Position numbers and translations under genes: made by a program. The notes beneath the pieces were generated by a model. The model saw nothing but the letters and a program-made list of their open reading frames with translations, was not told the DNA's origin and did not search any database. From Chitinophaga filiformis (GTDB lineage: Bacteria; Bacteroidota; Bacteroidia; Chitinophagales; Chitinophagaceae): a stretch of DNA of 64,000 nucleotides. The stretch spans positions 8,101,001-8,165,000 of the forward strand of contig NZ_CP095855.1 in assembly GCF_023100805.1 (NCBI RefSeq). Reading direction: 5' to 3'. Below, piece after piece: positions 1 through 64,000 of this stretch (positions within the stretch are counted from its first letter, which is position 1; the number at the start of each line of letters is the position of its first letter).

Positions 1-386
1 TTACTGTAAAGACGTTGCATAGTGCGATACTGGGCCACAATACCATTACCGGTATTATAGTTCAGATCACTTCCCTGGTTACTTGGCGTATAATAATCAT
101 TCCAGAGATCCTGTACAGGTCCCGCAGGCTGCACATATCTTTCCTCTTTATTGTCTATCGTAGCTGTCTGACAGAATGCAGCCAGCATTGGTAAAGCAAT
201 GGTACGCATTTCCGTATAGTTCGGTCTTGCGCGGTTATTATCCTCTATGGATGAGAAGAGTTTCTCAATAGTAGGATTAGTTGTTTTGTCAGGGTCTACG
301 TAGTAATCATCGAGCTGGCTTTTACAACCCACCATACCAATGGCGAGGGCAGCAAAACAACTTATATTTATTAATGTTTTTTTCAT
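1..386 (-). CDS. SusD/RagB-family outer-membrane lipoprotein, C-terminus outside the window
   Basis: Only the first 128 or so codons are visible; the gene runs off the left edge. The product starts as a lipoprotein: a short hydrophobic signal ending in GMVGC puts the lipidated cysteine at residue 21, followed by KSQLDDYYVDPDKTTNP, a typical SusD N-terminus. Later visible residues include the RTIALPMLAAFCQT and LWNDYYTPSNQ helices of the SusD-like fold. It begins 36 nt after the stop of the SusC gene on the same strand, the usual susC-susD order, so it should be the surface-exposed substrate-binding lid of that receptor. ATG at 386 is chosen; an in-frame ATG at 392 is possible. The substrate cannot be told from this part. 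Confidence 0.9.
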   Translation of the reverse strand, partial: MKKTLINISCFAALAIGMVGCKSQLDDYYVDPDKTTNPTIEKLFSSIEDNNRARPNYTEMRTIALPMLAAFCQTATIDNKEERYVQPAGPVQDLWNDYYTPSNQGSDLNYNTGNGIVAQYRTMQRLYS

Positions 387-422
387 AATCATAACTGTTT
401 GTAGCAAGTCACAATAAATTAA

Positions 423-3400
423 TTAGAAACTGGCGTTTAAGCTGAAACCATAGCTACGGGTAGCACCGGAAGAACCTTCATCGATACCCTGTTTTAACCA
501 GCTACCACCCATTGGCGCTTCAGGATCAAGATTCTTCATAGTTCTGTAAACATACATGAGGTTTCTTCCTATCAGCGACAGGCGCAGGCTTTGCAAACGC
601 AGTTTCGCTGCTGTTCCTTTTGAAACGGTATAGGATAGTACCAGTTCGCGCAGTTTTGCATAGTCGTTCTTTTGTAAGGCCGGTATGTTCCAGGATTGAG
701 GATCGTCATTAAACGTGTTAAAATAGTAATATCCCGCCTGAATGAGTTTAGTGTTTGGCTGGCCATTTTTCGTTACACCATCCAGGATCATACCATCATG
801 ATAAACCTTTCCATTCGGAGGAACTGAGGTATGACTTGGAAGCTGCACCATCTCACCAGCGGTATTAATGTAATATGGAATACCGCCGTGTTCCGCATCA
901 CGACCTTCCAGGGTGTTTTTAAACATACCCGCAGCGGTCTGATATTTCAGTGGCGTAGATACGATCATTCCACCGAAACGGTAGTCGATCATGAAGTCGA
1001 GGGACAGGTTATGATAGTTGATCGTGTTCGCAAAACCACCTACTATCTTAGGAAGCAGGTTGCCCATTTTCTCGTACTTGCTATCGTCAATAACATACAG
1101 TCCATTGTCATTAATCACAAAATTACCTTTGCTATCTTTCAGGCGCGGGTACATATAAATATTACCAATAGGCTGGCCTTTCTCGGCAACCACTTTCAGG
1201 GCGTTCCTTGCAGCCCACAGCATCACGATCTGGTTTACACCTGGCGTCAACTGTTCAACACTTGATGTATTTGTTGCAAAGTTCAAACGGGTGCTCCATT
1301 TGATCTTCCTGGCAACCGGCGTAGCTGTCAATGCAACCTCCAGACCTTTACTGTGCAGTTCACCTACGTTGGTGATCCTTGTGTTTGCACCATTACTTAC
1401 TGCAACGTTCAAACGCATCAACAGGTCGGTGACACGGCTGTCATAGTAAGAGATGTCCACACCCAGACGGTTATGGAGCATTTTCACTTCCGTACCGATT
1501 TCCAGTTCTTTTTTCTTCTCTGACTTCAGCGCTTCATTACCATAGTTGTTCTGCGCTACCAGTAAGGGTACAGAACCATTAACAGAAGAAATTGGTTTCT
1601 GCGTATAGGTAACGTTCGACTCAAACGGAGGAGGAGCATTACCTACGAGACCGTAAGAAGCACGCACCTTACCGTAAGTAAAGAGCGTTGGCAGATGGAA
1701 AGCCTCTGTGAAGACGAAGCTCGTGTTCACTGATGGATAGAAGTAACTGTTATTGCCGGAAGGAAGTGTTGATGAATACTCCTGACGGGCGGTACCTTCC
1801 AGGAATAAGTAGTTCATGTAGCTCAGGTTCATGATACCTAGGTAAGCGTACTTAAACGCTCCGCTACGCTGTTCTGAGGTATTCTGAACATTATAGGAGT
1901 TATTGATACTGAACCAGTTTGCAGTAACCAGACCACCATTGGTAGAAGAGTTCTGATCACTGTAGGTTTCTTTACGTGTCTGCAGACCGGCGCTGAATGA
2001 GTATCCAAATTTCCTTGTTTCCTCATCTTTGGCGAAGGTCAGCAACTGATCGCTATAAAAGATAGAATAACGTCCTTTAGCCACTGCATATTGACCAGTG
2101 CTCGTTCCGCCGTTGAATGCGATCGGATACTCGTTGTACTTCTTGGTTTCGATATTCAGGCTCGTAAAGTCGTTACCTATCCTGGTACGGAACTTCAGGC
2201 CTTTCGCCAGGTCAATGTTCAATGTTACGCTGGACAATAAACGATCCTGCTTCTCAACTTCCTGGTTACGCAGCTGATACCACAGCAGGTTCAGTACTTC
2301 TGACGGACGTATGTTATATTTTAAAGCCTCGTCAGGGTTCCACTGTGGCTTATCATATGGTACCCATTTATATCCCTTGGAGGTCTTATACTTATCGAAT
2401 ATGATACCCATATCCTCGGCACGTGAGAAGAATCCGTTAAAATCGTTGAAGATACGTGCCATTTGCAGCGGACGGTTCGTGATCTTTGTATTTACATAAC
2501 CACCTACAACATCCAGGCTCACTTTGTTATGCAGCTTGATAGTACTGTTCAGGTTGAAAGTATTACGCTGCTGATCGCCACCAACCTGGATACCTTTATA
2601 GTCGCTACGGGTATAAGAGAAACGGTAATTCGCTTTTTCCGTCATGTTCGAAAGGGATACATTCAAATTTGAATTGTATCCCTTCTGAAAGAGTTGTTTA
2701 TAGTTGTCGGGTTGGGGTGAATAAGGATGCATACTACCATCCCACCAGGGCACCATCTGTCCATCCATTTTCGGACCGAACTGGGCGTAGGCCCTAAAGT
2801 AAGGCCTTACTGTTCCATCTGTTCCAATGGGTACCCAACCATCTACGTTAGTGTTCGAACCGGCGGTCTTTCTGTCATAACCGGGACCGTAGACGTTCTG
2901 ATACTGAGGAGCAAAAGCAATTCGCTCGGCAGTATGTGAATAGTTCAGATCAACACCCAAACCTCTTCCTTTCATACCTTTCTTGGTAGTGATTACCACC
3001 ACACCACTTGCCGCATCAGAACCATACAGCGCGGTAGCACTTGCACCTTTCAATACGGTCAGGCTTTCGATGTCGGCAGGGTTGATATCCAGGATACCGT
3101 TACCACGGATACGTGGGTCAGCCCAGTAGTCAGCGTTGTTGGTACCTGCTGCACCTTTTTCGTTGTTGTTCCTGATCTGCACACCATCTACTACATACAG
3201 CGGTTGCGTGTTGTAGTTGAGGGAGTTCACACCACGGATCTGTATATTCACCGCGCTCGTAGCACCACCTGGAGCAGTTGTGATCTTCACACCAGCTGCC
3301 TTACCATATAAGGCAGAGGCAAAGTTGGTGGCACCGGCAGCAGTGATCTGTTCAGAAGTGATAGTACTTACTGCGTATCCGAGAGCCTTTTGCTCTCTTT

Positions 3401-4043
3401 TGATACCCAGTGCAGTTACTACCACTTCATTCATCATTTTTTCATTTGGTTGCAGTGTGATAGTGATGGCGGTTTTACCATTTACAGGAATTTCCTGTGT
3501 TTTAAAACCTACATATGACACTAACAGTACTGCATCGTCCGGAACGCTAATGGTAAATGCACCATTTTCATCCGTTGCTACCCCATCAGAAGTCCCTTTG
3601 ATCTTTACAGAAGCTCCGATCAAAGCCTCACCGGTCTGGTCCAATACCTTACCGGTAACTTTAATAGCTTTCAGCTGAGCGCCTTTTGGCATGATAACGA
3701 TCAGATTGTTGGACAGCTCCTGGTAAGTAAAACCGGAATTGTTCAATATCAGATCCATTACTGTAGTGATCTGTGCGTCTTTTACGTTAATATCTACTTT
3801 GTTGTCACTCGGAATGTTCCTGTTGCTGAACATGAAACGGTAATCGCTCTGACTTTCGATAACAGTCAGTACTTTCTTAAATTCAACATCACGGAGGTTA
3901 AGAGTGATCTTGGTTGCGCGGGCGGCCGCGTGTACGTTCAGACTCATGGTAAGCACCAGTCCTAGTACTAATTTCATAAGTAGCATTGGCTTTAAAAGCC
4001 CGTAAGGGATCTTTACGCCCCTGGGGCGTAGGATAAACGTCAT
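423..4043 (-). CDS. SusC/RagA-family TonB-dependent receptor with N-terminal STN domain
   Basis: 1206 residues. Order of domains: signal region (to about residue 42), STN domain (about 45-118, ITLNLRDVEFKKVLTVIE), carboxypeptidase-like regulatory domain (about 126-205, ending in LLVSYVGFKTQEI), plug (about 205-355, with LYGSDAASGVVVITTKKG) and a 22-strand barrel ending in the aromatic residue of SLNASF. It imports an oligomeric substrate through the outer membrane using TonB. The STN domain means it can also signal to a FecR-type anti-sigma, and a FecR gene and ECF sigma gene lie just upstream on the same strand. Internal ATGs at 3986 and 3977 would give a more compact signal peptide, but long N-termini of this kind are common in Chitinophaga SusC proteins. 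Confidence 0.95.
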   Translation of the reverse strand: MTFILRPRGVKIPYGLLKPMLLMKLVLGLVLTMSLNVHAAARATKITLNLRDVEFKKVLTVIESQSDYRFMFSNRNIPSDNKVDINVKDAQITTVMDLILNNSGFTYQELSNNLIVIMPKGAQLKAIKVTGKVLDQTGEALIGASVKIKGTSDGVATDENGAFTISVPDDAVLLVSYVGFKTQEIPVNGKTAITITLQPNEKMMNEVVVTALGIKREQKALGYAVSTITSEQITAAGATNFASALYGKAAGVKITTAPGGATSAVNIQIRGVNSLNYNTQPLYVVDGVQIRNNNEKGAAGTNNADYWADPRIRGNGILDINPADIESLTVLKGASATALYGSDAASGVVVITTKKGMKGRGLGVDLNYSHTAERIAFAPQYQNVYGPGYDRKTAGSNTNVDGWVPIGTDGTVRPYFRAYAQFGPKMDGQMVPWWDGSMHPYSPQPDNYKQLFQKGYNSNLNVSLSNMTEKANYRFSYTRSDYKGIQVGGDQQRNTFNLNSTIKLHNKVSLDVVGGYVNTKITNRPLQMARIFNDFNGFFSRAEDMGIIFDKYKTSKGYKWVPYDKPQWNPDEALKYNIRPSEVLNLLWYQLRNQEVEKQDRLLSSVTLNIDLAKGLKFRTRIGNDFTSLNIETKKYNEYPIAFNGGTSTGQYAVAKGRYSIFYSDQLLTFAKDEETRKFGYSFSAGLQTRKETYSDQNSSTNGGLVTANWFSINNSYNVQNTSEQRSGAFKYAYLGIMNLSYMNYLFLEGTARQEYSSTLPSGNNSYFYPSVNTSFVFTEAFHLPTLFTYGKVRASYGLVGNAPPPFESNVTYTQKPISSVNGSVPLLVAQNNYGNEALKSEKKKELEIGTEVKMLHNRLGVDISYYDSRVTDLLMRLNVAVSNGANTRITNVGELHSKGLEVALTATPVARKIKWSTRLNFATNTSSVEQLTPGVNQIVMLWAARNALKVVAEKGQPIGNIYMYPRLKDSKGNFVINDNGLYVIDDSKYEKMGNLLPKIVGGFANTINYHNLSLDFMIDYRFGGMIVSTPLKYQTAAGMFKNTLEGRDAEHGGIPYYINTAGEMVQLPSHTSVPPNGKVYHDGMILDGVTKNGQPNTKLIQAGYYYFNTFNDDPQSWNIPALQKNDYAKLRELVLSYTVSKGTAAKLRLQSLRLSLIGRNLMYVYRTMKNLDPEAPMGGSWLKQGIDEGSSGATRSYGFSLNASF

Positions 4044-4355
4044 AACTTAGATGTTAAGGGTGATTAAAGTCTTTCAAATGTCAGGATTCGTTCAAAAAAC
4101 CATTCATTCAAGGATATAAGTTTCTTTGCCGGCAGGTACCATTTAAGAACGGTGCCTGCTTTATCTAGTAGTAGTCGATCTCTTTTCCCATAGACAAAAT
4201 TTTAGGCGTTAATACTTTGTTTCTGGTGAAATGAACGAGCGAATACATACGGTGTAATCATAGACATAGGTATCGGCTTCATAGGGTCCTCATCTCACCT
4301 TTCAATGTTTGAAAGGATAATTTTTAATCGTTTTTCTTTTTCCGTACTCTCCTGA
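4044..4355. other. Intergenic region between FecR and SusC genes
   Basis: 312 nt with no credible ORF. A perfect 8-bp stem with a 3-nt loop lies at 4298-4316 (CCTTTCAA / TTGAAAGG), about 40 nt after the FecR stop. It has no clear T-run on the minus strand, so it may be a weak terminator or an attenuator between the anti-sigma gene and the receptor operon. The remainder should hold the promoter read by the neighbouring ECF sigma factor; I cannot identify its boxes from one example. Confidence 0.4.
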
Positions 4356-5405
4356 TTAATATATAACTATCGTTGAATCTTCTATTCTGTAACTGAAATC
4401 TTCCGTCAGGTGCAACGCGCTGAATGCTTCCGCGACTGTTTCTCCTTCCAGGATGCCTGTAAACCTCAGCTGCTTCATGCCACTCCGGTTAAAGCGGATG
4501 CTGACATTATACCAGCGTTCCATTCTTCTTGCAAGTGTTTCAAAATCTTCATCCTGGAATACCAGTTTGTTCTGCAGCCAGGATGTTTCCATGATAACAG
4601 TATCCTTTTGCTGGAAGTAAGTCAGGGTAGTTAATGCAGGTGCTGCATCTTTCAGGCTCACTGACTTCTTTTTCTTGGGATCGTCATTGTTTACGACCAG
4701 TTTCTGGGATGGTTTCAGTACAATCTTCTCAGAAGGATTGTCTGTTACCGTTACTTCTATTGCCCCTTTCAACAGTGTTGCTTCTGTCGATGTTTCGTTA
4801 GGATACGATTTTACGTTGAAAGCTGTACCCAGTACCTTAATATCCATGTTATTGGCATGAATGATGAAAGGCTTCCGTGCATCGCTGTGCACATCGAAGA
4901 AAGCCTCTCCGGTCAGATACACTTCACGGCTCTCCTGCGGGAAATTAGCTGCATATTCCAGCTTACTGTCCGCATTCAGCGTAACCCGCGTGCCATCTTC
5001 CATCATAAAGGTGGATTTCTCCCCTTTTGAAGTATACTTGGCTACAAGCGGCTCATGCAGTGAGTTGTAGTAGTACACGCCGGCTGAGATCAGGAGCGCT
5101 ACCGCAGCAGCAACACCAGACATCCATACCAGGCGGCCTTTACCGCGTACTGGCGTCATCAGAGGTTCGATGACTGACGTACCGGCTTCTTTCTCCAATT
5201 CACTGATACGCGTCTGCACATTAGAAAAAAGTCTTCTGCTGTCAATATGATCATGATGATTCTGGGCCCAGTACATGCGGAACAGCTCATACTGTCTGGC
5301 GAAGACAGCATCCTCACTCATGATATGTTGCAGTTCCTGGCCTTCTTCTGGTGTTGAATCACCAGCCAGGTCCTTTATAACAATTTCAAAAAAACGTTCA
5401 CTCAT
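4356..5405 (-). CDS. FecR-family anti-sigma factor
   Basis: 349 residues from ATG at 5405. The open frame extends to 5486, but MSERFFEIVIKDLAGD is where family similarity starts. The N-terminal cytoplasmic part would bind the ECF sigma factor. One membrane helix lies near residues 92-112 (VAAAVALLISAGVYYY), followed by the periplasmic FecR domain (ATLLKGAIEVTV) and a C-terminal DUF4974 domain (FETLARRMERWYNVSIRF). It should hold the upstream sigma factor inactive until the STN domain of the SusC receptor reports substrate binding. The gene lies between the sigma gene (stop 5500) and the receptor gene, which is the standard cascade order. Confidence 0.93.
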   Translation of the reverse strand: MSERFFEIVIKDLAGDSTPEEGQELQHIMSEDAVFARQYELFRMYWAQNHHDHIDSRRLFSNVQTRISELEKEAGTSVIEPLMTPVRGKGRLVWMSGVAAAVALLISAGVYYYNSLHEPLVAKYTSKGEKSTFMMEDGTRVTLNADSKLEYAANFPQESREVYLTGEAFFDVHSDARKPFIIHANNMDIKVLGTAFNVKSYPNETSTEATLLKGAIEVTVTDNPSEKIVLKPSQKLVVNNDDPKKKKSVSLKDAAPALTTLTYFQQKDTVIMETSWLQNKLVFQDEDFETLARRMERWYNVSIRFNRSGMKQLRFTGILEGETVAEAFSALHLTEDFSYRIEDSTIVIY

Positions 5406-5499
5406 TGTCCGATGGAATAACCCTTTGTATATAAGACAACATTTAGTACCTAATATGCTTACAAGGTTTAAAATTTTTTTTAACATATATATTAAAGGG

Positions 5500-6141
5500 T
5501 TAATTACCCATAAATATTGATATTATCAGCAATGTCGTTATAATACTATCTGTAATATTATCCGAGGCCTGCCTGCCCGCCTTTTTCAGATAAGGCTCCA
5601 TGGCAACTGTCATCTTTTTCATTGCACGCAACATCTGCGTATGCACCGTACGGGGGGATATATTCAGGATCTCCGCAACCTCCTTGTATTTCATCCCATT
5701 TTCCTTCACCAGCCGGAATATAATGCTACACTGGCGGGGCAGGGAAGAAATAGCCTGATCCATCCTGAAGAATAACTCTTTCTTTTCTAGTTCCATCTCG
5801 GGGGAAGCAGCATTGACCAGCTGTGCACCGCCTTCATGGTCGTCTATATTCACCAGTTGAAGACTGGAAAAACGCTTATTGTAGTTTAATGCATGGTTCT
5901 TTACAGCAATGAAAAGGTACGTCTCAGGCTTGAGAACGTCCCTCATTTTTGCCCTGTCCATCCAGCATTTTACAAATACATCGGAAACTATCTCTTCCGC
6001 AACTTGTTGATAATGAACGTACATTGTGCAAAACTTCACGAGCCTGGGGTTTAATTCATGGAAAAAAACCTCAAATGATTTAGAGTCGCTATCAACCGTG
6101 ATGCGCTCCCATAGATCATTTATATTAACCTCCTTTTGCAT
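5500..6141 (-). CDS. ECF RNA polymerase sigma factor, Bacteroidetes FecI-like group
   Basis: 213 residues. Region 2 is visible at about residues 25-95 (FCTMYVHYQQVAEEIVSDVFVKCW) and region 4 at about 130-190 (YKEVAEILNISPRTVHTQMLRAMKKM, the helix-turn-helix that reads the -35 region). It should direct transcription of the downstream SusC/SusD operon after release from FecR. The last 20 or so residues are unusual: ISIFMGN ends a hydrophobic run (IITTLLIISIF) that could touch the membrane or the anti-sigma factor. An AT-rich region upstream (6142-6280) is likely to carry its promoter. Confidence 0.93.
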   Translation of the reverse strand: MQKEVNINDLWERITVDSDSKSFEVFFHELNPRLVKFCTMYVHYQQVAEEIVSDVFVKCWMDRAKMRDVLKPETYLFIAVKNHALNYNKRFSSLQLVNIDDHEGGAQLVNAASPEMELEKKELFFRMDQAISSLPRQCSIIFRLVKENGMKYKEVAEILNISPRTVHTQMLRAMKKMTVAMEPYLKKAGRQASDNITDSIITTLLIISIFMGN

Positions 6142-6280
6142 TCTAACTTTTCATTATATTTCAGACAGCAATGTAGTAAAAGTATATGGCAAATAAAAAT
6201 AATAAAACTTTCTGAATTAATTATTTATAATATATATTATCTGCGATACATTAGAAAAACAGGGTTATTGACCGGGCAAT

Positions 6281-6311
6281 AAAAAACCCGCCCTGCCTGC
6301 GCAGAGCGGGT
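6281..6311 (-). terminator. Rho-independent terminator of the ferritin gene
   Basis: On the minus strand an 11-bp GC-rich stem (arms 6301-6311 and 6286-6296, one G-T pair, 4-nt loop) is followed by a run of T. It starts 23 nt after the ferritin stop codon. Confidence 0.85.
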
Positions 6312-6333
6312 ATATAAGTATCTGTCAATCAAT

Positions 6334-6831
6334 TTATTCCTGTTCCATTGTCATAATATCACGGTCAAACAGGTACAAACCGCTCTTGTCATCACCGATC
6401 AGTTCCAGCTTGTCATTACATTCCCTGGCCACCCGCTCTTCCTCAATCTGTTCATTTACATACCATTGCAGAAAATTATGGGTGGCATAGTCCTTTTCCT
6501 CCAGCGCAATATCCACCAGGTCATTAATGCTCTCACTCACCTTGACCTCGTGGGCAAACAACTCTTCAAATGCCTTTTTCAGGGAAACAAAGGTCAGAAC
6601 CGGTTGGGCCAACGCCGGTATAATGGCAAAACCACCCCTTTCGTTGATATAATGGATCAGCTTCAGCATATGGAACCGCTCCTCATCGCTGTGCTTGAAG
6701 AAAAACTTGGTTACGCCTTTCAGACCGGGCTGTATTTCGGCCCAGCTGCCCATTGCCAGATATGCCTGGGAAGACTGCGCTTCCATTACCACCTGACGGT
6801 TCAGGGCCTCCTGCATTCTTTGTGACAACAT
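6334..6831 (-). CDS. ftnA: Ferritin (non-heme iron storage protein)
   Basis: 165 residues from ATG at 6831 (MLSQRMQEALNRQ). The open frame extends further upstream, but that part is not ferritin-like. A four-helix ferritin with the ferroxidase residues in place: the first-helix glutamate in VVMEAQSSQAY, the E-x-x-H pair in SDEERFHM, and the later glutamates and glutamine in NFLQWYVNEQIEEE. It oxidises Fe(II) and stores ferric mineral in the cytoplasm as a 24-mer. Its length matches bacterial FtnA. It lies 100 nt after a cupin gene on the same strand and has its own terminator. The iron role fits the heme-uptake locus elsewhere in the window, but there is no direct link. Confidence 0.95.
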   Translation of the reverse strand: MLSQRMQEALNRQVVMEAQSSQAYLAMGSWAEIQPGLKGVTKFFFKHSDEERFHMLKLIHYINERGGFAIIPALAQPVLTFVSLKKAFEELFAHEVKVSESINDLVDIALEEKDYATHNFLQWYVNEQIEEERVARECNDKLELIGDDKSGLYLFDRDIMTMEQE

Positions 6832-6931
6832 GTTATTCGCTTTTAGGGTGAAAAATTGAAGTGAAATAAATGTACTGAATTTCCAGAGGCCGCTGAAATA
6901 TAAGCTTTCCTCTTCATTGGGAATCACCAAC

Positions 6932-7261
6932 TTACTTAATGAAATCCTCCCTGTGGGGACTAAACACATCTATCAATACCCCCGGCTCCAGGCACAGGGC
7001 GCCATGTAAGACATGCGGAGGAATATAGTAGGCATCGCCTGCCTTCAGTACCTTCTTTTCCCCATCAATGGTGATCTCAAATACCCCACTTTCCACATGC
7101 GAGATCTGTGAGTGGTAATGCTCATGTATCGCTCCTACCGCTCCCTGCTCGAATGCTACTTTTACCATCATCAGCTGCTCATTATAGGCCATTACCTTCC
7201 GGCGGATGCCCGGGTCGGGGTTTTCCCATTGAATGTCTTTGTCTTCTATAAAACGGTCCAT
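6932..7261 (-). CDS. Small cupin protein, KdgF-like
   Basis: 109 residues forming a single cupin barrel. Motif 1 is HEHYHSQISHVESGVFEI, with two histidines and a later glutamate for metal binding. Motif 2 is GDAYYIPPHVLHG, which gives the third histidine. The pattern and length resemble KdgF, which linearises the unsaturated uronates released from pectin and alginate. That is known of the family; the substrate here is inferred. The neighbours are ferritin and a TlpA-like protein, so there is no pathway support nearby, and a generic sugar-binding cupin is equally possible. Confidence 0.8.
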   Translation of the reverse strand: MDRFIEDKDIQWENPDPGIRRKVMAYNEQLMMVKVAFEQGAVGAIHEHYHSQISHVESGVFEITIDGEKKVLKAGDAYYIPPHVLHGALCLEPGVLIDVFSPHREDFIK

Positions 7262-7314
7262 ATCGGGTTATTTTTCCGTATTAAAGCCTTCGGCATAAAC
7301 TATCTGAAAACAAA

Positions 7315-7415
7315 TAGTCCATAGCGTACCGGCCCTGTTGGTGGGTTACTTAGCTTACCAATTTAATCATTGATCTGCTAATAACCGTACAACAATTTCG
7401 ATCTGCTATGGACTA
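7315..7415. repeat. Inverted repeat enclosing about 79 nt, candidate structured element
   Basis: Perfect 11-bp arms TAGTCCATAGC (7315-7325) and GCTATGGACTA (7405-7415) close a 79-nt interior. The interior carries a 9-nt direct repeat, GATCTGCTA. It lies between the cupin start (7261) and the TlpA-like stop (7435). It could be the closing helix of a small RNA or a 3' structure of the TlpA-like transcript. Confidence 0.45.
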
Positions 7416-7434
7416 CTTTTATAAAACGGGTAGA

Positions 7435-8568
7435 TTATTTCAGTATTTCACTCAGGCGCTTATCCAGCTCCTCCCCTCTCAGGTTCTTAGCCACGATCTT
7501 TCCTTCGGGGTCCAGCAGGAAATTCTGGGGCACTGATCTTACACCGTACATTTTCGCAACGGCATTATCCCAGTACTGCAGGTCAGATACATGCGTCCAG
7601 GTGAGGTTGTCTTTATGAATAGCTTTCAGCCAGGCATCACGACCATTTGGCTGGTCCAGCGATACGCTCAGGATGGTGAAAGCCTTGTCTTTGTGATTGT
7701 TGTAGGCTGCCACCACGTTCGGATTCTCTGCGCGGCAGGGGCCACACCAGGAAGCCCAGAAATCCACCAGCACATATTTGCCACGGAAGTCTTTCAGGTT
7801 CACCGGTTTGCCCAGGGTATCGTTCTGTGTGAACAGGGGCGCTTCTGCCCCGATGGCGGTAGACTTCCAGCTATTCAGCAGTTTCGCATATTCCTGTCCG
7901 CTTTTACTGCTTTTCACCTTGGCATCCAGGCTATTGTACATAGATTCGATCTGGCCCAGGTCGTCCGGCATACCACCTGAATATTGCTGCAGCGCATCCA
8001 GGCTGATGAGGGATTTAGGATTGTTCTTTACAAAATCCACATAAACAGCCTTTTCCTGTTTACGGATCTCTTCTACTTTCTGGTCGAGGTACTGGCGGAA
8101 TTCCAGGGAACCGCGTTTCTCGTCGTCGGCAGCCATGTACTCGGCGTTCAACTGTCCGAAAAGCGCACCCACCGGTTTCAAAGCATCCTGTAAACGTTGA
8201 TTATCAGTATTTATCTGGGAGCCGGCAAAAGTAGCCTTCTGCAAAGAGTCAGGGCTGCTCAGGGTGATAGTGCCTTTTTCAACGTAGAAAACGATCATAT
8301 CACGGGCTCTTGGGTCGGCCGGCGGATTGACATGCTTTAATACCATCATGGCCTGCGAAGGACCATCTACCGTTCCCTTGAATTGAAATGTACCGTCTTT
8401 TAACACGGCAGAGTCCTTTACGTCAACACCTCCGTTCCGGTAAACAAGTTGTAGTTTGGCAGGTGCATTCCAACTGCCGATTTTGCCCTTCAATACAAAA
8501 TCTCCCTTCTGGGCTAACAAAATGCCTGGGGACAACAGTAAAGTCAAGGCTGTTAATAATTGCTTCAT
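7435..8568 (-). CDS. TlpA-family thiol-disulfide protein with DUF4369 domain
   Basis: 377 residues from ATG at 8568 (MKQLLTALTLLLS, a clean signal peptide ending near LLAQ). The N-terminal half is a DUF4369-like domain (GKIGSWNAPAKLQLVYR). The C-terminal 140 residues are an AhpC/TSA-type thioredoxin fold with the active-site motif WASWCGPCRAE and the cis-proline region SVPQNF. It is a periplasmic protein that reduces or exchanges disulfides in partner proteins; many paralogs occur per Bacteroidetes genome. It stands alone, with an inverted repeat after its stop and a 50-bp palindrome upstream of its start. Confidence 0.92.
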   Translation of the reverse strand: MKQLLTALTLLLSPGILLAQKGDFVLKGKIGSWNAPAKLQLVYRNGGVDVKDSAVLKDGTFQFKGTVDGPSQAMMVLKHVNPPADPRARDMIVFYVEKGTITLSSPDSLQKATFAGSQINTDNQRLQDALKPVGALFGQLNAEYMAADDEKRGSLEFRQYLDQKVEEIRKQEKAVYVDFVKNNPKSLISLDALQQYSGGMPDDLGQIESMYNSLDAKVKSSKSGQEYAKLLNSWKSTAIGAEAPLFTQNDTLGKPVNLKDFRGKYVLVDFWASWCGPCRAENPNVVAAYNNHKDKAFTILSVSLDQPNGRDAWLKAIHKDNLTWTHVSDLQYWDNAVAKMYGVRSVPQNFLLDPEGKIVAKNLRGEELDKRLSEILK

Positions 8569-8726
8569 TTGGTTTGGTTTGATTTTTTCGAGTATCACTA
8601 AAAATAGCAAATAAAAGTGAACCCGGACCGCAGCCCTGGGATGACCGGTAAAAAGACAGTATGAGCTTCGGTACAAACGGTGTGCGACAGGTATACCGGT
8701 TCCTACCTATAGGCGCATTGGTACTA

Positions 8727-8776
8727 CATTAGAGGCACAGTTCTATAGCGATCGCTATAGAACTGTGCCTCTAATG
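8727..8776. repeat. Perfect 50-bp palindrome
   Basis: Two 25-nt arms, 8727-8751 and 8752-8776, are exact reverse complements with no spacer; the centre is GCGATCGC. It lies 58 nt after the sugar-porter stop codon and about 160 nt before the TlpA-like start. No T-run follows on the minus strand, so it is not a standard terminator, though a transcript would fold into a 25-bp hairpin. Confidence 0.85.
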
Positions 8777-8834
8777 CTATAGAAAACAGCCTGTAAGCAG
8801 GAGGCTGCACACTTGTGGTAAGCCAGTGTAAGGC

Positions 8835-10151
8835 TTATTCTATGCCCAGTTCTTTCTGGATCTCTTCCAGAGACCGCCCCTTGGTTTCCGGCATCACCTT
8901 CCAGATAAACAGCAGCTGCAATAACATCATACCGCTATAGAACACAAAGGAATAAAATCCGCCCTTTTCACTGCCGGCAACAATGATGGGGAAAGTCCAG
9001 GAAATAATGGCTGCCATTATCCAATGGGTAAAGCTGCCCAATGCCCCTCCCTGCGATCTTACTGAGTTAGGGAAGATCTCGGAAATAAATACCCATATCA
9101 CCGCGCCCTGTGAGAAGGCAAAAAAGGCGATATACCCGATCAGGTAGATCAGCACATTTCCGCCCAGGTGAGCGGGGTCCCTGAATGCGTAGGCAGTCAG
9201 GCCCAGGAACAGGATCATCCCCAGGGAGCCGATCAGCAACAATGTCTTACGGCCGAATTTATCAATAACGGTCATGGCCAGTAAAGTGAACAACAGGTTG
9301 GCAGCCCCGATATATACCGGTTGCAGATAAGCCTCCGCTTTGCTGAAACCCGCCAGTTCAAAAATGCGGGGAGCATAATACAGGATGGCATTAATGCCCG
9401 ACAACTGGTTGAACATAGCCAGCAATACCGCATACAGGATCGGCTTGGCATATCTCCCCTGGAACAGGTGCTCCTGGTGTGTTTTGACAGATTCCCTGAT
9501 GGCCTTGATGGCGCCGGGTACATCCGGCTCCTGCAAGCGTTGCATAACGGGCACCGCTTCTCCCTCCCGGTTGTTGAGTATCAGCCAGCGGGGACTTTCG
9601 GGAATTGTTCTTAACAATATCGCAAACAGGGCTGCCGGTACCACCATGATGCCCAGCATCCAGCGCCAGGAATCATCTCCCATACCGGCAAAGAGAAAAT
9701 TGGTCAGGTAAGCGATGAAGATCCCTCCCACTATATTCAGCTGAAAGGACCCTGCGAGCCTGCCTCGCAGCGGAGCCGGAGAGATCTCCGAAATATACAT
9801 AGGCCCTACCACCGACGATGCGCCAACTGCAACACCTGCCATAAAGCGGAATAATACAAATAAGAGCCAGGCTGAAATGGAAGCGCAACCAATAGCGGAA
9901 ACGACATACAGTAAAGCTATTGCCAGCAGAACCTTCTTGCGGCCATACACCCTGGCAGGTATACCTACCACCAGCGAGCCCAGTACGGTCCCGATCAGGC
10001 TGGACGCGACCGTGAACCCCAGCCAGAAAGGGCTGAGCGACCATAATTCCATAATCGTCTTTTCCGCACCGGATATTACGGCGGTTTCAAAGCCAAACAG
10101 GAAACCGCCTAAAGCGGCGATCAATGCAATTCTAACAGGATAAGAAAACAT
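8835..10151 (-). CDS. MFS sugar porter (XylE/GalP-like)
   Basis: 438 residues with 12 predicted membrane helices. Family marks are LGGFLFGFETAVISGA in helix 1, GRKKVLL after helix 2, PMYISEISPAPLRGRLAG in the first half, PESPRWLI before the central loop, QLSGINAILYYAPRIFE in helix 7 and the terminal PETKGRSLEEI. These define proton-coupled or facilitated uptake of a monosaccharide such as xylose, arabinose, glucose or galactose. The gene is transcribed away from a secreted hydrolase across a 189-nt region. The glycosidases at 13451-17852 could supply its sugar, but they are not in one operon. Confidence 0.93.
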   Translation of the reverse strand: MFSYPVRIALIAALGGFLFGFETAVISGAEKTIMELWSLSPFWLGFTVASSLIGTVLGSLVVGIPARVYGRKKVLLAIALLYVVSAIGCASISAWLLFVLFRFMAGVAVGASSVVGPMYISEISPAPLRGRLAGSFQLNIVGGIFIAYLTNFLFAGMGDDSWRWMLGIMVVPAALFAILLRTIPESPRWLILNNREGEAVPVMQRLQEPDVPGAIKAIRESVKTHQEHLFQGRYAKPILYAVLLAMFNQLSGINAILYYAPRIFELAGFSKAEAYLQPVYIGAANLLFTLLAMTVIDKFGRKTLLLIGSLGMILFLGLTAYAFRDPAHLGGNVLIYLIGYIAFFAFSQGAVIWVFISEIFPNSVRSQGGALGSFTHWIMAAIISWTFPIIVAGSEKGGFYSFVFYSGMMLLQLLFIWKVMPETKGRSLEEIQKELGIE

Positions 10152-10340
10152 GAGTGTTGTTTATTGTGATTGTTTGTGGAGCCGAGGGTGATCATAACGT
10201 TTTACTATAAGGGAAAAAAGTAATCATAAAAAACGGTAAAAGCAACTTTCAATATTTGAAATTCATATATCGCTTATTTGATATTGCTACAGCCCGCACG
10301 GGATGCACCCTGCATTTTTGTATTATAAATATCACTTGAA

Positions 10341-11126
10341 ATGAAAATGCTTAAGAATTCAATCAGACCCGTGAAATGGCTCAGCGCTACATTGTTTGCT
10401 GTACTCATCATGGCATTTCCCCTTGCAATGCAGGCACAGGAATCTGCCAAAGTAAAGAACATCATCCTGGTACATGGCGCTTTCGCTGATGGCTCCGGAT
10501 GGGAAGGGGTATACAAGATCCTGGCCGCCAAAGGATATCATGTAACTGCATTACAGTACCCGATGACCTCACTGGAAGACGACGTTGCGGCGCTCAACAG
10601 GGCGATCGACAAACAGGACGGCCCTACCCTGCTGGTAGGACATTCCTATGGCGGTATGATCATCACCGAAGCGGGTGTTTCTCCTAAAGTAACTGCACTG
10701 GTATATGTTGCTGCATTCGAACCTGATGCTGGCGAATCCTTGGTGACACTGGCGCAAACCGCTCCTCCTAATCCTGAAAACGGTATCCTGGCTCCGGACG
10801 ATAAAGGATTTGTATACTACGATGAAGCAAAGTTCCATGCAGGATTTGCCGGCGATCTGCCTAAAGATAAAACAGCATTCATGTATGCATCGCAGGGCGC
10901 TATCTCCGCAAAATGTTTTACTACACCGGTAACACATGTTGCATGGAAAGAGAAACCCAGCTATGCTGTTTTGACCACCGACGATAAGAGTATCAATCCT
11001 GTAATACAGGAGAACATGGTAAAACGTTCAGGCGCTAAGGTCACCAGGATTAAAGCCAGCCACGTTGTATTCATTTCTCATCCGAAAGAAGTTGCTGCTG
11101 TTATCGAAACTGCTGCCAAACACTAA
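10341..11126 (+). CDS. Secreted alpha/beta hydrolase
   Basis: 261 residues. A signal peptide (to about residue 33, ending AMQAQE) is followed by a compact alpha/beta-hydrolase domain. The oxyanion motif VHGAFADGSGW is near residue 45, the nucleophile is S102 in GHSYGG, and the catalytic histidine lies in the C-terminal SHVVFISHP segment. The size and motifs match the EstC/salicylate-esterase-like group that hydrolyses small esters. Periplasmic location follows from the signal peptide. It is a single-gene unit with a very strong terminator right after the stop. The substrate is unknown. Confidence 0.88.
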   Translation: MKMLKNSIRPVKWLSATLFAVLIMAFPLAMQAQESAKVKNIILVHGAFADGSGWEGVYKILAAKGYHVTALQYPMTSLEDDVAALNRAIDKQDGPTLLVGHSYGGMIITEAGVSPKVTALVYVAAFEPDAGESLVTLAQTAPPNPENGILAPDDKGFVYYDEAKFHAGFAGDLPKDKTAFMYASQGAISAKCFTTPVTHVAWKEKPSYAVLTTDDKSINPVIQENMVKRSGAKVTRIKASHVVFISHPKEVAAVIETAAKH

Positions 11127-11129
11127 AAT

Positions 11130-11187
11130 TATCCAAATAAAAACAGGCGGTATCAAAGGTTTGATACCGCCTGTTTTTATTTGGATA
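11130..11187. terminator. Bidirectional terminator with 28-bp perfect stem
   Basis: Arms 11130-11157 and 11160-11187 are exact complements around a 2-nt loop. A-rich and T-rich ends (AATAAAAAC and GTTTTTATT) lie inside the stem, so it can terminate transcription from both the hydrolase (+) and the AraC gene (-). It starts 4 nt after the hydrolase stop. Confidence 0.88.
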
Positions 11188-11265
11188 CCTGATTAGGTAA
11201 GGCAGTCATTTAAGCGATTCCGGGCGTTTATTTTACTTTTGAGTTTTCGTCTTTTTATTTGGATA
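11174..11265. repeat. Conserved intergenic element, copy A
   Basis: This region shares three ordered blocks with 63604-63675: ATTTGGnTACCTG, TTTAAGCGATTC and TTTTACTTTTGAG. The last two are 14 nt apart here and 15 nt apart in copy B. TTTTTATTTGGATA also occurs twice within copy A (11174-11187, inside the terminator arm, and 11252-11265). Like copy B it lies between convergent genes and next to a long hairpin. Confidence 0.6.
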
Positions 11266-11324
11266 ACAGCCAACACCAGGTGATCTCTTATGAACGTGTT
11301 AAAAATATGCTTTTTCCTTCTGTG

Positions 11325-12182
11325 TCAATTTGAGACGCCTGCTCTTCTTCTGAACTCCGCAGGTGTAATGCCTGTATTTTTTTTAAAGAATAAACTGAAA
11401 TTAGGTTGTTCTGCAAAACCTATACTGTAACCAATCTCCTGCAATGTCCAGTCAGTTTGTAACAGCAGTACCTTCGCCTCTTCCAGTAAACGGTTACGGA
11501 TATGCGTACTGACGTTCTGCCCGGTATGTTTCTTCAGTAATGTGTTCAGGTAATTTGGATGCATATGCAGGCTCGCTGCAAATTCCTTCGCTGTTTTCCT
11601 GGCAATGGGATTGGTATAATTGACATTGGCCGTTTCTTTCTCCAGCAGATGAAAGAATTCATGCACAGGTTTATATTCATCAGCAACATGGTCAGCCGCT
11701 TTACAATCAGAGATGCGGGCGCTCTGTATCATTAACAGTTGGAGATACGTCTGGATAGCATCTTCATTCAGGCGGTATCCCAGTCTTTCCTCCTGTTCCA
11801 TATTGAAGAAAATGCCATTCAGCACCCTGATATCTGCGGGCGACAAGCGGATGATGTTGTTAGCATCTCCCTTGAACAGCAGGTATTTCTCTATGGTTGT
11901 TTTCAGTACCGTATGCCTGTCGAGCAGGTCTTTCCGGAAAAGACAGGTATAACCTTCATGGCCGTCAGATAGTTGCTTCCATGCAATAATATCCGAAGGA
12001 TGAATAAAGACGATCATGGGAGTATCAATGTAGTAGGTATTCGTTCCCACCGCAAGTATGCCCAGTCCGCGGGTGATCATTACTATTTTATAGAAATCCT
12101 CCCGGCACTCTTCCGTCACAGTGATCAGCTCCGGGAAATCGCGTAACAGACCGATTGTTTTGGATTCCAGTATTGTCATCAT
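11325..12182 (-). CDS. AraC-family transcriptional regulator
   Basis: 285 residues. An N-terminal cupin-like sensing domain (about 1-170) is followed by a C-terminal AraC DNA-binding domain with two helix-turn-helices: TAKEFAASLHMHPNYLNTLLKKHTG and IGYSIGFAEQPNFSLFFKKNTGITPAEFRR. The family usually activates nearby genes in response to a small molecule. The closest candidate target is the aldo/keto reductase gene just upstream on the same strand. The gene converges on the hydrolase gene. Confidence 0.92.
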   Translation of the reverse strand: MMTILESKTIGLLRDFPELITVTEECREDFYKIVMITRGLGILAVGTNTYYIDTPMIVFIHPSDIIAWKQLSDGHEGYTCLFRKDLLDRHTVLKTTIEKYLLFKGDANNIIRLSPADIRVLNGIFFNMEQEERLGYRLNEDAIQTYLQLLMIQSARISDCKAADHVADEYKPVHEFFHLLEKETANVNYTNPIARKTAKEFAASLHMHPNYLNTLLKKHTGQNVSTHIRNRLLEEAKVLLLQTDWTLQEIGYSIGFAEQPNFSLFFKKNTGITPAEFRRRAGVSN

Positions 12183-12300
12183 ATCTGTCTGAGATTTACC
12201 CTACAAATATGTCTCACATCGGGAAATTTTCAGTTGTACTAATGCACACAATTCGGGTATTTTTCCCCGCTTTTTATGCTTCAACCGGTTTAATACATAA

Positions 12301-12341
12301 AAAGCTGCTTCACGCCGTCTGTAACGGGGTGAAACAGCTTT
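12301..12341 (-). terminator. Terminator of the aldo/keto reductase gene
   Basis: On the minus strand the 16-nt arms 12326-12341 and 12301-12316 pair with two mismatches and are followed by a short T-run (CTTTTTATG). It lies 20 nt after the aldo/keto reductase stop. Confidence 0.75.
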
Positions 12342-12360
12342 CCACACAACCAGGAACGCT

Positions 12361-13206
12361 TTACTTTGATAGTTGTTCGAATTCTTCGTCGCTCAGCTCT
12401 ATATTAGCCGCAGCCAGATTTTCTTCCAGGTGTTTTACGGAACTGGTACCGGGAATCAGCAGGATATTATCCGCGCGTTTCAGCAACCAGGCCAGCGCGA
12501 TCTGCGCTGTTGTGGCATTGTGCCGGGCCGCGATCTGGCTGATCTTATCTGCCAGTGTATCCGGACCGGAAGCCAGGGGGAACCATGGAATAAATGCCAG
12601 CCCACGTTCAGCAGTATAATCCACAATTTCTTCCCACTGCCGGTTACCCAGGTTGTAGAGATTTTGCACAGATACGATCGGTAATACCTTTTCTGCCTGT
12701 TCTATCTGCTCAATGTTTACTTCAGATAAGCCCACATACCTGATCTTACCAGCATTCACAGCTTCTGCAACGGGTGCCAGCGTTTCCTCCACGGGTACCC
12801 TGGGATCGAAACGGTGCAGCTGCCAGAGATCGATGGTATCGACCTTTAAACGTTTGAGACTACCTTCAATATTCTCGCGGATAAAAGCCGGGCTTCCATC
12901 GGGTACCCACTGATTGGGACCGGGACGATTAAAGCCTCCTTTTGTAGCGATCACCAGGTCGTCTTTGTAAGGGTAAAGTGCGTCTGCGATCAATGATTCA
13001 TTAAACTTTGGCCCATATGCTTCTGCTGTATCGATAAAATTGACACCGCCGGCTACAGCAGCCTGCAGTACTTTCTTCGCATTCTCCCGGTCAGCCACCT
13101 CTCCAAATACGCCTGTTCCTGTCAATTGCATTGCCCCGTAACCAAGACGGTTGATCTCAAGCTGGCCTCCCAAGCTGAAGGTCAGATTCTTTGTGCTTGT
13201 TGCCAT
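12361..13206 (-). CDS. Aldo/keto reductase
   Basis: 281 residues forming a TIM-barrel NADPH-dependent oxidoreductase. The catalytic set is visible: Asp and Tyr in DTAEAYGP, Lys in VIATKGGF and His in WQLHRFD. The cofactor-binding C-terminal segment IPGTSSVKHLEENLAA is also present. It reduces aldehydes or ketones in the cytoplasm; the substrate cannot be inferred. The stretch of 244 nt between it and the next gene downstream on the map (GH95 stop at 13451) shows nothing clear. An AraC regulator follows it on the same strand. Confidence 0.93.
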   Translation of the reverse strand: MATSTKNLTFSLGGQLEINRLGYGAMQLTGTGVFGEVADRENAKKVLQAAVAGGVNFIDTAEAYGPKFNESLIADALYPYKDDLVIATKGGFNRPGPNQWVPDGSPAFIRENIEGSLKRLKVDTIDLWQLHRFDPRVPVEETLAPVAEAVNAGKIRYVGLSEVNIEQIEQAEKVLPIVSVQNLYNLGNRQWEEIVDYTAERGLAFIPWFPLASGPDTLADKISQIAARHNATTAQIALAWLLKRADNILLIPGTSSVKHLEENLAAANIELSDEEFEQLSK

Positions 13207-13450
13207 TTTCTTATGTTTTAATAATCAATTCTGAAATATGATGATAATGCGGTAAGCTGATGCGTTTCAGCATTCAACCTGCTATGCGCATCAATAAACG
13301 TACCCGGCCTGATGCCGCACTGGCTACTTTAATAAGTAAATACCCGGAGCTGGAGACGCTCTGCATATTCGTTTTGTGCTGTCTCCGACACAAAGGTGAA
13401 TTGTTTATAAAAGGCAGCGATTAGCAAAAGCAAATGTTTTCTTATGAATT

Positions 13451-15898
13451 TCAAATTTCAGATCCTGCCGTAAACACATACACTTTCCCTTTCTCAGTAG
13501 GCACATCATACAGATTCGTTGCCTCAAATTCCAGGGGCTTTACATCTTTAGTATGTATTAAGGGTTCAGCCACCGGCGTTACCTGGTAGAAAGGATTACT
13601 ATTCTCTCCGCTTGCCTTTGTTAAAGCCTGCGTCCCTTTCAAAGGCTGATTACTTCTGATACGGCAATTACCGCCTAATGTAGACCTGATCACCAGTTTA
13701 GTGATCTTCCCGTCCTGCCATACCAGGTCTTCCACCACAAACCCGCCTCTTGCACGCAGGCCCTTTATACTACCGGTTTTCCATTGCTGCGGAAGCGCCG
13801 GTAATACATAGATTGCGCCGTCATGACTTTGCATCAGCATTTCGGTAATACCGGAGGTGCAGCCGAAATTCCCGTCTATCTGGAAAGGTGCATGTGCATC
13901 AAAAAGATTGGTATAAGTACCGCCGCCCTGTTTACCAACAGGGCTCAACTGGTTCGTGATGAGTTTCAGCGCATGATCGCCATTCCGTAACCTTGCCCAC
14001 CAGTTCACCTTCCAACCCATACTCCATCCTGTAGAGATATCCCCACGTTGTATGAGGGTTGTATTAGCGGCACTGGCCAGTAATGGCGTACGATCGGGAG
14101 AGATCTGGGAAGAAGGATAGAGGCCATACAAATGTGATATATGACGGTGTTCATCCTTAGGATTATCCAGGTCATCGATCCACTCCTGTAATTGTCCGTA
14201 CTGCCCGATCTGCATAGGCGGCAGGCGCTTACGCACCGTGCTGAAAGTGTCAGCCAGGGCTTTATCTTTCCCCAGGATGCCGGCAGCATTGATAGCCGCG
14301 CTCAGTGCATCAAAAACGATCTGGTTGTCCATGGTACAACCCGCATCCATGTGAACGCCGGGTCTTGAAGCCGGTGCATTTTCAGGCGAATGACCAGGGT
14401 TCACTACCAGGTAACCGCGTTTCGGATCTGCTACAAGATCGTCTACAAAGAACAGTGCCGCACCTTTAATAGCAGGATATACATCTGCCAGATAGTTCTT
14501 ATCGCCGTTATACAGGTAGCGTTCCCAGAGATGCTGGGCCAGCCAGGCGCCGCCCATGCTCCAGATACCCCAGTTGATCTTGTCCACAGGGCCTGTAATA
14601 CGCCAAAGGTCTGTATTGTGATGAGCTACCCATCCGCGGGCCCCATACATCATGCGGGCAGTACCCTGGCCGGTTACAGAAAGCTCTTTGACCATCTGTA
14701 TCAATGGCTCATGCATTTCCGGCAGATTGTCCTTTTCTGCCGGCCAGTAGTTCATTTCGGTGTTGATGTTAATAGTGTATTTACTATCCCATGGCGGCGT
14801 CATTTCTGCGTTCCAGATGCCCTGCAGGGTAGCGGGTTGTCCGCCGGGCTGCGAGCAGGATATCAGCAGATAACGGCCAAACTCGAAGTAAAGCGACACA
14901 AACTGGGGGTCAAACGTCTTTGAGAAATTGGCCAGCCGTACATCAGTGGGATCCTTTGCGGCATCAGAAGTACCCAGGTCGATCTTTACACGGTTGAAAT
15001 AACGTTGATAGGCAGCAGTATGCTCTTTCAGCAAGGTGGCATAAGGCTTTTTTACAGCGGCGTTCAGATAGGCGTTTGCACGTTTCACCTCATCGGCACT
15101 AAGATCCTGGTAGTTCACATAATTGGTAGCCATGGATATAAAGATCAATGCACTATTGGCATTCTTCACAGTGACAGCAGTATCTCCGGTAGTTACGTTG
15201 CCGCCGGTGGCGATCACTCTTGCAATACCGTTGAACTTCACCTTTCCTTCCACCGTTTCATGACCACCTGTCATACCATTCACCGTAAGATCGTTTTTCG
15301 TTGCCTTTACAACGGCATTCTTCTGCGGCGTGCTCAGATAAGCGGAGAAGTTCAGTGTACCCGCTTTGCTGCTGCTCAGCCGTACGATGATGGTCTGCGC
15401 AGGTACTGAAGCAAATACCTCCCGGGTATATTGTACGCCGTTCACTGTATAGGTGGTCTTTGCGATCGCTTTGTCAATATCGAGCTCCCGGTAATAATCC
15501 TGGTACTGCTCATGACCGGGAAATACCAGGTGCAGGCTACCTACAGGCTGGAACATCTGTCCGTTGGAAGTTTTCGTCTGGACCTTCTCTGCCGCCAGGT
15601 CCTGGGCCTCTTTCTGTTTGCCTTCGAAGATCAGCTGCCTGATCCTCGGCATAGCTTCCAGCGCTTCGGGGTTGTCATTACGGTTAGGACTACCTGTCCA
15701 GACGGTGCCTTCATTCAATTGAATGATCTCTTCGGCGGGGTTCCCAAATACCATACCTCCCAGACGGCCATTCCCTACGGGCAGCGCCGCTGTCCATATA
15801 TTGCCGGCCGGCTGCCGGTACCATAATTTCAATGATTGTTGCGCAAAGGATAAAAGCGGAAAGATGCCTCCTAGTACAAGCAGGGTTATTTTTTTCAT
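13451..15898 (-). CDS. Glycoside hydrolase family 95 (alpha-L-fucosidase type)
   Basis: 815 residues with a signal peptide ([20 protein letters not shown]). The N-terminal beta-sandwich (about 20-270: [27 protein letters not shown]) precedes an (alpha/alpha)6 barrel and a C-terminal beta domain. Residues matching the known GH95 active site are in [12 protein letters not shown] (paired asparagines), [11 protein letters not shown] (general acid Glu) and QIDGNFG (Asp). The family removes alpha-1,2-linked L-fucose; some members act on alpha-L-galactose. The product is exported, probably to the periplasm. It follows a GH39 gene on the same strand after 304 nt, which suggests joint work on a plant or host heteroglycan. 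Confidence 0.93.
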
Positions 15899-16202
15899 AA
15901 CTGGATAATGTGTTAGACCTATAAAAGATCAGCCATGCCTGTGAACAGTTCATGGCTGGGGTATATAATACAGGAAAGCAAATTACAAATGATGATCTAT
16001 GAATGCAAACCGCCTGTAATAATAACTGTAATATTAACACACAAAATACCGGTTGCCGCACATCTGCCGGTGGGTTAATACTTCGGGGCCTTGCCCCTGT
16101 AAGTTTTTGTGCCAGGCTGGCACAGAGACAGCCCTCTGGCGGGAGATAACAATTCGTTCGGGGTTGTGACGCTATGCCTTTGCCGGGCCTCATCAGTACT
16201 AA
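15899..16202. other. Intergenic region between GH39 and GH95 genes, three hairpins
   Basis: 304 nt without a credible ORF. Two adjacent hairpins, 16085-16097 (5-bp GGGGC stem) and 16108-16124 (7-bp TGTGCCA stem), lie about 80-120 nt after the GH39 stop. A third at 15930-15958 (CAGCCATG / CATGGCTG, 13-nt loop) is in the GH95 leader, 32 nt before its start codon. None is followed by a T-run on the minus strand. They may protect or separate the two transcripts. Confidence 0.4.
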
Positions 16203-17852
16203 CTAAGCCGTTTCATCGATCAGCATCACATCCCATGGCTGCAATATTTTGCTGATGAGCAGTACGCCCACATTGCTGGACAGCACCTGTTCTTCCTTCA
16301 CGGCCATGGCCATCTGCTGCATTGTTTTCAGCTGATCGCCCGCCAGTGCATCAGGGTTGCCGGCCTGTTTCAGGGCATTCAGCGCATTGCCGTTCTCCTT
16401 GTCCAGTATCTCCACATTAAAGCGGGCATCTTTATTTGTATTCATGAGCTTAAACGTGAAGTTACGCGGCTCTCCCAGTTTGAGGGTGCCATCCACCGCA
16501 TCGGCGGCGCTGAAAGGCGGCGCAGTTTTCAATGCAGCGGGATAGTTGTACACCAATGTGGTCAGCTTTTGTGTGCTCTTATGGCGTGTCACCACAATAC
16601 CGTCCTTATTGTAAAGCAGTTCATCGCCCAATGCATGCAACATCCTGTAAGCATGGAAAGAGGGTTTAGCAATGCCCTGGTAGTTCAGCAATCCGAATCC
16701 ACCGGAAAATCCCTGTCCGCCGATGCCTTCCTCTCCACAGTCTGTAAACGACCAGTAGGAAAGCGAATTAGCCAGGCCGATGCTGTCAACATTCGCCTTT
16801 ATGATATAGGCTGCAGGTGGTAATGCATCGTGCATAGCATCCCTGCCGGACGAGCTGGTGCCCCATTCTGTGAGATGGATCTCTGCCTTCGGAAAGGCGC
16901 TTTTATCGACCACAGCTCTCAGCCATTGCAGATCTTTCAATGTAGCATCTACACCTCGGGTACGGCCCTTAGTGTTGTTGTAGGGGAAATCGGTAGGATA
17001 AGGGTGCGTGGAAATAAAATCCACAGGCGCCTGCTCACGTTTGCAGTAATCCAGGAATTCCTGTATCCATACGCCTTTCCATGGCAGGTTGTCCAGATCG
17101 TCTGTACTACCTGTGAGTATCTTTGATTTATCTTCTGTTTCCCCGTCAAAGCGACCATCGCCCACAAAATTGCTGGTGGCAGGCCCACCCACTTTCAGGT
17201 CTGGCGATACGGCCTTGATAGCCTGAGCAGTGGCCTTGTACATAGCAAAGTACTGGCTTCTGCTACCATCCCACATGGCCTTCTGATTAGGCTCATTCCA
17301 CACCTCAAAATACCAGGTGCTGACTTCAGCCTGACCAAATTTTTCTATACAGTGTTTTGTGAAAGTAGTGACCAGTTGCGCCCATTTCGAAAAATCGGCC
17401 GGAGGCGATACATTGGCTTTCCACCAGAAAGCTGTACTTGTTCCCCCTGCTATTTCTTTGGGAAAGAAACTGAGCTCGATAAAAGGTTTCATGCCCGCTT
17501 TCAGGATGCGGTTGATAAGATCGTCCACCCTTAACCAGTTGTACACACCGCCCTGGTATACGGACATATCATCGTGAAAGATCCCATGGAAGCGACAATA
17601 TTCAAAGCCACAATATTTCTTTGCGAACTGCAGTTGTTCCAGCCATGGAGAACCCGGACGGAATACCTCGCCAGCGCGGCCTGCGCCTACACATTTACTC
17701 CAGAAATGAGAAAAGGTACGTCCCTGAACTTTGGTGTCAATCAACAACGGTTGTTGTTCTTCCCAGAAGGAGCGGCCCGAAACGAAACCTGGCAACAATG
17801 CACTGCCGGCAGCTGTAACAATTGCCTGCTTCAAAAAATTACGTCTTTCCAT
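16203..17852 (-). CDS. Glycoside hydrolase family 39 (beta-xylosidase-like)
   Basis: 549 residues from ATG at 17852. This start gives MERRNFLKQAIV, a twin-arginine export signal, so export in folded form is likely. The catalytic TIM barrel spans about 40-420. The acid/base glutamate is in WYFEVWNEPN and the nucleophile in IHLTEWGTSSSGR. GH39 enzymes act on beta-xylosides or alpha-L-iduronides; xylosidase activity is the likelier in this phylum. The C-terminal 110 residues form a beta domain. The upstream 268 nt (17853-18120) show no clear element. Confidence 0.9.
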   Translation of the reverse strand: MERRNFLKQAIVTAAGSALLPGFVSGRSFWEEQQPLLIDTKVQGRTFSHFWSKCVGAGRAGEVFRPGSPWLEQLQFAKKYCGFEYCRFHGIFHDDMSVYQGGVYNWLRVDDLINRILKAGMKPFIELSFFPKEIAGGTSTAFWWKANVSPPADFSKWAQLVTTFTKHCIEKFGQAEVSTWYFEVWNEPNQKAMWDGSRSQYFAMYKATAQAIKAVSPDLKVGGPATSNFVGDGRFDGETEDKSKILTGSTDDLDNLPWKGVWIQEFLDYCKREQAPVDFISTHPYPTDFPYNNTKGRTRGVDATLKDLQWLRAVVDKSAFPKAEIHLTEWGTSSSGRDAMHDALPPAAYIIKANVDSIGLANSLSYWSFTDCGEEGIGGQGFSGGFGLLNYQGIAKPSFHAYRMLHALGDELLYNKDGIVVTRHKSTQKLTTLVYNYPAALKTAPPFSAADAVDGTLKLGEPRNFTFKLMNTNKDARFNVEILDKENGNALNALKQAGNPDALAGDQLKTMQQMAMAVKEEQVLSSNVGVLLISKILQPWDVMLIDETA

Positions 17853-18120
17853 GAGGTAAGGGTTAGTTAAAAATATGTAGCTGTCCCCTGAAACCGGCCG
17901 CTTGTTTTTCATATCGTGCCACTGCTCACTTTAATATTCCGGGGATACAAGCCTTTTTTGATTGATAAAATTTTGCTCTGCTATCAGACAACTATTGATT
18001 TACAATGTACGGCATTTTATGAAATACGCAACGCGGTTGCGCAATTCATTGAATACAACACACATATGTACAAATTACTCTATGTTTCCGATAAATGCAA
18101 ATAATGGGGCCAGGATATTT

Positions 18121-18402
18121 TCAGAACGTAACTGGAACAGCATGAATAACTTGGCTTACCTCTGCCACGATTGCAGGGTCATTGGCCAGTATAGTGCACA
18201 ACTCTGTATCTGATGATATTGATAATGAGACAAATAGTCCTTCTTCATGTACCAGCTGACCGGTTTGCAGGACCTTTCCGGCCTGCTGCAGCTGCGTATA
18301 AAATTCCGTTTGGGCCGCCAGGTATGTTTTTCTGTCCTCCCGCGACCAGTTCCTTCCTTTGTCAAAGAAAAGCAATACGCCATGTGGCTGTCCGTAGTTC
18401 AT
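18121..18402 (-). CDS. YCII-domain protein
   Basis: 93 residues with the YciI-like ferredoxin-type fold: LLFFDKGRNWSREDR at the N-terminus, a central QAGKVLQTGQLV segment and a C-terminal ILANDPAIVAEVSQVIHAVPV. Its role is unknown; some relatives have weak dehalogenase-like or hydrolase activity, and others sit beside sigma factors. It is divergent from an AraC regulator (start 18505) across 102 nt, so the regulator may control it. Confidence 0.8.
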   Translation of the reverse strand: MNYGQPHGVLLFFDKGRNWSREDRKTYLAAQTEFYTQLQQAGKVLQTGQLVHEEGLFVSLSISSDTELCTILANDPAIVAEVSQVIHAVPVTF

Positions 18403-18504
18403 AAATAACTTTATTTTTACGCAAAGTTCCGCATCGGTATATTCACCTTGCTAACGCAAACGGAACTTTTATAGCCGCAAACAGTGCCAAACCTGCATTT
18501 TCTT

Positions 18505-19440
18505 ATGAACATCGTACAGCCACTATATCCTAAGCATCAGATAGTTGAAACCAGACGCCTGTATACCCGGGAACAAACAGCAGGTCCGGAGATCAGCTAT
18601 AAGGAGATCAGCATGGGAGACGCCCGTATGCTGTGGTATTCTTATGTGGCTGATAAAGAGTATCATATGCCTATGCAGTTGCCGGGAGAAAGGGTGGAGA
18701 TGCATTTCAAACTACAGGGCAGATCAGGCGTGTCATATGAAGGAGAACATTACGTGATGCACACCAATGAACAAAGTCTTTTCTATCAACATGACCTGGA
18801 GGGGGAATACACGCTGTTTCCGGGAGAAAAAAGCGCCTTTTTTGAGGTGGAGTTTTCCCGTTCTGTATTTGAATCGCTGGTGACGGAAGAATGCCCGTTT
18901 CTGCAACAATTCTCCGAAAAATTGCAGACGCCCCGCCATCACCTGTGGCCGGGACATTCGATGGCCATTACTCCACAGATGCATATGATCATTGCCGAAA
19001 TGAGCAACACAACCTATACCGGTCAAATGAAAAGGTTGTTCCTGGAAGCGAAGCTCATAGAGCTGTTCCTGTTGCAGGCAAGCGGTTTCGACCAGTATAC
19101 GCCCTGTACGACTGAGCTTCGCTCAGCCGACATAGAGCGGCTGCATGCAGCCCGGCATTACCTGGAACAACACTTTATGGACGACTGTTCCATCATCTTC
19201 CTGGCCAACCAGGTAGGCATCAATCAAAAGAAACTGAAACAGGGATTTAAAGCATTGTTCGGTCATACCGTTTTTGGGTACCTCAGTCATGTACGCATGG
19301 AGAAAGCCAGACAACTGCTGCTCGATGAGAAGAAGACAGTGGGAGAAGTGTCTGAACTGGTCGGTTATCAACACCCCCAACATTTTGCCGCCGCATTTAA
19401 GAGAAAGTACAATATACTGCCCGGGACGCTCAAAAATTAA
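18505..19440 (+). CDS. AraC-family transcriptional regulator
   Basis: 311 residues from ATG at 18505; an in-frame GTG at 18484 is less likely. The N-terminal 200 residues are an effector domain with EMHFKLQGRSGVSYEGEHY. The C-terminal AraC domain has both helix-turn-helices: IIFLANQVGINQKKLKQGFKALFG and VGEVSELVGYQHPQHFAAAFKRKY. The protein resembles the siderophore-receptor regulators (PchR-like) in overall layout, but that is a weak inference. Divergent from the YCII gene. A repeat array begins 58 nt after its stop. Confidence 0.9.
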   Translation: MNIVQPLYPKHQIVETRRLYTREQTAGPEISYKEISMGDARMLWYSYVADKEYHMPMQLPGERVEMHFKLQGRSGVSYEGEHYVMHTNEQSLFYQHDLEGEYTLFPGEKSAFFEVEFSRSVFESLVTEECPFLQQFSEKLQTPRHHLWPGHSMAITPQMHMIIAEMSNTTYTGQMKRLFLEAKLIELFLLQASGFDQYTPCTTELRSADIERLHAARHYLEQHFMDDCSIIFLANQVGINQKKLKQGFKALFGHTVFGYLSHVRMEKARQLLLDEKKTVGEVSELVGYQHPQHFAAAFKRKYNILPGTLKN

Positions 19441-19497
19441 TCGCTTATTCCTTTCTTGCCAGCGCCCCCTTTCAGAGAACAATCGTTCACCCGTTTC

Positions 19498-19890
19498 GAT
19501 ATCATTAACAAAACACCATAGGCCCCGCCAGGGCCACCTGTTTGTAGCCCGGAGCGGCAACCCCGGGAACCCGGAAACGATGTCCCAATCATGGGATGGT
19601 ATCGCGCATGCCAACCATCGCCCATTCGATACGATCAGCAAAACGCAATAGGCCCCGCCAGGGGCCACGTGTTTGTAGCCCGGGGTGACAACCCCGGGAA
19701 CCCGGAAACGATGTCCCAATCATGGGATGGTATCGCGCATGCCAACCATCGCCATTCGATACGATCAGCAAAACGCAATAGGCCCCGCCAGGGGCCACGT
19801 GTTTGTAGCCCGGGGTGACAACCCCGGGACCCCGGTTCCGGGACGGACGATGCCCAAATCATGGGTGCCCCGGGGAGCCCGGGGTTCCAG
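19498..19890 (+). repeat. Tandem array A, three copies, 130-bp period
   Basis: GGCCCC-GCCA-GGGGCC hairpins recur at 19521 (slightly shortened), 19651 and 19781, exactly 130 nt apart. Each is followed by GTGTTTGTAGCCCGGGGT and a second hairpin (CGGGGT-GACA-ACCCCG), then a third (TCCCA-ATCA-TGGGA). The third copy decays after 19830. All open frames in it on both strands are repeat artefacts. It lies between the AraC gene (+) and a small membrane-protein gene (-), i.e. between convergent genes. Confidence 0.9.
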
Positions 19891-19963
19891 GGGTAATGTA
19901 TTCACCAGGAGAGAACCAGCACAGAACAGGCACAGAAGATAGAGAACAAGTATTGAGGTCAAT

Positions 19964-20158
19964 TCAGGAAGGCCTGTCCTTTGTACTTCTGATCAGCCCT
20001 ATCCCGGCAAAAAAGAAGATAGCCCCCAGTATGGAATAAATGAGAATTTGCTTCACGCTTCTGGTTGCCCCTGTACTGTTCATAAAATTCAAAGCGCCCA
20101 GTATCAGGCCGGCAATACCCAGAAATGTCAGTATAATGCCGATAATCCGCTTTTCCAT
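19964..20158 (-). CDS. Small two-helix membrane protein
   Basis: 64 residues from ATG at 20158 (MEKRIIGIILTFLGIAGLIL). Two hydrophobic segments, about 4-23 and 37-55, are joined by a short polar loop (NFMNSTGATRSVKQ). The C-terminus is basic. No family is recognised with confidence; similar short proteins are common in Bacteroidetes. The open frame continues to 20206 and beyond, but the shorter start puts the first helix at the usual distance from the N-terminus. It is divergent from the ABC exporter gene (start 20267). Confidence 0.65.
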   Translation of the reverse strand: MEKRIIGIILTFLGIAGLILGALNFMNSTGATRSVKQILIYSILGAIFFFAGIGLIRSTKDRPS

Positions 20159-20266
20159 AGCAAGTTTTACAATAGCTGATACAAATTGCATGCCTTCCGG
20201 TGCCACCAGGTACTGCCAAATAGACGTTCCACCCCCTCATGGTGTAATTTTTGTGCTCACCCCGGC

Positions 20267-22105
20267 ATGAAGATCTTCTGGAATTATATGCGTCCCCACC
20301 GCTGGACGATTGCCCTGTCCCTCTTACTGGCCGGCATAGGCCAGGTGGCGATGATGACAGACCCCATGATCTTCGGGAAGATCATAGACAAATATGCGCT
20401 GCATCCCGGCAACAGAACGGAAAACGAACTGCTGAAAGGCGTGCTGTTCTGGCTGGCAGTAGCCATTGCCGTGGCCATGGTGGCCCGGCTGGCAAAAGCC
20501 CTGCAGGACTTCGTCATGCGGCTTATCATACAGCGCTTTGGCATGCAGGTGTTCAACGACGGACTGAAACAGACGCTCCGACTCTCCTTCCAGGAATTTG
20601 AAGAGCAACGTAGTGGCGAAACAGTTGCGCTGTTGCAGAAAGTCCGCAACGATACCGAGCGTTTCTTCAATGCATTCATCAATATCCTCTTTTCTTCCCT
20701 CGTGGGAATAGGTTTCCTGATATGGTACGCTATCACCAAACACTGGGCCCTGGTGCCCATTTTCTTTATAGGTGTGCTGATACTGGGAACGCTTACCGGA
20801 CTGCTGAGCAGAAAAATAAAAAAGATACAGCGGGCTATCAACAAGGAAACGCTGAAGATGTCGGGCTCCATTACAGAATCGCTCCGCAATATCGAACTCG
20901 TCAAAAGCCTGGGGCTCACTTTCCCGGAGGTCCGCCGCCTGCGCACCTTTACACGGAATATCTATGACCTGGAAATGAAGAAGGTAAAACAGGTCAGGAT
21001 GCTCTCATTCGTACAGGGTACTACCCTGAACCTCCTGCGGCAATCCATACTCTTTATCCTGCTCTGGCTCATCTTCCGTAAAGTGCTTAGTCCCGGGGAA
21101 CTGATCGCCATGCAGTTCATTGCAACGGCCATCTTCGGCCCCCTGCAGGAGCTGGGCAGCATCATCCTGGCTTACCGGGAAGCTGAAAGTTCCTTATTGC
21201 TCTTTGACCAGCTGATGCACAAGCCGGTGGAAGAACGCCCTGCCAGCCCTGTGGAACTGGGGCCGCTGGAAACGATCCGCTTCTCAGACATTGTATTCCG
21301 CCATCAGACGGCTACTGTGAACGCCCTGGATGGTATCAGCTTCAGTGCCAAAAAAGGAGATACGATCGCATTTGTAGGTCCTTCCGGCTCAGGTAAATCT
21401 ACCCTGGTAAAACTGCTGCTTGGATTGTATCAGCCCGTTTCCGGCGAGATCCTTTTCAACGAGATCCCTTCGGGCGACATCCGTTATAACCAGATGCGCC
21501 GGCAGATCGGATTTGTATCGCAGGACACCCAGCTCTTTGCCGGAACCTTCAAAGACAACCTCCTGTTCGTGAAACCGGATGCCACTGATGAAGAGATGAT
21601 GGCAGCCCTCGATAAAGCATCCTGTACCCAGTTACTGGCCCGCTCTCCCGAAGGACTGAATACGAAGCTTGGAGAAGGCGGACTGAAGCTTTCAGGAGGA
21701 GAAAAACAGCGAGTTTCCATTGCCCGCGCACTGATACGCAATCCCCGCCTGCTGATCTTCGACGAAGCTACATCGGCGCTGGACTCCCTGACAGAAGAAG
21801 CCATCACAGACACCGTCCGCAACATTTCCGCCAGGAGGGAACAGCTGAATATACTCATCGCACACAGGTTGTCCACCATAATGCACGCCGACACCATTTA
21901 TGTGCTCGAAAAAGGCAGGATCGTGGAAACAGGGACACACCCGGAACTGCTGGATCAGAAAGGCCTGTATTACGCGATGTGGCGCCAGCAGATAGGCGAA
22001 CGCCGCAGCACATCTCCTGCCGTCTCAGAAGACATTACCCGGATCGGGACCTCCCTGTCGGGCACTGCATCCCTGCCAGATGTGAAGCCGGTTCCCGAAG
22101 TGTAA
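20267..22105 (+). CDS. ABC exporter, fused membrane and ATPase domains
   Basis: 612 residues from ATG at 20267 (MKIFWNYMRPHRWTIALSLLLAG). Six membrane helices in about 1-310 form the exporter domain, followed by the nucleotide-binding domain: Walker A GPSGSGKST, signature LSGGEKQR, Walker B LLIFDEATSALD and the switch histidine in LIAHRLSTI. It functions as a homodimer or heterodimer that exports a lipid, peptide or drug. A promoter-like TAnnnTTTG stretch (20245-20253) lies 13 nt before the start. The C-terminal 30 residues are a polar tail. No substrate clue in the neighbours. Confidence 0.93.
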   Translation: MKIFWNYMRPHRWTIALSLLLAGIGQVAMMTDPMIFGKIIDKYALHPGNRTENELLKGVLFWLAVAIAVAMVARLAKALQDFVMRLIIQRFGMQVFNDGLKQTLRLSFQEFEEQRSGETVALLQKVRNDTERFFNAFINILFSSLVGIGFLIWYAITKHWALVPIFFIGVLILGTLTGLLSRKIKKIQRAINKETLKMSGSITESLRNIELVKSLGLTFPEVRRLRTFTRNIYDLEMKKVKQVRMLSFVQGTTLNLLRQSILFILLWLIFRKVLSPGELIAMQFIATAIFGPLQELGSIILAYREAESSLLLFDQLMHKPVEERPASPVELGPLETIRFSDIVFRHQTATVNALDGISFSAKKGDTIAFVGPSGSGKSTLVKLLLGLYQPVSGEILFNEIPSGDIRYNQMRRQIGFVSQDTQLFAGTFKDNLLFVKPDATDEEMMAALDKASCTQLLARSPEGLNTKLGEGGLKLSGGEKQRVSIARALIRNPRLLIFDEATSALDSLTEEAITDTVRNISARREQLNILIAHRLSTIMHADTIYVLEKGRIVETGTHPELLDQKGLYYAMWRQQIGERRSTSPAVSEDITRIGTSLSGTASLPDVKPVPEV

Positions 22106-22172
22106 CAAGACTGGCGCACACTGCGGGGGCATGGTTTTTGGGCCGCCCTTTGTACATATAAATCATTGGTTT

Positions 22173-23516
22173 ATGGAACAAATGAGGCAGATTACCCTTA
22201 ATATACCCCCCACTACCAAACCCCGTGTAGTGATCGTGGGCGCTGGCTTTGGCGGATTGAACGCTGCGAAGAACCTCCCTGACGACAAGTTCCAGGTAGT
22301 GCTCTTTGACAAGCATAACTACCATACCTTTCAGCCACTGCTATACCAGGTGGCCTCAGCAGCTTTGCAGCCCGACGCTATTGCCGGACCATTGCGCAAC
22401 CTGTTCCATAATACGAAAGATTTCCACTTCAGAATGTTGCGGGTCCTTTCTGTCGACCCGCTCACCAATACCATCAATACTTCTGCCGGCTCACTGCAAT
22501 ACGATTACCTGATCTTATCCAGCGGCGCTAAGACAAACTATTTTGGTAACGAGAACATGCAGCGTTTTGCACTGCCGCTGAAGACCATCCCCGATGCGCT
22601 GAATATGCGCAGCCACCTTATGCAGATCTTCGAATGGGCCAGCCTGAATGCCAATCCCGCACTGAAAGAACATATGCTCAACATAGTACTGGTCGGCGCC
22701 GGCCCTACCGGTGTTGAAATGGCAGGCGCTTTTTCAGAGCTCCGCAGGTATGTACTGCCGAAAGATTATCCAGTTCTTGATTTCAGCAAGATGAAGATCT
22801 ACCTGCTGGAAGGCATGGACCGGGTACTGCCGCCCATGCATCCTAAATCGAGCGCCCGCGCCCAGCGGTACCTGGAAAAGATGGGTGTTATCATTAAGCT
22901 GAACGCGATGGTGCAGGATTATGATGGAGAAACCATTACCCTGAAAAACGGAGAACAGATCAAATCTTTCTTCGTAGTCTGGAGTGCCGGTGTAATGGGA
23001 GAAGTATTGCCAGGCATTCCAAAAGAATGGACAGAACGGGGCCGCATCCTTACAGATCCTTTCTGCCGAGCCATTGGCAGCAGCAATATATTCGCCATCG
23101 GCGACATTGCGCTGATGAAACTGGAAGATTATCCCAGGGGGCATCCCGGGGTGGCGCAACCTGCTATCCAGATGGGAAAATATGTTGCCAAAAACCTCTT
23201 TGCGCTACACAGGAATGAAACGGTGAAGCCCTTCAAATATTTCGATAAAGGTTCACTGGCTACCGTAGGAAGAGGCAAGGCTGTAGCCGATCTTCCCGGC
23301 GATATTCACCTGGGTGGCAGGCTGGCATGGCTCATCTGGTTGTTCGTACACGTCAACTTCCTTGTCAGCTTCCGCAATAAACTGCTGGTGCTGGCCAACT
23401 GGGCCTGGAACTTATTCACATTCGATAAAGGCAACCGCCTTATTATCCGGCCCTATATCCGTAAGGGCGATGAAAAGAGTAAAACCGTCTTTGCCGAAAA
23501 CCAGGTGGGCAGTTAA
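22173..23516 (+). CDS. ndh: Type II NADH:quinone oxidoreductase (NDH-2)
   Basis: 447 residues from ATG at 22173. Two dinucleotide-binding folds are visible: the FAD site VVIVGAGFGGLNAAKNL at about 14 and the NADH site IVLVGAGPTGVEMAG at about 174. A conserved IFAIGDIALM closes the FAD site near residue 310. The C-terminus has an amphipathic stretch (LIWLFVHVNFLVSFRNKLLVL) that anchors NDH-2 enzymes to the inner membrane. It passes electrons from NADH to quinone without pumping protons. The gene lies 67 nt after the ABC exporter and 53 nt before xseA, all on the plus strand. Confidence 0.92.
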   Translation: MEQMRQITLNIPPTTKPRVVIVGAGFGGLNAAKNLPDDKFQVVLFDKHNYHTFQPLLYQVASAALQPDAIAGPLRNLFHNTKDFHFRMLRVLSVDPLTNTINTSAGSLQYDYLILSSGAKTNYFGNENMQRFALPLKTIPDALNMRSHLMQIFEWASLNANPALKEHMLNIVLVGAGPTGVEMAGAFSELRRYVLPKDYPVLDFSKMKIYLLEGMDRVLPPMHPKSSARAQRYLEKMGVIIKLNAMVQDYDGETITLKNGEQIKSFFVVWSAGVMGEVLPGIPKEWTERGRILTDPFCRAIGSSNIFAIGDIALMKLEDYPRGHPGVAQPAIQMGKYVAKNLFALHRNETVKPFKYFDKGSLATVGRGKAVADLPGDIHLGGRLAWLIWLFVHVNFLVSFRNKLLVLANWAWNLFTFDKGNRLIIRPYIRKGDEKSKTVFAENQVGS

Positions 23517-23562
23517 CATAATCGCGTCTGCACCAGTGCCTTTTCGGGAGGCCCTTTTTATG

Positions 23563-23570
23563 TACCTTTG
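23563..23570 (+). promoter_or_regulatory. -7 promoter box of xseA
   Basis: TACCTTTG matches the Bacteroidetes -7 consensus TAnnTTTG exactly. It overlaps the GTG at 23570, so a transcript starting about 7 nt downstream would lack that codon. This bears on the choice of xseA start. Confidence 0.55.
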
Positions 23571-25018
23571 TGCCTGCTTTGGATACAAGAAACTACATAA
23601 CATTATCACAACTGGCGGCCAGCATACAAGGCACTATCAGGAATACTTTTTCGGGCCAGAGCTATTGGGTGGTGGCAGATGTTACCAGCCATTCCTTCTA
23701 CCCCGCTAAAGGATACCACTACTTCGACCTCGTTGAAAAAGATGCCCGCAGTCACCAGCTTAACGCGAAAATTTCCGCCAGCGCCTGGGGAAATGGCAGT
23801 AACCGCATCAAAGAATTTGAGAGCGTTACCGGTCAGCGCTTCAGCAATGATATGCATGTGCTGGTAAGGGTTGCCGTGGAATATCACCCCGTTTACGGCT
23901 TAAAACTCTCGCTGCTGGATATCGATACCAGCTTCACCATCGGATTGCTGGAGCAACAGAAACAGGCCACCTTGCAGCGCCTCCTCAACGAGTGCAGTGA
24001 CATCGTGCGTAAAACACCCGAGGGTTATATGACGCGCAATAAAGCACTTCGGCTTAATCCCGTTATACAACACATCGCTGTTGTCTCTTCCGCATCGTCT
24101 GCAGGTTACCAGGATTTCATGCATACGCTGCAATCAAACGCCTACGGTTATATCTTCCATATAGAAAATTACTTCAGCGCTGTACAGGGAGAAGCGAATG
24201 CGGCCCAGGTGTGTATGCAGCTGGAAGCGATCGTGAACTCCGGAAAACAATTTGATACCGTCGTGATCATCCGCGGTGGCGGCGCGCAGACAGACCTGCT
24301 GTTATTCGATCAGTTCCCACTGGGGAAAGCAGTAGCAGGCTTTCCGGTGCCGGTCATTACCGGTATCGGGCACCACAAGAATGAAACTATTACAGACATG
24401 CTGGCGCATACCGCCACAAAAACGCCTACGCGTGCAGCAGAACTGATCATTGCACATAACCGCAGCTTTGAAGAAGCCCTGCTCACACAGCAGCAGCATA
24501 TTATCATCCGCATGCAGCAGATGCTGAAAGACAAACACCAGCAACTCTCCTCCCTGCATACGGGCATTATCAACAGGTCGCGCAACCTGCTGACAGACTA
24601 TAAAGAGGGACTGGCCCGTAACCGGCAGGGCATCCCGCAAAGTGCCCGGCACCTGTTATTGAAACATCGTTCGGCCATGGCGCAGCTCTCCGGGCAATTG
24701 CTGGCCAAACCCGGGCAGGTCACCGCCAGCCGCTTACAGGAACTATCCCACATCCGCAAGGATATACAGGTATATGCCCGTAAACTGTTACAACAACAAC
24801 AGCAAAAACTATTGCATCACGAAACGGTGGTCCGCATCATGAGCCCTGTTGCTTTATTGCAGAAAGGCTTTGCCATGGTACAGCATAAAGGAATGATCAT
24901 CACCAGCGCCGCACAGCTGTCGCCGGGAGACGAGATCACGGTTCAGATGGCAGATGCAGGTGTGCATGCCACCGTTACTTCAAAAACAACAAATGATGGA
25001 CACGAATCTGACATATGA
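23570..25018 (+). CDS. xseA: Exodeoxyribonuclease VII large subunit
   Basis: 482 residues. The N-terminal OB fold (about 8-105: ITLSQLAASIQGTIRNTFSGQSYWVVADVT) precedes the catalytic domain with IAVVSSASSAGYQDF, VVIIRGGGAQTDLLLFD and PVITGIGHHKNETITD, then a long coiled-coil and a C-terminal domain. With XseB it degrades single-stranded DNA to oligonucleotides. There is no ATG near the start: GTG 23570 is used here, but TTG 23579 is a real alternative because the best promoter box covers the GTG. xseB overlaps its 3' end. Confidence 0.93.
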   Translation: MPALDTRNYITLSQLAASIQGTIRNTFSGQSYWVVADVTSHSFYPAKGYHYFDLVEKDARSHQLNAKISASAWGNGSNRIKEFESVTGQRFSNDMHVLVRVAVEYHPVYGLKLSLLDIDTSFTIGLLEQQKQATLQRLLNECSDIVRKTPEGYMTRNKALRLNPVIQHIAVVSSASSAGYQDFMHTLQSNAYGYIFHIENYFSAVQGEANAAQVCMQLEAIVNSGKQFDTVVIIRGGGAQTDLLLFDQFPLGKAVAGFPVPVITGIGHHKNETITDMLAHTATKTPTRAAELIIAHNRSFEEALLTQQQHIIIRMQQMLKDKHQQLSSLHTGIINRSRNLLTDYKEGLARNRQGIPQSARHLLLKHRSAMAQLSGQLLAKPGQVTASRLQELSHIRKDIQVYARKLLQQQQQKLLHHETVVRIMSPVALLQKGFAMVQHKGMIITSAAQLSPGDEITVQMADAGVHATVTSKTTNDGHESDI

Positions 25019-25202
25019 AGCAGCCTATAAGGAACTGCAACAGATAGCCAGGGAGATAGAAACAGAGTCCGTTTCTGTCGATGTACTGGCGGCAAGAGTG
25101 AAACGCGCTTCTGAATTAATCAGCTTCTGTCAGGCCCGTTTAAGGGCAACAGAGGCAGAAGTGGAGAACATTATCCAGCAAATGGAAGACAAACCGCTTT
25201 AA
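24993..25202 (+). CDS. xseB: Exodeoxyribonuclease VII small subunit
   Basis: 69 residues from the ATG pair at 24993/24996. LTYEAAYKELQQIAREIETESVSVDVLAARVKRASELISFC is the standard XseB helical hairpin. Overlaps the end of xseA by about 25 nt, which points to translational coupling. It binds the coiled-coil arm of XseA in several copies. After it, 25203-25415 is non-coding and holds the promoter of the efflux operon. Confidence 0.92.
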   Translation: MMDTNLTYEAAYKELQQIAREIETESVSVDVLAARVKRASELISFCQARLRATEAEVENIIQQMEDKPL

Positions 25203-25375
25203 GCTTTTTAAGCTGCGGCGGCATCTATTATCAATACACCGCCGCAGCCAATCTCCTTCCCCTCCTTTATTACAGCCCCGCTCCCCCCATTTTAAGCCGC
25301 CTTAAAGGTTTTAATATTTTGATTAAAAACGGGTTAAAATCAATCCCGGACGTTTTATCACCCGCTGCCATTCTT

Positions 25376-25383
25376 GACCTTTG
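25376..25383 (+). promoter_or_regulatory. Candidate -7 box of the metal efflux operon
   Basis: GACCTTTG, one mismatch to TAnnTTTG, lies 32 nt before the first ATG of the operon (25416). A TTTTA-containing stretch about 18-25 nt further upstream may be the -33 region. Confidence 0.4.
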
Positions 25384-25415
25384 TCCTGAATTCTTTAGCG
25401 GACAAACAGTATCTC

Positions 25416-26672
25416 ATGAAACGATCGATCGTCCTGGCTGTAGCAATGATGGCAATATCCTGTATCGGGAACCTTGCTACCGCCCAAACCAGCTACACAT
25501 TATCGGCGGCACTAGACACCGCCAGAACAAACAGTCCTGTGCTGAAAGCCAGGTTTATGAACATCGGCGCCGCACAGGCGGATGTGACCACAGCAAAACT
25601 GCGCCCCAATCCTACACTGAACAATCAGACCCTGCAACTGGTCCGTTCTGACCATTTCGCGCCCAATACCAGGTGGTCGTCCAACCAGAACAGGCAGGTA
25701 TGGTACCAGGTTACAAAGCCCATTCAATGGCCTAACCAGCGCAGGTACAAGATCGAGACAGCCGATAAGGATGTTGCGGTGGCCGGCAATACCTACCAGG
25801 AAGATGTACGCAACCTCTCCCTCGATGTAGGCAACAGCTGGATCAATTGCTGGGTGCTGAAGAAAAGACTGGCCCTGCTCAACGAGAGCAAAAAGAACCT
25901 CGATACGCTGGTGCAGATCAATCAGCTGCGCTACAAGAACCAGGTCATCACACAGACAGACCTGATCCGCACAAAAGTATTGCTCGATCAATACAACCTG
26001 CAGCTGAGTAAATTCTACCAGGACTACCAGAACGAACTGCAAACGCTGCAACTGCTGACAGGCAATACTACTCCCATGGACATCGATACGGCCAGCGAGA
26101 TACTCACCATCACGCCCTCGCAGACCCTGGACAGCCTGATCTCTCAAACCATGGAGAACCGTTCCGATGTTGTACTCGCCAAAAGCACCATCGATGAACG
26201 TAACAGCAACGCAAAATATCAACAGTCATTAGCTGTACCACAACCTGAAATAGGCTTTATATACAACCCACAGAACTCGGTCCCCTATATCGGTTTCTAT
26301 GGTACAATAGACCTGCCTTTCTTCAACAGGAACCAGGGCGAGATCAAAAAGGCGCATATACTGCAGCAACAGGCGCAACAGGAGCTCTCTGCCACACAGC
26401 GGCAGGTGCAGACCGAAGTGGTGACTGCCTACAATACCTATCAGCTCCAGAAAAGGAATATGGAGAAATACACAGGTATCCTGCAACAGTCGCAACAGAT
26501 CCTCGACAATGTGAAGTATGCCTACCTGCGTGGTGGTACTACCATCATCGACTTTCTCGATGCACAACGCAACTGGTATGACACCCGCCTGCTGTATTAC
26601 GATTCCCTGCAGGCATACTATCAGAGTTATATACAATTATTATTCGCTACCGGCCTTATAAACCAATTGTAA
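25416..26672 (+). CDS. TolC-family outer-membrane efflux protein (CzcC/CusC type)
   Basis: 418 residues from ATG at 25416, with a signal peptide ending near LATAQ. Two repeats of the long alpha-helical hairpin typical of the family are visible, e.g. LALLNESKKNLDTLVQINQLRYKNQVITQTDL and VKYAYLRGGTTIIDFLDAQRNW. It forms a trimeric outer-membrane channel joined to a periplasmic tunnel. It is the first gene of a four-gene operon, 2 nt before the adaptor gene, and should be the exit duct for the RND pump at 28066. Confidence 0.92.
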   Translation: MKRSIVLAVAMMAISCIGNLATAQTSYTLSAALDTARTNSPVLKARFMNIGAAQADVTTAKLRPNPTLNNQTLQLVRSDHFAPNTRWSSNQNRQVWYQVTKPIQWPNQRRYKIETADKDVAVAGNTYQEDVRNLSLDVGNSWINCWVLKKRLALLNESKKNLDTLVQINQLRYKNQVITQTDLIRTKVLLDQYNLQLSKFYQDYQNELQTLQLLTGNTTPMDIDTASEILTITPSQTLDSLISQTMENRSDVVLAKSTIDERNSNAKYQQSLAVPQPEIGFIYNPQNSVPYIGFYGTIDLPFFNRNQGEIKKAHILQQQAQQELSATQRQVQTEVVTAYNTYQLQKRNMEKYTGILQQSQQILDNVKYAYLRGGTTIIDFLDAQRNWYDTRLLYYDSLQAYYQSYIQLLFATGLINQL

Positions 26673-26674
26673 TT

Positions 26675-27685
26675 ATGCAACGCATTACCGGATATTTCTT
26701 AGCCGCCTCCCTCCTCCTGGCAGGATGCAGGCATAAAACACAGGAAACAGTTGTTGCCGGAGATCCATCTCCCGTTATTACCGGCAACGGGCAACAGATC
26801 TCTTTTCCTGATACGGCGTCTTCCAGCTTCTTTACAGTAGAACCTGTGGGCGATTCTACACTCAGCGGTACACTGCATGCACCCGCCAAGGTAGCAGCCA
26901 CTGTACTGCGTTCAGATATAGGCGGTCAGAACATCGTACTGTTTGATGATCCGCAGCTGACCAGCGATTATTCACAGCTCATCCAGCATCAGATCAACAT
27001 CAATCATATCCAGGAAGTCAACATCAAACAGAAGAAAGTAGAACTGGACCGCACCCAGGATCTCTTCGATCATGGTGCTGCCAGCGGAAAAGATATCCTG
27101 GAGGCAAAGTCTGAACTCTCTATCGAACAGACCAACCTGGCCAATGAGAAAACGCAACTGATAGAGCATGAATCAGGATTGAAAGCCGCCGGCTTTAACC
27201 CGGAAGCTTTGCGCAGCGCCACTCCCGGCACCGCTTACATCATCTGCGATATTCCTGAAAACCAGCTGAGCAATGTGAAAAAAGGCTCTCCCTGTTCCAT
27301 CGTACTGTCTTCATTTCCTAACAATACCTACAATGGTAAAGTAGAAGACATTGCCGATGTGATAGATGATGTTACACGCATGATCAAGCTGCGTATCCGT
27401 TTGAACACAACGGACAACGACATCCGTGCAGGTATGTTTGCCAGTGTTACTTTCCAGGTACATGGCGACAGTAACGGTATCAACATCAGCAGGGATGCAC
27501 TGGTAACCGCCGATGGACAGAATTACGTATTCGTCAGAACAGCACCCAACACTTTCACGAGAAGAGAAATACGCACCGGTCAGCAGATAGGCGACCGTAT
27601 TGGCGTATACAGCGGTTTGAAGAACGGAGAGTATGTAGTAGTGAAAGGCGTGATGCAACTGAAAGGACTGAGCTTCGGATATTAA
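26675..27685 (+). CDS. RND efflux periplasmic adaptor (CzcB/CusB type), lipoprotein
   Basis: 336 residues. The signal ends in the lipobox LLLAGC, so it is anchored to the inner-membrane outer leaflet through a cysteine at about residue 18. A helical hairpin (HQININHIQEVNIKQKKVELDRTQDLFDHG) sits between two lipoyl-like halves, followed by a beta-barrel (YIICDIPENQLSNVKKGSPCSI) and a membrane-proximal domain ending in GLKNGEYVVVKGVMQL. It couples the pump to the outer-membrane factor. No obvious metal-binding N-terminal Met or His cluster is seen. Confidence 0.9.
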   Translation: MQRITGYFLAASLLLAGCRHKTQETVVAGDPSPVITGNGQQISFPDTASSSFFTVEPVGDSTLSGTLHAPAKVAATVLRSDIGGQNIVLFDDPQLTSDYSQLIQHQININHIQEVNIKQKKVELDRTQDLFDHGAASGKDILEAKSELSIEQTNLANEKTQLIEHESGLKAAGFNPEALRSATPGTAYIICDIPENQLSNVKKGSPCSIVLSSFPNNTYNGKVEDIADVIDDVTRMIKLRIRLNTTDNDIRAGMFASVTFQVHGDSNGINISRDALVTADGQNYVFVRTAPNTFTRREIRTGQQIGDRIGVYSGLKNGEYVVVKGVMQLKGLSFGY

Positions 27686-27728
27686 CCACAACTGTTCAAC
27701 CAATCATTCATATTAACAATATTGCCCC

Positions 27729-28034
27729 ATGTTACAGGCACAGATATTCATAGATAAAGACGAAGTATTCGGTTCACAACCGCTATATGAATTTATCATA
27801 AAGTTCTTACTAAAGCAGAACATCGCCGGCGCTACTGCCTTCCGTGGTGTGATCGGCTTCGGAGAACACCACCAGCTGAAAAGGCCGGATAGTCTTTTCA
27901 GTTTTGACGAACCACCTATGCTGATCATTTTCATTGATCAGGATGAAAAGGTACTGAACGCACTCACTGCTTTACGCAGGCAGGTAAGCAGTGGCTTCAT
28001 CGTTACCAGCCAGGTAGAAAGGTTTGAGGTATAA
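27729..28034 (+). CDS. DUF190 PII-like protein
   Basis: 101 residues with the DUF190 pattern: QIFIDKDEVFGSQPLYEFIIKFLLKQNIAGATAFRGVIGFG, then PPMLIIFIDQDEKVLNAL. DUF190 has a ferredoxin-like PII/CutA-type trimer fold. The gene lies between the adaptor and the pump of a metal efflux operon, 43 nt after one and 31 nt before the other, so it is almost certainly co-transcribed. It may sense metal or a nucleotide and adjust the pump; that is inference. Trimeric PII-like proteins matching a trimeric RND pump make physical contact plausible. Confidence 0.85.
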   Translation: MLQAQIFIDKDEVFGSQPLYEFIIKFLLKQNIAGATAFRGVIGFGEHHQLKRPDSLFSFDEPPMLIIFIDQDEKVLNALTALRRQVSSGFIVTSQVERFEV

Positions 28035-28065
28035 CATTTCAGGACTTGATTGAAATTCACTTGTA

Positions 28066-31000
28066 ATGATTCGCAATCTTTTAATATTCTCTCTTAAAAA
28101 CAGATGGGTGATCATCCTGATGGGCCTTGGCCTGATGGGCATCGGTTACTGGTGCTTCACCCAGCTGAAAATAGAAGCATACCCGGACATTGCCGATACC
28201 AATGTGATCATTGTAGCGCAATATCCCGGCCGCGCTGCAGAAGAGGTAGAGCAGCAGGTTACCATTCCGATAGAAAGGGCACTGCAGAACACACCCAATG
28301 TACTGGACCGCAGAAGCCGCACCATCTTTGGATTGAGCGTGGTACAGCTTACATTTACTGATGGTACGGACGACTATTTTGCGCGGCAGCAGGTCAATGA
28401 AAGGCTGGCCGGTGCAGAGCTCCCCGATGGCGTATCGCCGGAACTGGCGCCGCTTACCACAGCTGTAGGAGAGATCCTCCGCTACGTGGTGGAAGCACCG
28501 CCTTCCTTTACGCCTACAGAGATCCGCGACCTGCAGGACTGGGTCATCAAACCCGCCCTGCTCCAGGTACCCGGCATTGCAGATATTACCACTTTCGGTG
28601 GCCCGCTTAAACAGTTTCACATACTGACCGCCCCCGACAAACTGCGCAAGTACGATCTGACCTTACAGGATGTTATTGACGCTGTACAAAAGAACAACCA
28701 GAACACCGGCGGTAACATCATTAACCGTGGAGAGCAGGGCTTTGCCGTGCGCGGACTGGGTGCTGTGAAAACAGAACAGGACATCCGCAACATTGTGCTG
28801 AAAGCCGCCAATGGCATGCCTGTTTACCTGGGAGATGTAGCCACCGTGGAAGTAGCGCCTCCCCCGCCCAGCGGTGTAATGGGTTATACCATCAATGCCA
28901 CCAAAACAAATGTCAGCAACGGTGTGGAAGGTATTGTGCTGCTTCGCAGATATGAGAATCCCAGTGAAGTGCTGAAACTCCTGAAAGACCGTATACAGGA
29001 CCTGGAGCAGAATGAACTGCCTAAAGGCGTACACCTGCATACACTCTATGACCGCAGCTTCCTGATAGATCATTCACTCGAAACGGTGGGCCATACCTTA
29101 CTGGAAGGCGTCTCCATCGTTGTGATCATCCTGATCTTCTTCCTGGGCAGCCTGCGTAGCGCACTGGTAGTAGCGCTGACCATTCCCTTCTCGCTCCTGT
29201 TTGCATTCATACTGATGCGCCTTACGGGCATACCGGCAAATCTTTTGTCGCTCGGCGCCATTGACTTCGGTATCATTGTAGATGGGGCCTGTGTAATGGC
29301 GGAACATCTCATACGCACCTACCGGACGGCATCGCCGGAAGAGAAAAAGAAAGGTATTATCGCACTCACATTACGTTCCTCACAGGAAGTAGGCCGTGAG
29401 ATATTCTTCTCTGTAACTATCATCATCCTGGCATATATGCCTATCCTGCTGATGACGCGTGTGGAAGGAAAACTATTCTCGCCCATGGCACTGACACTGG
29501 CATTTGCCGTGATCGGCTCTATGCTGGCAGCGCTGACGCTCATACCCGTACTGATCTCTTTCGCCTTCAGGAAAGCATTCAGCAATACGGAAAAACCAAT
29601 GAAGGAGCACAGGAACGTTGTGCTTGACTTTCTTTCAAAACAATACTCACGGGTGCTGGCCCGCGTCATGAAATGGCCTAAAACGGCTGTTCTAAGCGGC
29701 TTCTCCATCGTTATACTGCTCATATTACTGGGTGGCAGCCTGGGGTCTGAGTTCCTGCCGGAACTGGACGAAGGTTCTATCTTCCTCAGGGGGAACTTCC
29801 CCGCAGGTATCACCATCCAGGAGAATGCAAAGTATTCTCCGAAGATCAGGGAGGTGATTGCCAGATATCCGCAGATCTCATTTGTGATCACACAGGCAGG
29901 CCGTAACGACGATGGTACAGATCCATTCCCGTCCAACCGTAATGAGATACTGGTAGGCCTGAAAGACTATAAGCTGTGGAGCGATACTATCTCTAAAAAG
30001 GAACTGGTCACCAACATACGGCATGACCTGGAAAAAGCGATGCCTGCCGTGAAGTTCTCTTCCGGCCAGCCGATCATCGACCAGGTGATGGAGATCGTGA
30101 CGGGTAGTGCGGCAGATCTGGCCATTTCCATTGTAGGAGACGACCTGACAATGATGCGGGCCAAGGCAGATACTATTGCTAATCTCGTAAAACAGACGAA
30201 GGGCTCGGAATCTGTTAACATTGAACAGGAAGGTCCTTCAGAGCAGATCGCCATCAACATCAACCGTGAAAATGCGGCCCGCTTTGGTATTAACGTAGCC
30301 GATATTCAGAGCATGATCGAAGCGGCCATTGGCGGCAAGGCCATCTCCACGCTGTACGATGGCACCAAACGTTATGACCTTGTTATCCGCTACCTGCCGG
30401 GAGAACGCAGCACGATTGAATCGGTGAAGAACCTGCAGGTACCTTCCGCCACAGGAGAGCTCATTCCTATGAGCCAGCTGGCAGATATTTCTTATGTACA
30501 GGGCCAGACGAATATCTACAGGTATAACAGCAAACGTATGGTGACGGTGCGTACCAACATCCGCGGGCGCGACCAGGGTGGCTTTGTGAGTGAGATCAAT
30601 CAGAAGATCAACAGCCACCTACACGTTCCGAAAGGTTACAGCATTATATACGGCGGCCAGTATGAGAACCTCCAGCGTGCGGGCAAGCAGCTGTCAATGA
30701 CCATTCCGCTCACCATCATCATGGTGTTCCTGGTATTGTTCATCCTGTTCCGCAATATGCCGCAGACCTTCGTAACCGTAAGCTGTATCTTCTTTGCAAT
30801 GGCAGGTGGTATAGTGGCGCTGTTCATTCGTGGTTATCACTTCAACGTATCAGCAGGCGTAGGGTTTGTGAGCATCTTTGGTATCTCGGTAATGGCCGGC
30901 GTACTGCTGGTGTCAGCATTCAACCGCTTGCGTATAAGGCCTGGCCAGACATTACAACAAAGTGTGTTAATGGGCTCGAGGGAGCAGCTGAGTGCTTTGT

Positions 31001-31212
31001 TATCTATCCTCATCGTTGCAATAGCCGGCCTGATTCCGGCAGCTACATCTTCCGGCATCGGCTCTGATGTGCAACGCCCGCTGGCAACAGTTATCATAGG
31101 CGGATTGACCAGTACACTGCTCTTCGCCCCTTTATTGATACCTCCCCTGTATTGGTGGATAGAAAGGAACAGGGCTGTTAAACAGGTGGTAAAAGACGAA
31201 GAACTGGAATAA
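28066..31212 (+). CDS. Heavy-metal efflux RND pump (CzcA/CusA family)
   Basis: 1048 residues, the usual length, with 12 membrane helices and two large periplasmic loops. The helix-4 signature is DFGIIVDGAC...EH at residues 400-414. DFGxxxDG fits pumps for divalent ions (Zn, Co, Cd type), not the AIGxxxDAA of Cu/Ag pumps. This selectivity rests on known family correlations. The usual final EN of the motif is EH here. It works as a trimer driven by protons, taking metal from the periplasm or cytoplasm. It ends the operon with a terminator at 31238. Confidence 0.93.
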   Translation: MIRNLLIFSLKNRWVIILMGLGLMGIGYWCFTQLKIEAYPDIADTNVIIVAQYPGRAAEEVEQQVTIPIERALQNTPNVLDRRSRTIFGLSVVQLTFTDGTDDYFARQQVNERLAGAELPDGVSPELAPLTTAVGEILRYVVEAPPSFTPTEIRDLQDWVIKPALLQVPGIADITTFGGPLKQFHILTAPDKLRKYDLTLQDVIDAVQKNNQNTGGNIINRGEQGFAVRGLGAVKTEQDIRNIVLKAANGMPVYLGDVATVEVAPPPPSGVMGYTINATKTNVSNGVEGIVLLRRYENPSEVLKLLKDRIQDLEQNELPKGVHLHTLYDRSFLIDHSLETVGHTLLEGVSIVVIILIFFLGSLRSALVVALTIPFSLLFAFILMRLTGIPANLLSLGAIDFGIIVDGACVMAEHLIRTYRTASPEEKKKGIIALTLRSSQEVGREIFFSVTIIILAYMPILLMTRVEGKLFSPMALTLAFAVIGSMLAALTLIPVLISFAFRKAFSNTEKPMKEHRNVVLDFLSKQYSRVLARVMKWPKTAVLSGFSIVILLILLGGSLGSEFLPELDEGSIFLRGNFPAGITIQENAKYSPKIREVIARYPQISFVITQAGRNDDGTDPFPSNRNEILVGLKDYKLWSDTISKKELVTNIRHDLEKAMPAVKFSSGQPIIDQVMEIVTGSAADLAISIVGDDLTMMRAKADTIANLVKQTKGSESVNIEQEGPSEQIAININRENAARFGINVADIQSMIEAAIGGKAISTLYDGTKRYDLVIRYLPGERSTIESVKNLQVPSATGELIPMSQLADISYVQGQTNIYRYNSKRMVTVRTNIRGRDQGGFVSEINQKINSHLHVPKGYSIIYGGQYENLQRAGKQLSMTIPLTIIMVFLVLFILFRNMPQTFVTVSCIFFAMAGGIVALFIRGYHFNVSAGVGFVSIFGISVMAGVLLVSAFNRLRIRPGQTLQQSVLMGSREQLSALLSILIVAIAGLIPAATSSGIGSDVQRPLATVIIGGLTSTLLFAPLLIPPLYWWIERNRAVKQVVKDEELE

Positions 31213-31237
31213 AGAATATAGGACAGGGTGAACAAAA

Positions 31238-31270
31238 AAGGGCTGCCGATCTGTTGATCGTGCAGCCCTT
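31238..31270. terminator. Bidirectional terminator between the pump and the CsgG-like gene
   Basis: 9-bp arms AAGGGCTGC (31238-31246) and GCAGCCCTT (31262-31270), extended inside by CGAT/ATCG, with an A-run before and a T-rich stretch after. It lies between convergent genes. Confidence 0.8.
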
Positions 31271-31310
31271 CCTTTTATCTTTAAAAACGACTATCCGGGG
31301 TGATGATAAC

Positions 31311-32126
31311 TTAGTCGGTGATGATCTCGCATTTCAGCCTGGCGCCAGCTTCCACTTTCTTGGCGATGTCTGCTCCGCCTTCTTTTACCAGGCATACAGA
31401 GAAGTTCTCATCTTCTACTTTCGCTACTGCAATCTTACCTAAGGTCTTTTTTCTGTGCATTTTCTTACCATCTACGGTCAGATCGGTCACTTCGTAAACC
31501 CTGAACTCATCCTGCTCTTTCAGCCCCGCTAAACTGCCCGCAACGATCAATACCCTGATGGCATCTCCATTGCTGCTTTTTTCCTCTATCTGGGCAATAG
31601 AAACAGCAGTTTTCATGTTATCGCGGATGAATTTATCTATTTCAGGCTCCAGTCCTTTCAGTGCATCTTCAAAAGCAGCTTTACCCCTGCCTGCGCCGGT
31701 GAACCTGCTGGAGGCCACTTCTTCACCGCTGTTCACATCTACAATAGCAACATCGAACAGGAGCTCAGATACATTGATATTGGTGATCCCCAGAGGGAGG
31801 TTGGATGGTTTTGTTTCTACGTTGGCTTTCAATATGTTACCGGTAATGATATATTGTGCGCCTAAAGATTTTGCCTGTGCCAGGGCACCCGCATCGGGAT
31901 TCGCCTGTCCTACTCCTGTCTTGATCTGCTCCAGTTTATTCTTCTCTATCATAGAGAACCCTCTCAGTCTCAGGGTAGCATCATATACAGCGTCCTGTAT
32001 GGCCGTTACATATTCGGTCTTACCGGCACTTTTAAAGGGTGCTACACCGACGAGATTTTTGTTTTGAGCGAAAGCAGATGAGAAAGCAACAATGCCGCAT
32101 AAAACGGATAATACTCTTTTTGTCAT
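31311..32126 (-). CDS. Secreted protein with CsgG/TolB-N-like domain
   Basis: 271 residues with a signal peptide (SVLCGIVAFSSAFAQ). The N-terminal 170 residues have the CsgG/LpoB-type pattern: NLVGVAPFKSAGKTEYVTAIQDAV, IEKNKLEQI, ALAQAKSLGAQYIITGNILKA and VDVNSGEEVASSRFTGAGRGKAAFEDAL. The C-terminal 90 residues are beta-rich (IRVLIVAGSLAGLKEQDEF). No cysteine for lipidation. The fold is used by curli export channels and by penicillin-binding-protein activators, but nothing nearby supports either role. It stands alone. Confidence 0.7.
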   Translation of the reverse strand: MTKRVLSVLCGIVAFSSAFAQNKNLVGVAPFKSAGKTEYVTAIQDAVYDATLRLRGFSMIEKNKLEQIKTGVGQANPDAGALAQAKSLGAQYIITGNILKANVETKPSNLPLGITNINVSELLFDVAIVDVNSGEEVASSRFTGAGRGKAAFEDALKGLEPEIDKFIRDNMKTAVSIAQIEEKSSNGDAIRVLIVAGSLAGLKEQDEFRVYEVTDLTVDGKKMHRKKTLGKIAVAKVEDENFSVCLVKEGGADIAKKVEAGARLKCEIITD

Positions 32127-32203
32127 GGCTAGGTATTAATTTGAAATAGCGCTCAAAATTAACGACTATTCCCTTATATATATACTTTTTCTTGATGAAT
32201 AAC

Positions 32204-35200
32204 CTAACCGGCTGGCTGGTCCTGTTTCACAGGCAGGATAATCGTAAACGTTGCGCCTTGCTTCTCACGGCTGTGCGCTGTGATCAGACCATTGTGCTTA
32301 TCGATGATCTTGCGGGCAACTGCCAGGCCAATGCCGGTACCTTCGTATTGATCTTTCGTATGCAAACGCTGAAAGAGCACAAATATTTTATCCAGGTACT
32401 TTTCATCGAAGCCTATTCCATTGTCTGATATAGAGATGCATACAAACGGGCCTTCCGGATCGGCCTCACTTTCAAACCGTTTCTCTTTAATGCGGTTGGC
32501 GGTAATGCTGATAATGGGCTGCACATCTTTAGCGGAAAATTTGAACGCATTGCTTAACAGGTTCTGGAACACCTGTCTTAATTGCCCCGGTACTGCTTCA
32601 ATGACCGGCATGCGACCAACAGTGACCTTTGCATTCTTTTCCTGTATAAGTACTTCAAGATCAGAGAGTATTTCCTTTATGATCACTTCCAGGTTCACCT
32701 GTTCAAAGAAACTTGTCTGCGACAGGCGGGAGAAGCGCAGCAGGTCATTGATCAGGTTTGTCATACGGGAGGAGGAACTGATGATCCGGTTCAGGTAGTC
32801 CACCGCCTTATCTTCCATATTTTCCTGGTAACGTTCCTTCAGCATATTCCCGAACATATGGATCTTACGGAGCGGTTCTTTCAGGTCGTGCGAGGCAACA
32901 AATGCATATTGTTGTAATTCTGCATTGCTGCTTTCCAGTTCCTGGTTGGCCTTTTGCAGCGCAAGGGTACGTTCCTGTATACGTTGTTCCATGATCTCGG
33001 CGGCCATCTTCTGCTCGTTGATGTCGGTGCTGGTACCCACCAGTACAGTGGACGTGCCGTCCCTGCCTTTCTGCACCCGCGTTCTGTGCAGGAACCAGTC
33101 ATATCTTCCTTCCTGGTGCCTGATACGCATTTCCATGGAGAAGTCTTCCTTATTCTTAACGGCCTGCATCCATTTCTCCGCCCAGGTATCCATATCGTCC
33201 TGGTGGATCACACTTTTCCAGCCCTCTTCCTGCAGTTGTTGCAGGGACCTGCCGGTATAGCTGATAAACTGCTCATTCACAAAGTTCACCACCCCCATCT
33301 GATCGGCCGTCCAGAGTATCAGTGGTATTGATTCTGCCAGGAAGCGTTTTTCCTCCCTGTTCACTTCTGCCAGTTCTTCTGCATCACGCAGGCTGGTTAC
33401 ATCCATGATAGATCCCAGCATCCTGTAAGGCTTTTCCTTAGTGTCCAGCATCAGGTAACCACGGTCCAGTACATATGCATAGCTGCCATCGGCACGACGT
33501 AACCTGTAGCCTTCCGACCACTGGCTTTGTTTGCTGTTAACGGCCCGGGTTATACTGTTATGCACTCGTTCCTTGTCGTCCGGGTGTATGTTTTCCAGCC
33601 AGAAGCTACGGCTGTTCGTACCTTTTTTGTCAAAACCGTATAGCGCGTAGAAGTTATCACTCCACCATACATTATTGGAGAGCAGGTTCCAGTCCCAGAC
33701 CGTATCGTTGGTAGCCTTGGACACCAGGCGGAAACGCTCTTCACTCATTGTCAGCTCACGGGTTCTTTCCAGCACTTTATTTTCCAGGTCGGCATTCAGA
33801 TTGCGCAGGCTTTCCCTTACCTGTACCAGTTCATTATAGTTTTTCCGCAGCCGGTTCTCTCCTTCTTTCTTTTCTGTCACATCACTACAGGTGATCACAA
33901 TATTGCCATCCTCTGTCTTTACAGCCGACATTTCATACCAATAGTCCTGCTGATTGCGCTCCATATGGAACTCCGTACGCATCAGCGAGCCATCATCCAT
34001 CACATGGGTATATTTTTCAAACAGGCCCTGTTCCAGCAGTTCGGGAAAGGCCTGTCTCATTGACGGATGATCCTTTATCTCCACATCCTTTCCAAGGAAA
34101 CGCAGCCCTTCACTATTAGCGGCCAGCAACCTGAAATCGGCCACTGCCCCTGCCTCACTGAGCACTGGCTTAAAGGCCAGTATCGCGCTGGTACTGGCGT
34201 TGAAAACACCCTTCAGCAGCATATCCAGCTCTTTGATGGCAGTAACATCCACGAAGGTGATCACCGCGCCATCCGTCTGCTTATCCTGGCGGATGTAAGG
34301 GAGGATCTTCATCAGGTACATATTCCCGTTGCTCAGCATCATCTCTCTCTCCATGATCTTCTTTTGCCTGATCACGGTATGAATATCATCTATCATACTG
34401 TTCTGCAGGATATTGGTAGAAATGTGATGAATAGGGCGCCCGATGTCTGAAGGTATCAGGTTGATCATTTTTATGGCCGCCGGATTGAACTTACGGATGC
34501 GCAGATTGACGTCAACAAATACCTGCCCGATGTCAGTACTGCGGAAATAGTTGTCCATGTCGTCGTTGAGCGACTGGAGTTCCTTTATTTTCAGCTGATG
34601 TTCCGTGTTCAGGGTATGCAGTTCTTCATTGAGCGACTGCAGCTCTTCGTTACTGGATTGCAGCTCTTCGTTGGCGGAAAGCAGTTCCTCATTACTGGAC
34701 TGTAATTCCTCATTGGAGGTTTCCAGTCCTTCTATCGCCATCTGCAGGTTCGTGCGGGTTTCACTCAGCTCGGCCTCCAGCGACATAATATGATCTTTTA
34801 TATCTGCAGGCTGCTGCGCTGTATCGGGTATTTCTCCGGGTATGTTTACCCTGTCATGATCTTCGTTGAATACTATCAGGGTCTGCTGGTCACCGCCATT
34901 TCCATTGGAAGGTTTGATCAGCAGGTTTACAAACCTCGTGCCTTCAGGTGTATTGATCTTCACGCCCTTCATCACCGCTTTTTTATCTGCGCCCCAGGCC
35001 TGTCTCAACGCGATGTTCAGCGTCATGGACAGATCGTTCGGCACCATCTTCAGCAGGTTCAGGTTCAGCTTCTTTTCGGGCAGTGAGAGGTATTTTTTAT
35101 AGTTCCCTATCGCTTCCCGGATCTCGTATGTTTTGTCGATATAGACAGCGGCAAAGCCAAAGTCCTCGGCCATCACATCCCGGAATTCTTCCAGCAGGCC

Positions 35201-36712
35201 ATTCATTTTCTTTTCCGCCATTGCCAGACGGCCGTTGGCGTTACCACGCATCTCACGGGTCTGACGTATATATTCCAATGGGCTGTAAAGATTGTCGGGC
35301 AATATGCCACGCGTATTGTCGGTCTTCCGGTAGATCTTCCATTTCTGGTGTGTTTCTTCCAATCCTCCGCGTATCAGCGAGGCCGATTCACTGGGCCCCA
35401 GGAACAGGTAACCTCCTGCGTTCAACCCAAAATGGAGGGAAGACAGCACCTGCTTTTGCAGCACAGGCTCCATATAAATGAGCATGTTGCGGCAGGTAAC
35501 GAGGTCATTCTTTATAAAGGGAGGGTCTTTTAATATATTATGGCGGGCAAAGACGATCTGCTTCCGCAGGCGCGGAGCGATCAGATAATGCTTTTCTTCC
35601 TTTATGAAATATTTCTTCAGGAGCGCGGCATCGACATCTTTCACAATAGTTGCGGGATAGACGCCTTTGGCAGCAAATTCAATCGCATTACTGTCAATAT
35701 CCGTAGCAAAGATCTTTATGTCCAGCCATTTGTTCTGTTCCTGCAGGCATTGATCAAGCAATATTGCCAGGGTATAGGCTTCCTCCCCCGTGCTACAGGC
35801 GGTGACCCATACTTTCAGGATATCGCCTTCTTCCTTTCCCTCCACCAGCTTGCTGAGTATGTTTTGCTTCAGGTACTGGAACGCTGACCTGTCACGAAAA
35901 AAACAGGTAACGCCGATCAGGAATTCCCTGGCCAGCGTTTTACTTTCTTCCTCACTTTGCCGCAGCAACTGCAGGTACTCTTCCAGGTTCTTTAAGTTCA
36001 GCAGCGCCATTCTTTTGGCAATACGGCGCATGATGGTAGGAGATTTATAATGATTGAAATCCTGCCCGCTATGCTCTTTCACCAGCTGGAAAACTTCCGT
36101 AAGCAGGTGTTCGTCAATCTTGCCGTTAAACACCTCCACCGGCATATCCTGGATATAATTATATATTTCTGATGGCATAAATTCCGGGGCGAGAATATAA
36201 TCTACAACATCGGCACTGATCACGCTGCGTGGCATACCGTCAAATCTGGCAGTGCCCGGATCCTGCGCCATCACCATTCCCCCCGCCTTTTTAATGGCAG
36301 CGGCGCCCCGGGTACCATCGGTACCTGTTCCCGAAAGGATGATACAGATGGCCGAACGGCCCCTATCTTTTGCCAGTGAGAAAAGGAACGTATCGATAGC
36401 TGTATTGGGCGCTTTTTCAGCCGGCTTTTGCAAAAGCCGCAGGCGCCCCTGTTCTATAATGATCTCCTTATTATTAGGAATAACATATATGCAGTCACTT
36501 TCAACTGCCATATCTTCCTCCACCTCTCTTACCTGCATATTGGTATGCTTGGAGACAAGCTCCACCAGCAGGCTCTTATAGTCGGGGGATAGATGCTGGA
36601 TGATAACAAACGAAAGGTTGCCGTATTCCGGCATGTTATCGAAAAATTCATGAATGGCTTCTAATCCACCGGCAGAGGCTCCTATGGCTACTATGTAATT
36701 CGCTTTCTTCAT
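32204..36712 (-). CDS. CheB-CheR-PAS hybrid sensor histidine kinase
   Basis: 1502 residues. CheB methylesterase domain (1-190) with the triad S13 (GASAGG), H40 (IQHLSP) and D132 (GTGTDGTRG). CheR methyltransferase domain (about 205-465) with [11 protein letters not shown], the SAM-site motif [17 protein letters not shown] and CRNMLIYM. A Glu/Asn/Ser-rich coiled coil (about 640-725) with [11 protein letters not shown] repeats. At least four PAS/PAC modules (about 725-1240). Then HisKA with H1275 ([12 protein letters not shown]) and HATPase with [17 protein letters not shown] and GTGIGLAVA. No receiver domain is attached. No membrane helix is seen, so it is cytoplasmic. The upstream genes are a heme oxygenase and a single-domain response regulator. 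Confidence 0.93.
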
Positions 36713-36939
36713 CCGATGATTATTGAAAATGAAATAACCATTTTCATACCAATTTGTACAGTAGTGACTTATGACCGTCTTGTCAGGCGGTGCCCCGGGA
36801 TGAAGTCTGGAGATGGGAAACTATAGGTGTTCCGGTCTGTAGCTATATTAGCCTGGGGTCAGATATTATAAGACACGCTGTGAGGTACAATGTTAAAAAT
36901 CAATTTTTTACTTAAAGTAGTAGACGGCAAGCGGGTAGG

Positions 36940-37518
36940 CTATTGCAGTTCCCGTGCCCCCGAGACCCATGTCTTAAATTTCAGGAAAGTGGCGGCCGCA
37001 GCATCCAGTACGCTTTGCTGCTGCGCCTCCGTACCATGATATCCCTGAACATAATGAACAAATGTATCCCAGTAAGACTGCGTATCACTGCCGTAGCCCT
37101 GGAAAAAGGTCATGGCCTTCGGCAGCTCAGGCGCCTGCAGGTTACGCAGCAGGATATGGCTGAACAACTGCCCATCCAATGTAAGGTCTTCCAGCACATA
37201 CATCGCGCCCAGCGCCTGCGCATGATCTGCGATCTCAGGAAGATCTGTACAGAAGGGAGGTATGCCCGCCGGCACACCACTGATGGCGGCTATATCATCC
37301 AGCAGGAAGGGGGCCTTCCTCCTTCGTTCAAATCCTCCCGGAAAAGAAATATCCATATGGGCAGCGATATGCTGTTCCAATGGATAATAGTATCCATACA
37401 ACAGCGCTAATAACCTGATATATTTTTCAGGTGTATTCGCCTTCCTTATAATGGGGATCAGTACACGCTCCAGCTCCTGATGCTGTTTATCCGTACGCTC
37501 CCTTAACAATTCGATCAT
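36940..37518 (-). CDS. Bacterial heme oxygenase (BphO/HmuO-like)
   Basis: 192 residues. The proximal heme ligand is H13 (TDKQHQELE), and the distal-helix segment GAMYVLEDLTLDGQLFSHIL matches the G-x-x-Y-V-L-E-G-S-x-x-G-G pattern of biliverdin-forming heme oxygenases, with Asp-Leu and Asp at the glycine-rich positions. It would open heme to biliverdin, CO and iron. In many bacteria this gene sits beside a phytochrome; none is in this window. It lies 76 nt after a CheY-like regulator and 227 nt before the CheB-CheR kinase, all on the minus strand. A role in heme-iron release is the alternative. Confidence 0.82.
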   Translation of the reverse strand: MIELLRERTDKQHQELERVLIPIIRKANTPEKYIRLLALLYGYYYPLEQHIAAHMDISFPGGFERRRKAPFLLDDIAAISGVPAGIPPFCTDLPEIADHAQALGAMYVLEDLTLDGQLFSHILLRNLQAPELPKAMTFFQGYGSDTQSYWDTFVHYVQGYHGTEAQQQSVLDAAAATFLKFKTWVSGARELQ

Positions 37519-37594
37519 TATACAATATGGTTATAAGTTGTTAAGAGTAGTTAAAAGTACGCTGAATAAATGTCAGGGCCGTGTGGAAAGATTT

Positions 37595-38044
37595 CTACGG
37601 TAGTTGTACGACGGTAAACCAGTAAGTGTGCAGCATATGAGCAAATGCCACCAGGTCAGAAAAATTAGCCGGTTTTATGGTATAACTGTTTACGCCAAGC
37701 TCATAACATTTTGAGATATCTTTTGCTTCGGTAGAAGTGGTCAGGATAATAATGGGTAACGATTTCAGGTTGGCATGTTCTTTTATCTCACGTAAAGCCT
37801 CACGTCCGTCCTTACGTGGCATATTCAGATCAAGCAATATGATACTGGGGAAAGGATATTTTTCTTCGTCTGCATATCTTCCCTGCCTGTTCAGATAAAA
37901 CATTAATTCTTCTCCATTCTCCACAAAAAGCAATTCTGCATCAGCGCCACTTTCTTCAAATGCCACCTTAATAAGCTCCCTGTCGTCTGCGTCATCATCT
38001 GCCACAAGTATACATTTCCTGTTACGTAGCACCTTTTTGATCAT
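37595..38044 (-). CDS. Single-domain response regulator (CheY/Rcp1-like)
   Basis: 149 residues, receiver domain only. Acidic pocket D16/D17 (VADDDADD), phosphorylation site D72 (LLDLNMPRKDG), switch Thr in IILTTST and Lys in YTIKPANF. The short insert with QGRYADEEKYPFPSIILLDLNMPRKDG is typical of Rcp1-type regulators that pair with phytochrome kinases. No output domain. It probably exchanges phosphate with the CheB-CheR-PAS kinase encoded two genes downstream, since that kinase lacks a receiver of its own. Confidence 0.9.
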   Translation of the reverse strand: MIKKVLRNRKCILVADDDADDRELIKVAFEESGADAELLFVENGEELMFYLNRQGRYADEEKYPFPSIILLDLNMPRKDGREALREIKEHANLKSLPIIILTTSTEAKDISKCYELGVNSYTIKPANFSDLVAFAHMLHTYWFTVVQLP

Positions 38045-38120
38045 CCAATTTTAGATTTAACGGCTAAAATTACTTAAATAAACTTGCAATAATGTCAATA
38101 GAAATGGGAATTGTGCCTGA

Positions 38121-38147
38121 GGTCCCACTATCTGCGATAATGGGACC
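38121..38147. other. Strong hairpin upstream of the response regulator
   Basis: GGTCCCA-C-TATC / GATA-A-TGGGACC with a 3-nt loop (11 of 12 positions paired). It lies between the S41 protease stop (38308) and the regulator start (38044), both on the minus strand. No T-run follows; it could be a weak terminator of the protease transcript. The rest of 38045-38307 shows nothing clear. Confidence 0.45.
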
Positions 38148-38307
38148 ACCGAGGACTTATAATTTTAAGAAACTTATATGCTTGACTGAAAGTCGGATCT
38201 GGGTGTAACAAACAGCACTTTTAAATAGGAAGCTGTTGCAAAGTTAAGGCAGCAGTGTACTATATGGCTGATCGGATCGGGAAAAAACATTACGATATAG
38301 GGAAATA

Positions 38308-39792
38308 TCAGCGCAGTTTTAACCTCGTCTCTATCATACCGTTGAAGGATACCGGTCCCATGTGTACCACCGGTTCTGCCGGTCTAACCCTTCCGGCCGG
38401 ATGACCTTCTATATAATTCAGCGCTGACATCACGCAGGTCTCGCCCGGCACGCCGAAATCGTTCCTGACATCATCTTCCGCAGGTATATCCACATCCATT
38501 CCATGGAAATAATTACCATCTCCGTTTGCATTCTGCATATAAAAATTGGATAAGTACACGGTGTACTTGTCGATCTTAATACCGAAGAAGCCTACAGGCT
38601 TTCCATAGGTCCTTGCCCCTACCAGTTTTACCGGCATATAAGGCTTCAGGCTATTGATAACCAGCTCACTGGCAGATGCAGTGTTACCACTCACGATGAA
38701 CACGACCTGTTTCAGTGAGTTAAGCGAACCGTCGCTGGTGAACTTAAACGTGTTGCCGGCAACGGTATAATCCAGGTCGGCATAAGTAGCCCAGTGTCCA
38801 TTCCACATCACGGGTTCGCCTGCACTGTTGCGGTAAAGCTGCTCTTTCAGGATAGGCGCCTGTCCTTTCTGCAGCAGGTCGTTGAAGTATTCAACATACA
38901 TCACTTTACCATCCAGTGAATTAGGCGCGATCTGGTTGGCGAGATACTGGGCCGATTCGGTATAACCTCCACCGTTATAACGCAGGTCCACGATCAGTGA
39001 GGTCACCCCTGCTGTTACAAATTTTGCAAAGGCCTGGTCTATAGCGGCCTTGGTTACGCTATAGGCCGAGAAGCGGCCATAAGCGATGTAACCGACTTTC
39101 TGCGTGCCGGCATCGAGTATAGAAGTTTTTAATACCGCCGAGGATGTATATTGACGCTTCGTCAGGTTTACTATTTCAGGCACGCCAGGCGTCTTTTCCA
39201 CCGTCATGGTTACGGTAGACTTATCCAGTGCGGCCTCTATGAAAGGCCCGGACGATGAATTGACCGGTGTGCCATTGATTGCCACTACCTTCATTCCCCG
39301 GGTCAGACCAGCGCCGGCAGCCGGAGATGCCGGGTATACGATACGGATACGTACTTCACTGCCGGAAGCTGAAAGCCCCAGGCCAAGATCGTCCCCTTTA
39401 TCATTCAGGTCAATAGTTCCCATCCTGCCACCCGTAAGGCTTTCTTCTGTTATGAAGGAATATTTCGGGTGACCGGGCACGCCTGAATATTCATAGGCTT
39501 CACCGGTTTGCGGATTGGTCTTGAATTGTGTAATGGCGTAAAGTTCCCGCTGATAATTGGACAATACATTCCCTCCCGTGGCATATTGCCGTGGTTTAAA
39601 TACGTCTATAGCCGGTATTGCATCATACCAGAGATAGATCTGTTTAGCATAAAGGTAGAGTGAATCCGTTGTCAACTGCTCCCGGGTTCCTTCAGCAGGC
39701 GGGGTCGGTGGGTCTGGCTGTTTATCTTTTTTGCAGGCAAACCATAACAAGGATAAAAACAAGAGTTGGACTAGGGAATATTTCTTTTTCAC
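38308..39792 (-). CDS. S41-family C-terminal processing peptidase, lipoprotein
   Basis: 494 residues. The signal ends at LLWFAC, so it is a lipoprotein, followed by a Pro/Lys-rich linker. A small helical domain (YLYAKQIYLWYDAIP) precedes a PDZ domain (about 155-215: SPAAGAGLTRGMKVVAINGTPV). The S41 protease domain has VDLRYNGGG, the nucleophile Ser in VSGNTASASELV and the general-base Lys in GARTYGKPVG. It should cut proteins in the periplasm or on the cell surface. It is divergent from the glutamine synthetase gene and stands alone. Confidence 0.92.
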   Translation of the reverse strand: MKKKYSLVQLLFLSLLWFACKKDKQPDPPTPPAEGTREQLTTDSLYLYAKQIYLWYDAIPAIDVFKPRQYATGGNVLSNYQRELYAITQFKTNPQTGEAYEYSGVPGHPKYSFITEESLTGGRMGTIDLNDKGDDLGLGLSASGSEVRIRIVYPASPAAGAGLTRGMKVVAINGTPVNSSSGPFIEAALDKSTVTMTVEKTPGVPEIVNLTKRQYTSSAVLKTSILDAGTQKVGYIAYGRFSAYSVTKAAIDQAFAKFVTAGVTSLIVDLRYNGGGYTESAQYLANQIAPNSLDGKVMYVEYFNDLLQKGQAPILKEQLYRNSAGEPVMWNGHWATYADLDYTVAGNTFKFTSDGSLNSLKQVVFIVSGNTASASELVINSLKPYMPVKLVGARTYGKPVGFFGIKIDKYTVYLSNFYMQNANGDGNYFHGMDVDIPAEDDVRNDFGVPGETCVMSALNYIEGHPAGRVRPAEPVVHMGPVSFNGMIETRLKLR

Positions 39793-40292
39793 CTGGAAGG
39801 TTTTAAGTTGACCGTAGAATAGTACAATCCCATGAAATTACAAAAAAACGCAGACTCCATTGACATTCAGGGCCCTCGTAATTATAAATAAAAATTAACC
39901 ACTGATAATCAGTAAATAAAACATTACTGATCCAATACCAGCCGTCTCCTCCCGTATAACAGGTTCCGGACTGCTTCTCCGGCGTACAGGCGCGGGCATA
40001 AAGCATCAAAAAAGATCAGATCGTAGACAAAAAAACATTAACGCAAAGTCTCCGGGAACATAAAACATTGTTTACCACAGGCTTAATATCCCCACTTTTG
40101 GTGATCGCTAATTCTTATTCCGGGGATTGACAAACACAACATTTATAACTTTCTTTGCACTTCGAAAATTTGCCAGCTTTTATACACCACATTAAGGGAA
40201 ACGGGATACAAAAATAAAACTGGGGTTGTTGTCTACAATCCCGGCCAGGCAATTGTCATAAGTGAACATAATCCTTAAATATCAGCTAATCA
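39793..40292. other. Divergent control region of the S41 protease and glutamine synthetase genes
   Basis: 500 nt without a believable gene. The glnA side holds TTGACA at 40127-40132 and, 13-18 nt later, TAACTTTC/TTCTTTGC at 40146-40158, which resembles a Bacteroidetes -33/-7 pair. This gives a leader of about 130 nt. The protease side shows no clear box. A 68-codon open frame on the minus strand has no protein-like composition. Confidence 0.35.
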
Positions 40293-41300
40293 ATGATCAA
40301 ATTTGAGTACATCTGGCTGGATGGCTATCAGCCCACCCAAAGCCTTAGAAGTAAGACCAAAATCGAAAAGAGCTTTAGTGGTAAACTGGAAGATCTCCCG
40401 ATGTGGAGCTTCGACGGTTCCTCTACCCGGCAGGCTCCGGGCGGTTCATCTGACTGCCTCTTAAAACCTGTTTTCTTCGTTAAAGATCCGCAGAGAAAAG
40501 ATGCTTACCTGGTAATGTGTGAAGTACTGGATGCTTCCGGTAAACCACATCCTTCCAATGGGCGCGCTACCATTGAAGACGACGATAACGACTTCTGGTT
40601 CGGTTTCGAACAGGAGTATTTCCTGTGGAATCCTGCCAGCAACAAGCCACTGGGCTTCCCTGATGGCGGTTATCCTAATCCGCAGGGCCAGTACTACTGC
40701 TCTGTTGGTACCAACAACGCTTTCGGACGTGAGATCGTTGAAGAGCACCTGGACGTATGCCTGGAAGCAGGACTGAACGTAGAAGGTATCAATGCGGAAG
40801 TAGCGGCCGGCCAGTGGGAATTCCAGATCTTCGCTAAAGGTGCGAAAGAAGCTGGTGATCAGATCTGGATCGCCCGTTATTTGCTGGAAAGAATTGGTGA
40901 GAAATATGGTGTTTCCATCAACTGGCATTGTAAACCATTAGGTACGCTCGACTGGAATGGTTCCGGTATGCATGCTAACTTCTCTAACACCCTGCTGAGA
41001 ACAGCTGGTAACAAAGCTGTTTACGATAAAGTGTGTGAAGCATTCAGACCTGTAGTAAAAGAACATATCGATGTATACGGTGCAGACAACCATTTACGTC
41101 TGACCGGCCTGCACGAAACTGCGTCTATTCACGACTTCAGCTATGGCGTTTCCGACCGTGGCGCATCTATCCGTATACCTGTAGCTACTGTAGAAAGAGG
41201 CTGGAAAGGTTACCTGGAAGACAGACGTCCAAATTCTGCAGCAGATCCATATAAAGTGGCTGCGCGGATCATCAAAACAGTAAAATCTGTAGCCGTATAA
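40293..41300 (+). CDS. glnII: Glutamine synthetase, type II (eukaryote-like)
   Basis: 335 residues, much shorter than type I (about 470) or III (about 700). N-terminal beta-grasp domain (FEYIWLDGYQPTQSLRSKTK, DLPMWSFDGSSTRQA), then the catalytic domain with FGFEQEYFLW, GINAEVAAGQWEFQ, NGSGMHANFS, HLRLTGLHETASIHDFSYG and the RGASIRIP segment that binds glutamate and phosphate. It joins ammonia to glutamate using ATP and forms a decamer in the cytoplasm. Type II enzymes are known in several Bacteroidota. It is a single-gene unit with its own terminator. Confidence 0.95.
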   Translation: MIKFEYIWLDGYQPTQSLRSKTKIEKSFSGKLEDLPMWSFDGSSTRQAPGGSSDCLLKPVFFVKDPQRKDAYLVMCEVLDASGKPHPSNGRATIEDDDNDFWFGFEQEYFLWNPASNKPLGFPDGGYPNPQGQYYCSVGTNNAFGREIVEEHLDVCLEAGLNVEGINAEVAAGQWEFQIFAKGAKEAGDQIWIARYLLERIGEKYGVSINWHCKPLGTLDWNGSGMHANFSNTLLRTAGNKAVYDKVCEAFRPVVKEHIDVYGADNHLRLTGLHETASIHDFSYGVSDRGASIRIPVATVERGWKGYLEDRRPNSAADPYKVAARIIKTVKSVAV

Positions 41301-41330
41301 GCGTGGCTACTATATGCATGTAAATAATAA

Positions 41331-41362
41331 AAAGGGTGCGTCATTTCTATGATGCACCCTTT
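41331..41362. terminator. Terminator between glutamine synthetase and the heme lipoprotein gene
   Basis: 14-bp arms 41331-41344 and 41349-41362 with one G-T pair and a 4-nt loop, A-run on the left and TTTCGTTTT on the right. It can serve both converging transcripts. Confidence 0.85.
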
Positions 41363-41393
41363 CGTTTTGTAAGGCGGCTACCCTGTGTAAAGA

Positions 41394-42155
41394 CTAGTTC
41401 AGTCTCTTGTAACGGAATTTGAAGAAAGGATAGTTATTAGCCTGTACAGTGTTGTTTGGCGTACCGTTGGAATATACGTCCTGTAACTGCACCTTGTATT
41501 TCACACCTGCGTCGGTTGTTACGATCAGGGTTACTTCCACGCCCCATTCAGCAACAGGATATACGATGTGATTCACCACATCATAGTTATACCATCCCGG
41601 ATGAGCAGTGTTGATAGTTGTATTGCCGCTTGGAGGGCCAGTCAGTATACGGTTGTAGCCGAATACGGTTACAGTGGTACCTACGGTGCTGGCAGTGACA
41701 TTGGCAAATGAAGTTGAAGCGGTATATTGTAAAGTATAACCGGATGGCACCCTGATATCAGCATTGGCGGTACCATTGAAGATCAGGTCATATCCATCAC
41801 AGCCGCCATCATTGTCAGCAAGGCTGTAATAATAAGTAGAATGCGCAACATGCGGAGGGTTGCCGGTTGTACCCTGTACCCCCTGGAAGAAGTTGGCCAC
41901 GTTATACACACCGCTGGCATCCAGCGTTACAGTACCATAAGTACTATCGCAGGTGAACGATGCCGTCTGGCCCGTACCCGGATTAGTAGCAGCAATAGTA
42001 TGATCAGCACCTGCCAGTACAGGCGCTGCCTGTTCACCTTCCTTCTGGCAGGAAGAGAATATAGCTGCTGATACCAGCGCCATTGCAAACAGTGAACGAG
42101 AAATATTTTTTGTAGTTTTGACTGCTGATTTGGGAGCAGTGTCTAAGATTTTCAT
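41394..42155 (-). CDS. HmuY-like heme-binding lipoprotein (4th copy)
   Basis: 253 residues. The signal ends in AAIFSSC (lipidated Cys). The mature part keeps the HmuY layout: STYYYSLADNDGG near the N-terminus, a YDLIFNGTAN strand, and a C-terminal DVYSNGTPNNTVQANNYPFFKFRYKRL. HPGWYNYD and NHIVYP match the W-Y-x-Y segment that holds the heme loop. It would take heme from host proteins at the cell surface and pass it to a TonB receptor. It is last in the operon, separated from its neighbour by 121 nt, so it may have its own promoter. It is the most divergent of the four copies. Confidence 0.7.
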   Translation of the reverse strand: MKILDTAPKSAVKTTKNISRSLFAMALVSAAIFSSCQKEGEQAAPVLAGADHTIAATNPGTGQTASFTCDSTYGTVTLDASGVYNVANFFQGVQGTTGNPPHVAHSTYYYSLADNDGGCDGYDLIFNGTANADIRVPSGYTLQYTASTSFANVTASTVGTTVTVFGYNRILTGPPSGNTTINTAHPGWYNYDVVNHIVYPVAEWGVEVTLIVTTDAGVKYKVQLQDVYSNGTPNNTVQANNYPFFKFRYKRLN

Positions 42156-42276
42156 TTTTAGAGTTTTAAAATGTTAAGGATAAGATATTTGTTCCCGTAT
42201 CTTCCGGGAGCCAGACAGTTCCAGTGTCTGGCTCTCTTCATTTCCAGGACGGCAGCCGCCGTAAACAAAACTTTAT

Positions 42277-43236
42277 TTATTCTGTAATGATCAGAACCGG
42301 GTTAATTGTTCCTGCACGCAGGTATACTGTTGCGCCCAGATAGTTCCGGAACGCGGCATGTAAAAGATTATAGTTCCCCACCGGAAAATGAGCAGGTATA
42401 CGATAGGTCACACTACTCAGATCAAAGGCTGCCAGCTCCAGGTTGTAATAGGTCTGGCCACCGGTCAGCCTGGCCCTTCCTGCCACCATTCCCCTCATGT
42501 TGGCGCCGCTGAGTGTAAAGGTCTCGCCTCGTTTAAGTGTAAAGGCCGTTGTTACGCTGTTAACTGTCGGGAAAGGATAAATGATCTTCACATAATCCCG
42601 CTCACTGGTAAGCGTTTCTGTACCTGAAACGATCTTCAGCTTATAACTGCCGGTATCCACTGCCGGTGTGGCTATATTGACAGCATACTCATTAGCGCCC
42701 AGTTCCGTAAAACTATTGATCACACACTTTGTCTCCGCACCTGCTCCCGATACCAGGTACACAGCAGTGAAAGCCGTATCAGGTATCACGTAGGTAATAC
42801 CGGTGATATCTGTGGTGGCCTCCAGTCTGCCCACTACATCCGTTGCGTCATTGATCAGCAGGTCGGGCTGATTGACCACTACACGGAGCTTATAAGTAGC
42901 TTTAGCTCCTGTCTCTGCTGTCACCACATAAGATACACTGTCTTTCAGCGACACCCGCGCTCCCGATGCCGGCGATACCGTTGCATGCTCAGAAATAGTG
43001 ACCAGTGGCGCAATAGCATCCGGCAGCGGATGATCAAATGGCCAGTACAGTATAATGTTGCCATTACTGATAGCGGCAGGGATCGTGTCTCCTGGTCCTG
43101 CCACCACCTCGAAGGTCTTCAGTTCATTATAAGGATAAGGCGCCTGCACTGTTTCCTTACTACAGGCGCCTATGGCCAGCCATAACAGTAAAGCCACGGC
43201 TGTAGCCTGCATGATAGATATATTGAGAAGTTTCAT
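42277..43236 (-). CDS. Surface lipoprotein with IPT/DUF5018-like repeats
   Basis: 319 residues with a lipobox (LAIGAC). The first domain (about 35-120) contains APLVTISEHATVSPASGARVSLKDSVSYVVTAETGAKATYKLRV, the SPASG pattern of cell-surface beta-sandwich modules. The rest forms two more Ig-like domains (FPTVNSVTTAFTLKRGETFTLSGANMRG). No enzyme motif. It shares the first domain with the next gene upstream, from which it is 32 nt away. Within a heme operon it may be a surface anchor or ligand-capture factor; its exact role is unknown. Confidence 0.65.
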   Translation of the reverse strand: MKLLNISIMQATAVALLLWLAIGACSKETVQAPYPYNELKTFEVVAGPGDTIPAAISNGNIILYWPFDHPLPDAIAPLVTISEHATVSPASGARVSLKDSVSYVVTAETGAKATYKLRVVVNQPDLLINDATDVVGRLEATTDITGITYVIPDTAFTAVYLVSGAGAETKCVINSFTELGANEYAVNIATPAVDTGSYKLKIVSGTETLTSERDYVKIIYPFPTVNSVTTAFTLKRGETFTLSGANMRGMVAGRARLTGGQTYYNLELAAFDLSSVTYRIPAHFPVGNYNLLHAAFRNYLGATVYLRAGTINPVLIITE

Positions 43237-43268
43237 GTATGCGTTGTTTTTAGCGCTTAAAAGATCGC

Positions 43269-43988
43269 TCAGAGCGATTGAATCCTTACCGGGTTTTTCA
43301 TGGTGGCCGAACGGGTATATGAGGTGACCCTGATCCGGTACAATCCTGCCGGCACCTGCTCTGCAGACGGCACAGTGGCGCCTATCCTCATTGTATAATT
43401 ATCGCCGTTCACCGCAGTATATACCACCTGTCCCTGCTCATTCAGATAACTGATGGTAGAGAAAATGCCCAGCAGCTCCTGCTGCGGAATAAAGTTCTTA
43501 CCCCTGATCTCAAAGAAGTTAAATTCAAAAGTAGCCGGCTTGCTGTGGTACAGTATTGTTGGATTGGCAGGGTCGGGCGAGAGTTCCTCCAGTGTGATAT
43601 CCGGCTGCTGGGTACTGAGCAGTAGTTTGTAACGTGCCTTGCTCCCGTCCTTCCCTGTCACTACATATTCAATGTTGGCGCCTTCCGTCAGTTTCTTCGT
43701 AATACTGTCTATGAGCACACCGCTGGCAGGACTTACTGTTGCCCCTTCAGAAACAGTGATTTCAGGCTGTATAGTGGTCAGATAATAGTAATAGGGAAGA
43801 ATAACCGTGATCGTTCTTTTCCCGTCATTCACAGCTCCATAAACAGGTTCTTCCGGCACATTGGTGATCTTGTAGGAAAGTATCCTGTTGGAGGCCTGTG
43901 CCGGCACCTCAATTGTTTCCGTTTTCTTACAGGCGGCCGTCAGCAGTATTGCTGGTAAGACCAGCAGTAGCAGGTATTTGATCTTCAT
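43269..43988 (-). CDS. Surface lipoprotein related to its neighbour (DUF5018-like)
   Basis: 239 residues from ATG at 43988 (MKIKYLLLLVLPAILLTAAC, a clean lipoprotein signal); the open frame allows ATG at 44009, immediately after the previous stop. First domain: ITVSEGATVSPASGVLIDSITKKLTEGANIEYVVTGKDGSKARYKL, clearly related to the protein encoded at 42277. Second domain: an Ig-like fold with FFEIRGKNFIPQQELLGIF. The two genes look like a tandem duplication followed by loss or gain of one domain. It lies between HmuY-like genes and is translated as part of the same operon. Confidence 0.65.
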   Translation of the reverse strand: MKIKYLLLLVLPAILLTAACKKTETIEVPAQASNRILSYKITNVPEEPVYGAVNDGKRTITVILPYYYYLTTIQPEITVSEGATVSPASGVLIDSITKKLTEGANIEYVVTGKDGSKARYKLLLSTQQPDITLEELSPDPANPTILYHSKPATFEFNFFEIRGKNFIPQQELLGIFSTISYLNEQGQVVYTAVNGDNYTMRIGATVPSAEQVPAGLYRIRVTSYTRSATMKNPVRIQSL

Positions 43989-44011
43989 TGCGGGTATATA
44001 ATTGAGCATGA

Positions 44012-44797
44012 TTATTTCAGGTCCAGTTGTTTACTGCCATCTTTCTGAATAGCGTATTTAAAAGTCACAAAGCCTGGTTTATGCGCGCGGGTGGGCAATT
44101 CCGGCGCGCCCTTATAAATACTGTAGATCACCATCTTGGCGTAGTGCCCCTTTGCCGTTTTGATGATCAGCGTACGTGGCATACTATAGCAGATATGTGC
44201 TACACTATCCGGGTTGGCGTCGGGGAACTGCAAGCCATAAAAATCATAAAAAGCCCATCCATCTGTGCTGGGACCGAAATAATCCAGCCCTATACCATCG
44301 TTGGTGAGCAACTGATCGTCACTGACAGGTACTGTTTTCACGTGTGCGAAAGCACTGTCGAACAGGCGACGGGCAGGAACGGTCTTTAGCGCTTTCTGCG
44401 GACCAACATAATATTCCGCATCAATGGCAGCATCTTTCACCAGGTAAATGCCCCCTGCGCCTGGTCCGCCGTAACCGGGTGAATACTTTGCCTTCCCGTT
44501 GTTGATAAGAATAGTACTGTTGTAGGTGCCGGTAAAGGCGATATCCCAGTTGGCCGTCTGTACCTGCGATGCGGGAATGGTCTTCTGGTCTTCCAGGCTG
44601 TAGTAAAATGCCCGCGCGGCAGCGCCGGAAGTGGCGTTCGTATCAGCAGCAAGATCCGCCAGGGTGTACACGCCGGTCTTCACATCCACGGTAGCTGTAT
44701 CAACCGGGGGATTGACATCCGGGGTATCAGTATCACTTTTAGAGCAGGCGATGGCAAACATGGCCATGGCCACGCATAAGAGATTGGTCTTTTGCAT
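44012..44797 (-). CDS. HmuY-like heme-binding lipoprotein (3rd copy)
   Basis: 261 residues. Lipobox MFAIAC, then a Thr/Asp/Pro-rich linker. Family marks: RAFYYSLEDQKTIP, NWDIAFTGTYNSTILINNG, GPGAGGIYLV, GWAFYDFYG, IIKTAKGHYAKMVIYSIYKGAPE and the end VTFKYAIQKDGSKQLD. The WDIAF strand and the YAKM...IYKG...FKYAIQ ending are nearly the same as in the copy at 44830. It probably captures heme on the cell surface. It is 32 nt from the copy upstream and 23 nt from the DUF5018-like gene downstream. Confidence 0.82.
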   Translation of the reverse strand: MQKTNLLCVAMAMFAIACSKSDTDTPDVNPPVDTATVDVKTGVYTLADLAADTNATSGAAARAFYYSLEDQKTIPASQVQTANWDIAFTGTYNSTILINNGKAKYSPGYGGPGAGGIYLVKDAAIDAEYYVGPQKALKTVPARRLFDSAFAHVKTVPVSDDQLLTNDGIGLDYFGPSTDGWAFYDFYGLQFPDANPDSVAHICYSMPRTLIIKTAKGHYAKMVIYSIYKGAPELPTRAHKPGFVTFKYAIQKDGSKQLDLK

Positions 44798-44829
44798 AGA
44801 AATTATTGTGCTTAATCAGGTAATTACTC

Positions 44830-45528
44830 TCAGGGTGTTCTCAGGTTACGGCTTCCATCTTCCTGCACATAATAGCGGAAGGTGAAGTAAGGCGCCGGCC
44901 AGTACAGGTCCGTCACTGCCGGCGGGTTACCCTGGTATACATTGATCAGTTCCAGTTTAGCATATTTGCCTTCAGCTGTCATGATGACGAAGGTCCGGTT
45001 CTTAATGGGTATTGCCAGATGCGTGGTCAATGAGTAAAAGTACCAGCCTGTATTATACACCTGCGGATAGCCATCCCATCCTGTGAATTTCAGGTTATGC
45101 GCTTTCATTTCCTCCAGGGAGGGCGCTTCGGTCACCTTTGAATAAGGTGAATCCACGGCTATTATTAATCCTTTCCCCGGACCACCATACCCGGGGCCAT
45201 TGGGATTGTTGCCGTCATTTACATAGACCAGCGCATTGTACACATCTGTAAAGGCAATGTCCCAACTGGCGCTCCGCCTGTTGCTGGCAGAGCTGTCCCA
45301 GGATTGTAACTTACTCTTCAGCTTGAAATAAAATGGCTTGAACGGACGGCGTTCCTTTCCTTCCACCCCATCGGCAACGGAAGCTTCCGTATCGCCGGCC
45401 AGGTCGTAGATCACTGTACTGACGCCATCTTCATAGTTGGTCTTTGTGTCCTTATTCCCGTCCTTCTTACAGGACGCAATGGTTAACAGTGCTGTCGTTA
45501 ACAGACAAATATGGATTGTATGTCGCAT
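44830..45528 (-). CDS. HmuY-like heme-binding lipoprotein (2nd copy)
   Basis: 232 residues, lipobox LLTIASC. Family marks: PFYFKLKSKLQSW, SASWDIAFTDVYNALVYVNDG, PGYGGPGKGLIIAV, TGWYFYSLTTHLAIPIKNRTFVIMTAEGKYAKLELINVYQGNP and FTFRYYVQEDGSRNL. It starts 8 nt after the second TonB receptor, which copies the hmuR/hmuY pairing known in Porphyromonas gingivalis (there hmuY precedes hmuR). It likely hands heme to that receptor. Confidence 0.85.
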   Translation of the reverse strand: MRHTIHICLLTTALLTIASCKKDGNKDTKTNYEDGVSTVIYDLAGDTEASVADGVEGKERRPFKPFYFKLKSKLQSWDSSASNRRSASWDIAFTDVYNALVYVNDGNNPNGPGYGGPGKGLIIAVDSPYSKVTEAPSLEEMKAHNLKFTGWDGYPQVYNTGWYFYSLTTHLAIPIKNRTFVIMTAEGKYAKLELINVYQGNPPAVTDLYWPAPYFTFRYYVQEDGSRNLRTP

Positions 45529-45536
45529 GGTATTAT

Positions 45537-47663
45537 TTATTTAAACATCCGCCATTTCAGTCCGGCCATCAATATCCGTCCTGGTTGTCCCGGCATCAGC
45601 ATATCCGTATAATTCATCAGGTTATCCGCTGTTAACTGCACGGATAAATGATCTTTGCAAAATTTCTTTTCGAGCGATGCATATAGCATAGCATACCCTG
45701 CTATGAATGTATCGTACCTGTCCAGGAAACGGTTGTTGTTCGCATCATCATACCCGGCTTTACTCCTGCAGGTAAGGCGGAAGCTGGCGTTGATACCCCA
45801 GGGTGCATACTCATAAAACACCCGCAGGTTGGCCATGTGCCTGGACCTGTTTTCAAGGCCGATGTAATCACTCACTTTCGCGTTACGTGTTTCACCTGTA
45901 TGACTGTTCCTTACCTTATTGTAAGGGTACCCACCCGCCCGGATGGAATCCATTATTCCCCTGTCTTTTGCGTACAGCAGCTGGTAACCTGCGGAGATGT
46001 CCAGTCCTTTTACAGGACTGACAGATACACCAGTTTCTACACCCGAAGTGTAAGACCGGTCAAGATTGATATAGGAATAAACAGGCTGATAATTAGTTCT
46101 TGTTGCTACCTGAACGGTATTAATAAAATTGTGCAGGTTGTTATAGAAAACATTCAGGTCCAGCTTTACAGCAGCATGTGGCTGTACACTGATACCGGCG
46201 TTACAAGACACAGATGTTTCCGGTTTGAGCGCAGCGCTGATATTCCTTGCCACAGGCCGTATTTCGCTGATCAGTCCTGCCGTCTGCATATCTGCCAGGG
46301 TAGCAGCCACCTCCTCGACCCCCAGTACAGTATACCCCGCCTGTGGATTGGTGAATACCTGGTAGCGTTTTTTAAAATCAGGCGTCTTGTAACCTGTCCC
46401 TACGGCTGCCTTAAATATGATCTTGTCGCTTAAACTATAGCTAACACCTACACTGGGATTCAACCTGCCCCCATAGTAATTATGGTGATCATAACGCAGG
46501 CCGGCACGCGTGGTCAGTTTACTGCATATCTTCCAGTCGCCCTGCAGATAAGCATATTCACTACGCATATCATTGCCGCCATGCAGTTCGGTATCGTCCA
46601 TACTTTCGAGATTGATGCCCGCACCTCCGGTAAAGGACAATTTATCCGCAGGAATATATAAGACCTGCTCCTCAAAGCGGTGGAAATATTGTGTAAATTC
46701 ATTTTCCTTCAGTACTGCCTGTTTGCCGGTGCTTACGTCCTGGCGGGAACTGTAACGGGTAAGGTAGTACTGGCTGTTCAGCCGGAACTTATTGTTAAAG
46801 GCAGACTGTAATACAAGAGACGCATTCACATCACTTTCGCTCAATACATCTTTTGTACTGTTTTCCGTTTGTCCTGTGCCATACACCGATTCATTCAGTG
46901 AGTTACGCAAAGCCCATCTGCCGGAGATGAACAACTGCTGACTACTACTGAGGCGATAACGTAAACGTGATTGCAAACTATAGCTGTCGTAAGGCGGAGC
47001 AGTAGCCCCCCTGCGCAAATAGCTGTTCACATTGTATCCATCCGTATGATAATAGTTGCCGGACAATGAAAGGGAGGCCTTCTCTCTGGCAAAAGGCATC
47101 TCTCCTTCCACTGTGGCATCCTGCGTATTTTGAGAACCGTAGCGCACAATAGCCTGTGCCTGCGGTGACGAGATCTTCTGACGGGTGATGATGTTCACCA
47201 CTCCTCCCAGGGCCTCACTTCCAAACAAACTGGAAGAGGCGCCCTTTACGATCTCTATCCGTTCTATGTCTGACACGGTGATACGTGACAGGTCAAAGTT
47301 CCCCGCATTTCTTCCAATCATCGGCTGCCCGTCTATCAGGATCAGGATGTAATCGGAACTGAAGCCCTGCATCTGCATCCCGATAGCGCGTGAACCGGCG
47401 GCAATATCATTGACGATGTTCACACCGGTCTGTTCCCGCATTACTTCATCCAGTCTGCGACTACCCATCATGTCCAGTGTTTTCCTGCTGATGACCGTTA
47501 CCGGCATAGCCGCTTTACTGGTAAGCGTTTCCAGGCGAACGGCCCTCACCTCCACCCCACGCAGGGCTTTCGCCCTGGTGGCAGTATCAGTCTGTGCCGA
47601 TGCCTTATAAGCGCCGGTACACAATAGTATGATAGTGATGCACAGTTCCTTTCCGGTATACAT
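45537..47663 (-). CDS. TonB-dependent receptor, HmuR-like (heme)
   Basis: 708 residues. Signal peptide (to about residue 23), no STN or carboxypeptidase-like domain. Plug at about 40-160 (AMPVTVISRKTLDMMGSRRLDEVMREQTGVNIVND, IEIVKGASSSLFGSEALGGVVNIITRQ), then a 22-strand barrel with GYKTPDFKKRYQVF at the position of the YRAP box of heme receptors. It sits between HmuY-like genes, 33 nt and 8 nt from its neighbours. Import of heme by TonB energy is the likely role; vitamin B12 or another cofactor cannot be excluded by sequence alone. Confidence 0.88.
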   Translation of the reverse strand: MYTGKELCITIILLCTGAYKASAQTDTATRAKALRGVEVRAVRLETLTSKAAMPVTVISRKTLDMMGSRRLDEVMREQTGVNIVNDIAAGSRAIGMQMQGFSSDYILILIDGQPMIGRNAGNFDLSRITVSDIERIEIVKGASSSLFGSEALGGVVNIITRQKISSPQAQAIVRYGSQNTQDATVEGEMPFAREKASLSLSGNYYHTDGYNVNSYLRRGATAPPYDSYSLQSRLRYRLSSSQQLFISGRWALRNSLNESVYGTGQTENSTKDVLSESDVNASLVLQSAFNNKFRLNSQYYLTRYSSRQDVSTGKQAVLKENEFTQYFHRFEEQVLYIPADKLSFTGGAGINLESMDDTELHGGNDMRSEYAYLQGDWKICSKLTTRAGLRYDHHNYYGGRLNPSVGVSYSLSDKIIFKAAVGTGYKTPDFKKRYQVFTNPQAGYTVLGVEEVAATLADMQTAGLISEIRPVARNISAALKPETSVSCNAGISVQPHAAVKLDLNVFYNNLHNFINTVQVATRTNYQPVYSYINLDRSYTSGVETGVSVSPVKGLDISAGYQLLYAKDRGIMDSIRAGGYPYNKVRNSHTGETRNAKVSDYIGLENRSRHMANLRVFYEYAPWGINASFRLTCRSKAGYDDANNNRFLDRYDTFIAGYAMLYASLEKKFCKDHLSVQLTADNLMNYTDMLMPGQPGRILMAGLKWRMFK

Positions 47664-47696
47664 TGGTTAAAATGCTGGTACGAATAAAAGTCTCTT

Positions 47697-48719
47697 CTAG
47701 CTGGCCGATTTCACCAGTTTGTACTCAATAACAGGGTATCCTCTGGTACCACCATCATTCAGGCCCATGCTGACGAATTTCAGCTTGTAATAATTGCCAT
47801 TGGCATCCTTTACGATGTAATAAAAGTTCTTGTAGATGCCGTTACCTGTCGTAGCTCTCCAGCTGCCGCCGATGGCATCGCGGGTAGACACGAAGGTTTG
47901 CGCAGCGATATGGTCTGCTTTGAAATTGTTATAGCTTACGGTATTGCTGTCCACCTTTGCCGCAGTCACACCAACATATTGGTTGATCACTACAAAGTCA
48001 GAAAAGAAATACGGGATGGTAGCTGTGTAATAGGCAGCGTAAGACCAGGCGATATCCCATTGTGTTTTCTTAGGTTCCACATTTACAGTAGCACCATTAT
48101 CCAGGGAGAAGAAGGTAAAGTTGTAGTTATTATCCTTGGCGATATTGGCCGTTTTGATAGTGGTTTCTTTCAGCTTTGCATACTGCAGGGTATAGCCATC
48201 TCCATTGCGTGTAACAAGGATCTTATACCAGGTAGCAGGATCTGCGGCGGAAGCATTTTCCGGTTTCACCAGGTAGACATGATTGGCGGAGGCAGTAGCA
48301 GATACTTCTGCGATCACAGTTTTGGTGAGGTCGCCATATACATCGTCGATCATGCTTAGTGTACCTGCACCCTGACCAATAGCCAGGCTTATACCTGCGG
48401 TATCGCTAATGTTCACAGTATTGATATCGGTCTTGCTCAATGCCACAGCGCTCATGGAAGTAAAGCTATTGAGTACGACACGGTATGAGGACCCGCTATA
48501 AAAACCGAGCGACCAGCTGGCGCGTGCTCTTGTAGCAGTAGAGTCTGAACTGAAATCTACGTAAACGGTATTAGGGGAACCAGTACCACCGCCACCGTTC
48601 AGGGTCAGCTGCGAGCCGTCTGAAGGAGGTATCACCACGGTGGTATCCTCGTCTTTACTACATGCACTGAATAATCCTGTTCCTATAGCAAGTACGAGAA
48701 AAAGTCTGCTTAATTTCAT
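47697..48719 (-). CDS. HmuY-like lipoprotein with two HmuY domains (1st copy)
   Basis: 340 residues from ATG at 48719 (two earlier ATGs at 48725 and 48740 are possible). Lipobox GLFSAC. Unlike the other copies it has two HmuY-type segments. The first (about 40-180) has TVYVDFSSDSTATRARASWSLGFYSG. The second (about 185-335) has FTFFSLDNGATVNVEPKKTQWDIAWSYAAYY, then YIVKDANGNYYKLKFVSMG at the C-terminus. Two domains could bind two hemes or form a built-in dimer. It is 41 nt after the first TonB receptor. Confidence 0.78.
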   Translation of the reverse strand: MKLSRLFLVLAIGTGLFSACSKDEDTTVVIPPSDGSQLTLNGGGGTGSPNTVYVDFSSDSTATRARASWSLGFYSGSSYRVVLNSFTSMSAVALSKTDINTVNISDTAGISLAIGQGAGTLSMIDDVYGDLTKTVIAEVSATASANHVYLVKPENASAADPATWYKILVTRNGDGYTLQYAKLKETTIKTANIAKDNNYNFTFFSLDNGATVNVEPKKTQWDIAWSYAAYYTATIPYFFSDFVVINQYVGVTAAKVDSNTVSYNNFKADHIAAQTFVSTRDAIGGSWRATTGNGIYKNFYYIVKDANGNYYKLKFVSMGLNDGGTRGYPVIEYKLVKSAS

Positions 48720-48759
48720 AGCCATCTTTTGTTTTTGCATTGTATTTATTAATCAATAA

Positions 48760-50835
48760 TTATTTTCTGCTGTTCCAGTTGAAGCTTAATCCGGCGAAGT
48801 AGGAGCGCCCATACCACATCGGCAAAACACCTCCTGCAGTATGTGCCTGCCCGCTGGTCAAAGTAGAATTGCTGATATTCGTATTGTCAAACAGGTTTCT
48901 TACACCTGCATTTATAGTCACATACTTCGTAATACCCTTGCTTACTGTAAAATCCGCCTGGTGAAAAGCCTCCGTTCTCACTTCATGTATGAAGGCAGGT
49001 GCATTGGCAGTTGTCACCTCTTCATACGCCGGGCGTTCTCCATTGAACTTATAAGAGAGATTCAATGCTGTCTCTGTCTTCCTGAAATGATATGTAATGT
49101 TCGCATTCACTTCCGGTGTCCAGGTAAACTCAGGACTCGGATAGCTCTTATTGTACGTATCATCATCGGCAAACTGGTTATACCGACCTATGTAAGCGAT
49201 GCCTGCGTTCACCTGCAGTTCTTTCCAGTTCAGCACTCCGCTCAGCGTGGCTCCGGTGGTTTTAAACCTGCTGATGTTTACATAGGTAGAGGTATCAGTA
49301 CTATTGATCGTTGCAAGATCTATCCTGTCGTGGAAGTCGTTGTAAAACCCGGTTGCCGTTGCATTCAGGCGCACTGGCCCTTTCTGAATAGCCTGCCAGC
49401 TCAGAGACCCGGTGAAACTGTTGGAATATTCCGCTTTCAGGTCCCTGTTCCCTTTTATAGAATGACTGGCATCAAAGAAATAGAAATATAGTTCCCTCAA
49501 TGCCGGCGCCCTGAAGCCACGGGCATAAGACAAACGCAGGTCCAGGTTACTGCGCAGTGCCAGCTTAGTGTTAACAGAAGGGATCAGGGGTGGCGCATCA
49601 TAAACGGAGTTCCTGCTTAACCGTACACCCGGACGTACATTCAGCCAGCGTATTGGTTTGATCTCTGCAGACAGGAAGAGGGAATAATCACTGATCTCCG
49701 GTGTGCCCGATATCCGCTCACCGGAGGAGCCGTCCCTGCGGTATTCAATGCCTGGCTGAAAAGACCATACCGGCGATAATGTATACTGTGCAGTTCCCCT
49801 GAAGAAGATCGTATTGAATTTGGAAACGTCCTGTGCTCCTGCATTGGCCGACAGCATTTCCGTGTTATTGGTAAAATCTTTGATAGTAGTACGTGTCACT
49901 CTTTTGTATTGCTGGTATGAAGCAGCACCATTCACGCTCAGGTCTTTATTCACCTGCCACATTGCCTGTGCCTGGTGCGTATAGCGGTCTGTCAGGTAAT
50001 GCTGGTCTGTAGCCTTGCCATTGTCAAAATTGATATCGCCTCTGCTGATGATATCTTCATCCAGGTAATCGAGCCTGTACCATATTTTCAGATGATCATT
50101 AGTGTAGCCAAATGAGCCATTGGCCATCAGCTGATCCTTTGGTTTCCAGGCCTTCTTCCGGCCTGTGAGCGTATCACTCCATCCGCCAAAATCATTGCGG
50201 GTGATACCTCCTCCGGCAAAGAAACCATTATGCCCCCACTGGAGGCCCAGGTTTTCATTATGCACACCTTTACCACTAAAGGCTGCATACTCTTTCCCCA
50301 CAGTCTCTTCCTGTACCCTGGCTGTTACAGACAACTGCTTACCACCACGATATTTCTTAGTGATAATATTGATAACGCCCGCCAGTGCATCAGTACCATA
50401 TGCAACAGACATGGGCCCTTCTACTATTTCAATCCTTTCTATTGTATTAATATCTATCTGTGTCAGACTTTGCCGGGTGCTGCCCCTGTCAGCCAATGGC
50501 ACACCATCCAGCAAAATCTTTACATTTGTGCCAGACATGCCCATGAGCTCCACATCAGTTTCTCCCAGTGTAGCATCGTTGGAGAAGCGCACGCCCAGTT
50601 CATTATCCAACACGCCCAGCACATTCGTGGCGCCGCGCAATTTTATATACTCACCCGAAATGGTTCTTACCTGGTAAACCGATTGTTTTAATGACTGCGG
50701 AGTATATTGCCCTGTTACCACTACGTCACGCAAACGTACTGAATCAGATATAACGGTAGCCGGTGCGGCAGACTGCGCCCATGCGCCGTTACACAATGCA
50801 ATAGAAAGTCCCAGCACAGTAAGATGTGACCTCAT
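48760..50835 (-). CDS. TonB-dependent heme receptor with FRAP/NxDL motifs
   Basis: 691 residues from ATG at 50835; the open frame goes to 50931 but MRSHLTVLGLSIALCNGAWAQ is a clean signal peptide. Plug: DVVVTGQYTPQSLKQSVYQVRTISGEYIKLRGATNVLGVL, then IEIVEGPMSVAYGTDALAGVINIITKK. The barrel holds GFRAPALRELYFYFFDASHSIKGNRDLKAEYS, which matches the YRAP...NPDL signature of heme/hemoglobin receptors. It is the first gene of the eight-gene surface block and sits behind a promoter that shares an 11-bp word with the hmuT promoter. Confidence 0.88.
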   Translation of the reverse strand: MRSHLTVLGLSIALCNGAWAQSAAPATVISDSVRLRDVVVTGQYTPQSLKQSVYQVRTISGEYIKLRGATNVLGVLDNELGVRFSNDATLGETDVELMGMSGTNVKILLDGVPLADRGSTRQSLTQIDINTIERIEIVEGPMSVAYGTDALAGVINIITKKYRGGKQLSVTARVQEETVGKEYAAFSGKGVHNENLGLQWGHNGFFAGGGITRNDFGGWSDTLTGRKKAWKPKDQLMANGSFGYTNDHLKIWYRLDYLDEDIISRGDINFDNGKATDQHYLTDRYTHQAQAMWQVNKDLSVNGAASYQQYKRVTRTTIKDFTNNTEMLSANAGAQDVSKFNTIFFRGTAQYTLSPVWSFQPGIEYRRDGSSGERISGTPEISDYSLFLSAEIKPIRWLNVRPGVRLSRNSVYDAPPLIPSVNTKLALRSNLDLRLSYARGFRAPALRELYFYFFDASHSIKGNRDLKAEYSNSFTGSLSWQAIQKGPVRLNATATGFYNDFHDRIDLATINSTDTSTYVNISRFKTTGATLSGVLNWKELQVNAGIAYIGRYNQFADDDTYNKSYPSPEFTWTPEVNANITYHFRKTETALNLSYKFNGERPAYEEVTTANAPAFIHEVRTEAFHQADFTVSKGITKYVTINAGVRNLFDNTNISNSTLTSGQAHTAGGVLPMWYGRSYFAGLSFNWNSRK

Positions 50836-51002
50836 AAAGTATAGTAGCATTAACCCCTTAGAGTTGTTAGAACAAAAGATCCCCTGTCGCGATATTGGTA
50901 TAAGACAATACGGCGACCCATGCGGATGCATTAACAGTTTTAAATAAATATGTTATTGTATTACACGAACTACAGCGGAGTTTGTAGCTATTGTATAATA
51001 TT

Positions 51003-51045
51003 GGCGGAGTAATAATACATGCAAAGAAAGCATGTAACGGGTAAA
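51003..51045 (-). promoter_or_regulatory. Promoter and operator-like palindrome of the heme receptor operon
   Basis: On the minus strand: TTCTTTGC (51028-51021) as the -7 box, inside a perfect palindrome TACATGC-N7-GCATGTA (51016-51036). It is followed 7 nt later by ATTACTCCGCC (51013-51003), which also occurs at the hmuT promoter. A TTTAC at 51045-51041 could be part of the -33 region. The leader to ATG 50835 is about 170-180 nt. The palindrome covers the -7 box, as expected for a repressor site. Confidence 0.5.
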
Positions 51046-51089
51046 TAAGTTTATCTATTCAGGAAAATGATTTACGCGAAAAGGAAAAT

Positions 51090-51407
51090 CTACCTGATCA
51101 GTTCATATACCTGTTGGAGTAATATGGCTTCACTCATGGCTTCTTTCATATCCCGCCATTCCTGTTTGGTAAAAGTAAAACTGATGTCCCGGTATGGAGA
51201 GTGCACTACTACACGCTCTTCTCCGTCGGGAAACGTCATTGAGCAATCGTGAAACTGCTGGTGCTCCAATGATTCATAGAATAGCTGAAATTCCTGTGGT
51301 GTGAAGTTCAGGACCAGGTTATTGTGCCAGATATAGACTGTCTGACAATTTGCACAATGGCTGATGTGGGCCTGGTTTTTCCTGCACAATGTTCTGATAT
51401 CGCACAT
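51090..51407 (-). CDS. Small CxxC protein (DUF6686-like)
   Basis: 105 residues. A cysteine-rich N-terminus (MCDIRTLCRKNQAHISHCANCQTVYIWHNNLVLNFTPQEF) is followed by a helical and beta part (FTKQEWRDMKEAMSEAI). The H-C-x-x-C pair could bind metal or heme, but I see no proof. The pattern resembles the Bacteroidetes DUF6686 group, found by memory of its layout only. It lies between the hmuTUVS operon and the receptor operon, on the same strand as both, so a role in heme or iron handling is possible. Confidence 0.65.
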   Translation of the reverse strand: MCDIRTLCRKNQAHISHCANCQTVYIWHNNLVLNFTPQEFQLFYESLEHQQFHDCSMTFPDGEERVVVHSPYRDISFTFTKQEWRDMKEAMSEAILLQQVYELIR

Positions 51408-51435
51408 ATTTTTTTGTTTAAGGGTTCTTTAGAAT

Positions 51436-51461
51436 CACAGCACTCCTTCCGGAGTGCTGTG
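51436..51461. other. Perfect 11-bp hairpin upstream of the CxxC gene
   Basis: Arms CACAGCACTCC (51436-51446) and GGAGTGCTGTG (51451-51461) with a 4-nt loop. It lies 29 nt before the start of the CxxC gene on the minus strand. The loop side reads GGAAGGAG on that strand. It may be a leader structure or the 3' end of an upstream transcript. Confidence 0.5.
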
Positions 51462-51721
51462 CCGGAAATACCTGTTCTGCCTGGGTCTGCAGTCCGTAGT
51501 GCTGACGGGCATTGAGCATTACTTCACAGAAGGTTTTGTAGGATAGCAAATATTTTTTGGGTGCTGACAAACAATGGATGTTCGCAGCATGATATTTCAA
51601 TCACTCTTTACGCAATTCAAAAATAGCGAGTAGTATTAAGGAAGGATGCTCAAATGAGGAAAACGATTTGTCTATTAGGGAAAATATCGGAATGAAATCA
51701 GGGATTAATATGCAAAATCCG

Positions 51722-52145
51722 CGTATCATGTACCCCGGGCATTGCCCAGGGGCTACAAACACGGCGCTCCTAACGGAGCGTTGTGCGAAATTGATGGAGG
51801 TTTGTCTTGATATATATTATGTTCCCGCGCTACGCCCGGGGCTATAAACATGGCGCTCCTAACGGAGCGTTGCGTGAAATTGACGGAGGTTTGTCTTGAT
51901 ATATATTATGTTCCCGCGCTATGCCCGGGGCTATAAACACAACCCTCCTAACGGAGCGTTGTGCGAAATTGATGGAGGTTTGTCTTGATATATATTATGT
52001 TCCTGTGCTATGCCCGGAGATATAAACACGGCGCTCCTAACAGAGCGTTGCGTGACGTGATGAATGTTTGTCCGGGTATACACATTATGTCCCCGGGCCA
52101 CAGCCCCGGGGACATAAAGACGGTGCTCCTGCAGGAGCGTTATGC
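51722..52145 (-). repeat. Tandem array B, five copies, 89-bp period
   Basis: The hairpin word CTCCTAACGGAG (or a variant) recurs at 51767, 51856, 51945, 52034 and 52126, i.e. steps of 89, 89, 89 and 92 nt. On the minus strand each unit reads stem-loop (GCTCC-GTTA-GGAGC in the best copy), then CGTGTTTGTAGCCCC and a second CCCGGG-type hairpin, the same order as arrays A and C on the plus strand. It lies between hmuS (stop at 52171) and the CxxC gene. The region 51601-51721 shows nothing else. Confidence 0.9.
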
Positions 52146-52170
52146 GACATTATTATTTGTTCAACACCTG

Positions 52171-53202
52171 TTACAACGCAGCAGCCAGCGCACGCCATTC
52201 CTGTAGTTCGGGATTACCTGGTTTACGCTTGCCAAAGAACTGTGCGATCATTTCTCCTGCTGCATCAAACACTTCTACTGAGGTAACAATCCCATCAACA
52301 GAAGGTTTTTCTACCACCCAGCTTTGTGCGATCGCATCTGTTCTGAGGTGAAGGTTGAAATCTTCATCCATTACATTGATCCAGCTGGGAATAGCCACGA
52401 TCTTCTGTACAGGGCCTGTATGTATTTCAATGTTACCCGGATTACCTACAAATACCATGATCTCCAGTCCGCTGGCAGCGGCTTTCTCCAACAACGTCTT
52501 TACACAATCATTATCAGTACGGCGCGCGAATTTGCCCGCTGCGAGTTCAAGCGCACGAACCCGGGAGAGTTTATGTTTCATCAACAGCGGGAAGAAATCA
52601 TGCGTATCCTGTAACGCAGCCCATCCCTGAAGGAATGCTTCCGCATCAGCATCTTTATCATTATATACAGGAGCAGGAGGCGGAGCCGCAACGGTAATAG
52701 CAAGGGGTTGTTCTTCGGCAGTGAAATCTGCTACCAGCGCATCCCAGGCAGTCAGATTGGTTTGTTCTACAGCATAGATCTTCATGATGGCGGTGCCTTG
52801 TGCGTCAAATATCTGGATAGATCTTTTGAAGCCTGTGCTATCGTCTGTTTCTACAGCAAATCCGTATTTCCAGCGCGAGAAGAACATACGCAGGTCTATA
52901 TCTTTTCCCAGCACGGTACCCACATGTTTATTCTCAGTGTTCACTATTTCAAAAACACCTTTGCGTTCTATCACACAGTGTTCGTTGCGTGTCAGCACCA
53001 TTACCTTCCCCAGTGCAGGCATGGCCTGTATGAGTGCAGGAAAATCATTCTTCAGATGTTTTACGGTACCACCGGTGCAGGCAGCTACCAGCTCGCCTTC
53101 ACTTACCTGTAACTGGCTGGCAGCGTCACGGATCCTTGTTTTAGGATGTTGTTCACGAAAAGCCAGCCATTGTTCTTTTAACGTTGTCAAAGTTGCGTTC
53201 AT
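52171..53202 (-). CDS. hmuS: Heme-handling factor HemS/HmuS (ChuS family)
   Basis: 343 residues made of two related halves, as in HemS/ShuS/ChuS. N-terminal half: LKEQWLAFREQHPKTRIRDAASQLQVSEGELVAA, then VMVLTRNEHCVIERKGVFE. C-terminal half: FLQGWAALQDTHDFFPLLMKHKLSRVRALELA and FVGNPGNIEIHTGPVQKI. The His in DTHDFF aligns with the heme-ligand histidine of the family. It takes heme from the ABC importer in the cytoplasm and stores or breaks it. It begins 3 nt after the hmuV stop, last in the tight hmuTUVS operon. Confidence 0.92.
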   Translation of the reverse strand: MNATLTTLKEQWLAFREQHPKTRIRDAASQLQVSEGELVAACTGGTVKHLKNDFPALIQAMPALGKVMVLTRNEHCVIERKGVFEIVNTENKHVGTVLGKDIDLRMFFSRWKYGFAVETDDSTGFKRSIQIFDAQGTAIMKIYAVEQTNLTAWDALVADFTAEEQPLAITVAAPPPAPVYNDKDADAEAFLQGWAALQDTHDFFPLLMKHKLSRVRALELAAGKFARRTDNDCVKTLLEKAAASGLEIMVFVGNPGNIEIHTGPVQKIVAIPSWINVMDEDFNLHLRTDAIAQSWVVEKPSVDGIVTSVEVFDAAGEMIAQFFGKRKPGNPELQEWRALAAAL

Positions 53203-53205
53203 GTT

Positions 53206-54054
53206 TTATAATACATTTAATGCCTTTGCGGCAGGTAATTGAAATAAACCACTGGCAGCGGCGGTAACCACCAGCGGATAAAGACAGTGAGGATGTTCCA
53301 GTACGGCGACATCCACACCGAAACAGTTTTTGATATGCGCCGGTGTAAAGATCTCTTCCACAGTTCCCTGTGCATATACACGGCCATCTTTCAGCATCAG
53401 CAGTGTACGGGCATAAGCGGCGGCCAGCTGAAAATCGTGCAGTACAGCTACTACCAGTACACCACTGGCAGCCAGCGTGGAGGCCAGTTGCAATGACAAT
53501 TGCTGGTGTTGTATGTCCATGCCCGTTACCGGTTCATCAAGCAGCAGCATTTTTCTGCCCCTGTAATCTGTAGCCTGCAGATCGGGCGCTTCCAGCAACT
53601 GGGCCAGTACACGCGCCATCTGTACACGTTGCTGCTGCCCTCCCGATAATGTCGGATATGTTCTGTCACGCAGGTGCTGTACCTGCATTACTTTTAAGGC
53701 ATAGTTAATGATCTCTTTGTCTGCAGCAGAAAGATGGGTATTATAGATATAACGGCCCATACTTACAACTTCTGCCACAGTGAATGGCTGATTTAACGTC
53801 AGTTGCTGTGACAACACCGCCCTTGTGCGGGCCTGCATTGCCACCGGCAATGTCTTTAGTTCCTGCCCTCCTATCAGTACACTTCCCTGGTACTGTATGT
53901 ATTCACCAGCTATGACTTTCAGCAAGGTGGATTTTCCGGCGCCATTGGCGCCCATGATCACACACAGCTCACCGGCAGCGGCCTGCAGGTGAATGCCTTC
54001 CAGGATCTTCATTTTACCGAGTGAAAGCGAAACATCTTTTACACACAACATCAT
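53206..54054 (-). CDS. hmuV: Heme ABC transporter ATP-binding protein
   Basis: 282 residues from ATG at 54054, whose codon overlaps the hmuU stop (ATGA), showing translational coupling. The open frame extends to 54165 but lies inside hmuU. Walker A GANGAGKST, signature LSGGQQQR, Walker B MLLLDEPVTGMD and the switch His in AVLHDFQLA are present. A 12-residue insert (LEAPDLQATDYR) before Walker B is a feature of HmuV-type ATPases. It powers import of heme with HmuU and HmuT. Confidence 0.93.
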   Translation of the reverse strand: MMLCVKDVSLSLGKMKILEGIHLQAAAGELCVIMGANGAGKSTLLKVIAGEYIQYQGSVLIGGQELKTLPVAMQARTRAVLSQQLTLNQPFTVAEVVSMGRYIYNTHLSAADKEIINYALKVMQVQHLRDRTYPTLSGGQQQRVQMARVLAQLLEAPDLQATDYRGRKMLLLDEPVTGMDIQHQQLSLQLASTLAASGVLVVAVLHDFQLAAAYARTLLMLKDGRVYAQGTVEEIFTPAHIKNCFGVDVAVLEHPHCLYPLVVTAAASGLFQLPAAKALNVL

Positions 54055-55109
54055 GCCGGTATGGTGCTTTTTTCTTTGATAATAAGCCAGAGGAAAAATG
54101 GTGCGCCTATTACAGCGGTAATAATTCCCACGGGCAATTCCGCAGGCGCTACGATGGTCCTGCATAAGAGGTCTGCCACCGTCAGTAATACTGCGCCGGA
54201 GAGTGCAGCGCCCGGTATGAGTATCCTGTAGTCAGGGCCGGTGAACTGACGTACGATATGTGGCACGATCAGGCCTATAAACCCGATAATGCCTGCTACT
54301 GCTACGCCTGCCGCTACGGCCATCGTTGCAAAGATGACCAGCATCGACTTCAGCCTGGGTACTCTCACGCCGCTATGCATAGCCTCCCTTTCTCCTAATG
54401 CCAGCAGGTTCAATGCAGGCGCCAGGCGGGGCAGCATGATCAGTGGAATGATAATAAAGGGTGCTACGCCTGCTACAGTTTGCCAGCTGGCGCCTCCCAG
54501 GCTACCGAGCGACCAGAATGTAATACTGCGTAGTTGCTCGTTGTTGGCCAGGTAGGTCATCAGCCCGGTAACAGATTCGCATAAGGCCCTTACCGCAATA
54601 CCGGCCAGCAGCATGGTAGAAATAGCTGCTTGCCCGCCGCTGCGGGCAATACGGAAAATAAACAGGGTCGTAATAACTGCTCCTGCAAATGCTGCCAGGT
54701 TCAACGCGTAAAAATTCAATACAGGCGCCTGCTCAAATACAGGTAATGCACTTTGCACAATGATCATTATCACCGCCGCCATAGAAGCGCCGGAACTGAT
54801 ACCTATCAGCCCGGGATCTGCCAGCGGATTGCGGAACAATCCCTGCAGTGAGGCGCCAGCTACGCCAAGTCCTGCACCTATCAGTACGCCCAGCATGACC
54901 CTCGGCAGGCGTATCATCCACAATACGCCGGGCATATTCTCTTCATAGGTAACAGGCAGGTGAAAGCCTGCCTTATCCAGCAGGATGGCAAGTACCTGCA
55001 CCGGAGAGATATGCATCGCGCCTGTACCGGTTGCCAGCAATATCACAATGATGAGCAACACACCCAGGACGCTGATACTGCTGACACGTTTTATATTTGC
55101 TATATTCAT
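54051..55109 (-). CDS. hmuU: Heme ABC transporter permease (FecCD family)
   Basis: 352 residues with about ten membrane helices. Family marks: IRLPRVMLGVLIGAGLGVAGASLQGLFRNPLADPGLIGISSGA, LGSLGGASW and GFIGLIVPHIVRQFTGPDYR. It is the inner-membrane channel for heme. Its ATG overlaps the hmuT stop by 1 nt and its stop overlaps the hmuV start by 4 nt. FecCD proteins also carry siderophores or B12; the hmuS neighbour points to heme. Confidence 0.93.
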   Translation of the reverse strand: MNIANIKRVSSISVLGVLLIIVILLATGTGAMHISPVQVLAILLDKAGFHLPVTYEENMPGVLWMIRLPRVMLGVLIGAGLGVAGASLQGLFRNPLADPGLIGISSGASMAAVIMIIVQSALPVFEQAPVLNFYALNLAAFAGAVITTLFIFRIARSGGQAAISTMLLAGIAVRALCESVTGLMTYLANNEQLRSITFWSLGSLGGASWQTVAGVAPFIIIPLIMLPRLAPALNLLALGEREAMHSGVRVPRLKSMLVIFATMAVAAGVAVAGIIGFIGLIVPHIVRQFTGPDYRILIPGAALSGAVLLTVADLLCRTIVAPAELPVGIITAVIGAPFFLWLIIKEKSTIPA

Positions 55110-55954
55110 TACGAATTCAATTTCCCCGCCAGCTCCTGCACAGCCTGTATCACACGCGGTCCGAAGCCTGTCAGCAGCTGGCCATCCATGACAATTACCT
55201 TTTTTTGTTTGCCTGCTGTTGTCTGTGCAATGCCCTGTACTTTCAGCAGGCCATCCACACCGCCCATGCTTTTTAGTCCGTCATCAAACATCAGGATCAC
55301 ATCAGGATTGGCAGTCACCAATGCTTCAGGCGTCAATGGCTTGAAATCATTGAACCCGGTAGCCGCGTTCTGTGCACCGGCAAGCGCAATGATCTTGTCG
55401 AGGGGAGTTTCTTTGCCTGCCACCATCATAGTGCCGGCGCCGCGGGCATAAATGAATAATACTTTTTTCGGCTGTGGTTTTATCTGTAACGCCTGCTGCT
55501 CCCTATCCAGCTGTTTTACCAATGCAGCGCCTTTCTCCGGCACTTTCAGGGCAGCGGCTACTTCTGTGATCAGTTTTTTTGTTCCTGCTACGGAGAATTC
55601 CTGTTTCATCAATACCGTTCTTACACCCACATTTTTAAACTGTTCGATCACAGCCGGCTGAATAAAATTGTCAGTGGCCAGGATCAGGTCAGGCTGCAAC
55701 GCCAGTACCGGCTCCGCAGAAATGTTCCTGTTATGTCCCACTTTCGCTACCTGCTTCATACTGGCAGGATACGTGCTGGTTACATCCACACCTACCAGGG
55801 CGTTCTCAAATCCAAGTGCACATACAATCTCAGTAACAGCACCGTTCAGGGACACTATACGCTTAATACCCTGTTGCGCGCTAACATTCATCGCTGCCAG
55901 CAAGCAGACAGCCAATGACACGATCAATGATCGTATCCTTATATGATTCATCAT
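55109..55954 (-). CDS. hmuT: Heme ABC transporter periplasmic binding protein
   Basis: 281 residues from ATG at 55954 (MMNHIRIRSLIVSLAVCLLAAMNVSAQQ, a cleavable signal peptide). A class III binding protein: RIVSLNGAVTEIVCALGFENALVGVDVTSTYPASMKQVAKVG, a rigid linker helix and LTPEALVTANPDVILMFDDGL. The tyrosine of TSTYP matches the heme-ligand Tyr of ShuT/PhuT. It should carry heme from the outer-membrane receptors to HmuUV. First gene of the operon, with a long structured leader (55955-56272). Confidence 0.92.
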   Translation of the reverse strand: MMNHIRIRSLIVSLAVCLLAAMNVSAQQGIKRIVSLNGAVTEIVCALGFENALVGVDVTSTYPASMKQVAKVGHNRNISAEPVLALQPDLILATDNFIQPAVIEQFKNVGVRTVLMKQEFSVAGTKKLITEVAAALKVPEKGAALVKQLDREQQALQIKPQPKKVLFIYARGAGTMMVAGKETPLDKIIALAGAQNAATGFNDFKPLTPEALVTANPDVILMFDDGLKSMGGVDGLLKVQGIAQTTAGKQKKVIVMDGQLLTGFGPRVIQAVQELAGKLNS

Positions 55955-56272
55955 AATCTGATTAAAGTAAGAATGACAATAAATAATGTTGAAAAGAAGA
56001 AATGAATGGTTGACCCTACCCGGGGTTTGGGCCAACCATCGCTTACCGTAAGCATTTTACTCCGCCATGCTCAGGCAAGAACTTTAAAATAAGTTATCGC
56101 ATACAGGATACCGGGAAGTCAGGTATTGGCACGAAAGGCCACTACGGAACTTCACAGTTGTCCGGTACAGTTTTACCAGTAATTAAAATTTAAAGTGTAG
56201 CTATCAGCCGAGAATGATATATAGGGATATATCAGAAATGGACTGACAGGTGCGGCGGAGTAATTGAGTGAT
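55955..56272 (-). ncRNA. Long structured leader of the hmuTUVS operon, candidate regulatory RNA
   Basis: About 310 nt from the promoter to the hmuT ATG with no ORF. TTACTCCGCC (56263-56254) and GGCGGAGTAA (56066-56057) on the minus strand are exact complements over 10 bp and would close a domain of 187 nt. Inside are hairpins CTGGTA/TACCGG, CGGAcaACT/AGTTCCG, TGGC/GCCA and ATACC/GGTAT. Downstream lie GCTTAC/GTAAGC (56041-56053) and a strong hairpin with ATGGTTG/CAACCAT arms plus paired C- and G-triplets (56006-56039), 52 nt before the start codon. It does not match a riboswitch class that I can name. Confidence 0.5.
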
Positions 56273-56301
56273 GCAAATCTATGTCATAGAAATGTAACAA
56301 A
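56254..56301 (-). promoter_or_regulatory. hmuT promoter with the shared ATTACTCCGCC word
   Basis: On the minus strand: TTTG (56301-56298) as -33, TAGATTTG (56281-56274) as -7, 16 nt apart, then ATTACTCCGCC (56264-56254) starting 8 nt after TTTGC. GTTACAT (56298-56292) is also shared with the receptor promoter. CTATG-A-CATAG overlaps the -7 box. Confidence 0.55.
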
Positions 56302-56457
56302 CTAATCGGATCGGGAAATTTTTATGACAATCTTTACGCAAAAGGAAATATTTACGTCTTTCAATATTTCATGGGGGAAGTTCAGGATGGGGTTAAACTA
56401 AATGCTTTCTGCTATTGTTAAATATACATTACCTATCACCGGAAAAACTTTAAACCC

Positions 56458-56709
56458 ATGGATTGGGATGAAATACTGAATCCACTATCGCCATACTATC
56501 AGAGTGCGATGCAGGAACAACAGCAACTTGTGAATCTGCAGGATGGACTTATATCAGCCGCCAGAGAACTGATGTCATCCGTTTACCCGCAGATCTATCA
56601 CCTTGAATCGGCCGGATACACAGAACTTGAAAACACCATTATTTCGGAATGTGTGAAACTGTCGTGTAAACTGAACGATATTATACTGAAGTACCAGATA
56701 GAAAAATAG
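56458..56709 (+). CDS. Small hypothetical protein
   Basis: 83 residues, MDWDEILNPLSPYYQSAMQEQ at the start. Mostly helical and acidic, with no signal peptide or membrane segment (SAARELMSSVYPQIYHLESAGYTELENTIISECVKLSCKLNDII). Two cysteines near the C-terminus. Not recognised as a known family. The frame has normal codon use for the window, and its stop lies 11 nt from the stop of the convergent DUF4249 gene. Upstream, 56302-56457 may hold its promoter. Confidence 0.6.
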   Translation: MDWDEILNPLSPYYQSAMQEQQQLVNLQDGLISAARELMSSVYPQIYHLESAGYTELENTIISECVKLSCKLNDIILKYQIEK

Positions 56710-56720
56710 CCACTGTACTA

Positions 56721-57590
56721 TTACTGTACTGAGAATGAAAGCCTTCTGGCATTCACCCCGCCTAAGATGCCATATCCGTTCTTCACATTGGAATAGACGT
56801 TCACGGGATCTGTTGTGAAATCCAGTCGATCCTCCAATCGTTGCGAATATGTTCCATCGAGGTATTTATAGGCTCCTCTGGTCAAACCGCTAACTTCCAC
56901 TATCATGTGAGAAGCTGTTATTTCTTTGCTTGTCTGTAACACAAAGAGGACATCTTTTCCATTGATACGCTCGTCGGTCAGCAATACTTCACTGTAATAC
57001 GCATTACCGATGATGTCAATGAAGTTATTGTTGAACGAGGGGTCCAGCCGGAACTTTACGGTGTCCTGCTTCAACGGTACGATCTGTCCATTTACCGTAT
57101 CTGCATTATATACGCGGATCCTGTAATAATTCTTTTCTGCGATATTATCTTTCAAAGAGAACTTTATCCTGTTGGAAGTCCTCTGTGCGGATGCATCTCT
57201 GACGTTTGCCGCTGCAGGTGTGCTATCTGTAGCTTCTACACTGGCCAGACCGGTATAACTTACGCTCACCGTATACTGTTTCCCGGCCCCGGCTACCCCT
57301 TGCGATACATAATATCCTTTTCCGTTGATCATCCGCCACTCCGGCGCAGGCAGGGTTATTCCGTCTTCCCGTAAGACTACATTTGCCCCCGGCAGCTCAG
57401 GGAAGCGCAGGTTGCCATACTCTTTCACCGGCTTGCTTTTGGTAACGCGTATATAAATGAAGCTGTCTGGTTGTATCAGGCTGTTCAGGACCACCTTGTC
57501 CCCGTCGTAGGGAATGGGCATCCGTGATTCTTTCTCACAGGCTGTCGTCACAATAAGCAGCAACATTGCATAAAAAGAAAATCGACGCAT
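56721..57590 (-). CDS. DUF4249 lipoprotein
   Basis: 289 residues, lipobox VTTAC. DUF4249 pattern: KVVLNSLIQPDSFIYIRVTKSKPV, LPGANVVLREDG, YTVSVSYTGLASVEATDSTPAAANV and YYRIRVYNAD. Proteins of this group follow STN-type TonB receptors in Bacteroidetes and are thought to be their surface partners, in place of SusD. It starts 9 nt after the receptor gene, so they are co-translated. The substrate is unknown. Confidence 0.88.
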   Translation of the reverse strand: MRRFSFYAMLLLIVTTACEKESRMPIPYDGDKVVLNSLIQPDSFIYIRVTKSKPVKEYGNLRFPELPGANVVLREDGITLPAPEWRMINGKGYYVSQGVAGAGKQYTVSVSYTGLASVEATDSTPAAANVRDASAQRTSNRIKFSLKDNIAEKNYYRIRVYNADTVNGQIVPLKQDTVKFRLDPSFNNNFIDIIGNAYYSEVLLTDERINGKDVLFVLQTSKEITASHMIVEVSGLTRGAYKYLDGTYSQRLEDRLDFTTDPVNVYSNVKNGYGILGGVNARRLSFSVQ

Positions 57591-57599
57591 ACGTTTCGT

Positions 57600-60245
57600 T
57601 TAAAATTTAATTGCATAGGTCACGCTGGGCAGGATAGGCAAAATGCTGACCTCTGCCAGGTAACGTTCCTGTTTCTCCGTATCGGTGACCATATAGTAAG
57701 AATATGGATTCCGTTGATTATAAGCATTGTACAGGCTGAATGTCCAGCTCTTTGTCCACAGTTTTTTCTTTTTACTGTATGTGGCGCTGATATCCAGCCG
57801 GTGCATGGATGAAGTACGATATTTATTCCTGTCGCCGATATGATCGATGATGGGATCTTTCCCCGGCGGATCAAAAGGAGAGGCATCTCCTATTCCTTCA
57901 AAGCTTGCCGTTGGCAGAGTCAATGGTAAGCCGGTCGTAAACTCCCAGGTGGCAGACAATTCCCAGCGTTTGCCAAGGCGTTGTGTCAGCACTGCTTCAA
58001 TATCATGCCGGCGGTCATATTTATATGGGAAAGGCTTACCTCCGTTCACAGTCGGAAATGTTCTGTTTGACCAGGCCAATGTGTAACCGATCCATCCGCG
58101 TGTGGTGCCTTTTTTCTTTTCCAGCATGATCTCACCTCCATAACTGCGCCCTTTACCAATAGCCACCAGTTCATCCCAATGCGTGCCTGCACCACTGAAC
58201 GGGGATACCGGTTCGTTATATTCAATCACATGGTCCATCGTTTTATAATATAACTCCAGGGACATGGTATACATGCGATGCCTGCTGCTTTTGGCTATTC
58301 CCACAGAGCCCTGCCGGGAGAACATCGGCTGCACCTTCCCTGTAGACGGCACCCATAGATCAGTAGGCGAGTTGATGGTACTGTTGGTCAAAAGATGCAG
58401 ATACTGGGTCATATGCGTATATGAGGCTTTAACAACCCACTTGTGCGGCAACAGGTACCGCGCGCCCAATCTCGGCTGTACAGAATGATAAAAACGACCG
58501 TCTACCAGGAAGCTGGAAGCATGTACACCCGCATTGATCCAGAGGGACTGTGATGCTTTCCATTCATCTTCTGCATATAACAGTATCTCCTGTCCTGTGG
58601 AAGCACCATCGTTGTAAGTGGTATCCAGTGCCGGCTGTCCGCCGCCTGCGTCTTCAAATAATGATACCCCCGGATTAAAGATGTGCGTGATAGCACCTGC
58701 GCCAAACTTGATCGTATGATTGGGTTTTGGCCTGTATTCAAAATCCGCCCTTCCAACGATATCCGTTATGCTGGAATAATATTTCCCGTATGCAATACTT
58801 GTATCTGCTGTATTTAACGGATTATAATCATAATTATATTCAGTAGAAAAATGGTATTGTGAATAAGTGCTTGTGATATTGGCAAACAGCTTCGGACTGA
58901 ATACATGGTTCCAGCGCAGGGTGCCGGTGTAGTTACCCCAAACGAACCTGGAACGGCTATCAGCATAATAAGTAGATGTTCCGGCCGTATCTCCTTTCCG
59001 GCCTTCCCGGTATGTTACCTTCAGCATGTCCTGCCCTACATAGCCACTCAGGTACAAACGATCCTTTTCGGAAAAAATGTGGTTCACTTTCAGATTAGCA
59101 TCATAAAAATACACGTATGCCTTGTTATCCGGTTCTTCAGCCTCACCGTTCAGCTTCAGGTCATTCAGCAGCGCATCAAGATGTGAGCGACGGCCAGACA
59201 CCACAAACGAAGTCTTTCCTTTTTTTATAGGACCTTCTACCATGGCCTTCGCAGCAATCAGCCCGATAGCAGCCTCTCCATGATACTGCTGCATATCGCC
59301 GTCTTTCAACGCAATATCTACAACAGACGATAAACGGCCGCCGTAACGGGCAGGAAATGCACCTTTATAGAAGTCTGCACTCTTAACAATATCAGGATTG
59401 AACACGGAGAATATCCCGAATAAATGTGAGACACTGAAGATCGGTGTACCATCCAGCAGCACAAGGTTCTGATCCGGGCTACCGCCTCTTACATTCAGTC
59501 CGCCGCCACCTTCCAAACCACCCGACACACCGGGCAATGCCCCGATCGCCCGCATCATATCCGCCTCGCCCAGCAGGCGTGGCATCGCTTTCATGTCTGC
59601 CTGCGACATGTTTAATTTACTCAGGGGCGCCTGTTCCTGTTGTTGCCGGAGCGTATCTGTCAGTATCACCACTTCGGGCAGGCTGTTTTGGGATTGGAGC
59701 GGTACGATCACGGGGTCTGTCTGGGATTTTCTTACCGGTAACCTGCCCGGTTTATAACCGATGTAGGAGACTAGTAAACTAATCGTATCCCGGGGTAATG
59801 TGAGACTGAAAAAGCCAAACTGGTTGGTGGTGGTCCCAACACGTTGTACAGGGGAGTAAACGGTTGCACCGATCAGCTTTTCGCCGGTGGTATAATCCTG
59901 CACATATCCACTGATCGTCTGTGTGGGATGCTTTTTAAAGGTCAGTACGATCTGATCGCCGATACGGGCGAAATGGATATCGAAGGGCTCAAAAATATCT
60001 TCCAGCGCTTTTTTCAGGGGCCTGTTATGTATGTTCACTGTTACCAGCGGAGACAGGTCAACAACATTTTTGCTGTAAGAGAAATGGATGCCATATTGCT
60101 TCTCGAGGATAATACATATGGTTTCAAGCGGCTGGTCCTTCACTGCCACACTGACCCTGGTACGCCAATCCCACCCGGAGGATGCAAGTACAGGAATACA
60201 GATCAGCAATGTTCCCAATAACATCCTACCAAACAGCGACATCAT
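57600..60245 (-). CDS. STN-type TonB-dependent receptor (non-SusC)
   Basis: 881 residues. Signal (to about residue 22), STN domain (about 30-105: VSVAVKDQPLETICIILEKQYGIHFSYSKN), carboxypeptidase-like domain (about 110-190: ISGYVQDYTTGEKLIGATVYSP), plug (about 220-330: GEADMMRAIGALPGVSGGLEGGGGLNVRGGSPDQNLVLLDG) and a barrel. The barrel end is TYAIKF. Unlike SusC, it pairs with DUF4249. The STN domain would signal to the FecR gene 20 nt upstream. It probably imports a peptide-like or siderophore-like ligand; that is inference. Confidence 0.92.
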   Translation of the reverse strand: MMSLFGRMLLGTLLICIPVLASSGWDWRTRVSVAVKDQPLETICIILEKQYGIHFSYSKNVVDLSPLVTVNIHNRPLKKALEDIFEPFDIHFARIGDQIVLTFKKHPTQTISGYVQDYTTGEKLIGATVYSPVQRVGTTTNQFGFFSLTLPRDTISLLVSYIGYKPGRLPVRKSQTDPVIVPLQSQNSLPEVVILTDTLRQQQEQAPLSKLNMSQADMKAMPRLLGEADMMRAIGALPGVSGGLEGGGGLNVRGGSPDQNLVLLDGTPIFSVSHLFGIFSVFNPDIVKSADFYKGAFPARYGGRLSSVVDIALKDGDMQQYHGEAAIGLIAAKAMVEGPIKKGKTSFVVSGRRSHLDALLNDLKLNGEAEEPDNKAYVYFYDANLKVNHIFSEKDRLYLSGYVGQDMLKVTYREGRKGDTAGTSTYYADSRSRFVWGNYTGTLRWNHVFSPKLFANITSTYSQYHFSTEYNYDYNPLNTADTSIAYGKYYSSITDIVGRADFEYRPKPNHTIKFGAGAITHIFNPGVSLFEDAGGGQPALDTTYNDGASTGQEILLYAEDEWKASQSLWINAGVHASSFLVDGRFYHSVQPRLGARYLLPHKWVVKASYTHMTQYLHLLTNSTINSPTDLWVPSTGKVQPMFSRQGSVGIAKSSRHRMYTMSLELYYKTMDHVIEYNEPVSPFSGAGTHWDELVAIGKGRSYGGEIMLEKKKGTTRGWIGYTLAWSNRTFPTVNGGKPFPYKYDRRHDIEAVLTQRLGKRWELSATWEFTTGLPLTLPTASFEGIGDASPFDPPGKDPIIDHIGDRNKYRTSSMHRLDISATYSKKKKLWTKSWTFSLYNAYNQRNPYSYYMVTDTEKQERYLAEVSILPILPSVTYAIKF

Positions 60246-60265
60246 TCTTCTTAAGGTTGTAAAAA

Positions 60266-61216
60266 TTATTCTTCATGCTTCTTTAATATTACGACGGTGT
60301 CTTTTTTCTCTATCTCTGCATTGGTCATAAACGCAATAGACGCCAGTACATTCTCTGCCGTTTCTCCCGTAAAAGTAGCTGTTACAGGCAATTGCAGCAA
60401 GGCGGCATCTGCGGTAACATGCATATGATAGATCATTTCAATGGTCTGCAATACTTCGGACAAGGGAACATCGGAAAATACCAGCTGCCTGGCGGAGGCA
60501 TCTGCCACATGTGCGGCGATCCTAAAAGGCACCTCTTCTCCCTGCTGTTCCAGCAGCATACCGGCAGATAGTACCACGCTGTCCTTACTGTTCCTGTCTG
60601 TTACCATGATCTGCCCGGTATCCACATGTATACGCAATGCACCTCTTTTACCCGCTGCCACATCTACCATAAAACGGGTACCTAATACTTTGATCGTTCT
60701 CTCCCCGAGTTTTATTATAAACGGGTGAGCGGCATCCGGCGTTACATTAAATATGGCTTTTCCTTCCAGCGACACTTCCCGCTGCCTGCGGCCAAACCCT
60801 GCCTGTACCAGGAGCTGTGCCTTATCTTCCAGCTGAACGGTAGTCCCATCTGTCAGCTGCGCCACCACCGGCCCTGTAAACCGTTGGGTACGGCCACTGC
60901 GGGTGGTCAGCCATAACAGGCCCGTTCCGGCGGCGAACAATATCACAGCGGCTGCCATCCACCATTTACGCCATTTGACCGTCCTTCCCCCCATCCTGGC
61001 GTTCAGGGATTGCCAGGCACGTTCCGTATCAGCAGGCGTCACTACGATATGGGGCTGGTCCTGCAGCAACTTTTCAAGTGCTGAGAGCAGCCCGGGGTGC
61101 TCAGGATCACTTCTTAACCAGTCGTCCACCCACTGGCGTTCAGCCTTATCAGCCTCACCCAGCAAATATTTACATAGCAAGGCGTATAACGCCTCATCAG
61201 CATACAGTTTAGTCAT
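60266..61216 (-). CDS. FecR-family anti-sigma factor
   Basis: 316 residues from ATG at 61216 (MTKLYADEALYALLCKYLLGEADKAERQWVDDWL). One membrane helix near 80-100 (WWMAAAVILFAAGTGLLWL), FecR domain in the middle (VSLEGKAIFNVTPDAAHPFIIKLGERTIKVLGTRFMV) and a C-terminal DUF4974 domain (LVFSDVPLSEVLQTIEMIYHMHV). It should control the ECF sigma encoded at 61868. The two genes are normally close; here 651 nt with a repeat array lie between them. It is 20 nt before the receptor gene. Confidence 0.92.
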   Translation of the reverse strand: MTKLYADEALYALLCKYLLGEADKAERQWVDDWLRSDPEHPGLLSALEKLLQDQPHIVVTPADTERAWQSLNARMGGRTVKWRKWWMAAAVILFAAGTGLLWLTTRSGRTQRFTGPVVAQLTDGTTVQLEDKAQLLVQAGFGRRQREVSLEGKAIFNVTPDAAHPFIIKLGERTIKVLGTRFMVDVAAGKRGALRIHVDTGQIMVTDRNSKDSVVLSAGMLLEQQGEEVPFRIAAHVADASARQLVFSDVPLSEVLQTIEMIYHMHVTADAALLQLPVTATFTGETAENVLASIAFMTNAEIEKKDTVVILKKHEE

Positions 61217-61507
61217 CGAACAGTTTGTAGTATTTAAAACAGATGAAAGCAGGCAAAAGCACAATGAGGCTTTCTCATGTTAACAGACGCAGGTTGTAGC
61301 AGGTTTCCCCTATCGGAGATGCAAATATTCGTAAAAATTATAAAAGATAATCACATTAACAACAGCGCAGAAGCAATTGACGGCATCTGCCAATTCCGGG
61401 GACAACATATCTATCCCTGTTCCGGAGCCCACCACGAGGCATAACAGGTCTATTATAACGGGATCATTTGCCAGGACCAGCTCCATCCCCCGGGCAAACA
61501 ACAAACC

Positions 61508-61860
61508 GGCAAACAACAACCGGCCAACAATAAACCGGGAAACATAACGCCAATGGACTCCGTCAGGAGTCCCCGTGTTTGTAGCGCGGGGTGTCAACCC
61601 CGGGCCAAAAACAACCGGCAAACAACAAACCGGCCAACAATAAACCGGGAAACATAACGCCAATGGACTCCGTCAGGAGTCCCCGTGTTTGTAGCGCGGG
61701 GTGTTAACCCCGGGCCAAAAACAACCGGGCCAAAACAACCGGCACCCCCCCCCGGGCCAACAACAACAAACCCGGACAAACAACAACAACCGGCCAACAA
61801 CAACCCGGACAAACAACCCCGGGCAAACAACAAACCGGCCCCCGAAGGGGCAAACATACC
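61508..61860 (+). repeat. Tandem array C (two 110-bp copies) with A/C-rich tail
   Basis: Two copies, about 61508-61617 and 61618-61727, each with GACTCC-GTCA-GGAGTC, then CGTGTTTGTAGCGCGGGGT and CGGGGT-GTCA(or GTTA)-ACCCCG. Flanks are rich in AACAAC and CCGG words. From 61721 to 61860 the unit breaks down into low-complexity CCGG/CAACAA sequence with a run of nine C (61745-61753). Open frames here are artefacts. The array fills most of the gap between sigma and anti-sigma genes; the rest (61217-61507) shows nothing clear. Confidence 0.88.
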
Positions 61861-61867
61861 TGACCGG

Positions 61868-62377
61868 TCATAACAACAACACGTGCAGGTACTCTTTCAG
61901 CTCTTTATGCATGATTTTCAAGGCCTTCCCCATTTGATTCTCCACCGTCTTCACAGAAATGTTCATCACCTCCGCTATTTCGGCATATTTTAATTGTTGC
62001 TGCCGGCTGAGTATAAATACTTCACGGCAACGCTCGGGCAGCACTTCCAGCGCCTGCTGATACATCCGCTCCAACTCCCAGGCGGGAGATTGTGCCTGCC
62101 CGTCGGCGGCCCGCAGACCGCCTGCCACCTGCTCTTTTTCCTGCCTTACTGTTTCCTTCCGCCAGTTACTGATAGCCGTATTCCGGATGGCGGCAAACAG
62201 GTAAGACTTCATAGCGCCCGCAACATCAATGGTTTCGCGTTTCTCCCACAGTCGCAGGAACACCTGCTGCACTACCTCTTCCGCCTCATGGACGTCGCCG
62301 GTGTAATGCACCGCAAATGCCAGGCATGCGGCATGATGTTCTCTAAAGGTATTTTCAAATGTACGACGGTCCAGCAT
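61868..62377 (-). CDS. ECF RNA polymerase sigma factor
   Basis: 169 residues. Region 2: FREHHAACLAFAVHYTGDVHEAEEVVQQVFLRLWEKRE. Region 4: LEVLPERCREVFILSRQQQLKYAEIAEVMNISVKTVENQMGKALKIM. The group is the FecI-like one of Bacteroidetes. It should activate the FecR/receptor/DUF4249 genes downstream. Its stop lies 8 nt from the end of the low-complexity repeat tail, so the array reaches almost into the gene. The start is 130 nt from the divergent pyrD. Confidence 0.93.
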   Translation of the reverse strand: MLDRRTFENTFREHHAACLAFAVHYTGDVHEAEEVVQQVFLRLWEKRETIDVAGAMKSYLFAAIRNTAISNWRKETVRQEKEQVAGGLRAADGQAQSPAWELERMYQQALEVLPERCREVFILSRQQQLKYAEIAEVMNISVKTVENQMGKALKIMHKELKEYLHVLLL

Positions 62378-62491
62378 TGGTATTTAAGCCCTGTAAAGAT
62401 ATAATATATACCGGGTTTTGTTGTGTTATATGCTGACTATCACCATTTCCGGGTATTCAGGTTCGAAGGAATGACTATTGTTGAACTTATT

Positions 62492-62499
62492 TATCTTTG
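62492..62499 (+). promoter_or_regulatory. -7 promoter box of pyrD
   Basis: TATCTTTG fits TAnnTTTG exactly and ends 7 nt before the pyrD ATG (62507). Transcription starting about 7 nt after the box would give a transcript with almost no leader. Confidence 0.6.
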
Positions 62500-62506
62500 T
62501 GCCCGC

Positions 62507-63529
62507 ATGTATAATCTTATCAAAAAAATACTCTTCCGCTTTCCGCCGGAAGGCATTCACCACCAGGTAATGAAAGGCCTGCAGGTAATGCACAATATCC
62601 CCCTGGGGAAAAATGTCGTACGTTCTTTCTGCCAGCCTAAACGCAAAGGCCTCGAAAGACAATTATGGGGACTGACCTTTAAAAATCCCGTAGGACTGGC
62701 AGCAGGTTTCGATAAAGACGCCCGCTATACTGACGAACTGGCCAGCCTCGGATTCGGCTTCGTGGAGATCGGCACCGTTACACCGGTAGCACAACCCGGT
62801 AATGATCAGCCCCGCCTTTTCCGTCTTCCTGCCGACCAGGCACTTATCAACCGGATGGGCTTCAACAACGGAGGTGCTATCGCCGCTGCCAAACGCCTGC
62901 AGAAACGGAAATCAGATATTATCATCGGTGGTAATATCGGCAAGAACAAGATCACTCCGAATGAACAGGCCATCAACGATTATGAGAAATGTTTCCATGC
63001 CCTGTTCGATGTGGTGGATTATTTCGTTGTGAATGTCAGCTCTCCCAATACGCCTAATCTCCGTGCGTTACAGGAGAAAGAGCCCTTAAAGCAGCTCCTG
63101 CATCACTTGCAGATGCTGAATGCCCAGAAGCCGAAACAAAAACCTATTCTGCTGAAAATAGCGCCAGACCTGACCAGCAGTCAGCTGGACGATATTATCG
63201 AGATCGTACAGGAAACCAAACTGGCGGGTATTGTTGCTACCAATACAACTATCGACAGGGATAACTTACAGACGCCGGCAGAAGAAGTAGCCGCTATCGG
63301 CTCCGGGGGGCTGAGCGGCCTGCCGGTAAAGCAAAAGGCCACAGAAGTGATCCGCTACATCCACAAGCACACTAATGGCGCTGTGCCTATCATTGCCGTA
63401 GGAGGCATCTTCACCGCTGCAGATGCACAGGAAAAACTGGATGCCGGGGCCTCGCTGGTGCAGGTGTATACAGGATTTGTGTATGAAGGGCCAACAATTG
63501 TAAAGAAGATCTGCGAAGGATTAAAATAA
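62507..63529 (+). CDS. pyrD: Quinone-dependent dihydroorotate dehydrogenase (class 2)
   Basis: 340 residues from ATG at 62507 ([25 protein letters not shown], the membrane-associated N-terminal helix of class 2). The FMN barrel shows [40 protein letters not shown] with the catalytic serine, and [32 protein letters not shown]. It oxidises dihydroorotate to orotate in pyrimidine synthesis and passes electrons to quinone at the inner membrane. A single gene with its own promoter box and a long terminator hairpin. Confidence 0.95.
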
Positions 63530-63542
63530 TATATACTGAAAC

Positions 63543-63590
63543 ACAACAGGCGTCATATGTGCACAGCTGTGTACATATGGCGCCTGTTGT
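63543..63590 (+). terminator. 22-bp hairpin after pyrD
   Basis: Arms 63543-63564 and 63569-63590 pair over 22 positions including two G-T pairs, with loop AGCT. It starts 13 nt after the pyrD stop. A T-run follows after a further 14 nt (63604-63611). Confidence 0.8.
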
Positions 63591-63603
63591 ATTAAGAAAG
63601 GAG

Positions 63604-63675
63604 TTTTTTTTATTTGGTTACCTGCTGGTCGTTTAAGCGATTCGCAGTGTCAATTTTTACTTTTGAGCTTTCTTC
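63604..63675. repeat. Conserved intergenic element, copy B
   Basis: Matches copy A (11174-11265) in three ordered blocks: ATTTGGTTACCTG, TTTAAGCGATTC and TTTTTACTTTTGAG. It lies between pyrD (+) and the GH127 gene (-), which converge, and directly after a long hairpin, as in copy A. On the minus strand it is open for 28 codons in frame with the GH127 gene after its stop. Confidence 0.6.
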
Positions 63676-63696
63676 AATGGCTTTTTTTCCGATGGA

Positions 63697-64000
63697 TTAC
63701 CTGGCCAGTATTTCCACGTCCACTATTTTCTCAGGGAACCATACATTCATTTCTCCTTCTCCCCTGTTTGCCCATGCATAATATGGGATCAGTGTTACCT
63801 GCTTAGGTACGGTGCTCACCTGCTGTTGCTGTTCATTTACATTGATACTTTTGCCTTCCCCTTTGAGCACCACGACGCCGTTCAGCATGTCTTTCCTTAC
63901 TTCAGGCGCGAATACTTCCGGTAATAACAGATTGCTGGTACGGCCGTCATTATCTTTCCACTCTGCACAATACATCAATGGTCCGCGCTGAACTGCGATC
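63697..64000 (-). CDS. GH127-family glycosidase (beta-L-arabinofuranosidase type), C-terminal part
   Basis: Only the last 100 or so codons are visible; the N-terminal and catalytic domains lie outside the right edge. The reading frame is open to the window end and reads AVQRGPLMYCAEWKDN, the conserved C-terminal sandwich motif of the GH127/DUF1680 family. LIPYYAWANRGEGEMNVWFP follows near the end, also typical. Enzymes of the family cut beta-L-arabinofuranosides from plant glycoproteins and pectin side chains. An internal TTG-ATG start near 63978 would give only a fragment and is not the real start. Confidence 0.87.
   Translation of the reverse strand, partial: IAVQRGPLMYCAEWKDNDGRTSNLLLPEVFAPEVRKDMLNGVVVLKGEGKSINVNEQQQQVSTVPKQVTLIPYYAWANRGEGEMNVWFPEKIVDVEILAR

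Follow-up and report, generated by a model that had tools for sequence, protein, structure and literature searches.

The window analysed here is a 64,000-nt stretch of the Chitinophaga filiformis genome (contig NZ_CP095855.1, forward-strand positions 8,101,001 to 8,165,000). On its minus strand lies a putative heme importer operon, preceded by a leader that runs from 56272 to 55955. A role of the hmuT product in heme uptake is presumed from the operon context. The operon, its promoter, and the elements of the leader RNA are, in window positions:

52171 to 55109, minus strand: hmuU (FecCD), hmuV (heme ABC ATPase) and a gene for a HemS/ChuX protein, 3′ of hmuT
55109 to 55954, minus strand: hmuT, periplasmic binding protein (Pfam Peripla_BP_2), with its ATG at 55954/55951 and its end at 55109
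55990 to 56272, minus strand: the whole RNA, about 280 nt, from its promoter-proximal end to the U-rich tail after the terminator (BLAST and covariance model; both ends predicted)
55990 to 56005, minus strand: U-rich terminator tail, interrupted, with 8 T in the first 12 (alignment)
56006 to 56039, minus strand: terminator-like hairpin, 11-12 pairs with a 12-nt loop (fold and alignment)
56042 to 56079, minus strand: hairpin P2, 12 pairs with one bulge and a 13-nt loop, the putative antisense element
56057 to 56066, minus strand: loop of P2, with strand a′ (GGCGGAGUAA; GGCGGAGTAA), the complement of the 5′ tags; GGCGGA in 34/34 aligned rows, GGCGGAGTA in 32/34
56201 to 56249, minus strand: first inner hairpin, H1 (folds)
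56254 to 56263, minus strand: 5′ tag, strand a (UUACUCCGCC) of the hmuT transcript, TTACTCCGCC in the leader; ACTCCG[CT] in 32/32 hmuT-linked leaders
56274 to 56281, minus strand: TAGATTTG, a −7-like promoter element (by sequence)
56311 to 56339, minus strand: upstream box GCGTAAA...TTTCCCG of the hmuT promoter

The leader locus is single-copy in the 8.26-Mb genome, for which reason a transposon or repeat origin was rejected. Transcription of the hmuT leader is expected to start at about 56268-56273. The element TAGATTTG, which we take to match the Bacteroidetes-type −7 consensus, is absent from the output of a sigma-70 promoter scan, which looks for the sigma-70 consensus and is not built for the Bacteroidetes −7 motif; elements resembling it are found in most of the hmuT leaders listed. 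The GCGTAAA...TTTCCCG box, which precedes hmuT and receptor leaders in many Chitinophaga genomes, is a probable regulator site.

Boxes of the form GCGTAAAT..TTTTCC, or close variants of it, stand upstream of heme promoters in the genus (in the window at 51061-51077, 56311-56339 and about 51610-51630, minus strand), and may be sites for a heme or iron regulator; GCGTAAA is also found upstream of a DUF6686 gene. By eye, the region that separates hemS from the DUF6686 gene (51740-52160, minus strand) contains a unit of about 110-120 nt repeated several times with small changes; every copy has AACGCTCC(G)TTAGGAG together with a stem resembling GCCCCGGGC.

The minus-strand leader is predicted to fold at −98.4 kcal/mol (z −4.47, with 0 of 100 shuffles as good); the plus strand of the same region gives z −3.65. 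The first-pass annotation of this DNA had described two exactly complementary words 187 nt apart, with short hairpins between them and a strong stem close to the start codon. The positions and the spacing are correct, on the minus strand, and the MFE structure does contain a 10-bp helix (the closing helix, P1) and, besides several hairpins inside it, one of 12 pairs whose end is 51 nt upstream of the ATG. Three features go beyond that description: the 3′ strand of P1 is at the same time the loop of a second, covarying hairpin (P2); the last hairpin is terminator-like; and the same word occurs again at 51003-51012, in a receptor leader.

By BLAST, the leader region is found in 32 of 79 Chitinophaga genomes. 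A covariance model (R1, representing the 3′ part of the RNA and built on an imperfect alignment) gives 34 of 79 at E<=1e-12, with one such locus each; weaker matches add three genomes and two second hits. With hmuT found in 35 of these genomes (E<=1e-60) and hemS in 34 (E<=1e-30), the RNA and both genes occur together in 32; the genomes are related, and such counts are hence not independent. Two genomes (G033 and G061) have hmuT and hemS and no RNA, with a short leader behind a similar promoter; in G009, hmuT is 49% identical and its upstream sequence is different. The leader loci were sorted into clades by eye: clade 1 (L009-L020, including the window), 2a (L021-L024, L027), 2b (L025, L026, L028, L029), 3 (L030-L032, L036), 4 (L033-L035), and 5 (L037, L038, L080, L081). 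At two loci of the genus a gene is split into two pieces: hemS (G082:C1:5204565-5205580) and TBDR2, the latter with a TAG stop (G076:C7:152242-154361).

Among 394 genomes of the family (10 candidates per genome scored) there were 10 covariance matches, of which the only four strong ones were all in the same genus. A general occurrence in the family was therefore rejected; of the six non-genus matches five were inspected, two of them looking like terminator hairpins (L069, L072) and three like chance matches (L070, L071, L073). At the 24 other-genus hmuT loci listed no such leader was seen; hmuT there directly follows other genes, in several cases an HmuY-like one (by eye). Of the 30 stretches retrieved from named genomes by a pattern scan, 11 are unrelated and 19 represent this RNA: 17 are in Chitinophaga records (among them filiformis, pinensis, ginsengisoli and arvensicola), one is in a MAG labelled Flavihumibacter, and one is in ‘[Flexibacter]’.

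One layout is common to the hmuT-linked leaders: a promoter-like element and word a are followed by sequence that varies, then by P2, which has the complementary word in its loop, and then by a third hairpin and its T-rich tail. The loop word stands 93-123 nt from the ATG (30 loci measured). Words a and a′ match over 9-13 contiguous pairs, 151-281 nt apart, in all 32 leaders with hmuT. The two words are thus conserved together, as the first-pass annotation had required, wherever hmuT follows, but not in two genomes that have lost it (G064 and G090, below). Covariation in the closing helix, which had been proposed as support, is weak: the 7-bp core of P1 shows no variation beyond a single C to T change that leaves a wobble pair, and can therefore neither support nor contradict pairing, leaving one double change at the edge (U-A to C-G in L036) in its favor.

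P2 covaries. Of the 34 rows, 30 allow all 12 pairs; three allow 11, and L076 allows 10. There are 13 branches with pairing-keeping double changes, against a mean of 0.5 and a maximum of 4 in 200 nulls, a count that is inflated by placement of the bulge to favor pairing; pairs 3 to 7 depend on this placement, and L033 and L034 are one register off in the alignment. Outside this stretch, pairs 1 and 9 show one double change each. In the terminator-like hairpin (11 pairs, 10 in three rows, with 5-9 T among the 12 nt of its tail), pairing-keeping double changes are found on three branches (null maximum 1) and involve 3 of the 11 pairs; with so few, its assignment as a putative terminator leans mainly on hairpin form. 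Its mean pair probability is at least 0.89 in 32/32 leaders; folds from which it is barred are about 19-25 kcal/mol less stable, and no built-in antiterminator is thus visible. A simple terminator scan found none in the leader, against 1.4 expected, because the loop exceeds its 3-8 nt rule and the T-run is interrupted. By eye, the hairpin resembles T-run hairpins elsewhere that were also caught by the covariance model (L069, L072, L082, L083, L085). As far as can be read from sequence, an intrinsic terminator lies between the promoter and the first gene, and the RNA has both a promoter and a terminator of its own.

The terminator loop (56017-56028) and its relatives contain palindromes that differ between clades (CCCGGG, TCGCGA, TCTAGA) and might reflect dimers formed loop to loop. 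We also considered, and dropped, a short reading frame within the P2 loop (ATG GCG GAG TAA), because its start is lost in L036 (ACG) and its stop in G064 and G090. Kissing between the P2 loop and H1 within one RNA is not general: UCCGC is seen in the H1 loop of most clade 2 and clade 4 leaders and of some from clade 3, but not in clade 5 or the window's own clade (by eye).

The loop strand is common to P1 and P2, and full coexistence of the two is unlikely: all 13 nt of the loop are taken up by P1 in L030-L032, and in L033-L035 P1 extends into the arm of P2. In monomer folds P1 has a probability of 0.61-1.00 and P2 of at most 0.11: the P2 loop is conserved, yet predicted to be mostly held by strand a.

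The word complementary to this loop recurs upstream of a receptor operon elsewhere in the window:

45537 to 50931, minus strand: receptor operon, consisting of TBDR1 (48760-50931), HmuY (47697-48740) and TBDR2 (45537-47663)
50968 to 50989, minus strand: receptor-leader hairpin with AACUCCGC in its loop, a possible kissing partner of P2
51003 to 51012, minus strand: 5′ tag UUACUCCGCC at the start of the receptor mRNA, just after the TBDR1 promoter; 11 contiguous pairs with the P2 loop
51061 to 51077, minus strand: box GCGTAAATCATTTTCCT of the receptor promoter (sequence and pattern)

HmuY in this operon is named by Pfam; HmuY-like genes in other genomes were judged by eye. A CUCCGC(C) tag stands just after a heme-receptor promoter in all 32 of the RNA-bearing genomes (31 by a loose context rule, and separately G098, where it stands before TBDR2). 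The stretch downstream of hemS was fetched from 33 genomes. When all 4,096 hexamers were scored in a strict post-promoter context, defined without the word, the tag was found in 28 of 32 RNA genomes and CTCCGC ranked first; of 29 permutations of it, only the overlapping shift TCCGCC (25) exceeds 1. Sites complementary to the P2 loop are, then, conserved on putative target mRNAs, and both the tag and its complementarity to the loop can be read directly from the genomes.

The genes behind the tag differ between clades. In clades 1 and 2 it precedes TBDR1; in L030-L032, a DUF6686-TBDR1-lipoprotein operon; in clade 4, TBDR2-HmuY-like; and in clade 5, lipoprotein-HmuY-like-lipoprotein-TBDR2. Additional TBDR2 operons are tagged too. 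At one locus (L150 of G066) a TBDR1-type leader has been kept, no TBDR1 gene was found, and the leader now precedes HmuY-like and TBDR2 genes. Another TBDR2-HmuY-like operon, off the hmu contig (L204, on contig C73 of G015), starts with box and tag.

Genomes without the RNA lack the tag in this context. In G033 and G061, CTCCGC was not found in the post-promoter context after hemS, and the hexamer occurs elsewhere in their stretches. Both have GCGTAAA followed by ACTCCGCC within the first codons of a gene for a PepSY-like membrane protein (L199 and L200, by eye); this match was rejected as a tag since it is inside a coding region. In receptor leaders of RNA-less genomes, none of 21 has the tag in context; nine hold CTCCGC within about 1 kb, none of them after a promoter-like element, and in some of the 21 the true promoter may be further upstream. 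The tag is missing from the TBDR2 homologs that G067, G010 and G095 carry at other loci. Genus-wide, box-plus-word matches average 2.9 in 34 RNA genomes and 1.3 in 45 others, with reversed-pattern controls at 1.3 and 1.2, respectively. The 11-mer WTTACTCCGCC occurs seven times in the C. filiformis genome, three of them at the heme locus; a regulon beyond heme was not supported by the other four, none of which has the promoter box ahead of it: three overlap or adjoin coding sequence, and one belongs to a terminator-like stem.

Contiguous matches between the P2 loop and its targets are 8 to 14 nt long, as compared with 9 to 13 in cis. In clade 2a, the trans match to the TBDR1 leader is 14 in 5/5, with only 9 in cis in G080 and G031; the order is reversed in G024, G068 and G091, with 13 in cis and 8 in trans (11 for the second G068 leader). 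A further G068 match, CCTCCGCAACATC (6 pairs), looks spurious and was left out of the targets. Of 43 loop-leader duplexes, 36 are predicted to be more stable than all 200 mononucleotide shuffles; the tag is mostly unpaired in its own leader (0.45-0.98), and of 20 leaders tested as dimers, 9 have an MFE structure in which the P2 loop is paired to the target. The best case of a co-change in trans comes from G008, where the loop's UAA to UAG change meets CUG in place of UUA (loop CGGCGGAGUAG, receptor leader CUGCUCCGCCG), a hint of compensation. Candidate seed-target co-changes are seen at edge positions only, in G008 and clade 4; because the pairing core never varies, covariation in trans rests on these positions in few lineages.

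Two genomes, G064 and G090, have kept the RNA and lost hmuTUV and hemS (neither hmuT nor hemS reaching the E<=1e-60 and E<=1e-30 cut-offs). Here it lies between a DUF4249-type gene (by eye) and a DUF6686-like gene (L075, L076). Between the two genomes, promoter, P2 and terminator are better conserved than about 100 nt just outside; further downstream, before the next gene, conservation is high again. P2 and the terminator show one paired change each, and P2 of G090 has two mismatches. The loop is GGCGGAAAAA; the RNA's own tag matches it poorly, and cis pairing is broken. No TBDR2 was found in either genome at E<=1e-150, and TTCCGCC, looked for as a possible new target, occurs at 13 places, none with a full promoter box (by eye). 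From its conserved parts and paired changes, the RNA seems to matter without hmuT in cis. Its retention supports a role beyond hmuT, albeit in genomes where no matching tagged promoter was found.

These observations suggest that the hmuT leader is the source of a regulatory sRNA of about 280 nt, the P2 loop of which would pair with the 5′ tags of receptor mRNAs in trans and with its own tag in cis; we consider this moderately probable. We infer that the RNA is transcribed in the cell from the heme-regulon promoter, ends mostly at its own terminator, and pairs in trans. Expression of hmuTUV would then need read-through, because the sole promoter-like match between the hairpin and the ATG (to the sigma-70 consensus) overlaps the start codon. 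P2 would present GGCGGAGUAA in its loop for pairing with (U)UUACUCCGCC at the extreme 5′ end of outer-membrane heme-receptor mRNAs, and also with the loop-displayed CUCCG of TBDR1-type leaders; cis pairing with its own 5′ tag, in the closing helix, probably hides the loop until a target mRNA competes. In this way the RNA would couple importer and receptor output; it might stabilize, silence or titrate the receptor mRNAs, and so raise or lower receptor expression. Pairing at the extreme 5′ end could protect the mRNA from decay or alter early elongation (both guesses). The wider form of this proposal, an RNA regulon with a shared 5′ barcode in which one importer-leader loop reads the tag on all heme-uptake units, in trans and on itself, is put forward more tentatively, as something just short of probable on the sequences at hand.

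The main rival is a protein that reads the tag. A protein-binding leader was among the possibilities raised in the first-pass annotation, whose broader claim of a structured regulatory leader is supported. On this account ACTCCGCC would be the site of a DNA repressor just past the transcription start, or of an RNA-binding protein at the 5′ end, and the P2 loop would compete for it in cis only. The tag's distance from the promoter is much the same in hmuT leaders as in receptor leaders, its core hardly varies, P1 is favored over P2 by probability in 32/32 folds, and TBDR1-type leaders hold two copies of the tag 30-39 nt apart, all of which would suit a protein. The second of these copies is instructive, however. 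In 20/20 TBDR1-type leaders examined (clades 1 and 2) it is a CUCCG in the loop of a hairpin whose stem varies (CUACA/UGUAG, CUGUA/UGCAG, CUGC/GCAG, CUGUU/AACAG) with pairing kept, and its spacing from the first is variable, which points to recognition as RNA rather than DNA. Further arguments against a protein are that ACTCCGCC is not palindromic, and that the trans match extends past the shared core, reaching the 14 pairs of clade 2a. An RNA-binding protein could still read the tag. We regard this explanation as unlikely, though deserving the most serious consideration of the three alternatives.

As a second alternative, the leader might be a purely cis-acting attenuator, in which mutually exclusive P1 and P2, with or without a ligand, set read-through into hmuT. 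The shared loop strand of P1 and P2 described above speaks for such a device, a terminator-like hairpin lies between the RNA and hmuT in 32/32, and several leaders (e.g., L021, L024, L027, L030, L036, L038, L081) form P2 at a cost of no more than about 4 kcal/mol relative to P1. But P1 and P2, while competing, do not touch the terminator; because neither overlaps it, the choice between them has no evident route to a change in termination. Nor does an attenuator explain the tag on receptor leaders, which stands there without a cis partner (no GCGGAG or GGCGGA within 400 nt in 19 of 20 TBDR1-type leaders), or an RNA kept after hmuT was lost. It is accordingly less likely than a protein that reads the tag.

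The weakest alternative is the new heme or iron riboswitch proposed in the first-pass annotation: it would account for a structured heme-operon leader with a terminator-like hairpin, and, as had been said there, no known class fits (no Rfam match at gathering threshold in the window, and none at E<=10 in 55900-56500), but the region between the two words, where a conserved ligand-binding domain would be expected, has the lowest conservation of the leader and varies from clade to clade, no antiterminator was seen, strong matches are confined to one genus (4 of the 10 in 394 family genomes), and the conserved word recurs on other mRNAs, with its partner on receptor mRNAs outside the leader, for which reasons this reading is unsupported and very improbable.

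A leader-derived sRNA with an antisense loop has parallels in several known systems. Plasmid antisense RNAs such as RNAI/RNAII and CopA/CopT recognize their targets loop to loop, and are encoded opposite them; the two-hairpin recognition proposed here is alike, but the Chitinophaga partners are separate transcription units. We know of no tag on partner mRNAs for UpsM of Rhodobacter. UpsM resembles the Chitinophaga RNA in being an sRNA within a long operon leader (that of the dcw cluster), in a different organism and with different genes, by the part of the source available (PMC5089854). Rli51 of Listeria, from the 5′ UTR of mpl, is likewise a trans-acting leader RNA produced by premature termination, with partly iron- and heme-related genes involved; it belongs to another phylum, has 121 nt, and is predicted to have a terminator/antiterminator fold, according to the accessible portion of its description (PMC11394854). 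The Chitinophaga RNA differs from it in having no visible antiterminator, and in an antisense loop that matches a shared 5′ tag. To judge from these partial accounts, precedents for leader RNAs acting as sRNAs exist. Within the same phylum, GibS of Bacteroides thetaiotaomicron is a base-pairing sRNA described, in the available part of the report, as using a single-stranded 5′ seed on translation start regions (PMC7366714), in contrast to the hairpin loop and 5′ ends proposed here. Rfp18 of Flavobacterium is a structured sRNA of the phylum, one stem-loop of which is predicted to pair with several mRNAs; it differs in being an independent transcript with protease targets, again from a source available in part (PMC9723704).

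Among the listed matches of literature searches on heme riboswitches, Bacteroidetes heme-uptake RNAs, Chitinophaga sRNAs and hmuY sRNAs (titles and abstract openings), the RNA is not described. For named Chitinophaga species, the sequence predicts which RNA is the regulator, which part of it is the seed, which mRNAs are the targets, and at exactly which positions they would pair. If the leader-derived sRNA proposed here is real, it would mean that the leader of a nutrient importer can set receptor levels, and that a 5′-terminal tag can mark different mRNAs for one RNA. To our knowledge, few base-pairing sRNAs have been found in the Bacteroidetes, and the phylum lacks Hfq; in such a setting an sRNA derived from a leader would coordinate the outer- and inner-membrane systems of heme uptake.
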